A DNA stretch of 39,108 bases from Candidatus Peribacteraceae bacterium. GTDB lineage: Bacteria > Patescibacteriota > Gracilibacteria > Peribacterales > Peribacteraceae. Of the stretch, positions 1 through 39,108 are shown piece after piece. Every line of letters begins with the position of its first letter. Position 1 is the first letter of the stretch. The notes under the pieces are model-generated. The model ran no database searches, was not told where the DNA came from, and was given only the letters and a program-made list of their open reading frames with translations. Both the position numbers and the translations under genes were made by a program. Where the stretch lies: positions 1-39,108 of the forward strand of contig JAQTSD010000010.1 in the NCBI GenBank assembly GCA_028711445.1. Reading direction: 5' to 3'.

Positions 1-75
1 GAGGAGGAGGATTGCCGCGAGGGGGAGGAGCCAGAAAAGATGGCGCCTGAGGAAGTGAAGCTTACGTTTTCGCAT
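1..75 (-). CDS. N-terminus of a membrane-anchored protein, possibly penicillin-binding protein 1C (partial)
   Basis: On the minus strand an ATG at 75-73 opens a frame that runs off the window edge after 25 codons. The peptide starts MRKRKLHFLRRHLFWLLPLA and continues AILLL: a strongly basic head followed by a hydrophobic helix, the usual start of a signal-anchored protein. It lies 76 bases downstream of the alpha-2-macroglobulin stop on the same strand. In many bacteria the gene after a large A2M (yfhM) is pbpC, whose product begins just this way, so PBP1C is the leading guess. Only the membrane anchor is visible, so the identity rests on synteny. No clear Shine-Dalgarno is seen. Confidence 0.55.
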   Translation of the reverse strand, partial: MRKRKLHFLRRHLFWLLPLAAILLL

Positions 76-100
76 GAGAGTGCATCATAGCAGGTACCGC

Positions 101-129
101 GTAGAGACACCCCGACGGGGTGTCTCTAC
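101..129. repeat. Perfect 13-bp inverted repeat in the A2M-downstream gap
   Basis: The arms GTAGAGACACCCC and GGGGTGTCTCTAC pair perfectly around a GAC loop. The hairpin sits between the A2M stop codon and the next start on the minus strand. No U-run follows on either strand, so it is either a weak terminator/processing hairpin or a REP-like palindrome. The GTAGAGAC...GTCTCTAC ends resemble dispersed palindromes known in other bacteria. Confidence 0.7.
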
Positions 130-151
130 AAACACGAGGGATGGCAGAGTC

Positions 152-3100
152 TCACTCCTTCACGGTCACCAGCTCTCCCGCCGTCTGCCCGAATGTCTCC
201 GGGAAGTACATCTCGAAGGCACGGGCGGGACGTAAGTGATAGGTCCCCGGTGTCGTCGCGCGGGCAAGATAGTGGTACTGATAGACGCCTGCGGGGAGAG
301 AGTCGGCGAAGAGGAAGACAGAGTCATCGCGGAACTCTCGGTGATTGAAACGCCACAAACCGTTCTCCCAATAATCGGGGCTCCAAGAATCATTCTCGGC
401 GAGCGAGCCGAGCAGGTTCTGCTGGGAAGTCTTGAGGGAGACATCGATGGCTTCCAACCCGGCTGGCAGCGGACTCTCCACGGCGACGAAGTTGCGATCC
501 TCCGGCACGGTGATGGTCAGCGTGACGACGTAGGTCCCGCCGACAGTGACGGATTCTTTGGACCCTGGCGCGGGCGCCATTTCACGCAGAATCGAGATGC
601 CTTCCTCCGCCGGCGGCAAGTCATCGGCGGTGTAGAAGTATTTCAGAAGCAGGTCATAGTAGAGCCGGCCTTTGCCTTCCTTTCCGACTTTCACGGAGTT
701 CTCCGCACCGCGGTTGAGATCCGCAAGGGGGACCGACGCCTCCTTTTGGCTGAGGATATTCTCTTTGCCAACCGTCCAGTCGAGAATCTTCGTTCCGTTC
801 ACTTCGATGCCAGCCGCATAGGAGGCATCGAGTTCTTTCGTCTCCTTCAGGAAGTCCGTGAGCGCGAGGAGGCTGTAGACGGTGGATTGCGTCGTGTCCC
901 AGTGGCCGTCTTTGCGGGAATTGAGCATGTAGCGCACGACATTGGGGATGAGAACGTTATCGGGTTCGATGCGTACGAGAGCGGAGAGGACAAGGGCGGT
1001 GGTGCGGTCGTTCGTATTCATGAACATCCAATAGGCGCGCTCTTCCGCTTCTTCGAAGTGCGTGCCGCGGCTATCCACTTTTGCGGCATTCTCGATTTCA
1101 TGGAGCAGGGTTGTGGATTTGGAGGAGCCAGCGATCTGGTAAGCGAGAGCGAGCTGGGCGTGCGCGAAGACAGGGAGATCCTTGCGCTGATCGTAGAGAT
1201 TACTCAGCAGACTCATGTCGATCTTGCCGCCGTCCGCAAGAGTAAAGAGGATGTCGGCGCGAGCGGCAAGGCTCAAGTGCGAAACCGGATGATGGAGAAC
1301 GGCAGTGAGGTACTCGCGGGTTCTCCCCATGACGTTTGCGTCGACACTGAAGCCCGCATGCTCGGCCGTTTGCATGCCGAAGAGGATGTATGACGAGAGA
1401 GTGGGGAAGCTTTCCGTGCTCTCCTGCCAGTAACCGAATCCTCCGTCAGCACGTTGGAACATATAGAGGCGCTCCAGGCCGGCAGTGACGATATCATCCA
1501 GTTTCTTTGAGTCCACGATGCGGAAGGCGTCGAAGCCCTGCAGGGTGGAGAGGGCGACGCTTGGGAGGAAACTGGACATCGTCTGCTCCGCGCATCCGTA
1601 TGGGTACTGCAGAAGATAGTCGAGGCCCGAGGGAAGATAGGTGGCCATGGACGGGGAGATCGTGACGGAGAGGGAACCGTCTGAGGCATCCTTTGCCGAC
1701 GGCGCGATGACCTTCTCCTCCGCGATCGATTCCGTCACGCTGGTCGTAGCGACGGTTTGCGGGGTGCCGAACACGTACACGGGGATGCTTTCCTCCACTT
1801 CGTCGCGCGCTCCGTCGCCCTCTGCGCGGAAGATGAAGACGGCTTTATTCGTTCGATCAATGTGGACAGGGAAGAGGATCTTGCCCTGCTGTTTCGGGGC
1901 GATCGTGATGTTCTTCGAAGCCCCTCCGTCCGCCGAGAAGCCGGAGCCGGTGAGTGAGACAGTGAAGGATTGGGTTTGCGGAAGGAAGTTGTGAACGATG
2001 GCACCGATGGTTACCGCATCACCGACCACTGCGAAGCGCGGGCGTACCGGGCGGACGATGACACTCTTGGTTTCTAAAATGGTCCTAGCTGCTGCACCGA
2101 AGAGGTGATCTTTTGTATGACCGATTGCGAGTAGATGCCATGTCGTGAGGTTGTCGGGAAGTGTGAATGTCACAGTAGCCTGCCCTTTCTCATTCGTGTC
2201 GATGATAGGATTCCAATAGGCTGTATCCTTGAAGTTTCCGCGCTTGCGCATCTCCAGATCGTCACCGCCACCGCCCTTGGATCCGGGCTTGAAACGTTCG
2301 AGGAGTCTTGTGAGCATTTGCGAGGTGACGACACCGAGGCCGCGTCGCCCGTAGAACACTTCGACAAGACGGGGCATCTCGAATCCTGTGAGATCAAGCA
2401 CACTCATATCCACAGCGCCGAGTGAGAGTTCCGCGCGTGCAGGCGCCCCCTTCGAGTCCGTTGCCGTGAGAGTGACTACAACCTGTTCTCCGGGCAGGTA
2501 TTGTTCCTTGTCCGTCGAGACGGCGATAGACAGGGCTTTGCTCTTCGTCTCGATATTCAGGCGGGCGTAACCGATCTTGAAGGCAGGGACGCCGGTATCC
2601 AATCCGTTCTCGTCGAATGTCTCTCCGATGCGCGGCTTTACGATGACGACGGAGACGTAAGCCGTCGGCAGGAGATCGGCGGTGATCGGCACTTCGATCG
2701 ACTGCGCAGCGCTCTCAATATCGATCACTTTCTTCGTCAGGATGTTTTCCCGTTCCACAGTGACGAGAGCCTTCACGCCTTTGCCCTGGAAAGGCGATTT
2801 GATGAGGAGCTTCGCCGTGTCTCCGACGGAATACTCAGGTTTGTCCGGCAGGATATCGATGCGGTCATTATTTGACCGCGGCCAGTTCACATAGGTATCC
2901 GACCAGGCGAACACCGATGTGCCGGCCTTTGACTCGCGTCCGCTGTCATCACTTGCGGATGCGACAATTCTGAACGATCCGCCTGCGTCGATGATCACGG
3001 GAACAGTCGTCTTGCCATTGTTTTCAGTCTTCGCGGACAATTCTTTGAGGAAGGTGTCCTGCGGGGTAGAGTCGTAGTAGTACTCACCGTCCACGCCTTT

Positions 3101-6100
3101 CTTACGGATAGTATTCCATTTTCGTTCGAAGACTTGCAGAGTGACGGAACGATTGGGCAGCACTGTGCCATCCGGCTTCACAGTAACGATGGAGATATTA
3201 GCAGCTTTGCCGGGCGTCACGACGTAGTCATCGGTGCGTACGCCCACGTAGAGATCAGCCTTGTGAACGGGGACGGAGATACGATTGCTCACGACTTGGT
3301 TGTTCTCGTCGGTGATGTCCGCTTCGATGGTGTAGACCTGACTCACGCCCTTCGTATCGAGGTTTACGGGGATGGAAACGGTCAAGAGACCCGTTGCATC
3401 CAAAGTGCCTTCGCCGGAGGCGACGTTCTCCGTTGTGCGCATGCATTCCCACCAGCACCAGCTGTCTTCGAGGGCGAAGGAGTACCAACCGTCAGTAAAC
3501 CTGTTGAAGAAGTAATCCGTCGTCTGTGCGCGCCAGCTGACGTGAGCGGAAGACATCGGGGCTCCGAAGTAGTACGAACCGGCGATATCTGCCCGGATCG
3601 TGTCACCGTTGAAATATTCCGATTGTGCCGTTGTCAGCTCTACCTTGTACTCTGGTTTGCGGTACGCCAATACAGAGAACATCGTATTCATGAAGCTGTT
3701 GGAGATGTCGGCATCGGGAGTGACGGTGGCTGAAAGGAAGTAGTCGCCGAGCGCTGCTTGAGCATCGATGGGGAAAGTGTCCGAGAAACTTCCGAATGTG
3801 GAGAAGGGAAGTGATTTGTTGTAGATCTCGTTGCCATTGGGGTCTTGCACCCTTACATTCACCGAGCGGTTCTGATCGGGGAGTTCAAACGTGCCGTCCC
3901 ATGTAAGCATGCGCACGATTCCTTTGAAGTTCACAGAATCACCTACGCGGTAGAGCGGCCGCTCCGTGTAGAGGTGACCGAAAACCCGCTGGGAACCTGC
4001 CGTGGTATAACGGAAGTCCATCATGCCGACGGAATCGAAGTTCCAAGGTCGGATACCGTCGTTCCACTGATTGCTCACAAAAGCCATGTCATCCCCTTTG
4101 GTGGCGGTAACCCAGATTTCCGGTTCCGATTCAGCTCTGAAGGATTCGAACGCTTTGAGGTCTATTGCTGTTTCGAAGAAGCCCTGTGCATCCGTTGAGC
4201 CGGTGAGCACCGACTTACCAGTGAGAGAGTGGAACGAGATAGCAGCTCCTTTTACGGGTTCCCCGGTTCGTAGATCTGTGGCCCAGACGAGCGCGTGATC
4301 GCCCGAGTGCTTGAGGGTGAGACCAATGTTTGTCAGTGCGAAGTACTGCGGGAGGATCGCCGGCTTCTTATTGTAGTCGTTGCGGAATTCCGGAGCGCGG
4401 ACAGTGAGGGCATAGATGCCGGGAGGAAGAGTCCTCCCCAGTTTCTTCTCCACGTCGAACGGTTCGATGACTCCTTCGTTCTCTTTCGCCTGCACGGGGA
4501 TCGACCACTGTTGATAATCCTTCCTGCCTTGAAGGTCGGTCAATCCGCTCTCGGAGGAGTAGCGCAGAGAGAGGTGGGAGGAGAGGAATTCATCGATGCT
4601 CAAGGCAGCGAAGGCGACATCGAGACGGCTGACGTTCACCGCGCTCAAGTAGTAAATCGGCGGCTTACCTCGCTCGAAAATGCCGAAAGTCCCCTTGGAG
4701 TCGATGGAAACGGACGGGGCCAGAGGGGCAGTCTTGAAGGTAAAAATGAAAGGTTCTTTGAGATGCTGGCCGAAAATATCAGTCGCCGCCGTTCCGACTG
4801 TCACGGAGTACTCCGTGCTCGGTGCGAGTGCAGGGGAGACTTCCACGGTGCGGTTATCCGTCCACGGTTGCGGGTCGAACACTGTTTCCTCCCAGGCTTT
4901 TACGGTCGGCGAGATCGTGATGGCTTTCTTCAGAGAGCCGCTCTCGACGGGATTGGAAAAATTAACCTTGATACTACCATTCATCGTATCGAGCCATCCG
5001 GAGACAGAGAGCGCACCGACCGTTTGGAACGAGAGCGAAGAGCCGGAGCCTATGGGAAGATCACCCTGTGCAGCTTTCAAGTCGCTCCCAATGGACAGTG
5101 TGTATGCGGTTTGGAATTGAAGCGGTTTGCTTGGGATGACGATAATCGTCGTGCGATCTTCCACCTTCTTGCCATCCTTCAGCTCTTTTGTACCGAACAA
5201 GAGCGAAGCGATTGCGATATCCTGCATGGGGGCTTCAGGTGCAGGAGCGATGGCTTTTGCATCGTCTATTGTAGGAGGGTCGGCAATGGAACGAGCGGTT
5301 AGCTTCAGCTGCGGTTTCGCCGTCTGGAGGTTCATCTCCTGATTGAAGGTGAGAGAGAGAACGGTGGTCGGTCCAGCCAATTGGTATCCTTCCAATGGCG
5401 ATGAATCGATCATCGTTGGACGAATCGTTTCGAAGCTCCAGGAGAAGTCTTGCTCCGTCGCATCGCCGGCGACGGTCGTGATGCCATCGGGGACATGCAC
5501 AGTGTATTTCGTGGAGGGGACGAGTCCAATTGTTGGAATGAACTCCACTGCGATTGTGGAGAGCCATCGCCACCTTCCTTGGACGGATGGCGTGATCGTC
5601 ACCGGCCAGTTGGCCATGCGTGTACTCGCCGCATCGCCTTGCACTTGTGTCAGAGGGATAATCGGACGGTCGAAGACAATCGTGATTTTGGATTGTGGCG
5701 GAATGCCGACGGCATTCGGGTTTGGGAGACGTGCAGCGACCTTCGCCGGGCCAGCCACCTCGAAAGTGAAATCGAGTGACCGACCGAGAGCAGATCCGTC
5801 GCTCTGCAAAGCGGTTGGACTCAGATGGAAGGTGTATGTCTCGCCGTTTACCAGTTTCTCGCTTGGTTGGAAGATGAGGATATCGTCATTCCAGGACCAC
5901 GAGCCCGTCATTCCGTGCGGAATCGACATGGATTGTTCGACACTGACATGATCCATGAGAGCAGGAAAACTGAAATGCAAGCTCGACGTCGTTGTTACCT
6001 TCTGGCGTTGACCGAAGTCCATGATCCCGTGCTGCGATTCCTCCCAGAAAAGCAGTCCACCGATAGAGAGAATGCCAAGTAAGACGATTGCAATGATCAA

Positions 6101-6160
6101 GCGGGTAATAGGAGCTGTTGCTTTGGATGATGGAGTGGCAGTGGAGAGAGACTTAGCCAT
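152..6160 (-). CDS. Alpha-2-macroglobulin family protein with thioester
   Basis: The product has 2002 residues. Bacterial A2Ms trap attacking proteases: cleavage of a bait region triggers collapse and a reactive thioester couples to the protease. The N-terminus has a short cytoplasmic head and one membrane helix (about residues 18-39), with no lipobox cysteine, so it is membrane-anchored rather than a lipoprotein like E. coli YfhM. The first ~480 residues hold several Big_5/Ig-like repeats. A macroglobulin domain follows (PLYRVGDSVNFKG). The thioester motif GCAEQ is intact, with Cys near residue 1523, followed by the alpha-helical thioester-domain region. It lies 80 bases after the cupredoxin-like gene and before a possible pbpC. 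The 18 bases before the ATG are pyrimidine-rich (CTCTTTTCCCCGTGTTCT) with no Shine-Dalgarno. Family assignment is firm; the protease-trap role is inferred from the family. Confidence 0.95.
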   Translation of the reverse strand: MAKSLSTATPSSKATAPITRLIIAIVLLGILSIGGLLFWEESQHGIMDFGQRQKVTTTSSLHFSFPALMDHVSVEQSMSIPHGMTGSWSWNDDILIFQPSEKLVNGETYTFHLSPTALQSDGSALGRSLDFTFEVAGPAKVAARLPNPNAVGIPPQSKITIVFDRPIIPLTQVQGDAASTRMANWPVTITPSVQGRWRWLSTIAVEFIPTIGLVPSTKYTVHVPDGITTVAGDATEQDFSWSFETIRPTMIDSSPLEGYQLAGPTTVLSLTFNQEMNLQTAKPQLKLTARSIADPPTIDDAKAIAPAPEAPMQDIAIASLLFGTKELKDGKKVEDRTTIIVIPSKPLQFQTAYTLSIGSDLKAAQGDLPIGSGSSLSFQTVGALSVSGWLDTMNGSIKVNFSNPVESGSLKKAITISPTVKAWEETVFDPQPWTDNRTVEVSPALAPSTEYSVTVGTAATDIFGQHLKEPFIFTFKTAPLAPSVSIDSKGTFGIFERGKPPIYYLSAVNVSRLDVAFAALSIDEFLSSHLSLRYSSESGLTDLQGRKDYQQWSIPVQAKENEGVIEPFDVEKKLGRTLPPGIYALTVRAPEFRNDYNKKPAILPQYFALTNIGLTLKHSGDHALVWATDLRTGEPVKGAAISFHSLTGKSVLTGSTDAQGFFETAIDLKAFESFRAESEPEIWVTATKGDDMAFVSNQWNDGIRPWNFDSVGMMDFRYTTAGSQRVFGHLYTERPLYRVGDSVNFKGIVRMLTWDGTFELPDQNRSVNVRVQDPNGNEIYNKSLPFSTFGSFSDTFPIDAQAALGDYFLSATVTPDADISNSFMNTMFSVLAYRKPEYKVELTTAQSEYFNGDTIRADIAGSYYFGAPMSSAHVSWRAQTTDYFFNRFTDGWYSFALEDSWCWWECMRTTENVASGEGTLDATGLLTVSIPVNLDTKGVSQVYTIEADITDENNQVVSNRISVPVHKADLYVGVRTDDYVVTPGKAANISIVTVKPDGTVLPNRSVTLQVFERKWNTIRKKGVDGEYYYDSTPQDTFLKELSAKTENNGKTTVPVIIDAGGSFRIVASASDDSGRESKAGTSVFAWSDTYVNWPRSNNDRIDILPDKPEYSVGDTAKLLIKSPFQGKGVKALVTVERENILTKKVIDIESAAQSIEVPITADLLPTAYVSVVIVKPRIGETFDENGLDTGVPAFKIGYARLNIETKSKALSIAVSTDKEQYLPGEQVVVTLTATDSKGAPARAELSLGAVDMSVLDLTGFEMPRLVEVFYGRRGLGVVTSQMLTRLLERFKPGSKGGGGDDLEMRKRGNFKDTAYWNPIIDTNEKGQATVTFTLPDNLTTWHLLAIGHTKDHLFGAAARTILETKSVIVRPVRPRFAVVGDAVTIGAIVHNFLPQTQSFTVSLTGSGFSADGGASKNITIAPKQQGKILFPVHIDRTNKAVFIFRAEGDGARDEVEESIPVYVFGTPQTVATTSVTESIAEEKVIAPSAKDASDGSLSVTISPSMATYLPSGLDYLLQYPYGCAEQTMSSFLPSVALSTLQGFDAFRIVDSKKLDDIVTAGLERLYMFQRADGGFGYWQESTESFPTLSSYILFGMQTAEHAGFSVDANVMGRTREYLTAVLHHPVSHLSLAARADILFTLADGGKIDMSLLSNLYDQRKDLPVFAHAQLALAYQIAGSSKSTTLLHEIENAAKVDSRGTHFEEAEERAYWMFMNTNDRTTALVLSALVRIEPDNVLIPNVVRYMLNSRKDGHWDTTQSTVYSLLALTDFLKETKELDASYAAGIEVNGTKILDWTVGKENILSQKEASVPLADLNRGAENSVKVGKEGKGRLYYDLLLKYFYTADDLPPAEEGISILREMAPAPGSKESVTVGGTYVVTLTITVPEDRNFVAVESPLPAGLEAIDVSLKTSQQNLLGSLAENDSWSPDYWENGLWRFNHREFRDDSVFLFADSLPAGVYQYHYLARATTPGTYHLRPARAFEMYFPETFGQTAGELVTVKE

Positions 6161-6240
6161 AGAACACGGGGAAAAGAGAGTGAAAATATCCTATTCCTCT
6201 CATAGGTTATCTGCCATTGCACCTCTACTGTGTATGCGGT

Positions 6241-7410
6241 TTACGCTGCTTTCCGTGCCCGTGCGAAACACTTACGCGTTGCCCAAGCGAAGGTGGTAAT
6301 ACTCAATCCTGCGATGATCCAGATATTCGGACCAGTCTGTGGCTGGCTGATCGGGACATACGTGCGCGGTGCGCCTGCATGCGTGACATCGCTTTCCGGG
6401 ATCACTGATCCAACCAATCGATTGCTTCCCACCGTATTCGGGTTGGTGGGGATGCCGGGGATATATGTGCCGACATCCGTCGGTGCGGGGAGGACATCTT
6501 CCGGTGGAGTCGTGGTGGCGGGTATATTGGAGGATGATTGCGGTGTCGCGGGAGATGGAACCGGGGCTGCTATCAGTGCAGCGGATGATCTGGAAGAAGC
6601 CGTCAAAGTTGCGGGTGGGGGGAGTGCGGGCATTGCGAGGGGAGCGGGCACTGCACCGGCACTGCTGGCCGGTACAGCCGATTCCTCATCCAAGAGATCT
6701 TCCTCAAGAAAGGTATCATCTTCGAAGAGGTCTGTCTCATCCAAGAGCTCATCGTCTTCGAAATCATCATCCAGAAACTCATCATCCAGAAACTCATCAT
6801 CCAGAAACTCATCATCTTCGAGGAATTCGTCGTCCTCTTCGGTGTCTGTGTCTTCTGCTATGCCATTGACACCATAAGCTGCGGCGGAATTATTCGTTGA
6901 TGAGCTTTCTGAGGATGGCCCCGTCACCGTGACAATACCTTTGAATGCGGGGGTCGTGATGGAGGTGTAGATGTATGTCCCGGGTTGCACGTCTGTGGTG
7001 ATCGCGAAGGTCGCATTGTCACCCTGAAAGATGTTTGGTGTATAGAGACAGTTGTTCTTGGCACAGAGATCCTTGGATTCGAGGATTTGAGGTACGGATT
7101 GTTCATTGATCCATTTAATGGTGGATCCCTGTGGGGCAGTCACTTCGACGGGGTCGACACCCTTGGTAGTGATGCGGATGGTGATGGTCGAGCTGACGAG
7201 CTGGCCTGTAAGACGTTCAAGCCCCGCATAGAAGAAGCCGCTCAAGAGAACGGCAAGTGCGATACCAGCGAGAGCCGCGGGTTTGCGCGATATAGTGTGC
7301 GCATTTTGCGGCAGTACAGCCAGATGCTGCGCTGGCTGCTCGGAGGCAGGACGCACCGGGACAGGTGTCTCTTCGTCGGTTTGCCAGTATGGATGCAGAT
7401 CGTCACTCAT
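6241..7410 (-). CDS. Degenerate cupredoxin-like surface protein with acidic repeat region and LPXTG-like C-terminus
   Basis: The product has 389 residues. The order is: cytoplasmic head (1-43), membrane helix (44-62), plastocyanin-like domain (about 72-164), Asp/Glu-rich tract with EFLDD repeats (186-245), Pro/Ala/Ser linker (246-355), QPQTG (356-360), hydrophobic helix (362-376) and a basic RKCFARARK tail. The last three form a typical sortase cell-wall sorting signal with Q for L. The cupredoxin fold is recognisable from IKWINEQSVPQ and PGTYIYTSITTPAFKG. At the positions of the four copper ligands it has Gln108, Ser150, Thr153 and Phe156, so it should not bind copper in the usual way. Its ATG overlaps the end of the cohesin gene by 8 bases (ATGAGTGA), suggesting coupled translation. 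The partner or ligand is unknown. Confidence 0.8.
   Translation of the reverse strand: MSDDLHPYWQTDEETPVPVRPASEQPAQHLAVLPQNAHTISRKPAALAGIALAVLLSGFFYAGLERLTGQLVSSTITIRITTKGVDPVEVTAPQGSTIKWINEQSVPQILESKDLCAKNNCLYTPNIFQGDNATFAITTDVQPGTYIYTSITTPAFKGIVTVTGPSSESSSTNNSAAAYGVNGIAEDTDTEEDDEFLEDDEFLDDEFLDDEFLDDDFEDDELLDETDLFEDDTFLEEDLLDEESAVPASSAGAVPAPLAMPALPPPATLTASSRSSAALIAAPVPSPATPQSSSNIPATTTPPEDVLPAPTDVGTYIPGIPTNPNTVGSNRLVGSVIPESDVTHAGAPRTYVPISQPQTGPNIWIIAGLSITTFAWATRKCFARARKAA
6766..6810 (-). repeat. Three perfect 15-bp tandem repeats encoding EFLDD
   Basis: The + strand unit ATCATCCAGAAACTC is repeated three times without mismatch (6766, 6781, 6796) inside the acidic tract of the cupredoxin-like gene. 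Degenerate copies flank it. The unit is a multiple of three, so gain or loss would change the length of the acidic stalk without a frameshift. Confidence 0.9.
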
Positions 7411-9040
7411 GCGAGGGTGGAGCGACCGTCACGGTAAGTTGGCGGCGCGAAGCGAACGTAGTGCCGATGACTGCGGAACAAAGCAGTAGGAGGATGATAG
7501 TCGTTGACATGCCGGTTTCGCCGGGTACGGCTCCTCCATTGCCATTACCTGTTCCCAGAGGATTCGTTTTTAATTCTCTGAGGACCTGTCCATTGAGTGA
7601 TAGAGGAGCGGTGGAAGTGGTTGGTTCACCGATAGACACGGCCACTTCCTGGCTAAAGGCGCTCTCTTCGTTTGCTGTGGAGACTGCGCGGATGGCAAAG
7701 TAATACGTTGTCTTCGCAGGGAGATCATGAATAGCAAGACTGTGGATTTCTTTGGCCACGGTCTTCCGCTGGATGTACCGACCGCTCGTCGTACCATAGT
7801 AGATGTTATAGGCCTGAAGGACGGAGGATTGCAGTGCATCCCACGCCAGGAATACCGAGGTGTCCTTCGTCGTGAGACGTAGATTTCGCACCTGGAGCAG
7901 CGAGAAGGCGGAGCCGCCTGTCTGTTCTCCCGCGATTGGTTCGGTTGTGCCGTCGGAGGGTGGGGGAGTGGGTTCGGTGGCAGATGCTTGGCAGATACCG
8001 TTCATACAAATGCCACTCGAACATTCGCCGCCGTATTGACATGGTGATCCGTTCGGCTTTGTTTTTGCATGGCAGGCGCCTTGGTCACAGTTGCCGCTTG
8101 CACACTCATTGGAGGTTTGACAGGTGCTTCCGTCAGGAAGATTTCCTCCTTCGGAAGGAGCGCCAGTGGCACACGTTCCGTTCACACAACGCCCGCTTGG
8201 ACACTGCGCATCAGTCGTGCACATGGTTGCACCATCGCCATCTCCTGGAGGAGTGACTCCGGCGGCACACGCACCATTTACACAGCTGCCGCTGAAACAG
8301 TCAGTATTCTGTGTGCAGACTTCCCCCGTATGGGAACCGAAGATGACATGTAAAGATGTCGGGTCGGCACCCATGGCGGACTCTCCGTCTGGCGATGATG
8401 CGTTAACCTTCTTTAAGAAAGTGTGTCCGCTTGGTTGTATGTCATAGAAGCTCAAAATCGTTCCTACCGGAGGGGCCTTCAGTACGCGGAAGATAATGCG
8501 TGCAATTGGCACAGGATTCGCGCTCGGTTCCTGTCCTGATGTGGACTGTACGTCGATCATGACGTAACCCTTTGCAGTATCGAAATCCTTTTCGCCGGGT
8601 GTGATTTGCGGGAATGCCGAATCTATTTCAATACTCACTCCTTCAAGGATAGTAGGGTCATAAGAAATCCATGCGCGTGCGCGTTGGATCTTGTTCCCTT
8701 CCGGATTATTCGCCACGAGGTCGATGTCGAGCGTGTCACCGACTTTCATGACAGAGGTCTTGAGGCTTTGGGGGTTTTCCACTGGATAGGAGTAGCACAC
8801 GCCGGATCCTATTTGCACGATAGGGTCGGGGTGTGGCACTTCGCCGAAAATTCCTGCTTGTGAAGCGGGAGCCTGCTCGCAATGTGGCCGGACGGTGAAC
8901 GTCGTGCCTGTCGAGCCAGCTGTGGGCGCAGAAACTTCCTGCGCATACGCAGCAGTCGGCTGTAAGACCATCGTAATCATCGCGATTGCAAGGATGTGTG
9001 GGAGAGAGGTTTGCCGGAAGAGAGCGGAGAAGAAGAGCAT
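7403..9040 (-). CDS. Secreted cohesin-domain protein with Cys-rich repeats, FN3 domain and sortase-like tail
   Basis: The product has 545 residues. A signal peptide (1-33, ending AYA) is followed by a cohesin-like domain at about 97-236 (VGDTLDIDLVANN, YDPTILEGVSIEID and PIARIIFRVLKAP are typical strands). Four Cys-rich repeats of the form C-x5-C-x4-C-x4-C follow (242-258, 274-290, 307-323, 334-350). Next come a fibronectin type III domain (about 385-471), VPGETG (505-510), a hydrophobic helix (511-530) and basic SRRQ. VPGETG plus helix plus Arg resembles a sortase signal, although the tail after it is long. Cohesins bind dockerins, and the adjacent upstream gene encodes a dockerin-like protein 12 bases away. 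It is therefore likely a wall- or membrane-displayed scaffold or adhesin. The cohesin call is by eye; substrate specificity is unknown. Confidence 0.8.
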   Translation of the reverse strand: MLFFSALFRQTSLPHILAIAMITMVLQPTAAYAQEVSAPTAGSTGTTFTVRPHCEQAPASQAGIFGEVPHPDPIVQIGSGVCYSYPVENPQSLKTSVMKVGDTLDIDLVANNPEGNKIQRARAWISYDPTILEGVSIEIDSAFPQITPGEKDFDTAKGYVMIDVQSTSGQEPSANPVPIARIIFRVLKAPPVGTILSFYDIQPSGHTFLKKVNASSPDGESAMGADPTSLHVIFGSHTGEVCTQNTDCFSGSCVNGACAAGVTPPGDGDGATMCTTDAQCPSGRCVNGTCATGAPSEGGNLPDGSTCQTSNECASGNCDQGACHAKTKPNGSPCQYGGECSSGICMNGICQASATEPTPPPSDGTTEPIAGEQTGGSAFSLLQVRNLRLTTKDTSVFLAWDALQSSVLQAYNIYYGTTSGRYIQRKTVAKEIHSLAIHDLPAKTTYYFAIRAVSTANEESAFSQEVAVSIGEPTTSTAPLSLNGQVLRELKTNPLGTGNGNGGAVPGETGMSTTIILLLLCSAVIGTTFASRRQLTVTVAPPSHE

Positions 9041-9052
9041 GGAGTGCGGAGA

Positions 9053-9382
9053 TCAGCGTGTGGGGAGCGCAGCAAGGAGACGCAGGGCGTCATCCACCGT
9101 AAACGCACCGTTTTGGTCCGGGTCAGCTCTTAGTTCTTCGGGAGTCGCTTCACGATATCCCTGTGCGATTTCGAGGATAATGCGAATGTCTTGAAGATCG
9201 ACTGCGCCATCATCGTTGATATCGCCTGTCAGATCCGCCGAACCGGCTTCGATGAGCGTGATGGGTTGCACCTCTCCCGCTGAACGGATCCCTACAGCGA
9301 AGCAGCTGACGATGCTCGCCAGTCCGAGGACGAAGATGCGCGTATTCTTGTGGGAAAAGAGTTGGCGGATGTATGTGAACAT
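9053..9382 (-). CDS. Small secreted or anchored dockerin type I protein
   Basis: The product has 109 residues. A basic head and hydrophobic segment (about 15-32) form a signal peptide or anchor. The rest is almost entirely a type I dockerin: two F-hand calcium sites, DINDDGAVDLQD (54-65; ligands D54, N56, D58, D62, D65) and DPDQNGAFTVDD (87-98; D87, D89, N91, T95, D98), each followed by a Leu/Ile-rich helix. Length and spacing fit the ~60-residue dockerin fold. There is no catalytic or binding module, so the protein is a dockerin with an export signal. It is the first gene of the surface series and the cohesin gene follows after 12 bases. A strong promoter at 9391-9419 places transcription initiation at or within a base or two of its ATG, so the mRNA should be leaderless. 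Confidence 0.85.
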   Translation of the reverse strand: MFTYIRQLFSHKNTRIFVLGLASIVSCFAVGIRSAGEVQPITLIEAGSADLTGDINDDGAVDLQDIRIILEIAQGYREATPEELRADPDQNGAFTVDDALRLLAALPTR

Positions 9383-9390
9383 TTCTCAAT

Positions 9391-9419
9391 ATTATAGGCC
9401 GAAAAGCGTTTTTTCTCAA
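9391..9419 (-). promoter_or_regulatory. Promoter of the surface series (leaderless)
   Basis: On the minus strand TTGAGA (9419-9414), a 17-base spacer and TATAAT (9396-9391) form a near-consensus sigma-70 promoter. Only 8 bases separate the -10 box from the dockerin ATG, so the predicted transcript starts essentially at the start codon. Confidence 0.75.
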
Positions 9420-9430
9420 TGAATGGGAAA

Positions 9431-9459
9431 TTGACTCATATCTAGAATAGGATTCTAAT
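9431..9459 (+). promoter_or_regulatory. Promoter of holA
   Basis: TTGACT (9431-9436), a 17-base spacer and TCTAAT (9454-9459). It stands back to back with the divergent surface-series promoter. The predicted start near 9466 is only a few bases before a short ORF that precedes holA. Confidence 0.6.
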
Positions 9460-9469
9460 AATCATCTCT

Positions 9470-9511
9470 ATGCGGCAGGCTTCGTTGGCAGAGAATAGGG
9501 AAAGGGGTTAA
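9470..9511 (+). CDS. Possible 13-codon upstream ORF before holA
   Basis: ATG at 9470 opens MRQASLAENRERG and stops with TAA at 9509-9511, one base before the GTG start of holA. The predicted transcription start (about 9466) would make this ORF nearly leaderless. The holA ribosome-binding site AAAGGGG lies within its last codons, so translating it could affect holA initiation. No homology is claimed; it may be chance. Confidence 0.25.
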   Translation: MRQASLAENRERG

Positions 9512-9512
9512 G

Positions 9513-10502
9513 GTGACTACTCCTCCCATGTCGAATCTCTATCTGTTCTCCGGCCAGAATGCATTTGCTCTCTTCGAGGAAGTACGGCGATGGACGGGGC
9601 ATTTCACTGCGAAACACGGATCGGAGAATCTCCTGAAGCTTGAGGCAGCCGACCTCACTTTACCAAAGTTGCTTGATGAAGTGGCAGTGGCGCCTTTCAT
9701 CGCGGAGAGGAGACTGGTCGTCGTTGCCGGGGCTCCAAAGCTTTCCAAGAGTGATCTGAAGATGCTTGCAGAGCAGATTCATCCGTATGTCCTTCTCCTC
9801 TTCGTCGTCGAACTCTCGACGGATCGCCGCAGAAAGCCGCCGGCGATTTTGAAGGACCTCGCCGATATTGCGGAGCATCGGATGTTTCCTCTTCTCACAC
9901 ACACGCAGCTTCAAGGCTGGTTACAGGAGCAGCTCAAGGAGCTGGGTGCCTCGATGACACGGGAGGCCGAGCGACTACTCTTGGAGATCATCGGGGAAGA
10001 TCAGGCGATGCTGTTGCAGGAATTGCGAAAGCTCTCTATCTACGCTTCCGGCGGTGAGATCACGCCGCAGCACGTGCTTGCCCTTGTCGTTTCGATGGGC
10101 GAAGGGGATGATTGGCATTTCATGGATCTTCTTGGCGAGGGACGGGCGGAGGAGGCGATAGAGTTCGCGCAGCAATTGCGCCAGCGTGGCGTCACTTCTG
10201 CAGAGCTCTGGAACCGGCTTTTGTGGCGGGTGAGCCAGCTCGTGCTCGTCTCCGGCGCCGTTGCGGAGGGAATCACACAGCCTAATGCGATTGCTGCTGC
10301 AGTCGGAATGAATCCTTATGTCGCCCGTTCGCTCCTTGCATCTGCGCGGAGGCTGAAGCCGGATATCCTCACGTCCATCGTCGATCGTGTCGTAGAGATG
10401 GACGTAAGTCTCAAGACCGGCGCATTCAAATCCACCATAGAAGCTCCTGAAGAAATGAACGCCATCGTGGATCGATGCATCTTGGCGTTTAGAGAAGGGT
10501 GA
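9513..10502 (+). CDS. holA: DNA polymerase III delta subunit
   Basis: The product has 329 residues, the usual length for HolA. It is the clamp-loader subunit that opens the beta sliding clamp. The N-terminus (LYLFSGQNAFALFEEVRRW) matches the HolA start, with a degenerate AAA+ domain and no functional P-loop as expected for delta. The middle and C-terminal helices include LLGEGRAEEAIEFAQQL and WNRLLWRVSQLVLV, typical of the family collar domain. The chosen start is GTG at 9513 because AAAGGGG lies 5 bases upstream; ATG at 9528 is an alternative with poorer spacing. Its stop is 2 bases from the end of the convergent hypothetical gene. Confidence 0.92.
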   Translation: MTTPPMSNLYLFSGQNAFALFEEVRRWTGHFTAKHGSENLLKLEAADLTLPKLLDEVAVAPFIAERRLVVVAGAPKLSKSDLKMLAEQIHPYVLLLFVVELSTDRRRKPPAILKDLADIAEHRMFPLLTHTQLQGWLQEQLKELGASMTREAERLLLEIIGEDQAMLLQELRKLSIYASGGEITPQHVLALVVSMGEGDDWHFMDLLGEGRAEEAIEFAQQLRQRGVTSAELWNRLLWRVSQLVLVSGAVAEGITQPNAIAAAVGMNPYVARSLLASARRLKPDILTSIVDRVVEMDVSLKTGAFKSTIEAPEEMNAIVDRCILAFREG

Positions 10503-10504
10503 CG

Positions 10505-10906
10505 CTACTTCTCGCTTTGAATACTCTTGAGGATATCTTCTGCATGTGCATCTTCACTCTGCTTTGCCGCAGATTCTTCCTCCACACGTTTGAGACGCCG
10601 CACGGAGCGCTCTTCGCGGGTTTTTTCGATAAGTTGCTTGGAATCTATTTCGCCGATCTCCTTGGCATACTTTTTATCGATTTCTTGCAGTTGGTGCTTC
10701 TCTGTTTCGAGAATGTCCTTGAGATTCGTGCGTTGTTCCGGGGTCATGACGAAGAGGATGTTGATCCAGTACTGTCGTTCTTCATTGTTCATGCTCTCCG
10801 ATCCAAGGATGAGAGCGATGAGATCGGGAAACCGGGACTGTGCTTCGGGTGGGATGACAACCGACGACGTACTCGCCGGAATCGGAGCTGGAGAGGGAAC
10901 GGTCAT
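10505..10906 (-). CDS. Hypothetical charged, coiled-coil protein
   Basis: The product has 133 residues and I do not recognise a family. The first ~25 residues are Pro/Ser/Ala-rich. Residues 40-125 are highly charged and helical, with Glu/Lys/Arg heptad-like spacing (EQRTNLKDILETEKHQLQ...), suggesting a coiled coil. There is no signal peptide or membrane helix. It is convergent with holA (2 bases between stops) and lies downstream of greA on the same strand with a 49-base gap. The frame has no better competitor on the other strand. Confidence 0.6.
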   Translation of the reverse strand: MTVPSPAPIPASTSSVVIPPEAQSRFPDLIALILGSESMNNEERQYWINILFVMTPEQRTNLKDILETEKHQLQEIDKKYAKEIGEIDSKQLIEKTREERSVRRLKRVEEESAAKQSEDAHAEDILKSIQSEK

Positions 10907-10955
10907 GCTGCACTGAGCTTAGCGCAATTTCTCTCAAACAGGAAGACGCCCTGTC

Positions 10956-11501
10956 CTATGCCACCTTCAAGACCTCGTACTTCAGCATGCCTGCCGGGGT
11001 CGCCACTTGAACGGAGTCACCTTTCACTTTGCCGATGAGCGCTTTGCCGATAGGGGATTCGTTCGAGATTTTATGATCAAGCGGGCTTGCTTCCGTGGAA
11101 CCCACGATCGTGTACGACTCCGGATCGTGGTTGTCCGTTTTATTGCGCACAGTGACGGTGGAACCGATCTCCACCTGCTTGCCGGCATGCGTGGCGATCT
11201 TCTTCTCCGAGATGATCTTCGCATTCTTGATCTTCTGTTCGAGCTCGAGGATGCGGCCTTCAACGAATGCTTGTTCATTTTTCGCCTCTTCGTACTCCGA
11301 ATTCTCCGAAAGGTCGCCGTACGAAATGGCTTCTTTGAGGCGTTGTGCCACCTCCTGCCGACGGACCGTCTTGAGATTCTCCAGCTCATCCTTGAGCTGT
11401 TTTAAACCCTCTTTTGTGACGAGCGTCTGATCGTCGCTGAAGGTTCCGGAGCCGTTGCTTGTACTTAGATCTTCATCGCCGGTTACGATCGAATCATCCA
11501 T
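10956..11501 (-). CDS. greA: Transcription elongation factor GreA
   Basis: The product has 181 residues. GreA enters the RNA polymerase secondary channel and stimulates cleavage of backtracked transcripts. The N-terminal coiled coil carries the family signature GDLSENSEYEEAKNEQ with acidic tip residues, and the C-terminal FKBP-like domain ends in PIGKALIGKVKGDSVQV. The protein is about 23 residues longer than usual at the N-terminus, with an acidic Ser/Asp/Gly stretch before the canonical TLVTKEGLKQLKDEL. The ATG at 11501 is preceded by an all-pyrimidine run (TCCTCCCCTCCCCCTC) that cannot pair with the anti-Shine-Dalgarno. A promoter is seen at 11526-11554. Confidence 0.95.
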   Translation of the reverse strand: MDDSIVTGDEDLSTSNGSGTFSDDQTLVTKEGLKQLKDELENLKTVRRQEVAQRLKEAISYGDLSENSEYEEAKNEQAFVEGRILELEQKIKNAKIISEKKIATHAGKQVEIGSTVTVRNKTDNHDPESYTIVGSTEASPLDHKISNESPIGKALIGKVKGDSVQVATPAGMLKYEVLKVA

Positions 11502-11525
11502 GAGGGGGAGGGGAGGAACCGGGGC

Positions 11526-11554
11526 ATTTTAAGGGGATTTCTGTAAGGGGGCAA
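11526..11554 (-). promoter_or_regulatory. greA promoter
   Basis: Minus-strand TTGCCC (11554-11549), a 17-base spacer and TAAAAT (11531-11526). It gives a predicted 5' leader of about 18 bases made almost wholly of C and T. Confidence 0.55.
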
Positions 11555-11573
11555 CCAAGATACAGCCGCAATT

Positions 11574-14500
11574 TTATCTGCGAGCCAGCAGATCCGGCCA
11601 TCGAAGCAGTTCCAAGTGCTCGGGCGAATCGATCTGACAGATAGCCTCGATAACGCGTTTGGCGAGCTGGACGTTGGTAATGAGTGAAATGCCTTGATCG
11701 GTGGCGATCCGACGGATGAAATAACCGTCCGTTTGATCAGCGCCCATCGAGTGGGTGGGAATGTTGATGACAAGATCAATGCGCTTGTGTTCGAGATATT
11801 CGCGGATGTTGGGACTGCGTGGCTCAGAGACCTTGTAGAGGAGGGCGGAGGGGATCGAGCGCGATTCGAGGAATTCGTGCGTATGCGTTGTGGCGAAGAA
11901 AGAGAAGCCGCGTTCGTGGAGTTGTATGATCATCGGCAGGAGATCGAGTTTGTCCTCGATCCGTCCGATTGTGACAAGAATGTTTTTCTTCGGCAGCTTG
12001 AAGCCGACAGCGAGAAGAGCCATCAGAAGTGCCTGTCCGGCATCCAGTCCGAAACACCCGACTTCGCCGGTAGAAGCCATTTCCACGCCGAGGCGCGGGT
12101 CTGCTCCGCGCAGGCGGCTGAAACTGAATTGGGCGGCCTTCACACCGACGTAATCGAGGTCGAGGGTCTGGTAGCGGATAGTCGTCGGTGCTTTCTGGAG
12201 CAGAGCCTGCGTGGCAAGAGTGATGAAATTCTCTCCGGTCACCTTGCTGGCAAAGGGAAAACTGCGGCTTGCACGCAGATTACACTCGATGACTTTCAGT
12301 CGGTTGTTACAGGCGAGAAATTGGATATTGAACGGTCCCGAGATCGCAAGTCCTTTCGCAATCTTCTTCACGATGGTCTTAAGCCTTCGGAGCGTCTCGA
12401 GATTCACGCGTTGCGGCGGGAGGACGAGGGTGGCATCTCCGGAATGAACGCCGGCATTTTCGACGTGCTCGGAAATGGCATAGATCAGCAATTTTCCGTC
12501 CTGCGCCACGCCGTCGAAGTCGATTTCCTTCGCGCCCTGTTCGAATTTCGAAACGACGACTGGCGCTTCCTTGTTGATGAATGCGGCTTGATTCACGTAA
12601 GACTCGAGGTCCCCGTCCGAGTGTACGACTGCCATCGATGCGCCGGAGAGGACGTAGCTGGGTCGGACGATGACGGGATAGCCGACCTTCTGTGCGAATT
12701 GGCGCGCGGAGCGGACGTCGGCGAACTCTTTCCATTCGGGCTGTTCCACCTTGATCTCGTCCAAGAGCGAACTGAATTTGTGACGATTCTCAGCGCGATC
12801 GATGTCCTCGGGACGGGTGCCGAGGATGGGCAGACCCGCACGGGCGAGCTTGGGGGCGAGTGAGTTGGGGATTTGGCCACCCATCGAAACGACGAGACCC
12901 TCGGGCTTCAGGAGGTCGGCGATATCGCGTACGCGCTCTTCCGTCAGTTCCTCGAAGAAGAGGAGATCGCACTCGTCGTAATCCGTGCTTACGGTTTCCG
13001 GATTGGAGTTCACCATGGTGACAGAGAACCCTTGTCGCTGAAGTTCGTGTGCTGTTTGCACGCAGCACCAGTCAAATTCCACCGAAGAGCCGATGGAGTA
13101 AGGACCACTGCCGAGAACAATAGCACTATGAGTGACTGCAGAATCGCGGGCATCTCCAATCGCAATGTCATGCTGTATTCCGTGATACGTCATATACACG
13201 TAGTTTGTCTTCGCGGGGAATTCGCCTGCGAGCGTATCTACTTGTTTGATGACAGGAGTGATGTGATGCGCGATGCGGTCGGTACGTATATCTTCCATTT
13301 TCTTGTCCGTAATAGTTGCGATAGCGCGGTCGGAGAATCCTGCGACTTTTGAGCGGCGAAGGAGATCGGCTTCGAGGGAAGCGTGACGGGCGTGCACCAA
13401 TTCTTCCGCGATGAGCGCGCAGGCTTTGATACGTTGCAGGAACCAACAGTCGATCCCCGTTGCATGATTCACCTCTTCGGGAGTCCACCGCCCGCGTAAC
13501 GCTTCCGCAACGGCGAAGAGTCGCCGCGGTGTGGGGCGCCTCATCTCTTTCTCGATGTCGGGAAATGAGAATGGACACGGATAGAGACCTTCTGCGCCGA
13601 TATTGAGCATCCTCAGAGCCTTCTGGAGAGCTTCTTCAAAGGAACGACCGAGCGCCATCACCTCACCGACCGATTTCATCTCGCTTGTTACTTGATCAGA
13701 GACGAAACGGAATTTCTGAAGATCCCATCGGGGGACTTTCACTGCGACGTAGTCGAGTGCCGGCTCGAAGTCCGCGCATGTCACCTGCGTGATTGCATTT
13801 CGGAGCTCCGGCAGTGTATAGCCGAGCGCAAGCTTGGCCGCAACGAATGCGAGCGGGTAGCCTGTTGCTTTCGATGCGAGGGCTGAGGAGCGACTGAGAC
13901 GCGCATTCACTTCGATGACGCGGTACTGACGGGATTTCGGGTCGAGAGCAAACTGGATGTTGCATTCGCCGACAATCGCGAAGTGCCGGATGACCTTCAG
14001 GGAGATCGAGCGCAGCATTTGATAATCGGTGTTATCGAGTGTCTGGCTTGGGGCGATGACAATGGACTCACCGGTGTGGATACCGAGCGGGTCCACGTTT
14101 TCCATGTTGCAGACTGTGATGCAGTTATCCGCGGAGTCTCGTACTACTTCATATTCGATTTCCTTCCATCCGGTGAGGTCCTCTTCCACGAGGATCTGTG
14201 GTGACTCGACGAACGCCACTTTTACCAGTTCATGAAGCTCTCGTTCGGTGGCGGCACGACCGCTGCCTTTGCCGCCGAGAGCGAACGCTCCGCGAATGAT
14301 GACGGGATACCCAATTTCCTCCGCCGCCTTCAGCGCATCCTCTGGCGATTCACACGCACGCGAAAGCGGAACAGAAACGCCAATCGTATTCAGCTCTTCA
14401 TTGAAGCGTTTACGATCTTCGGTGTCGTGGATGCTCTTGATCGGCGTACCCAAGACCCGCATGTTGTGTCGTGCGAGGATGCCCTGCTCGGCGAGCGCGA

Positions 14501-14810
14501 GACCACAGTTGAGCGCCGTCTGGCCTCCGAAGGAGAGGGAAATCGCTTGAGGTTTTTCCGCTTCGATCACTCGCTGCACGAAGGAGACGGTTACGGGCAG
14601 GAAGTACACGCAGTCCGCCAGCTCCCAACTCGTCTGGTTCGTGGCGATGTTCGGATTCACGAGTACGACGCGCGCGCCCTCTTCCTTAAATGCTTTGATC
14701 GCCTGGCTGCCGGAATAGTCGAACTCACCCGCTTCGCCGATCTTCAGCGCTCCAGAGCCGAGCAGCAGGATCGTCTGCCCACGTACGTTGTCCGTTTTTG
14801 AAAAACGCAT
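11574..14810 (-). CDS. carB: Carbamoyl-phosphate synthase large chain
   Basis: The product has 1078 residues from the chosen start and makes carbamoyl phosphate for pyrimidine and arginine synthesis. It has the duplicated ATP-grasp architecture: first half from ILLLGSGALKIGEAGEFDYS, second half from SAIVLGSGPYSIGSSVEFDW. A C-terminal MGS-like allosteric domain (about the last 130 residues, ILVTIGRIEDKLDLLPMI) is present. The first-half signature is the ALKIGEAGEFDYSGSQA variant rather than the E. coli type. The frame is open up to an ATG at 14915, but the extra 35 residues are not family-like. ATG 14810 has GAGGG 7 bases upstream and the normal distance to the first strand. No carA is in the window. 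Confidence 0.93.
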   Translation of the reverse strand: MRFSKTDNVRGQTILLLGSGALKIGEAGEFDYSGSQAIKAFKEEGARVVLVNPNIATNQTSWELADCVYFLPVTVSFVQRVIEAEKPQAISLSFGGQTALNCGLALAEQGILARHNMRVLGTPIKSIHDTEDRKRFNEELNTIGVSVPLSRACESPEDALKAAEEIGYPVIIRGAFALGGKGSGRAATERELHELVKVAFVESPQILVEEDLTGWKEIEYEVVRDSADNCITVCNMENVDPLGIHTGESIVIAPSQTLDNTDYQMLRSISLKVIRHFAIVGECNIQFALDPKSRQYRVIEVNARLSRSSALASKATGYPLAFVAAKLALGYTLPELRNAITQVTCADFEPALDYVAVKVPRWDLQKFRFVSDQVTSEMKSVGEVMALGRSFEEALQKALRMLNIGAEGLYPCPFSFPDIEKEMRRPTPRRLFAVAEALRGRWTPEEVNHATGIDCWFLQRIKACALIAEELVHARHASLEADLLRRSKVAGFSDRAIATITDKKMEDIRTDRIAHHITPVIKQVDTLAGEFPAKTNYVYMTYHGIQHDIAIGDARDSAVTHSAIVLGSGPYSIGSSVEFDWCCVQTAHELQRQGFSVTMVNSNPETVSTDYDECDLLFFEELTEERVRDIADLLKPEGLVVSMGGQIPNSLAPKLARAGLPILGTRPEDIDRAENRHKFSSLLDEIKVEQPEWKEFADVRSARQFAQKVGYPVIVRPSYVLSGASMAVVHSDGDLESYVNQAAFINKEAPVVVSKFEQGAKEIDFDGVAQDGKLLIYAISEHVENAGVHSGDATLVLPPQRVNLETLRRLKTIVKKIAKGLAISGPFNIQFLACNNRLKVIECNLRASRSFPFASKVTGENFITLATQALLQKAPTTIRYQTLDLDYVGVKAAQFSFSRLRGADPRLGVEMASTGEVGCFGLDAGQALLMALLAVGFKLPKKNILVTIGRIEDKLDLLPMIIQLHERGFSFFATTHTHEFLESRSIPSALLYKVSEPRSPNIREYLEHKRIDLVINIPTHSMGADQTDGYFIRRIATDQGISLITNVQLAKRVIEAICQIDSPEHLELLRWPDLLARR

Positions 14811-14971
14811 CCCCGTGCCCTCGGAGGGCTCACGGGAGCTGCGATCGTTGCGTTGCATCATGTCCGCGAAAGAGTAGACGAGGGGAGGGGAGGACGCAAA
14901 TGAAAAATCCTCCATTAGCTTCGTGACATGGATTCATACGTTCGTTGTTACCACGGGGTTCTCCTGTTACG

Positions 14972-15862
14972 ATGGCACTGTTCCCTTTCACTCTCATGTA
15001 CTTTGTTTTTTGCTGTGGTCTGATCTCCGGCTTTCTTGCAATTGCAGCTCCTGTACCTGTGCATGCTGCCTCCATGGATGATTTTAGGAGTGATGTCGAG
15101 CTTTTCAAGAATGAAGTCGAAACTTCCTTACAGGAGAGCACCGATCAGGTGCTTGATCGAGCGGCCGAACAATCGAAGAACCTTTTTCCTGATCGCTCAG
15201 GCGAAGTGGGGACCGGAGCGAGTAAACGCATGCTCGAGGAGGATCCTGCCTTCCTTACCGTTCGTGTCGAAGATGTCCCCGTAGTTCTACGTGATGTTCC
15301 CAAGGGGGAGTGGTTCGCGCCGTACGTGCGGGACACAGCCGCGCGCGGCATTCTTGTGGGGTACCGCGATGAAATGGGATTGCCTACGGGCAAATTCGGA
15401 TCGGCAGACAATCTCACCATCGAACAACTTGCGAAGATCGCCGTCGTCGTGGCAGGAATCGACACATCTGCATGCGTCGGGTCAGGGACCCTGAAAAATT
15501 CCTCTGCAGTCGATCGCTGGTCGACTCCGTACATTCTCTGTGCGGAGACGAACGGATGGGCGGTGTTTAGCGATGGATCCGTCCCTGTCCGCAAACTCGC
15601 ATCCCGTAGCGAGGTGGTAGTTACGCTTTTGCAGGCTTTCTTTATTCCCGTTTCGGGTGAGACATCGCAGCGTTTCAGCGATGTTGGCGCTTCTACGGAA
15701 TTCGCTGCAGCCATCGAGCGTGCTGCGCAGGATGGCATCATCACTGGTTATACGGATGTCCAAGGGAATCCGACGGCCATGTTCGGCCCTGCTGATCCGG
15801 TTCTTCGTGCGGAGATGGCCAAGATCGTCTCGCTCGCATTGCAATTGTACGGCGAGGACTAG
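14972..15862 (+). CDS. Secreted SLH-domain protein
   Basis: The product has 296 residues. Signal peptide 1-33 (cleavage after VHAA) is followed by a charged helical stretch (about 35-85) and S-layer homology repeats. These are one at about 115-165 (FAPYVRDTAARGILVGYRD), a degenerate one at about 180-225, and a clear one at about 235-290 (FSDVGASTEFAAAIERAAQD, then GIITGYTD). SLH domains bind secondary cell-wall polymers and attach proteins to a monoderm wall. There is no other effector domain, so the SLH block itself may be the functional part. ATG 14972 is chosen over an upstream TTG because it directly precedes the hydrophobic signal sequence. It is divergent from carB and convergent with the EamA gene. 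Confidence 0.85.
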   Translation: MALFPFTLMYFVFCCGLISGFLAIAAPVPVHAASMDDFRSDVELFKNEVETSLQESTDQVLDRAAEQSKNLFPDRSGEVGTGASKRMLEEDPAFLTVRVEDVPVVLRDVPKGEWFAPYVRDTAARGILVGYRDEMGLPTGKFGSADNLTIEQLAKIAVVVAGIDTSACVGSGTLKNSSAVDRWSTPYILCAETNGWAVFSDGSVPVRKLASRSEVVVTLLQAFFIPVSGETSQRFSDVGASTEFAAAIERAAQDGIITGYTDVQGNPTAMFGPADPVLRAEMAKIVSLALQLYGED

Positions 15863-15902
15863 CATTCGAACTGATAGTGAGCTTGATTCTGACCATTGAT
15901 TT

Positions 15903-16904
15903 CTAGCCTTGATAACGGTGGTGCCCTTTGTACTCGTGGACGACGTGCGAGGCGTCAGTGGAGGCGCGTGTGTGATGCACGAAAGCGCTGCCGGTGATGA
16001 CGAGAGCCGCACCGACGATCTGATACCAGACAACTGCTTCGCCTAGTATGATGAATGCAAAGAGAGCGGATCCTGCGATACTGAGAGTTGAGAGAAGGGA
16101 AACGGTGGGAACGGGTAATCGTTCGATGGATTCGTAATAACTGAAAATGACGAGGAAGCGGGAGATGAATCCATAACCAAAGAGGATGGGCAAAAGTGTA
16201 AGGGGAAACTCTGCGAGCTCGGTACGGAAAGGATGAGAAACGAAGGGGGACAGAAGGAAGAAACAGAGGATGGCGACTGCCGACCGGATGACAATGATAA
16301 GCTCAGAGTCGATCTTTCTGAGAGACGTTGCGACGATCGTGCCGCCGGTAGCGAAGAGAATGCCGGAAAGTAAGATGGCGATGTCGCCTCTGCTCACCGT
16401 GAGGCTGCTCGTGAATCCTTGTAGAGATACGAAGGCCACACCGGTAATGATGATGGAGCCACCGACGATGTGTGAGCGCGTGAGATGCTGGCTGGCGAAG
16501 AACACGGCGAATGCGATCATGAACAACATCTCCGTCATGCCGAACAACTGGGCGTTGATCACGGACGTACGCTCAAGACCGTAGAACCAAAGGAGTGGTG
16601 CGATGATACCGTTGAGCATGCCAGCGATTGCAGTGAGGACGAGCGTGTTGTGGTCCATTCGCCAGATGCTTCTCATAAGTGGGATGGAGCCAAACGAGAG
16701 CAGCGCGAAGAGAAGCATCATACATTCGCTCAAGACGAGCATCGAGAGCGGTGAAAAGACCGCCCCCAGCTGCTTGGCGAAAGTGGCGGTGGTCGAGCTG
16801 GATGCCACCATGAGGAACAGGAAGAGCCAGCCGGCGGATGTCTCACACCAGGTGATACGTCGCTGCGGCCAGATGCGCGGGAAGAGGGCGGTGAGGGTGT
16901 GCAT
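15903..16904 (-). CDS. EamA/DMT-family transporter
   Basis: The product has 333 residues with about ten hydrophobic helices arranged as two EamA repeats. Signature segments include AGMLNGIIAPLLWFYGLERT in the first half and STLSIAGSALFAFIILGEAV in the second. Drug/metabolite superfamily members export or import small metabolites across the inner membrane; the substrate cannot be read from sequence. The C-terminus is a His-rich cytoplasmic tail. The start at 16904 lies 12 bases downstream of a TATAAT box, leaving a leader of only a few bases. Confidence 0.88.
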   Translation of the reverse strand: MHTLTALFPRIWPQRRITWCETSAGWLFLFLMVASSSTTATFAKQLGAVFSPLSMLVLSECMMLLFALLSFGSIPLMRSIWRMDHNTLVLTAIAGMLNGIIAPLLWFYGLERTSVINAQLFGMTEMLFMIAFAVFFASQHLTRSHIVGGSIIITGVAFVSLQGFTSSLTVSRGDIAILLSGILFATGGTIVATSLRKIDSELIIVIRSAVAILCFFLLSPFVSHPFRTELAEFPLTLLPILFGYGFISRFLVIFSYYESIERLPVPTVSLLSTLSIAGSALFAFIILGEAVVWYQIVGAALVITGSAFVHHTRASTDASHVVHEYKGHHRYQG

Positions 16905-16916
16905 ATTTCTAATATC

Positions 16917-16925
16917 ATTATACCA
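16917..16925 (-). promoter_or_regulatory. Extended -10 promoter of the EamA gene
   Basis: Minus-strand TGGTATAAT is a consensus -10 box with an extended TGn. The -35 is weak (GTTGAA at a 16-base spacing) in an AT-rich upstream stretch. The predicted transcript starts about 5 bases before the ATG. Confidence 0.65.
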
Positions 16926-17069
16926 TAATATTTAAATTTCAACCATACGCCGTTTGGCTCCAAAGAATCTTGCGATTCAAACGATAGTTCTGCTGTTTCG
17001 TACATCTTTTGTCTATTGCATGCGTAGTCAAGAACTGTGCATACTGCATCGATTTCTTCCCCATCTCCC

Positions 17070-18497
17070 ATGATGTTCTCTCGTTTCTCGCGTGCCTCTC
17101 TCACGCTCTTTTTAGCGGGTACAGCTTGCGGCATTGGAGCTACAGCCGTCGCGACCAGTCTGGGGTCTGCTGTCTTCGATGACGTTCGTACGGGTTCTTT
17201 TTACGACGCCGCTGTTGGGGAAATGTATGCCGCAGGCGTTATCCATGGTTATCAGGACGGGCGTTTCGGTCCGGATGACTACGTTACTCGCGGTCAGCTT
17301 GCAGTTATGTTCCAGCGTTTAAAAGCAGATCTGACAGGCAATGTTTCCTCTTCGTCCTCTCGCTCTTCTTCGAGTTCAAGCTCCTCTTCTTCTGTGGAAA
17401 CGACGCAAAATCCTGCCGGTACCATCCGGTTTACTACGGAAACGTACACTGGTAAGGAGAATGGCGCGGCAGCGTCCGTGACTGTTATCAGGGCGGGGGG
17501 GGTGCAGGGGGCTGTGACCGTGGATTACGCAACATCCGACGGGACAGCGGAGGCCAATACGGATTACGAGCCGAATTCCGGTACATTGCATTTCTCTGAC
17601 AAACAGAGCACAGCAGCCTTTCCAGTGAAGCTCCTCAACAATACGCTGACAGACGGCTCCCGGACGATCACTCTCACATTGAGCAATGTAAAAGGCGGCG
17701 CTGCGCTCGGTACGCCTATCACCGCCACGCTCACCATCACCGACGATGAGTCGCCGACAAGTTCCTCCAGTTCTTCCACATCGAGCTCAGCATCGGATGG
17801 TTCTTCGACGGGAGGCGGCACATTCTCCTTCGGGGCTTCGGCGTACGAGGTGGCAGAAAATGCTGGTCAGATCAACGTGACTGTCGTTCGTACCAGTAGC
17901 ACGTCCGGACAGGCAACCGTACAGTACTCTCTGACCAATGGGACAGCATTGGCAACACAACACTTCAATGCTTCGGGCAGCTCACTCACGTTCTTGAATG
18001 GTGAATCGAGCAAAACATTCCCTGTATTGATAACGGATAATGAGACTATCAACGGAAATAAGACATTCACCGTGACGCTCACGAGCACGAATGCCGGTGC
18101 CTCCCTCGGCGATGCGAAGAGTGCAGTCGTCACGATCGCAGATGATGAGATCATGGCGGCGGGAAGTGGGTCGCTCAAGTTTGGGAAATCGACATTCACC
18201 GCAGGATCGTCATCATCCGATACGAAGGTATTGGTTACCGTGCAGCGGGTCGGCGGCACGAATGGGACGGTCAAGGTGTCGTTTGCCACTTATGATGTCA
18301 CTGCGGTGGCCGGTCTCGACTACACGTCCGCGCAAGGGACGCTTACCTTTGTGGATGACGAATCGGTGAAGACGATCTCCATTCCCCTCATCGAGAGTTC
18401 GCGCAACAAGTCGGGGACGAAGTTCGGTGTGCGTATCACATCTCTGGAAGGCTCGACTATCACGTCTCCCACGGAGACGACTGTCGAATTCGATTGA
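17070..18497 (+). CDS. Secreted SLH and Calx-beta repeat protein
   Basis: The product has 475 residues. It has an N-terminal signal peptide (about 1-34), a single SLH domain (35-88: FDDVRTGSFYDAAVGEMYAA, then GVIHGYQDGRFGPDDYVTRG), a poly-Ser linker (92-108), Calx-beta domain 1 (about 117-232), a second Ser-rich linker (about 235-262) and Calx-beta domains 2 (263-358) and 3 (365-475). Calx-beta domains bind calcium and are common in adhesins; SLH anchors to wall polymer. It is likely a calcium-dependent surface adhesin or layer protein. The ATG at 17070 (or the next codon, 17073) follows a pyrimidine-rich leader (TTTCTTCCCCATCTCCC). A rho-independent terminator follows at 18520. Confidence 0.88.
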   Translation: MMFSRFSRASLTLFLAGTACGIGATAVATSLGSAVFDDVRTGSFYDAAVGEMYAAGVIHGYQDGRFGPDDYVTRGQLAVMFQRLKADLTGNVSSSSSRSSSSSSSSSSVETTQNPAGTIRFTTETYTGKENGAAASVTVIRAGGVQGAVTVDYATSDGTAEANTDYEPNSGTLHFSDKQSTAAFPVKLLNNTLTDGSRTITLTLSNVKGGAALGTPITATLTITDDESPTSSSSSSTSSSASDGSSTGGGTFSFGASAYEVAENAGQINVTVVRTSSTSGQATVQYSLTNGTALATQHFNASGSSLTFLNGESSKTFPVLITDNETINGNKTFTVTLTSTNAGASLGDAKSAVVTIADDEIMAAGSGSLKFGKSTFTAGSSSSDTKVLVTVQRVGGTNGTVKVSFATYDVTAVAGLDYTSAQGTLTFVDDESVKTISIPLIESSRNKSGTKFGVRITSLEGSTITSPTETTVEFD

Positions 18498-18519
18498 AGG
18501 GTAGTTTCTTTTTGATCGT

Positions 18520-18549
18520 AAAGATCCTCGTAACATGCGGGGATCTTTT
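18520..18549 (+). terminator. Rho-independent terminator of the SLH/Calx-beta gene
   Basis: AAAGATCC (18520-18527) pairs with GGATCTTT (18541-18548) and is followed by T and C. It lies 22 bases after the stop codon. The bases from here to 18694 show no gene. They hold a 7-bp stem GCCGAGA/TCTCGGC (18621/18658) and a hairpin CTCCGC-ATGA-GCGGAG (18669-18684) just downstream of the tRNA on the minus strand. Confidence 0.7.
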
Positions 18550-18694
18550 CGTAATGAGGGAAAGTTTGAACAAATTATTTGTACTAATCAGTAAAGAAGG
18601 GCTCTGCTCGATTGTGCTTTGCCGAGACATCCGGTTGATGAATCTTACATGGAGAAATCTCGGCGTAACTCCGCATGAGCGGAGCGAAGCCGGA

Positions 18695-18782
18695 TGGTGC
18701 CGCCGGCTGGATTCGAACCAGCACGCCCTGTTACGGGCAGGGGATTTTAAGTCCCCCGTGTCTACCATTTCACCACAGCGGC
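18695..18782 (-). tRNA. tRNA-Leu(UAA)
   Basis: 88 bases including an encoded CCA. The acceptor stem GCCGCTG pairs with CGGCGGC (one G-U) with discriminator A. The anticodon loop reads CTTAAAA with anticodon TAA. The long variable arm (CCCTGCCCGTAACAGGGC region) is typical of class II tRNA-Leu, and the T arm holds GGTTCGAACC. About 100 bases upstream to the sortase gene show nothing else. Confidence 0.95.
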
Positions 18783-18880
18783 AGGATGACAATGAAGGAG
18801 CAGTTCTTAAAGAGTATACGTCATTTTCAAGATGCGCGAAGGCAAGCGTCGCGGAGCACCGCCCCAAACGGTGAGTATTT

Positions 18881-20089
18881 TTAGATCGGTAACGCCTCCG
18901 GCCGTGAAGCTGGCAGGACGTGCTTGCCCGATTCTCCCGGCTTGAGTGCGATGCCTGTCGACGGGTCCACTTCTTCCGCTGTAAGGATAAGGCGATGGAG
19001 GGCGGTGCCGATAGGCGTGCAGGTCATGAGGGTGCCTAGTTTTTTATTCGACGGTTGGTCGAGCACCGAGACATTTGTCGGACTCACCTCCTCTTTCGTA
19101 CGGATGACGTAGCGGTGCTTGTCGCCGCCGAAGTACACCCAGTAATCGTCACCAGGTGCAAGTTCACTCAGACGCGCAAAGACCGTCTTATATTTTCCCG
19201 GTGCCCATGGATAGTAGGAGCTGTGGCCGGTGACGAAGAAGTTGCCCGCCTGGCCAGGTTTAGCTGTTCCTGGATAGTGCACGACGCCGTCTTGCAGCGC
19301 CATCTGGATATCCTTTTCGACTTGTGCCCAGTCTTCCTTCAGCAGGGCGTCGTACGGTGGTGTGGCGATCGGTACGTTGAGGTTTAGTTTCGGGACGATG
19401 AGCCGATTCTCCGGCGGGCCGACCGGCGGCAAGAAACTCAAGAGGTCGCCCATGTTTCCCCCGGCTACCGAGAGAGACGGCGCGTTGGCGAGATGGTCTT
19501 TCAGCTTGCTATCTACGGATTCACTGAGAGCTTGTACGGAGCGAGCGTGCTCGATAGGGTTGATGCGCTCGGAGACGATATTCCAGAAACTTTCATAGTT
19601 CAAAGTGACGAAGAGAGCAACGAAGATGGCCGCGAACGTTCCACCGAACCGCACAGTATCGAGAAGGAAGAGCGTCACGCGTGTGTACTGCTTTGGCTTC
19701 TGGGAAGGCGAGACGATCCACACTGGTTGTGTGAGAAACGCCCATAGCGTGCATCCGGCACTGGCGAGCGCGGTGCCAGCGGAACGAAGTGAGTTTCCGA
19801 GAGTGTGGAAGCTGAAGCGATACTGGTCGGTGCACTCTTCGAGCAGCTCCCCCGAAATCTGCCGGATAGTCCATCGGACCTGTGCGAAGATCGAATGTAC
19901 GGGCTTCGGGGGCCTCTTCATCTCCGCGGGGAGCGGCTCATCCTCGATCGTCCATTCAGCTCTCAGAAGTCTCAAGCCGGGGACATCTTCGGTTTCCGGA
20001 GCGGTCACGACATCGTCATCCTCCGGGAGGATGATCGTCCCGTCTGGATCGACGTCGGCGCGGTGGCGGCGCGGGTGGAGTGGTATCAC
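18881..20089 (-). CDS. Sortase with long cytoplasmic N-terminal extension
   Basis: The frame encodes 402 residues. Sortases are membrane transpeptidases that cut LPXTG-type signals and attach proteins to the cell wall. The catalytic triad is visible: His289 (VTGHSSYYPW), Cys357 (TLMTCTPIG) and Arg366 (TALHRLIL). One membrane helix lies at about 137-163 with the catalytic domain outside. About 136 residues precede the helix, far longer than the usual few residues, acidic then basic, with no domain I recognise. The GTG at 20089 is uncertain: a TATAAT box at 20098-20093 lies only 3 bases from it, so translation may begin downstream, for example at ATG codon 57. Candidate substrates in the window are the cupredoxin-like and cohesin proteins. 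Confidence 0.88.
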   Translation of the reverse strand: MIPLHPRRHRADVDPDGTIILPEDDDVVTAPETEDVPGLRLLRAEWTIEDEPLPAEMKRPPKPVHSIFAQVRWTIRQISGELLEECTDQYRFSFHTLGNSLRSAGTALASAGCTLWAFLTQPVWIVSPSQKPKQYTRVTLFLLDTVRFGGTFAAIFVALFVTLNYESFWNIVSERINPIEHARSVQALSESVDSKLKDHLANAPSLSVAGGNMGDLLSFLPPVGPPENRLIVPKLNLNVPIATPPYDALLKEDWAQVEKDIQMALQDGVVHYPGTAKPGQAGNFFVTGHSSYYPWAPGKYKTVFARLSELAPGDDYWVYFGGDKHRYVIRTKEEVSPTNVSVLDQPSNKKLGTLMTCTPIGTALHRLILTAEEVDPSTGIALKPGESGKHVLPASRPEALPI

Positions 20090-20092
20090 GGA

Positions 20093-20098
20093 ATTATA
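20093..20098 (-). promoter_or_regulatory. -10 box before the sortase gene
   Basis: Minus-strand TATAAT preceded by TTTTCTGC; the -35 is weak. Its position 3 bases from the GTG start means that, if used, the transcript would begin at or inside the first codons. That argues for a downstream start or leaderless initiation. Confidence 0.4.
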
Positions 20099-20188
20099 GC
20101 AGAAAATCGCTTAAGATGCAGCGGGAAAAGGGATAGAGGATAGCACGATTCGAGGATGGAAAGGAGAGCAGACAGCCCCATTGAACCC

Positions 20189-21277
20189 CTATGTGATGAT
20201 GCCTCCTCCGACGATTTCCTCTCTGCGGTATAGCACGGCCGATTGTCCTGGAGCGATACCATCAAACGTGCTCTTCGCAAAGTGGAATATTGCACGTTTC
20301 CCTGTTCGGACGAGTGTACCGCCAATGCGTTCTCCGAGTGATCGGATGCGCACGTCCAGGGGGATCTTTCTTCTTTCTGCGGGGGCCGGTCCGATCCAGT
20401 GCAGCTGTGTGATCGTGATAGAGTCGCTTCGCAGTTCTCCGCGCGGAGCGACGACAAGCACATTGTGGCGTGAATGTTTCGCGACGACGTAGAGAGGGAT
20501 CGTCAGGCCTCCGATCCGGAGACCCCTTCGTTGTCCGATGGTGTAGAAGGGGAGACCTGCGTGCATGCCGACAGTTTTCCCTTCGCGTGTCTTGATGGGA
20601 CCCGAGTGGTTTCCTCGCACGTAGCGCCTGAGAAACGGCAGCGCATCCTTCTCGGGGAAGAAGCAGAGGTTCTGGCTTTCACGGTAATTTGCGCGATCGA
20701 GTGGGATCTTCCACTTCTTCGCGAGCACATAGACGGCGCTTTTTTTGAGCGTGCCCAGCGGGAAGAGGGAATGGAGGCGCTCGGAATCCGACAGACGGTA
20801 GAGGTAGTAACTTTGGTCCTTTCTGGAGTCATTGGCGACGAGGAGAGCGGTATATTTCCGGCCGCGTGCATCGGTTTTCTCTTTGAGTCTTGCGTAGTGG
20901 CCAGTGGCTATCTTGTCACACTTCCACTTCTTTGCCAGCTTGAGGAGATGTGCGAACTTGAAGGTGGGATTGCAGAGCACGCATGGATTGGGGGTGATGC
21001 CCCGCGCGTATGCCGCAACGAAAGGATCCACCACTACTCTCTTGAATTCCCGCTTGAGTGAGACGATATGAAACGGGATGCCGAGCAATCTTGCTACGCT
21101 TTTTGCACGATGAAGTGCTTGCGCTGTGCAGCACTTGGAAGGGAGGATCTTCGCGCACGCAGGAGCGCGTGGATCTTGCCAGAGTGAGAGATGGACGCCC
21201 ACAACGTCATGGCCGTGCGCTTTCAGGAGGCAGGCGACGACACTCGAGTCCACTCCGCCAGAGAGGGCGACGAGCAC
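20189..21277 (-). CDS. mnmA: tRNA-specific 2-thiouridylase MnmA
   Basis: The product has 362 residues. MnmA thiolates U34 of tRNA Lys, Glu and Gln using ATP and a relayed sulfur. The PP-loop SGGVDSS is at residues 6-12. The paired catalytic cysteines are in NPCVLCN (97-103) and in SQNLCFFPE. The GQRRGL motif follows in the central domain, and the C-terminal barrel ends in GQSAVLY. A GTG start at 21277 is used because no in-frame ATG lies upstream before the non-conserved region; the glycine-rich loop begins right after it. The sortase gene follows 99 bases downstream on the same strand. Confidence 0.94.
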   Translation of the reverse strand: MLVALSGGVDSSVVACLLKAHGHDVVGVHLSLWQDPRAPACAKILPSKCCTAQALHRAKSVARLLGIPFHIVSLKREFKRVVVDPFVAAYARGITPNPCVLCNPTFKFAHLLKLAKKWKCDKIATGHYARLKEKTDARGRKYTALLVANDSRKDQSYYLYRLSDSERLHSLFPLGTLKKSAVYVLAKKWKIPLDRANYRESQNLCFFPEKDALPFLRRYVRGNHSGPIKTREGKTVGMHAGLPFYTIGQRRGLRIGGLTIPLYVVAKHSRHNVLVVAPRGELRSDSITITQLHWIGPAPAERRKIPLDVRIRSLGERIGGTLVRTGKRAIFHFAKSTFDGIAPGQSAVLYRREEIVGGGIIT

Positions 21278-21316
21278 TCTTATAGGATGGACGAGAAGAT
21301 GGTAAAACCTGCAAGA

Positions 21317-21339
21317 GGCCCTGAGCCTGTCGAAGGGCC
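21317..21339. repeat. REP-like hairpin with GAGCCTGTCGA loop
   Basis: GGCCCT and AGGGCC flank GAGCCTGTCGA. The same GAGCCTGTCGAA core recurs at 33029 and, inverted, at 29123 and 33071. It lies in the gap between mnmA and the DUF2157-like gene. Confidence 0.6.
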
Positions 21340-21390
21340 GGACATAGCAACGAGAATTCTCAAGGTATGAGGCACATGTGAGGAGGCACC

Positions 21391-22368
21391 TTAAGCCGAG
21401 AGATACTTCCGATTCAAGTGGTAGGTGTAGTAGCCGATGGCAATGAACGCCAAACCGAGCAGAACGAGTGACAGCGGCCAGCCAAATCCCTCACTAAAAT
21501 ACTCCGAGGTGATTTTCAAAATGTAAGCCATGAGGAAGAGCGCGCCGAAGACGAGGAAAGCGCGGGTTCTGAAGATTACGCCGAGGAAGATCACCGCAAG
21601 GTCGATACCGGGGAAGAGGAGCTCCCACACGAGCGATTGCTCGGGCCGCCAGCCGCCGAGCGCAAGCGTGGAAGCGAGAAAGCCGAGGATGCCGAAGGCA
21701 TAGAGCGGGCCGGTGAGCTCCCTGCGGGACCCGTTTTCCCGGAAGGAGTATCCGATGAAGATGAACGACAGTCCCGTGATCATCACGCGGTAGGTATAGA
21801 ACTTCCACTCGACGAGGATCGGGTTTCCGCTGAAAAGAAGGCTCGTGAATGCAAAGAAAAGCCACGTCGCATAAATGATTTCGAAGAGAAGGAAAAAGTT
21901 TCTCTTGTAAAGGCTGTACGAAGCGAGGTATGTGCCGAGGAGGATGCCGGAAATCACAACGTTCGTTCCTGCCGTTCCCACATCGAAACCGGCTTCGTGG
22001 AAGGTGATGAAGAGCCCTGTCGGCAGTAAGATGGTGGCGAGGAAGAAAAACGCAGTCGTAAGCTTCTGTGTGACATTTTTTTGCATGTAGAGCACTCCCA
22101 TGATGTACGACGCGACGCCCACGCCAAGGGTGACGAGGATCCTCGTGATGGAATTGAGCATCTCCCAATTCTGTACGACGAGGACAGTGACACCGATGAA
22201 GATGATGAGACTGCCGATGTAGTAGAGGATCTCGGTAAAACGTGAGGCTGTTGCATGCTCAGAAGCAGGCGGCTTTCCTTGACGAAGGACCTGGAGCACC
22301 TCCTGTTCCGATACGAGGTGCTGCTCCGCGAGAGCGGAGAGCTGGCGTAGAAGATCTTGTTTATCCAT
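21391..22368 (-). CDS. DUF2157-like polytopic membrane protein
   Basis: The product has 325 residues. A soluble N-terminal ~45-residue helical head (MDKQDLLRQLSALAEQHLVS) is followed by about ten membrane helices, beginning with YYIGSLIIFIGVTVLVVQNW, the segment that resembles DUF2157 membrane proteins. Function is unknown in the family. The gene follows the small membrane protein at 22381 with a 12-base gap, so the two are probably co-transcribed. The leader between them is pyrimidine-rich (CCTAACTCCTCATTCCC before ATG). Confidence 0.7.
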   Translation of the reverse strand: MDKQDLLRQLSALAEQHLVSEQEVLQVLRQGKPPASEHATASRFTEILYYIGSLIIFIGVTVLVVQNWEMLNSITRILVTLGVGVASYIMGVLYMQKNVTQKLTTAFFFLATILLPTGLFITFHEAGFDVGTAGTNVVISGILLGTYLASYSLYKRNFFLLFEIIYATWLFFAFTSLLFSGNPILVEWKFYTYRVMITGLSFIFIGYSFRENGSRRELTGPLYAFGILGFLASTLALGGWRPEQSLVWELLFPGIDLAVIFLGVIFRTRAFLVFGALFLMAYILKITSEYFSEGFGWPLSLVLLGLAFIAIGYYTYHLNRKYLSA

Positions 22369-22380
22369 GGGAATGAGGAG

Positions 22381-22899
22381 TTAGGGAAGGACCCATCCGA
22401 GGAAATCGTAATTCCAGTAATTTCCTTCAGATGTCTTGAGAGAGATCTTCTGTCCTGCAAAGCGATTGCGCAGGTAGAAGGTGTTATAGTTGTTATCGCG
22501 GAAATCGAAGGGGAAGAATCCGCCGCCGCCATGGCTGCGCACCACTTCATACCCGTCCGGTGCGATGGCACTGGGATCGAGAGTGAGCTTCTTCGCTTCC
22601 GCCGCGGTGATCGTTGTGCTCTCCTTCTTCACGATGTCGAAGAGGTAGAGCGTTGCCCTCCCTGGGACGATGGCATTTTTCTCCACGTTGCGGGGAATCT
22701 CCTCCAGCTTGCCGCCGGAAACGCGATACTGCCATTGGTAGTCGTAAGAGTCCCCCGTAAGATAGAGAAAGTTGTAACGAGGCGGTGCGGCGAAGAATGC
22801 AGGAAGATAGATGCTTGCCGCGACGAACAGAATCATTGCAACGGGAATCGCAATGCCGATGATGAGGGTGGAATTCTTCTTCCAATCCATACGAAGCAT
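22381..22899 (-). CDS. Hypothetical membrane-anchored protein paired with the DUF2157-like gene
   Basis: The product has 172 residues. It has a basic head, one membrane helix (about 10-32, [20 protein letters not shown]) and an outward-facing domain rich in Tyr, Asn and Gly ([15 protein letters not shown] near 47-61). GDYXXLXY-type proteins that partner DUF2157 proteins have a loosely similar motif, but I would not assign it. The frame is open further upstream, but ATG 22899 has GGTGGAG 4 bases before it, one of the few clear Shine-Dalgarno sites here, and directly precedes the membrane helix. Confidence 0.7.
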
Positions 22900-22973
22900 G
22901 GTACTCCACCCTCTTCTCTCCACAAGAGAACCAACCCATCGAAGTACGATCACGTAAATCCGCGCTTCCCCTG

Positions 22974-24059
22974 GTGGCGTCGCTGCTCCATAATTGGACG
23001 GTGATCGGGAAACTTCGTGCACTGGCGGCGGAATATGAAGGGATGCAGAGGAAGCTGCAGGAACCCGAAGTCTATGGCGATCCGAAGGAAGTGAAGCGCA
23101 TCGGGCAGCAGATTGCCGAACTCAAGCCACTCATCGCCCTTCTTGTCGAGTACGACTCTTGCGAGCGGTCGATCGCAGCAATCGAGCATGTACAAGACGA
23201 TCCAGAGCTCCTCGCAGTCGCCAAAGAGGAAGCGCAGAGCGCGCGCAAGCGTCTGCCGATGCTTCTCGAAGAGATGAAAAGCTTTCTCATCCCACACGAT
23301 CCCGACGACGGAAAGAATGTGATCATCGAAGTGCGTGCGGGCACGGGCGGAGAGGAGGCGGCGCTCTTCGCGGCGGATTTGCTGCGGATGTATATCAAAT
23401 ACGGCGAGTCGCGAGGCTGGAAGACAGAACTGATCTCAAAGACCGATGCCGAGGGCGGAGGAGTGAAGGAAGCGGCTTGCCGCATCGAGGGCGATGGTGC
23501 CTACGGAGAGCTCAAGTACGAATCAGGTGTCCATCGTGTGCAGCGCATTCCCGTGACGGAGGCGAAGGGGCGCGTCCATACGTCCACAGCGACGGTGGCG
23601 ATCTTGCCGGAGGCGCAGGAAGTGGACGTAGCCATCCGTCTGCAGGATCTAAAAGTAGATACCTTCCGCAGCGGTGGAGCGGGTGGCCAGAATGTGAACA
23701 AAGTCGAGACGGCCGTACGCATCACGCACATTCCCACGGGTACGGTGGTCGCCTGCCAGACGGAGCGTAGTCAGCTTCGGAACCGCGATCTTGCGATGCG
23801 GCTGCTTCGCAGCCGCCTCTACCTGGCCGAACAGGAGCGCCTTACGCGGGAACGGGGAGAGCTGCGTTCAGGACAGATCGGCTCCGCTCAGCGTGCCGAG
23901 AAGATCCGCACGTACAATTTTCCGCAGGATCGCTTCACCGATCACCGCCTCGATCGTAACTTCTCCAATCTCCCGGCGATCATGGCGGGGGATATCGGCG
24001 AGATCGTCGCAGCGCTCAAGGAGAGGGCGATGGAGGAGAGGATGAAGGAGGTGGGGTGA
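22974..24059 (+). CDS. prfA: Peptide chain release factor 1
   Basis: The product has 361 residues, the usual RF1 length. It recognises UAA and UAG and triggers peptide release. The GGQ catalytic motif lies in [11 protein letters not shown]. The codon-recognition PxT motif appears as PVT in [14 protein letters not shown] where most RF1s have PAT, and it is not the SPF of RF2. The start is GTG at 22974, directly preceding the family-typical N-terminal helix; the leader ends CTTCCCCTG. It is divergent from the 22381 gene. TGA is used as a stop in this window, so an RF2 must exist elsewhere. Confidence 0.95.
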
Positions 24060-24198
24060 AGCGCAGATCGATGACTTCCCTCTGGACACGTCTCCATTGT
24101 GTCCTACGATACGTCCATCGGTTGCACCTGTGCTCGCAGGGTAAGTCGATGTGTTGTTCTTTCTGTGAACGTTCCTCTCTCATGAGGAGGACCATACC

Positions 24199-24273
24199 TT
24201 GAAACGCTTCCGTGTGTTTCGTTGCGCTTTGGGTACGAACTCTGCGAACGTTGCGCGGACGATCAAGAGCTAG
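24199..24273 (+). CDS. Possible 24-residue ORF with perfect Shine-Dalgarno
   Basis: AGGAGG (24185-24190), 8 bases, then TTG and 24 sense codons: (M)KRFRVFRCALGTNSANVART, then IKS, stop TAG. The peptide is basic. The site is unusual here because most genes in the window lack a Shine-Dalgarno. No homology is claimed; it may be part of a structured RNA instead. Confidence 0.25.
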   Translation: MKRFRVFRCALGTNSANVARTIKS

Positions 24274-24312
24274 CATGGTGAAATGCTAGAGAGATCGTCA
24301 GGAGGTTCTCGT

Positions 24313-24339
24313 ATGCAGGAGACTACGCCACCGTTCTGA
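24313..24339 (+). CDS. Possible 8-residue leader peptide with perfect Shine-Dalgarno
   Basis: AGGAGG (24300-24305), 7 bases, then ATG and MQETTPPF, stop TGA. It ends 3 bases before the long terminator stem. A PP pair near the end could slow ribosomes, so an attenuation-like arrangement is possible, but no gene follows on this strand. Confidence 0.25.
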   Translation: MQETTPPF

Positions 24340-24342
24340 TGT

Positions 24343-24443
24343 GAGCCCGATCACCAGTTATGCTCCATCAACAATCGCTCCTTCGGGGGCATCAACCCGC
24401 GAGCCGCAACCGAATTGAGCCCTGGTGATCGGGCTCTTTTCTT
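24343..24443 (+). terminator. Long-stem terminator (15-bp perfect stem plus U-tract)
   Basis: GAGCCCGATCACCAG (24343-24357) pairs perfectly with CTGGTGATCGGGCTC (24422-24436), followed by TTTTCTT. The 64-base enclosed region folds further, including GCTCC-TTCG-GGGGC. The U-tract is on the + strand, so it ends the prfA-side transcript. Confidence 0.6.
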
Positions 24444-24453
24444 GATTGGGATG

Positions 24454-24506
24454 CGTCATGGTTCGAGACGTCGTCCGCCTGCGGCGAACTCCGCCTCACC
24501 ATGACG
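24454..24506. repeat. REP-like inverted repeat
   Basis: CGTCATGG (24454-24461) and CCATGACG (24499-24506) enclose TTCGAGACG and a GC-rich core. The same TCATGGTTCGAGAC and CTCACCATGACGAG strings occur at 29007-29104. It fills the space downstream of purD. Confidence 0.65.
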
Positions 24507-24514
24507 AGAAGCGA

Positions 24515-25843
24515 TTACTCGTTTCGCAGTTTCCTCATCATCTCCACCCTCTTTTCGATGAGGGCCTTTGTGCCGATGTCGGAGCGGAAGCGCACGGGAC
24601 CCTGCACTTGTTCGCAGAGCTTCTGTGCGATCGACTCGGCCTCGGCAATGCTCGCCCCGATCCCGACGATTCCGGCCGTGCGCGAGCCTCCGAGGTGCAG
24701 CATGCCATCCATGTCTTCTCTTACGTCCCCGTAGAAGAGGCGGGCGTTTCCCGGTATCTTCGGGAACGTCACCTCTTTGCCGCATTGATCTTTGCTCACG
24801 GGGTAACTCTCCGGTGTGATGTACTTGCAGACGGTCGCCTTGTGGTCGAAGGTCACGAGGGAAGGCTCCAGACTCCCGTCGATGATGGCTCGGCAGATCT
24901 CCACGAAATCCGATGACAGCAGCGGCAGGATATTGAGCGCTTCCGGATCGCCCAATCGGGCATTGAATTCGATGACACGGACGCCGTCTTTGACGGCCAT
25001 GAATCCTCCGTAGAGGATGCCCTTATACGGCTGCTTGCACTCCTTGAGGAGCGCCGCTGCGACGGCGCGGTTGATGTCTCTGGCCGACTGAAGATCCTGC
25101 GCGGAGAGGAAGGGGAGGGAGTGATCGGCGTCGGTGTACGTTCCCATGCCGCCCGTGTTCGGGCCGGTATCTCCGTCGTAGGCGCGCTTGTGATCTTGCA
25201 CGGCAGGCATGTCGACAACCTGCGTACCTGAGACGAAGGAGAGCAGGCTGAACTCGATGCCGGTAAGCTTCTCTTCAACGACGACTTGTCCGCACCCGCG
25301 GATGCATTCGAGAGCATAAGTAACACCGTCATCGATCGAGGTGAGATGTTCGCCGCTCACCTTTACTCCTTTGCCGCCCTTGAGGGCGTCAAACTTCACC
25401 ACGTAGGCCCCGTGCAATTCTTGATCAATAAAATTGTACAATTCTTTTGGCTCCTCCTTCGTAAAAACTTTGAATTGCGGTGATAATCCGATCCTGTACT
25501 TCTTGAGGAGATTGCGTGTGAATGCCTTGCTGGACTCGATGCGGGCCAGCGCCTGAAGTGGCGCCACGGAGGGGATGTTCTCTTCCTTGAGAAAATCAGC
25601 GAGCCCGGCGCCAATCGGATCGTCCGGGCCGATGACGGCGAAGTCCGGTTTCGTTCGTTTCGCGATCTGAAGAACGAAATCGAAATCGAGGATGTTTCCC
25701 GTATGGAGAGCACTCGAGAGACGCTTCAAGCCCGGATTCTCTGATCCGCAAATGGAAATGATCTCCGGATGCTGTGGGCTTCGAGACAACGCATCGGCGA
25801 TGGCATGCTCGCGGGCGGTGGAAGCGATGAGAAGGATACGCAT
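24515..25843 (-). CDS. purD: Phosphoribosylamine-glycine ligase (GARS)
   Basis: The product has 442 residues from the chosen start and catalyses the second step of purine synthesis: phosphoribosylamine + glycine + ATP to GAR. It shows the N-terminal fold (MRILLIASTAREHAIADALS), ATP-grasp segments (GGKGVKVSGEHLT), QDHKRAYDGDTGPNTGGMGT and the metal-binding EFNARLGDPEA. The ATG at 25843 begins exactly at the conserved strand; an upstream ATG (25861) would add MLHTLG. It is downstream of purF on the same strand with a 96-base gap, so purF-purD form a purine pair. Confidence 0.95.
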   Translation of the reverse strand: MRILLIASTAREHAIADALSRSPQHPEIISICGSENPGLKRLSSALHTGNILDFDFVLQIAKRTKPDFAVIGPDDPIGAGLADFLKEENIPSVAPLQALARIESSKAFTRNLLKKYRIGLSPQFKVFTKEEPKELYNFIDQELHGAYVVKFDALKGGKGVKVSGEHLTSIDDGVTYALECIRGCGQVVVEEKLTGIEFSLLSFVSGTQVVDMPAVQDHKRAYDGDTGPNTGGMGTYTDADHSLPFLSAQDLQSARDINRAVAAALLKECKQPYKGILYGGFMAVKDGVRVIEFNARLGDPEALNILPLLSSDFVEICRAIIDGSLEPSLVTFDHKATVCKYITPESYPVSKDQCGKEVTFPKIPGNARLFYGDVREDMDGMLHLGGSRTAGIVGIGASIAEAESIAQKLCEQVQGPVRFRSDIGTKALIEKRVEMMRKLRNE

Positions 25844-25905
25844 GCCCAGAGTATGCAGCATAGTACAGTGAGTATGAAAGCGCTTCCTTGAAGGGAAGGA
25901 TGGTT

Positions 25906-25938
25906 CATGGAAAGGAACCGATAAGGTCCCTTTCCATG
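25906..25938 (-). terminator. Hairpin downstream of purF
   Basis: CATGGAAAGG (25906-25915) pairs perfectly with CCTTTCCATG (25929-25938) around a 13-base loop, directly after the purF stop. No U-run follows, so termination there is uncertain; it may separate purF from purD expression or stabilise the 3' end. Confidence 0.5.
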
Positions 25939-25939
25939 C

Positions 25940-27445
25940 CTACACCAATGCCATCATCTTCGAACGGTCTTCGTCCTCGTCGGATTTATCGAAATCCTCT
26001 CGTGTCTCGTTGCGGCACTTCCCAAGGTCACGGATCAGCTTTGGGGTCACTTCCGGAGTCGGGTACTTGCCAGTGAAACATCCTTCCGAGAAGTGCTTGA
26101 TCTTGGGGTTTCCGTACTGCACGGCGCGTCGCAAATCTTCGATAGTGCCGTAGAAGAGGCCGTCGGCCTTGATGAATTTGCGGATCTCCTCCACGGACAT
26201 GTTGGCTGCGATGAGCTCCTCCTTCGTCGGGAGATCGATGCCGTACGGATCGGGGCTGATGATCGGTGGGGCCGCTGTGGCGAAGTAGACTTTCTTCGCG
26301 CCGGCTTCGCGGACGAGTTCGACGATCTTCTTCGACGTATTGCCGCGGACGATGGAGTCGTCGACAAGGAGCACGCTCTTGCCTTTGAATTCCAGCTCAA
26401 TCGGGTGCAATTTAAAGTGCAAGCTTCGCTTGCGGATAGACTGCCCCGGCATGATGAATGTACGGTGGATATAGCGGTTCTTAATGAGACCTTCACGGTA
26501 GTTCACCTTGAGTTTGCCAGCGAGTCCGGCGGCGACGGGCCGTCCCGTGTCCGGCACGGGAATCACTGAGTCGATGTGGATGTGCGCATCCTTGATGCGT
26601 CTGGCAAGCGCTTCGCCCATGCGGACACGGGCTTTGTAAACGTTCACGCCGTCGATTGTGGAGTCCGGCGCGGCGAGGTACACCCACTCAAACAGGCAGG
26701 GGCTGAGCTGTCCTTGGCGAACCTGGCTCGAGTGCAAGCGGTTCTTCGAGTCGATGAAGACGACCTCTCCCGGCTGGATGTCGCGGACGAAGTCGAAGTC
26801 GAGTGCGCGGAAAGCGGAATTTTCCGAGGCAATGATGTACTCCTCCTTCATGCCGAACTTTCGCTTGCCGATCTGTAGCGGCCGGATGCCGTGCGGGTCG
26901 CGGAACCCGACGACACCTTGTCCGCCGATGAGTGCAACGGCTGAGTAGGCACCTTTGCAGTGTTTGAAGATGCTGCGCATGGCGGAGAACACCTGCTCGG
27001 GGGTGAGCTTACCCTTTGGCCGCTGATTCCTGAGGGCCACTGAAAACATGTTGAGCAGGACTTCGGAGTCGGAGTTCGTATTGAGGTGACGATACTCCTT
27101 TTCGAGGAGGAACTTCCGCAGTTCCCCGGCATTGGTGAGATTACCGTTGTGAGCGAGAGCGATGCCAAAGGGGGTCGAGACGAAGAACGGCTGTGCTTCA
27201 AACTCGCTCGAACAGCCTGCTGTCGGGTAGCGCACATGGCCGATACCCATCGGCCCCTTGAGGCGTGCGAGAGATTTCTCATGGAACACATCCTGTACCA
27301 AGCCGTTGGCTTTCTTCAGATGAAATTGACTGTTATATGTCATGATTCCGGCGGCATCCTGGCCGCGATGCTGTAGCAGAATGAGGCCGTCATAGAGGTC
27401 CTGAATGACATCCCGGTAGCCGGCGATGGCGAGGATCCCGCACAT
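25940..27445 (-). CDS. purF: Amidophosphoribosyltransferase
   Basis: The product has 501 residues from the chosen start and catalyses the first committed purine step (PRPP + glutamine to phosphoribosylamine). The start is fixed by biology: the N-terminal nucleophile Cys must follow Met, and MCGILAIAGYRD begins at ATG 27445, although the frame is open 37 codons further. The glutamine amidotransferase domain includes LLQHRGQDAAG and LAHNGNLTNA. The PRPP loop is VLLVDDSIVRGNTSKKI, and the C-terminal part reads YGIDLPTKEELIA. The leader is pyrimidine-rich (TTTTTCTCCCTTCCTG). A promoter TTGCTC-N16-TACACT lies about 75 bases upstream. Confidence 0.96.
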   Translation of the reverse strand: MCGILAIAGYRDVIQDLYDGLILLQHRGQDAAGIMTYNSQFHLKKANGLVQDVFHEKSLARLKGPMGIGHVRYPTAGCSSEFEAQPFFVSTPFGIALAHNGNLTNAGELRKFLLEKEYRHLNTNSDSEVLLNMFSVALRNQRPKGKLTPEQVFSAMRSIFKHCKGAYSAVALIGGQGVVGFRDPHGIRPLQIGKRKFGMKEEYIIASENSAFRALDFDFVRDIQPGEVVFIDSKNRLHSSQVRQGQLSPCLFEWVYLAAPDSTIDGVNVYKARVRMGEALARRIKDAHIHIDSVIPVPDTGRPVAAGLAGKLKVNYREGLIKNRYIHRTFIMPGQSIRKRSLHFKLHPIELEFKGKSVLLVDDSIVRGNTSKKIVELVREAGAKKVYFATAAPPIISPDPYGIDLPTKEELIAANMSVEEIRKFIKADGLFYGTIEDLRRAVQYGNPKIKHFSEGCFTGKYPTPEVTPKLIRDLGKCRNETREDFDKSDEDEDRSKMMALV

Positions 27446-27572
27446 CAGGAAGGGAGAAAAACGCTCAAGCAGGCCTTGCGGAGAGAATCCGAAAAGCCAA
27501 AGGAGTGAAACGGTTTTTCCACGGAAGAAGTGTACAGATTTTTCGGCTCCGAGCAAGGATTTCCATCAACCT

Positions 27573-27995
27573 TCAGTCTGTTGATGCGGCGGGGAGTTTG
27601 CAGATGTGATAGTAGAGCGTCGTGAGCCGTGTGAGTGCAGGATCTTGTGGCTGCCTCTTCTCAATGAGACGTTTGTTATCGCTCTCGCTAGTACTTGCGA
27701 TTGCATGGAAGGCGGAAATGACGTCATGTTTTGTGAGCGACGCGGCGATAGCAGGGTGAACTTGGCTGTGGTCAATGAATTCAACAGGCAATGCCCGCGC
27801 GACCGCCTCGATGTGGCGCTCCTCCACTTTGGGTTCGTGCCGTCCGATTTGCATATGTACCTCTTTGAAATGTTGAAGAAGCTGCCTTGCTTCAGGCATC
27901 AATGTACCAGTCTTGACATGATATGCCGTCAAGATATCGAAGTCGTCTTCCGCAGTTCCTACCGGAGTATCTTGCTCATGGCTTTCCACAACCAA
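27573..27995 (-). CDS. Hypothetical soluble protein
   Basis: The frame encodes 140 residues; I do not recognise a family. It is soluble, His-rich and mostly helical by eye (EARQLLQHFKEVHMQIGRHE, DVISAFHAIASTSESDNKRL). A frame on the opposite strand (27606-28133) is Cys-rich with poor composition, so the minus frame is preferred. The start is uncertain: TTG 27995 or GTG 27989. A possible -10 (TAATGT) sits so close to the GTG that the message could be leaderless. It lies between folD and purF on the same strand. Confidence 0.5.
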   Translation of the reverse strand: MVVESHEQDTPVGTAEDDFDILTAYHVKTGTLMPEARQLLQHFKEVHMQIGRHEPKVEERHIEAVARALPVEFIDHSQVHPAIAASLTKHDVISAFHAIASTSESDNKRLIEKRQPQDPALTRLTTLYYHICKLPAASTD

Positions 27996-28101
27996 ACATT
28001 ACTCTTTTCCAGTGAAGAGCAAACGAACTTCGTCGCGAAAATGTCTCTCCTTCGCCCGCACGCAGTTCCGTGGTTCGTCTGGCTCACCATGACACTGACT
28101 G

Positions 28102-28950
28102 TTATTGCTCACGCTGACGTTCTTTTGCAGTGACGCAATTTCGTATCAATGCTGCGACTGTCATCGGTCCCACGCCGCCGGGGACGGGAGTGATCGCGGA
28201 GGCGACTTCCTTGACCGCTTCGAAGTCCACGTCGCCCTTGAGCCCTCCTTCGGTCCGGTTCATGCCGACGTCGATCACGACGGCTCCGGGCTTCACCATG
28301 TCCTTCGTGATGAGATTATGCTTGCCCACTGCGGCGACGAGGATATCCGCGAGCTTCGTCAGGGAAGGGAGGTCCTTCGTCTTGCTGTGACAGAGGGTCA
28401 CGGTGGCGTTTCGATTGAGGAGCATGATGCCGAGCGGCTTGCCTACGGTATTGCTCCGCCCGACGATGACGGCGTGTTTTCCATCGATGGGGATCTTGTA
28501 GTGTTCGAGGAGCGCGACGATGCCCGAGGGGGTCGCGGGCGGGAGGTGCTCGAACTCGCGGGAGAGGAACATCTTGCCGAGGTTGTACGCGCCGAAGCCG
28601 TCGACATCCTTCTTCGGGTCGATGGCACGGATGATCTGCGGCACGGCGTCGTTGAGCTTGCCCGGGAGCGGCACCTGCACGATGAACCCCGTGACGTCGG
28701 GATCGGCATTGAGATCGTGTACGGTTTGCATCAGGGTATCGAGCGGCGTGTTCTCCGGCAGATGAATGTGCGCGTTGCGCATGCCGACCACCTCGCAGCT
28801 TTTGAATTTCTGTCGGATGTAGCTCGCGCTCGCCGGATCATCGCCCACCTGCACGACGACGAGCTTTGGATCGAGCGCCTTCACTTTTGATTTCAATCCT
28901 TCGAGGAGGGATTGTGCTGCTTCCTTGCCGGAGAGGAGGAGGGCGGACAT
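28102..28950 (-). CDS. folD: Bifunctional methylenetetrahydrofolate dehydrogenase/cyclohydrolase
   Basis: The product has 282 residues, the usual FolD length. It interconverts methylene-, methenyl- and formyl-THF and supplies one-carbon units for purines. SYIRQKFKSC carries the catalytic Tyr/Lys pair. GFIVQVPLPGKLND and the DGFGAYNLGK motif line the folate pocket. VIVGRSNTVGKPLG is the NADP loop and PVPGGVGPMTVAAL the C-terminal signature. ATG 28950 lies 6 bases from a TACAAT box, so the mRNA is probably leaderless. It clusters with purF/purD, in line with one-carbon supply to purine synthesis. Confidence 0.96.
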   Translation of the reverse strand: MSALLLSGKEAAQSLLEGLKSKVKALDPKLVVVQVGDDPASASYIRQKFKSCEVVGMRNAHIHLPENTPLDTLMQTVHDLNADPDVTGFIVQVPLPGKLNDAVPQIIRAIDPKKDVDGFGAYNLGKMFLSREFEHLPPATPSGIVALLEHYKIPIDGKHAVIVGRSNTVGKPLGIMLLNRNATVTLCHSKTKDLPSLTKLADILVAAVGKHNLITKDMVKPGAVVIDVGMNRTEGGLKGDVDFEAVKEVASAITPVPGGVGPMTVAALIRNCVTAKERQREQ

Positions 28951-28956
28951 GGCTTC

Positions 28957-28962
28957 ATTGTA
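28957..28962 (-). promoter_or_regulatory. -10 box of folD (leaderless)
   Basis: Minus-strand TACAAT, 6 bases before the folD ATG. There is no -35; its place is taken by a 22-bp G/C palindrome (28964-28985). Confidence 0.5.
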
Positions 28963-28963
28963 G

Positions 28964-28985
28964 CGCCCCCCGCGCGCGGGGGGCG
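28964..28985. repeat. 22-bp perfect G/C-only palindrome upstream of folD
   Basis: CGCCCCCCGCGCGCGGGGGGCG is its own reverse complement. It abuts the folD -10 box and covers the spacer/-35 region. It may be an operator, a cruciform or a hairpin at the end of another transcript. Confidence 0.7.
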
Positions 28986-29006
28986 AATGGAAAAGGGAAA
29001 CAAAAA

Positions 29007-29104
29007 CTCGTCATGGTGAGGAGCCCGCGCTCGTGGTTCGAGACATGCTTCGCTACGCTCAGCACTCCTCACCATGACGAGCGCGGGCGTCTCGAACCAT
29101 GACG
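29007..29104. repeat. Composite interleaved inverted repeat (REP-like)
   Basis: Two inverted repeats interlock in the order A-B-A'-B'. A is CTCGTCATGGTGAGGAG (29007-29023), with a perfect 17-bp partner at 29065-29081. B is TGGTTCGAGAC (29034-29044), with its partner at 29089-29099. The order cannot be formed by one simple hairpin. The strings recur at 24454-24506. Confidence 0.75.
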
Positions 29105-29108
29105 TGCG

Positions 29109-29159
29109 GCCGATTCGTCGCAGTTCGACAGGCTCACTGTGACGAATCGGCGTATTTTT
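29109..29159 (+). terminator. Hairpin with U-tract next to the tmk 3' end
   Basis: GCCGATTCGTC (29109-29119) pairs with GACGAATCGGC (29141-29151), loop containing the REP string TTCGACAGGCTCACTG, followed by GTATTTTT. The T-run is on the + strand, opposite to tmk and folD, so it would stop antisense read-through. On the minus strand it is a plain hairpin right after tmk. Confidence 0.5.
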
Positions 29160-29761
29160 CAGAGGTTCCTTTTCATTTTCCATTCTACATTTCGATAGAT
29201 TTCCTCCGCCGAGGCGTGCTTCGGTCCGGAGGTATCGATGGGGATGATGGAGGGGTCCTCTGCGGCCATATGTGCGTAGAGATCGTACACACGTCTTTGG
29301 AAGGTGACTTCCTCAAGTGCGTCCAGTTTTTCGCGGCTCTTCAAGCGCCGGGCACACACCTCAAGCGGGGGCAGGAGCAGGAAGAGCAGGGAAGGTCGAA
29401 TAAAATCTTTATTCATATTTTCGAGCTCCTCTCTGCGGATGCCAAGTGCTTCACCATAAGCAAATGTTGATGGGATGTATCGATCGGAGATGACGATGGA
29501 CCCGGTGCGGAGCGCCGGAGCGATGACTTCATTCAGATGCCAGGCGCGATCGGAACAGAACCGCTTCTGGAGCTCCAGTGGAGAGAATGGCGTTCCTTTA
29601 TCGAGATCGCGGCGGATAGCCGTACCAATCGGACCGTCCGTCGGCTCGGACGTACGGAGCACCTTCATGCCCTGCGCTTCCAGTTTCCTGCTGAGCAGGG
29701 TGCTGTGGAGCGTGGTTCCGCTGCCGTCGGGGCCCTCGAGAACGATGAAGAAGCCGGACAT
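29159..29761 (-). CDS. tmk: Thymidylate kinase with atypical P-loop
   Basis: The product has 200 residues. TMPK phosphorylates dTMP to dTDP for DNA synthesis. The fold features are present: N-terminal strand FFIVLEGPDG, the SEPTDGPIG segment, the DRYIPSTFAYG catalytic/lid region and a C-terminal helix. The P-loop reads GPDGSGTT where the family has GxDGxGKT: the phosphate-binding Lys is replaced by Thr. The codons (GGA ACC ACG) are clear, so this is not a misread. It is divergent from the small membrane protein at 29833. The start at 29761 has no Shine-Dalgarno. Confidence 0.9.
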   Translation of the reverse strand: MSGFFIVLEGPDGSGTTLHSTLLSRKLEAQGMKVLRTSEPTDGPIGTAIRRDLDKGTPFSPLELQKRFCSDRAWHLNEVIAPALRTGSIVISDRYIPSTFAYGEALGIRREELENMNKDFIRPSLLFLLLPPLEVCARRLKSREKLDALEEVTFQRRVYDLYAHMAAEDPSIIPIDTSGPKHASAEEIYRNVEWKMKRNL

Positions 29762-29813
29762 TGGCGGGTAGCGTACCCGTTCGATTCCGCTTCATCCAGA
29801 GGCAAAATTCTGC

Positions 29814-29819
29814 TATAAT
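29814..29819 (+). promoter_or_regulatory. -10 box for the 29833 gene
   Basis: A consensus TATAAT, with a weak TTCATC 17 bases upstream. Predicted transcription starts about 7 bases before the ATG at 29833, so the leader is very short. Confidence 0.55.
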
Positions 29820-29832
29820 CAATGGATTCATT

Positions 29833-30243
29833 ATGCGTGCGTTTACGATCATTACGCGGCATCCGGCACTCACCGGAGAAACCGCTTCGGGATTCTTGAA
29901 GTGGTACTTCGTAGAAGTTCCCCTGCACTTCCTGCGGAACTATCGCGAATACTTCCGCGCACTCAATGAGATCTTCTCCTTCTGGTTTCTCATAAAGACA
30001 TTTCTGAGCCCTTGGAAAGGAATTGTCGATCGCACAGAGCGCAAGGGTTTCGATTTGAATCTCATGGCTCAGGCCATCGCTCTCAATATCACATCGCGCA
30101 TTATCGGGATGGTCTTCCGTTTGACCGCACTCGTTGTCGGCATGGTCGTGGAAGTGGTTTTCTTCACCGTGTTTACCGCCATGATTCTCGTCTGGCTCGC
30201 ATTCCCCATGCTCTTCTTCTTTGATCTCGTCCAATTCTTCTAG
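29833..30243 (+). CDS. Hypothetical membrane protein upstream of the Clp-like ATPase
   Basis: The product has 136 residues. The N-terminal half is amphipathic and aromatic (GFLKWYFVEVPLHFLRNYRE) and the C-terminal half has two hydrophobic helices (about 80-105 and 108-134), ending in a Phe-rich tail. I do not recognise a named family. The chosen ATG 29833 follows a TATAAT box by 13 bases; the open frame extends further upstream but would overlap the promoter. The ATPase gene begins one base after its stop, so the two are probably translated together and may form a membrane complex. Confidence 0.7.
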   Translation: MRAFTIITRHPALTGETASGFLKWYFVEVPLHFLRNYREYFRALNEIFSFWFLIKTFLSPWKGIVDRTERKGFDLNLMAQAIALNITSRIIGMVFRLTALVVGMVVEVVFFTVFTAMILVWLAFPMLFFFDLVQFF

Positions 30244-30244
30244 C

Positions 30245-32674
30245 GTGAATCGTCAACCCATCGATATCACCGGGACGCATGTGGCGATTGGAGTCGCACT
30301 CCATCGCATCCTGTTCGGACCACTAGCGCTCTTGCTCTATGGTGCTTTTGGCGTCGTTGTTGGCTTGATGGCGTCGATGGGAGAATCGGTGCCTGCGATG
30401 ATTGCGACGGCGCTGCTGCTCTTCCCGCTTGTCGTCGTGCACGCTTTCATCGATCAGAGATTTCTGCGGGATGACCGTCCACTTCCTTGGATACCCACGG
30501 GTCCGCAGGATCATCTTTCATTCGAGATTGTGCGGCGGATACAAGATCTCTCTGCTGTCACACCAGCAGATCTTCTGACGGCTGCTGTGAAAACGCGCGG
30601 CGGAACGTTCATCGTGCAGGAAATGGGATTGGAGGTTCCTGAGTTCCTCGTTCGGGCTCTTGAAACGCTTAAGTGTGGAGGGGAATCCATTCCCACAGGC
30701 GCGGCATTCATGACATTGGCGATGGAAGAGATGGCGGAAATGGAGCGACAGCGGATTGATGCCGCAGTGATCCTTTCCGTGCTCTTCGCACGCGTCGAGG
30801 CCTTCGAAGCGATTCTGAATGCGTGCGATCTGTCGATCGAGAATGTCCGGGCGCTCCTCAAATGGGAATCCTTCCACGCGCTCTATGAGCATCGCATGCC
30901 CTTCTGGTCGCCTGAGGCGCTGCTCGGATCTTTCGGCGGCATCGGTCGCGGTTGGGTGATGGGTTACACCGACGCACTCGATCGGCTCACGGAGGACCTG
31001 AGCGATTCGATCCTCTGGAAGGGCAAGAGGCTCATCCGCATCCACGAGCCGGAGCGCACGGAGGCGCTGCGCATCCTCGGAAAATCCGATCTGCACAACC
31101 TATTGCTCATCGGTTCCGTCGGCGTAGGCAAGCGTTCCCTGGTGAACAATATGACGTTCGAGATCCGCAAGCGGGAGCGCGATGCGTTCAGCGCCTACAC
31201 GCGCGTCATCGCGCTCAGGACCGAAGAACTCCTCTCCGGCGTGGCGAACCCTGACACGTTCTTACTTTTTGCGCTGAAAAAAGCACAAGAATCCGGAAAA
31301 TTCATCCTCGTCATCCACAATCTCGCTCTGCTGCTCAAATCGGGCGGCGAGAAGCTCCGCGCGATTCTCACGCGCTTTCTGCAGGAGAAGAACATCCAGC
31401 TTATCGGTATTCTCGACAGCGAGGACTACCACCGGTTCGTGAAGAGCGATCCCGGTCTCGATCACTACTTCGAGAAAGTTATGGTGGATGAGGCGACGGA
31501 TGAGGAAACCATGTCCGTGCTCATGGAGCAGTATTTCCGCATGCACTCCAAACATGTAGTGCGCGTTACCTTCAAGGCGCTGCGCAGCATCATCACACTG
31601 TGCAAGCGCTATCTCGGTGGTGCTTCCTTTCCGGGCAAAGCTGTCTCCGTACTGGAAGATGCACTCGCACTCGCACGTAGTGCCGGGGACACGTTCGTAC
31701 GCGATGAGCATATCCGCGCAATCGTTTCCCAGAAGGCGCGCATCAATGTTCGCGAATTGTCCGGAGATGAGCGCGGCAAACTCTTGCAGCTGGACCAGGC
31801 AATGCGCAAAAAAATTGTGGGACAGGACGAAGCCGTGACAAGTCTCGTGAGCGCGCTTAAGCGCGCTCGTCTGGAGATCAAGGCCAGCGAGCGCCCTCTT
31901 GGAACGTTTCTCTTCCTCGGACCGACCGGCGTAGGGAAGACGCACACGGCAAAGGTCCTCGCAGAGGAGTACTTCGGCTCTGCGGATCGCATGATCCGTT
32001 TGGACATGAACGAGTTCGGCACGGAGGCGTCCGTTGCCGGTATCGTCGGCTCGGTGGAAGGCGGCGATCGCGGCTACCTTGCGCGCAGCGTGCACGATCA
32101 GCCGTTCTCCCTCATTCTTCTGGACGAAATCGAGAAGGCGCACCCCAAAATCTTGAACCTTTTCTTACAGGTGCTCGACGAAGGATTCCTCACTGATGCT
32201 GGTGGCGGCAAAACTGATTTCCGCAATACGATCATCGTGGCGACCTCCAACGCCGGCGCACTCTTCATCCGTGAGTACTTCCGCACGCCAGGGTCCGAGG
32301 CGTCGAACACCTTCAATGAGACTCTCATTGATGCGATTCTCAAGCAGCAGACGTTCTCGCCGGAATTCTTGAACCGCTTCGACGCGGTCATCGTCTACCG
32401 TCCGCTTTCGCGCGAGATGGCGGCGCGCGTGGCGATCATCATGCTTGATGCCATCATTCGTTCCATTCAGAAGGAGAAGGGGATCACGGTGCAGGTGGAC
32501 GAGGATGTCGTGGAGCTGCTCGTCGAGCGCGGTTACAGCGCGGAGTTCGGTGCTCGCGAGATGCGCAGGGTCATCCAGGAGTCCATCGAGAATTTCCTCG
32601 CGGAGTACCTGCTCAATCACGAGGTGAAGCGCGGCGGGCAGATCGTGATTCGCAGGGGGGATTTGCGGAGGTGA
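30245..32674 (+). CDS. Membrane-anchored ClpB/ClpC-like double AAA+ ATPase
   Basis: The product has 809 residues from GTG 30245 (a TTG at 30221 is an alternative overlapping the previous gene). Two hydrophobic helices near the N-terminus (about residues 12-65) replace the usual Clp N-domain start, so the ATPase sits on the membrane. The first AAA+ domain has Walker A GSVGVGKRS (about 290-298) with Arg where Thr/Ser should follow the Lys. The second has canonical GPTGVGKT (559-566), Walker B LILLDEIEKAH and the Clp D2-small domain GYSAEFGAREMRRVIQ. The likely role is ATP-driven unfolding or extraction of membrane-proximal proteins; no ClpP-binding loop was identified by eye. It starts one base after the small membrane gene. 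Confidence 0.87.
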   Translation: MNRQPIDITGTHVAIGVALHRILFGPLALLLYGAFGVVVGLMASMGESVPAMIATALLLFPLVVVHAFIDQRFLRDDRPLPWIPTGPQDHLSFEIVRRIQDLSAVTPADLLTAAVKTRGGTFIVQEMGLEVPEFLVRALETLKCGGESIPTGAAFMTLAMEEMAEMERQRIDAAVILSVLFARVEAFEAILNACDLSIENVRALLKWESFHALYEHRMPFWSPEALLGSFGGIGRGWVMGYTDALDRLTEDLSDSILWKGKRLIRIHEPERTEALRILGKSDLHNLLLIGSVGVGKRSLVNNMTFEIRKRERDAFSAYTRVIALRTEELLSGVANPDTFLLFALKKAQESGKFILVIHNLALLLKSGGEKLRAILTRFLQEKNIQLIGILDSEDYHRFVKSDPGLDHYFEKVMVDEATDEETMSVLMEQYFRMHSKHVVRVTFKALRSIITLCKRYLGGASFPGKAVSVLEDALALARSAGDTFVRDEHIRAIVSQKARINVRELSGDERGKLLQLDQAMRKKIVGQDEAVTSLVSALKRARLEIKASERPLGTFLFLGPTGVGKTHTAKVLAEEYFGSADRMIRLDMNEFGTEASVAGIVGSVEGGDRGYLARSVHDQPFSLILLDEIEKAHPKILNLFLQVLDEGFLTDAGGGKTDFRNTIIVATSNAGALFIREYFRTPGSEASNTFNETLIDAILKQQTFSPEFLNRFDAVIVYRPLSREMAARVAIIMLDAIIRSIQKEKGITVQVDEDVVELLVERGYSAEFGAREMRRVIQESIENFLAEYLLNHEVKRGGQIVIRRGDLRR

Positions 32675-32700
32675 AGCGCAGGATCGGGTACGATGGGTGC

Positions 32701-33030
32701 ATGGAACGGTATTTCGTCTATCTGCTCCGCTGCTCGGATGGGACGTTCTACGTCGGGATCACGAATGACGTGGAAAAGCGCGTGGCACAGCATCAGGAGG
32801 GATGGGACCCCAAGGCCTACACGCACCACCGTCGTCCGGTTACCTTGGTATACAAGGCGGAATTTTCCGAGGGGACGGATGCGATTGCATTTGAAAAGCA
32901 GGTGAAGGGGTGGGGGAGGGAGAAGAAGGAGGCGTTGATTCGAGGGGAGTACGAGAAGCTGCCAAGGTTAGCGATGAATTCTGAAAAGAAGAGACGCTTG
33001 ATGAAGCAGGATAAGGACGTGTCACCCTGA
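32701..33030 (+). CDS. GIY-YIG domain protein (UPF0213-like)
   Basis: The product has 109 residues. The GIY-YIG core is present as YFVYLLRCSDGTFYVGIT, followed by the conserved Arg region (DVEKRVAQHQEG) and EFSEGTDAIAFEKQVKGW with the metal-binding Glu. Single-domain members are small nuclease-like proteins of uncertain role. ATG 32701 is chosen because it starts the domain; a GTG overlapping the ATPase stop (32671) would add ten residues. The last codons and the TGA stop lie within a REP-like repeat (33029), so the C-terminus may have been set by repeat insertion. Confidence 0.88.
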   Translation: MERYFVYLLRCSDGTFYVGITNDVEKRVAQHQEGWDPKAYTHHRRPVTLVYKAEFSEGTDAIAFEKQVKGWGREKKEALIRGEYEKLPRLAMNSEKKRRLMKQDKDVSP

Positions 33031-33100
33031 GCCTGTCGAAGGGTCGACACGTCCGCCTCCGTGTCTATGTTTCGACAGGCTCAACATGACACGGAGGCGG
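33029..33100. repeat. REP-like nested inverted repeats
   Basis: GAGCCTGTCGAA (33029-33040) pairs perfectly with TTCGACAGGCTC (33071-33082), and CCGCCTCCGTGTC (33053-33065) with GACACGGAGGCGG (33088-33100). The two pairs interleave. A CTCACCATGACAC string follows at 33116. This explains most of the gap 33031-33146. Confidence 0.75.
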
Positions 33101-33146
33101 TTTTCACCATGCACGCCGCTCGCACCTCACCATGACACGGCGGAGC

Positions 33147-33407
33147 TTAGGATGCAGAATTTATCCAATATGGAATGAGATACCCGATTGGAGAAATAAT
33201 TATTGATATTAGAATGATTTGGATCTTTGTGCGAGGAGCTAATCCATCAAGAGATTGGAAGAGAAAGCCAAAACACAATATAACTATGCCAATTTGTAAT
33301 GTTGGCTTACGTTGAAAAATGAGCAAATAAGTACCGATGAGATTTAGAAATAATCCAGGTCGTGTGCTCACGATATTGTCTATGAATGTTAACATAGAGT
33401 TCCTCAT
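33147..33407 (-). CDS. Small AT-rich membrane protein of unknown function
   Basis: The product has 86 residues with two to three hydrophobic helices (NLIGTYLLIFQ, IGIVILCFGFLFQSL, IQIILISIIISPIGYLIPYW). I do not recognise it. The stretch 33147-33407 is visibly AT-rich and rich in Ile codons ATT/ATA, unlike the GC-rich flanks, suggesting recent acquisition or relaxed selection. An internal ATG at 33395 is an alternative start. It is flanked by REP-like repeats on one side and by the groEL 3' hairpin on the other. Confidence 0.5.
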   Translation of the reverse strand: MRNSMLTFIDNIVSTRPGLFLNLIGTYLLIFQRKPTLQIGIVILCFGFLFQSLDGLAPRTKIQIILISIIISPIGYLIPYWINSAS

Positions 33408-33419
33408 AATTGAGTGGTG

Positions 33420-33451
33420 CCCCCGCCCCTCGGTTTCCCTCAGGGCGGGGG
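33420..33451 (-). terminator. GC-rich hairpin downstream of groEL
   Basis: CCCCCGCCC (33420-33428) pairs with GGGCGGGGG (33443-33451), 9 G-C pairs around a 14-base loop, 11 bases after the groEL stop. There is no U-run on the minus strand, so it is a weak terminator or 3' stabiliser. Confidence 0.5.
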
Positions 33452-33461
33452 AAGTATTGGC

Positions 33462-35099
<1,638 letters not shown>

Positions 35100-35187
35100 A
35101 GGATGGGAGGGGAAAAAGTTAGGAGTAGGAATATAGAGTGTCAGACTGAGTCCTTCGTCGAAGCTCAGGACAGGCTCCGTCGAAGCC

Positions 35188-35517
35188 TCACTTCACGAGG
35201 CCGAGGATGGAGTCGAGATGGAGGATCTTCACCTCCACGTCCTTGCCGGAGACATCTTTCAGCTTCACATCATCTCCGGCGTATTTGCCGAAGAGCACGC
35301 GGTCGCCGACCTTCACGTATTTGGAAGGATCGACAGAATCCTTACCTACACCGCCCTTTCCAACGGCGAGGATCACACCTTCCTGCGGTTTCTCGCCGGA
35401 GGCGGTATCGGGGATGATGATGCCGGAGGCGGTGACCTGCTCGGCTTCGATGGGATGCACGACGACGCGGTCGCCGATAGGTTCAATGTTCACTTTGAGC
35501 TTCGGTACGGCGGTCAT
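35188..35517 (-). CDS. groS: Co-chaperonin GroES (10 kDa)
   Basis: The product has 109 residues. It is the lid of the GroEL chamber. The conserved core is [20 protein letters not shown] with the mobile-loop segment [17 protein letters not shown], then [14 protein letters not shown] and the C-terminal [11 protein letters not shown]. It is a little longer than the usual ~96 residues through an N-terminal [10 protein letters not shown] and a longer internal loop. The frame is open upstream to 35724, but ATG 35517 is the family start. The leader is CTCTTTCCCCTCCCCTTCCT. Regulation by HrcA is indicated by a CIRCE element over the promoter. Confidence 0.97.
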
Positions 35518-35585
35518 AGGAAGGGGAGGGGAAAGAGAGCGAAGAGAAAACCATATCGTCTGATCGAGTGGGAAGAGACGACGGA

Positions 35586-35612
35586 TTAGCAGTCGCAATT
35601 TTAGAGTGCCAA
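35586..35612 (-). promoter_or_regulatory. CIRCE element (HrcA operator) of groESL
   Basis: On the minus strand TTGGCACTC-N9-GACTGCTAA matches the CIRCE consensus TTAGCACTC-N9-GAGTGCTAA at 8 of 9 positions in each arm, with the exact 9-base spacer. The groESL -10 box lies inside the spacer. HrcA itself is not in the window. Confidence 0.9.
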
Positions 35613-35625
35613 CCATGAGAGTCAA
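35598..35625 (-). promoter_or_regulatory. groESL sigma-70 promoter
   Basis: Minus-strand TTGACT (35625-35620), a 16-base spacer and TAAAAT (35603-35598). The start site near 35591 gives a leader of about 74 bases to groES. Confidence 0.75.
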
Positions 35626-35717
35626 GGGACTCGTGCGATGAAATGCTTGCCGGAACATGCAAACGAATTTTATTGACCTCACTTCGCAGCGGATTAATAT
35701 GCGCAATTGCAAGATAC

Positions 35718-35745
35718 TTGACAATATATGAAATTATAATAAGAT
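35718..35745 (+). promoter_or_regulatory. Promoter candidate for the 35790 gene
   Basis: Consensus TTGACA (35718-35723), a 16-base spacer and TAAGAT (35740-35745), in an AT-rich stretch. An overlapping TATAAT (35735-35740) has no good -35. The rest of 35613-35789 shows no gene. Confidence 0.5.
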
Positions 35746-35789
35746 TCTATATCTTTATTTTTTTTTAACTGCTTCTCTTTGACATCCCC

Positions 35790-36554
35790 ATGACATCTCT
35801 TGAATCAAAATCAACCAGCGACCCGGAGCCTCCTGGTGCTCTTCCCCGGAGGAGCCTCATGGGAGTCGTGAAGCAACGCGATCGCAACGATGAGAGTGGC
35901 GCGGGGATGCGCGACGCCATCGATCGAGCGCATATCTGCGGGACATTAACGAGCGCTCTTTCGGCGTTGCAGTTGAAGTGGGGTGAAGGGCGAATGGGAC
36001 GGAGCGAGAGTACGAGAGAGGGAGCCTTCAACTTCGGGTATTCGTTTCTAGTGCGCGAAGATCCTGAACGTGGCATGCTTTTGCGTCTTTCCAGTACGCG
36101 TGTGGGCATGATGAATAGCGGCATCCGTTTTTCGGAGAATACCGGAATGTATGATTTCGGTAACCTCACAGTGGAGGTAAGCGGGAACGGGGGGGCGGTG
36201 CGTGCAGCGATCGACAGTGACGGTTTTTGTTTCTTCCCCTCCAATTCCATCCGGCACGGTTCGTCGCTTGTTTTTCGTGTCTCCAATGAGAGCACACGGG
36301 ATGTTCCTGTGGAATGCCTTCAGAGGCGCTTGAGCAGGTTGGCGAATGGCACGAGGGGGTCGGCGGAACGCCTGCTCCGATCTATGGAGAGGAAGGCTGT
36401 TCTGCTTGCGCGGAGGCATACACACCAGATGGTGAAATCTGTGCTGATCCCGTGGGCGGATGCATTGCGATTTGAAGAAGCGGCGTCTCGTGCGGAGCAG
36501 GAGCAGATGGAGCAGTGGCGTTTGCAGTTCCCGAAAGCGTTTGTAAGGGAATAA
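35790..36554 (+). CDS. Hypothetical soluble protein
   Basis: The product has 254 residues; I do not recognise a family. The N-terminal ~25 residues are polar and Pro/Ser-rich. A middle region (about 70-170) looks beta-rich (GAFNFGYSFLVRE, MYDFGNLTVEVSGNGGAVRA). The last ~80 residues are helical and basic, ending in an acidic/Gln helix (FEEAASRAEQEQMEQWRLQF). There is no signal peptide or membrane helix. A pyrimidine-rich leader (GCTTCTCTTTGACATCCCC) precedes ATG 35790. It is divergent from groESL and convergent with the antiporter. An overlapping minus frame (36048-36572) has poorer composition. Confidence 0.65.
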   Translation: MTSLESKSTSDPEPPGALPRRSLMGVVKQRDRNDESGAGMRDAIDRAHICGTLTSALSALQLKWGEGRMGRSESTREGAFNFGYSFLVREDPERGMLLRLSSTRVGMMNSGIRFSENTGMYDFGNLTVEVSGNGGAVRAAIDSDGFCFFPSNSIRHGSSLVFRVSNESTRDVPVECLQRRLSRLANGTRGSAERLLRSMERKAVLLARRHTHQMVKSVLIPWADALRFEEAASRAEQEQMEQWRLQFPKAFVRE

Positions 36555-36600
36555 AGCTTGCCACTTTTTCATAACTGCCGAGAAGGGAGAGGGGATGGTC

Positions 36601-37968
36601 CTAGACCTTCCGCTTCAGCAGGGATGTCAGGATGGGCGGGGTGAGGAGGGTCGTGAGGATGACGACGATGACGATGACGGAGTACATCGAGTCGGAAACG
36701 ACGCCGACCGCTTTGCCTATGGCTGCAAAGATAAGGCCCACTTCACCACGTGGTACCATGCCCCATCCCACGAGAGACTTGCGTACGTTGCCAGCGACGA
36801 GGCCGGCGATGATTTTCCCGATAAATGCAGCAACGGTAATACCGAGTGCTACAAGCAGGATTGGGAGGTCGAAGAGCGTTTCGAGTTTCACTGCCATGCC
36901 GGTCATGACGAAGAAGAGCGGCACGAGGAAGTGCCCGAGCGGTTCAATGAGGTACTCCACATGTCGGTGCGAGTGGGATTCAAGCATGGCATGGACACGG
37001 TTGCGGGTTGCAGTATCTGCATCGGTCACGGCTTCTTTCATATCTTCCACGATGTGGAAATCTTTGAAATACCTGAAGTGTACGGGGTCGAGGACGAGAC
37101 CTGCCGCGAAAGCCCCGACGATAGGTGCCAGTCCGATGAGCTGGGCGAGCGCGGCGATCACGAGACAGAATCCGATGGCGAGAGTGAATTTCATCCCTAC
37201 GCCTGTGTGGATAGCCGAGAGAAGCCGACCAAGCCACGGAGCGAGCAAACTTCCGAGAACGATGGCGCCAACAAGGAAGAGGAGTGCCTTCAGTGTGATC
37301 CATCCGATCGTGAGCGCACTCACCGTGCCGGCGGTGGCGATGGCGGAAACGACGGCGAGAATCACGAGCCCCATGACATCATCGATCACGGCGGCACCGA
37401 GGACGATTTGTGCTTCAGGTGTCTGCAACTTGCCTAAGTCTCGGAAGACGCGCGCAGTGATGCCGACGGACGTTGCAGTGAGCGCCGCACCGAGGAAGAG
37501 ATAGGCGTTGAATGGAAGGCCAGGGAGCAGCCATGGCCCCACGAGCCATGTGCCGAGTGCGAAAGGGGCCACGACGCCAACGGTGGCGACGAGCAATGCG
37601 CGCAGACCCACGGCACGCATCTTTTGAATGTTCGATTCCAGTCCAATCTGGAATAGTAAGATCACCACACCCAATTCCGCGAGAAAGGCGATGATCGGAT
37701 CGCTCTTGATCGGTTCGAGCATATGGAAGCCGACGAGCGTGAGATTGCCCAGGACGACGCCGATGACGAGCTCCCCGAGAACGGAAGGCTGGCCGAAACG
37801 CTCCACAAGACTCGACGCTTTGGCGGCGATGAGCAGGAGTGCGATGGTAAAGAACGTCATCGCAGCATTGTGCGTAGTGGCTTCACTCGCCCCCTCGGAG
37901 GCGAGGGCGCCGGCGGCACTTATGATAGCGAGAGCGAGGATGAGAGGGAGAATGGCGCGTTTCTTCAT
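36601..37968 (-). CDS. NapA-type cation/proton antiporter (CPA2 family)
   Basis: The product has 455 residues from ATG 37968. The N-terminal ~25 residues look like a signal peptide (MKKRAILPLILALAIISAAG), followed by about 12-13 membrane helices. GQPSVLGELVIGVVLGN and FLAELGVVILLFQIGLE are CPA2 hallmarks. The ion-binding Asp pair is present as GAAVIDDVMGL (D196-D197), typical of electrogenic NapA-like Na+/H+ exchangers. The open frame extends 33 codons upstream, but these lack membrane character and overlap the promoter. The leader is CTTTTTCTTCCCCGTTTACC, without a Shine-Dalgarno. No KTN/TrkA-N domain is fused. Confidence 0.92.
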   Translation of the reverse strand: MKKRAILPLILALAIISAAGALASEGASEATTHNAAMTFFTIALLLIAAKASSLVERFGQPSVLGELVIGVVLGNLTLVGFHMLEPIKSDPIIAFLAELGVVILLFQIGLESNIQKMRAVGLRALLVATVGVVAPFALGTWLVGPWLLPGLPFNAYLFLGAALTATSVGITARVFRDLGKLQTPEAQIVLGAAVIDDVMGLVILAVVSAIATAGTVSALTIGWITLKALLFLVGAIVLGSLLAPWLGRLLSAIHTGVGMKFTLAIGFCLVIAALAQLIGLAPIVGAFAAGLVLDPVHFRYFKDFHIVEDMKEAVTDADTATRNRVHAMLESHSHRHVEYLIEPLGHFLVPLFFVMTGMAVKLETLFDLPILLVALGITVAAFIGKIIAGLVAGNVRKSLVGWGMVPRGEVGLIFAAIGKAVGVVSDSMYSVIVIVVILTTLLTPPILTSLLKRKV

Positions 37969-37999
37969 GGTAAACGGGGAAGAAAAAGTAGTTTGCGGC

Positions 38000-38027
38000 A
38001 TGCTACCAACTTCCCCGATTCTTTCAA
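38000..38027 (-). promoter_or_regulatory. Antiporter promoter
   Basis: Minus-strand TTGAAA (38027-38022), a 16-base spacer and TAGCAT (38005-38000), giving a leader of about 25-30 bases before ATG 37968. Confidence 0.5.
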
Positions 38028-38077
38028 GAGTCGTCAGAAGATGCTTTGGGATGGGGGACGGAATCATTCCGTCGCAC

Positions 38078-38106
38078 TTCCCACTTCATCTCTCACCTCC
38101 TATACT
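38078..38106 (+). promoter_or_regulatory. Promoter candidate of tRNA-Leu(CAG)
   Basis: TTCCCA (38078-38083), a 17-base spacer and TATACT (38101-38106). Transcription would begin near 38113, just before the decayed tRNA copy, so this copy would be part of the tRNA precursor. Confidence 0.4.
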
Positions 38107-38118
38107 CGCCGCGCCCGT

Positions 38119-38167
38119 GCCGACGTGGTACGTCGATCGCGATCGACGTACCGTGGCGGAATTGGTA
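38119..38167 (+). pseudogene. Decayed 5' part of tRNA-Leu interrupted by a palindrome
   Basis: GCCGACGT (38119-38126) equals the first 8 bases of the tRNA-Leu(CAG) at 38191, and GTGGCGGAATTGGTA (38153-38167) equals its bases 7-21. Between them lies a 26-bp perfect palindrome flanked by GT on each side. After 38167 the match ends. There is no anticodon arm, so it cannot be a functional tRNA. Confidence 0.65.
38127..38152. repeat. 26-bp perfect palindrome inside the tRNA remnant
   Basis: GGTACGTCGATCG followed by CGATCGACGTACC is exactly self-complementary. It interrupts the tRNA-like sequence with a GT on both sides, as a small palindromic insertion with a 2-bp duplication would. Confidence 0.85.
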
Positions 38168-38190
38168 CGACCTGCTGGATGAAGTGCCGA

Positions 38191-38277
38191 GCCGACGTGG
38201 CGGAATTGGTAGACGCGCACGCTTCAGGAGCGTGTGGGAGCAATCCCATGAGAGTTCGATTCTCTCCGTCGGCACCA
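38191..38277 (+). tRNA. tRNA-Leu(CAG)
   Basis: 87 bases including an encoded CCA. The acceptor stem GCCGACG pairs with CGTCGGC, with discriminator A. The anticodon stem CACGC/GCGTG encloses TTCAGGA with anticodon CAG. The long variable arm (TGGGAGCAATCCCA region) is class II, and the T arm contains GAGTTCGATTC. Confidence 0.96.
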
Positions 38278-38279
38278 TC

Positions 38280-38308
38280 TTGATGCGAGATCATCCGTAG
38301 TGTGCAAT
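38280..38308 (+). promoter_or_regulatory. Promoter candidate for the 38320 gene
   Basis: TTGATG (38280-38285), a 17-base spacer and TGCAAT (38303-38308). It would start transcription about 5 bases before the ATG, another nearly leaderless arrangement. Confidence 0.4.
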
Positions 38309-38319
38309 GATAGGTGCAT

Positions 38320-39108
38320 ATGTTCTCTCGAGTTCTCGGCCGAGTTTACGGCTTGCCGTGGCTGAAAGTAAGTGAGTGGATCGTCGTCGTCTTCGCCGCC
38401 GTCATGCTCCTCTGGAGAGGGGGGAAGGGGATCGAAGCGACGTGGGCACTCACGGCCGTTGTCTGGCTTGCGGTCTTCGTTTACTGGGCACGTGGAGGCG
38501 ATGAGGAGGAGCGCGTGCCTGTTTGGCTCTGGGCGGCCTCCATGGGGCTCGCACTGTGGATGGTTGTAAGCTATGCCTTTTCGCTCACCAAGAACTACGG
38601 GCTCGATGAAGTCTTACGGACCGGGGCACTCCTGCTCCTCTTCCTTTGGGCGATGCGGCGCGTGCCGCAGGATCCCGGTGATCGGACAGCGTTCCTACAC
38701 AAGCTTCTTACAGTGTTGCTTCCTATCACCTTTCTGGCGTGCATCATTGGCGTGGGAGTTTACGTTGGGCAGCCCGTGAACCGCTTCGTGGGCACCTTCT
38801 TCTACTTTCGCTTCGCCACCGATTACTGGCCCAACGCGTGGGCGGAGTACCTGCTCCTCGCCTGGCCGCTGCTCACTGTCTGGGTCCTTACGGAGAAGCG
38901 CCGCTGGTACAGCGTGCTTTCCATGGTACCGTTGGGGTTTGTCTTCGGCTGCTTACTTCTCACGTACTCCCGCGGTGCGATCCTCGCATGCGTAGCGCAA
39001 CTGATGTTGTGGGGGGCCATCACATGGTGGAAGAGTGCAGCATTCTTCCCCTGGAAGATGTTCGTGCTGCGTGCGGGAACGGTGATCGTGATCGCCGTCG
39101 GTCTCTTC
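38320..39108 (+). CDS. O-antigen ligase/polymerase-like membrane protein (partial, 3' end missing)
   Basis: 263 codons are visible from ATG 38320 and the frame is open to the window edge. At least six hydrophobic helices are present, starting at about residues 19-33 (WIVVVFAAVMLLW). The segment GCLLLTYSRGAILACVAQL near residues 208-226 is the hallmark helix of the O-antigen ligase/Wzy superfamily (TYSRGA). Such proteins join or polymerise surface glycans from lipid-linked carriers, which would fit a cell displaying SLH- and sortase-attached proteins on wall glycans. The diagnostic large periplasmic loop lies beyond the window, so ligase and polymerase cannot be separated. Confidence 0.8.
   Translation, partial: MFSRVLGRVYGLPWLKVSEWIVVVFAAVMLLWRGGKGIEATWALTAVVWLAVFVYWARGGDEEERVPVWLWAASMGLALWMVVSYAFSLTKNYGLDEVLRTGALLLLFLWAMRRVPQDPGDRTAFLHKLLTVLLPITFLACIIGVGVYVGQPVNRFVGTFFYFRFATDYWPNAWAEYLLLAWPLLTVWVLTEKRRWYSVLSMVPLGFVFGCLLLTYSRGAILACVAQLMLWGAITWWKSAAFFPWKMFVLRAGTVIVIAVGLF

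Follow-up and report, generated by a model that had tools for sequence, protein, structure and literature searches.

What does a dockerin that carries no enzyme do directly beside a cohesin gene? Cohesin-dockerin couplings are among the strongest noncovalent protein locks known, and they are known mostly from cellulose degradation. The question is posed by a 39,108-nucleotide stretch of DNA (the window) from a Candidatus Peribacteraceae bacterium, a tiny uncultivated organism. In a first-pass annotation, two open reading frames 12 bases apart in a CPR-like genome were read as a dockerin and a cohesin gene. Both reading frames, here called DOC and COH, are present with a stop-to-start distance of 12 nt, and the pair occurs in Ca. 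Peribacteraceae and Peribacteria MAGs (Patescibacteria), bearing out the assignment to this group. The features considered below are as follows.

9414..9419, minus strand: -35 box TTGAGA, with a 17-nt spacing to the -10 box
9391..9396, minus strand: -10 box TATAAT, predicted from sequence, with 8 nt between it and the DOC ATG
9053..9382, minus strand: DOC, 109 aa; export helix at about residues 14-32, then a dockerin with F-hands at 54-65 and 87-98
7403..9040, minus strand: COH, 545 aa; signal peptide, RPHC strand, cohesin, Cys-repeat stalk, FN3 and VPGETG-TM-SRRQ tail
8447..8758, minus strand: COH cohesin domain (PF00963; the Pfam-matched part, the modelled domain being longer)
7985..8323, minus strand: COH stalk of four C-x5-C-x4-C-x4-C repeats, from sequence and alignment
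7643..7891, minus strand: COH FN3 domain (PF00041)
7403..7530, minus strand: COH tail, PGETG, TM and SRRQ, from sequence and alignment
6241..7410, minus strand: CUP, 389 aa; conserved N-terminal HPxWxxTD segment, TM, cupredoxin-fold domain, acidic linker and QPxTG-TM-basic tail
18881..20089, minus strand: sortase (PF04203, 79.2 bits), on the same contig

DOC-COH-CUP is a cassette of three genes with DOC and COH at its core, flanked by holA and variable genes. The COH and CUP reading frames overlap by 8 nt, and the three genes are predicted to be co-transcribed and to encode exported surface proteins. A TA[TC]A[ACT]T motif lies 4 to 10 nt before an in-frame start in the DOC genes of 39 of 41 relatives, as opposed to 0.9% of random start codons; conservation of the -35 box among relatives is weaker than that of the -10 box. 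Judged from the sequence, the DOC start is near-leaderless, with the predicted cassette promoter almost abutting the start codon. This promoter, the third gene and the conservation of the cassette across the family all go beyond the initial annotation. Because DOC ends in TGA and the COH frame, 12 nt on, is the same, we considered a TGA-recoded fusion produced by read-through. This option was rejected: in relatives, DOC mostly ends in TAA, and in many pairs the two frames differ. The series of genes proposed to continue downstream (a cupredoxin-like protein, A2M and a possible PBP1C) is real, A2M being recognized by a profile match and the PBP1C-like gene sitting after A2M in a sister genome. 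Only 6 of the 42 named loci have A2M nearby, however, and neither gene is counted as a member of the cassette.

The identification of DOC as an export signal joined to a two-F-hand dockerin is supported at several levels. Its 19-residue hydropathy maximum averages 1.95. The window's own DOC scores 20.7 bits against PF00404 (Dockerin type I), just below the cut-off of 22.9, whereas many relatives in the family score above it, and a profile built from 35 DOC sequences matches solved dockerins (2y3n_B, E 4e-6). Among the 35 aligned relatives, the calcium ligands D54, D65, D87 and D98, together with T95, are invariant, with F-hand position 58 occupied by D, N or S and position 91 by D or N. A match to OsmC (PF02566) was below the cut-off and confined to 2 of 35 members, and was discarded.

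The cohesin fold of COH emerges from both profile and structure. PF00963 matches residues 95-197 at 28.1 bits (cut-off, 24.1; 31.3 bits in the genome search), the AF2 model of the domain has a pLDDT of >90, and its best Foldseek matches are all cohesins. Aligned with VIA-align, the closest structure is 4uyq_A (Z 14.8, rmsd 2.3 over 136 residues), and the first 47 rows of the structural match list are exclusively cohesin entries. With the cohesin profile as query, searching PDB sequences yielded no hit to a solved cohesin at E 0.01, suggesting that the interface may have diverged. The FN3 domain (residues 384-466, 32.6 bits against a cut-off of 25) and the four cysteine repeats are present as first described; FN3 is the most conserved part of COH (YNVYYGTTxGxYIQRK), and the cysteine repeats are not conserved, being replaced by Ser- or Glu-rich stalks among relatives.

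The COH tail is sortase-like, although not a literal LPxTG; this tail and the QPxTG tail of CUP, each with a TM and a basic end, are LPxTG-like predicted sortase substrates. The genome encodes three clear sortases, and the one on this contig is a candidate processor of both tails. By codon pattern search, COH has the sole C-terminal PGETG in the genome, and a second match falls outside any credible gene, which argues against PGETG as a genome-wide sorting signal. CUP scores 23.0 bits against Cupredoxin_1 (cut-off, 27), and 13 of 23 relatives match the family at an E of ≤0.01. The type 1 copper ligands (His...Cys-x-x-His-x-x-Met) are absent from the CUP alignment, in which the Cys, His and Met positions hold Ser, Thr or other residues, and a role in copper binding or electron transfer was therefore rejected.

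The synteny survey suggested by the first-pass annotation strongly supports the pair as a functional unit. A standalone DOC is encoded by about 69 of the 74 family genomes, and in 57 genomes, by coordinates, a Pfam cohesin follows it immediately. DOC and COH occupy the same place in 41 of 42 named loci, with gaps mostly of 3 to 26 nt, and CUP lies directly downstream of COH or overlaps it. All three genes are under purifying selection (dN/dS of 0.10 to 0.12; 0.105 for COH). In one complete genome (G029), a standalone DOC was not found, which speaks against the docking proposed below. Other Patescibacteria families also have dockerin and cohesin genes adjacent on one strand, mostly with the dockerin first.

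In a search of the entire genome, a single cohesin exceeded the cut-off and a single dockerin candidate was seen; at 99.7% genome completeness, these two proteins are the only evident partners of each other. Extra dockerins in two relatives (G016 and G060) were rejected as cargo: several carry LEPR-type N-termini, typical of Planctomycetes, so they probably derive from contaminating contigs. The coupling appears pared down to one plug and one socket, enzyme-free and in a fixed operon of almost every family member. None of the papers searched described a cohesin-dockerin pair from Peribacteria.

A surface-assembly role is the best reading of the pair, most likely one-to-one and enzyme-free, with DOC docked on COH of the same cell. 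The fuller proposition that DOC-COH-CUP is a single transcription unit devoted to a small enzyme-free surface assembly, with DOC docked on COH, has about an even chance of being correct. DOC would be exported through its N-terminal hydrophobic helix, which could be retained as an anchor or cut at [ST]-x-G, and would fold on calcium. It would then dock, one DOC per COH, on the only cohesin of that protein, which lies near the N terminus; COH itself would be held by the C-terminal PGETG-TM-basic tail, possibly after sortase processing, with the stalk and FN3 presented outward. The lock would staple COH in the envelope, beside CUP, so that a coupling reduced to plug and socket would serve as a structural staple and not as an enzyme scaffold.

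The alternative with the best prospects, although unlikely, is that the two proteins do not bind: DOC would be a small calcium-binding envelope protein, the cohesin a generic Ig-like domain, and the genes co-transcribed for a shared service in the envelope. Both domains fold well in two tethered DOC-cohesin AF2 models, but their pTM values of 0.60 and 0.66, the measure by which docking was judged, fall between or at our estimates for the undocked and docked states and leave room for this alternative. Genus g21 (G038 and G039), moreover, has lost DOC, with no other dockerin seen, and retains COH and CUP. Non-cohesin surface domains (PrgB Ig-like and CLIPPER) also appear among the structural matches at a Z of about 10, but cohesins stand clearly above them at 12 to 14.8, and dockerin adjoins cohesin in most of the 40 genera that make up the family, a pairing that recurs in other Patescibacteria families.

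Somewhat less probable is release of DOC by cleavage: the soluble dockerin of 73 residues would act as a cap, chaperone or regulator that fills the COH socket until exchanged, and a further partner would be bound by its conserved EVQPxxLIEAG extension. The signal peptidase -3/-1 rule is satisfied in nearly all relatives by [ST]34-x-[GA]36 with an acidic residue after it. The segment right after this putative site, part of the conserved GI[QR][ST]AGEVQPxxLIEAG (residues 31-47), is strongly conserved, with A46 invariant, and is modelled by AF2 at low confidence. The genome holds no other dockerin for an exchange, however, and the extra dockerins of a few relatives at least partly resemble planctomycete contigs.

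The initial interpretation is supported as to the fold of the cohesin, the identity of the dockerin, their export and the surface anchoring. It had also proposed a cell-contact device, for which we found nothing specific. That COH or DOC adheres in trans to other cells is slightly less probable again. The surface FN3, the Cys-rich stalk and the frequently epibiotic habit of CPR bacteria speak for it. The genetically tractable epibiont Southlakia epibionticum has an essential envelope protein with a dockerin domain (PMC10633639), and attachment to other cells has been proposed for cysteine-rich exported Peribacter proteins (PMC4736985). Near-universal, strongly constrained retention at one locus does not look like the pattern of a host-specific adhesin, however, and fits a core role in the envelope better; that one operon supplies both plug and socket favors assembly in cis. 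That the cassette is what remains of a cellulosome-like enzyme scaffold, to which the shared domain families could point, is highly improbable, since none of the three cassette proteins has a catalytic domain, the genome contains no further dockerin or cohesin above the cut-off, constraint is strong (dN/dS of about 0.1) and the family's complete genomes lack dockerin-bearing enzymes.

A broader claim is doubtful: that Patescibacteria envelopes are built by a lineage-wide cohesin-dockerin coupling, which Peribacteraceae would have reduced to a calcium-controlled staple, with a membrane-held, cargo-less DOC clamping wall-attached COH. Together with a membrane-to-wall CUP, whose conserved N-terminal segment would face the cytoplasm, this would make an essential membrane-to-wall strut. 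The DOC-COH pair is small, and the cassette hints that cellulosome-type couplings may help build the cell surface; analogous adjacent pairs exist in other Patescibacteria.

By its gene content, DOC-COH is a noncellulosomal cohesin-dockerin system, with both modules encoded and no cellulosome. It has the cohesin fold and two-F-hand dockerin in common with cellulosomal scaffoldins and dockerins (4uyq, 1ohz and 2y3n), but this Peribacteraceae genome has neither a scaffoldin with repeated cohesins nor dockerin-bearing enzymes; a cellulosome was rejected because the genome search found no multi-cohesin scaffoldin and the sole dockerin candidate has no catalytic domain. The noncellulosomal cohesins of Clostridium perfringens (2vo8, 2w1n and 2jh2), which are among the structural matches of COH, are single, as in COH, and in 2w1n the cohesin likewise lies beside FN3; there the modules join large secreted enzymes, whereas COH and DOC have no catalytic domain. 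AF2375 and AF2376 are noncellulosomal cohesin-dockerin proteins of Archaeoglobus fulgidus, and the cohesin structure 2xdh aligns with the COH cohesin at a Z of 13.0 (VIA-align). They resemble DOC-COH in being encoded by neighboring genes without an enzyme scaffold, but the archaeal dockerin belongs to a larger protein that also contains a cohesin, whereas DOC stands alone behind an export signal, and the DOC-COH cassette is fixed across a bacterial family and includes a third gene. Archaeal cohesin-dockerin pairs are reported to bind, and a noncellulosomal surface use has likewise been proposed for the dockerin and cohesin proteins of ANME archaea, which, unlike DOC-COH, include multi-cohesin and substrate-binding-protein forms and no minimal pair (PMC9012536). 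A comparable arrangement was seen in sister families of the class (L140-L144), which carry an LTD-cohesin-FN3-dockerin gene adjacent to a membrane cohesin gene. There the dockerin is the C-terminal part of a protein of about 500 aa that also contains a cohesin and a lamin-tail domain, and the locus differs from that of DOC-COH, but in both, a dockerin-bearing gene lies directly upstream of an anchored cohesin gene.

The adjacent dockerin and cohesin reading frames described in the first-pass annotation are both present in the window, and the cassette to which they belong is real and strongly conserved, pairing a cargo-less dockerin (DOC) with an anchored cohesin (COH) and including a third gene for a cupredoxin-like protein (CUP). 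The features of the locus are as follows.

9391-9396: -10 element of a TTGAGA-17-TATAAT promoter predicted from sequence, ending 8 nt ahead of the DOC ATG
9053-9382, minus strand: DOC, exported standalone dockerin protein, 109 aa
7403-9040, minus strand: COH, 545 aa, ordered as export signal, RPHC strand, cohesin, stalk, FN3 and PGETG-TM-SRRQ
6241-7410, minus strand: CUP, 389 aa, ordered as N-terminal HPxWxxTD segment, TM, cupredoxin-like fold, linker and QPxTG-TM-basic tail
14945-15862: SLH protein, near the cassette and sortase
17037-18497: SLH and Calx-beta protein, near the cassette and sortase
18881-20089: sortase, one of three clear sortases in the genome

COH exceeds the Pfam cut-offs for both cohesin and fn3. 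Its cohesin domain is modeled by AF2 with pLDDT of >90 and groups with solved cohesins in Foldseek and VIA-align comparisons, bearing out the proposed fold. The best VIA-align match is 4uyq_A (Z 14.8, rmsd 2.3, 136 residues), rows 1 to 47 are all cohesin entries, and the best non-cohesin surface domain reaches Z 10.2. The sequence profile of the domain matched no cohesin among solved structures, indicating a remote branch. FN3 is the most conserved part of the protein; the stalk varies among relatives, being built of Cys repeats in some and of Ser- or Glu-rich sequence in others.

As a Dockerin_1 domain, DOC scores 20.7 bits, slightly below the Pfam cut-off of 22.9, but its family supports the assignment: 28 of 35 relatives match Dockerin_1 at E ≤ 0.01, and the family profile matched dockerins among solved structures (top match 2y3n_B, 4e-6). 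On the evidence of these relatives, we take DOC to be a true dockerin. Five residues (D54, D65, D87, T95 and D98) show no variation across the 35 aligned relatives; four of them are F-hand Ca2+ ligands, and the non-ligand residues L70, E71, G75 and Y76 are nearly invariant. Relative to a sister genome, dN/dS is 0.096 for DOC, 0.105 for COH and 0.115 for CUP. The DOC N terminus is a hydrophobic helix (maximum Kyte-Doolittle mean of 1.95 over 19 residues) followed by G-I-[QR]-[ST]-A-G-[ED]-V-Q-P-x-x-L-I-E-A-G, with S/T34 in all relatives and A46 invariant. The [ST]-x-G is compatible with a signal peptidase site, suggesting that DOC may be released; equally, the helix may be retained as an anchor. 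A -10-like hexamer lies about 6 to 10 nt ahead of the in-frame DOC ATG in 39 of 41 relatives, versus 0.9% of random start codons, suggesting that the mRNA is probably near-leaderless. So short a distance is no general rule among genes of the window.

The cupredoxin-like fold of CUP lacks copper ligands. In CUP and its relatives (family alignment A4), HPxWxxTDxE is conserved ahead of the TM helix, W9 being invariant, and this segment is presumably cytoplasmic. The sortases would act on the COH and CUP tails, and the two SLH proteins are consistent with an S-layer envelope. In the genus of the window, A2M is followed by a PBP1C-like transglycosylase/transpeptidase (window 152-6160; 18051-19616 in locus L066). 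Of the 42 named loci, just 6 have A2M in the vicinity of the cassette, and A2M is therefore placed outside it.

Within the source genome (1.25 Mb, 99.7% complete), COH is the sole cohesin above the cut-off, four weak matches scoring far lower, and DOC is the sole dockerin candidate. Relatives belong to Ca. Peribacteraceae/Peribacteria MAGs. Among 74 family genomes, 65 contain the cohesin and 69 the DOC protein; the standalone form stands at about 69 after removal of G029 (non-standalone) and addition of G046 (detected by profile only). By coordinates alone, DOC lies just upstream of a Pfam cohesin in 57 of the 74, a count that leaves out genomes whose COH escapes Pfam (e.g., G049). The synteny extends further, the order carB-greA-orf133-holA (reverse)-DOC-COH-CUP being retained nearly throughout the 42 named loci, only one of which (L105) lacks DOC. 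DOC and COH are mostly 3 to 26 nt apart, and COH and CUP usually overlap or almost touch. This order and tight spacing indicate a conserved unit of three genes. One contig deposited as Kiritimatiellales (L086) bears all of the Peribacteraceae cassette in its usual syntenic setting, and its source is a mislabelled or mixed MAG. Two genomes, G016 and G060, contain additional dockerin proteins (L152, L153, L154 and L161) with LEPR N termini, which we take to be planctomycete-like; these are probably contaminating contigs.

Across 288 genomes sampled class-wide, full-length DOC is confined to Peribacteraceae; the other matches are dockerin modules, nearly all within larger proteins. Among 380 Patescibacteria genomes, at least a dozen outside Peribacteraceae have side-by-side dockerin and cohesin genes on the same strand, and in the pairs listed (L130-L145) the dockerin gene is usually first. 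At L133, for instance, a cohesin gene is preceded by one for a signal-dockerin protein of 104 aa; at L132, a dockerin protein of 181 aa overlaps a cohesin-TM gene; and loci L140-L144 of sister families have an LTD-cohesin-FN3-dockerin gene followed by a membrane-anchored cohesin (cohesin-TM) gene.

Because both genes are in frame, treating the stop codon as a residue makes the window encode a tethered DOC-COH chain, which serves only as a modeling tether and says nothing about the organism's genetic code. AF2 models of such chains gave a pTM of 0.60 for the window pair, for which our own decomposition predicts about 0.50 to 0.56 undocked and 0.59 to 0.68 well docked, and 0.66 for the L090 pair, with expectations of 0.60 to 0.66 and 0.70 to 0.80. 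The first value leans weakly toward docking and the second does not. Evidence against an obligate DOC-COH pair comes from one genus (g21: G038 and G039; L105, L146 and L147), which has lost DOC, with no other dockerin detectable, and keeps COH and CUP at the same locus. The most likely role of the cassette is that of a surface staple dependent on Ca2+; DOC-COH binding is putative.

The description of five complete Peribacter genomes names sortase, S-layer and cysteine-rich exported proteins and mentions neither cohesin nor dockerin (PMC4736985). A targeted literature search, with subscription journals and preprints mostly outside its scope, returned no Patescibacteria cohesin-dockerin pair. 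An epibiotic saccharibacterium has an essential protein with a dockerin domain, SEML1_0315 (PMC10633639). Both bacteria and archaea have noncellulosomal cohesins and dockerins (PMC9012536), and among such systems the cassette of a cargo-less dockerin and an anchored cohesin represents a new form.
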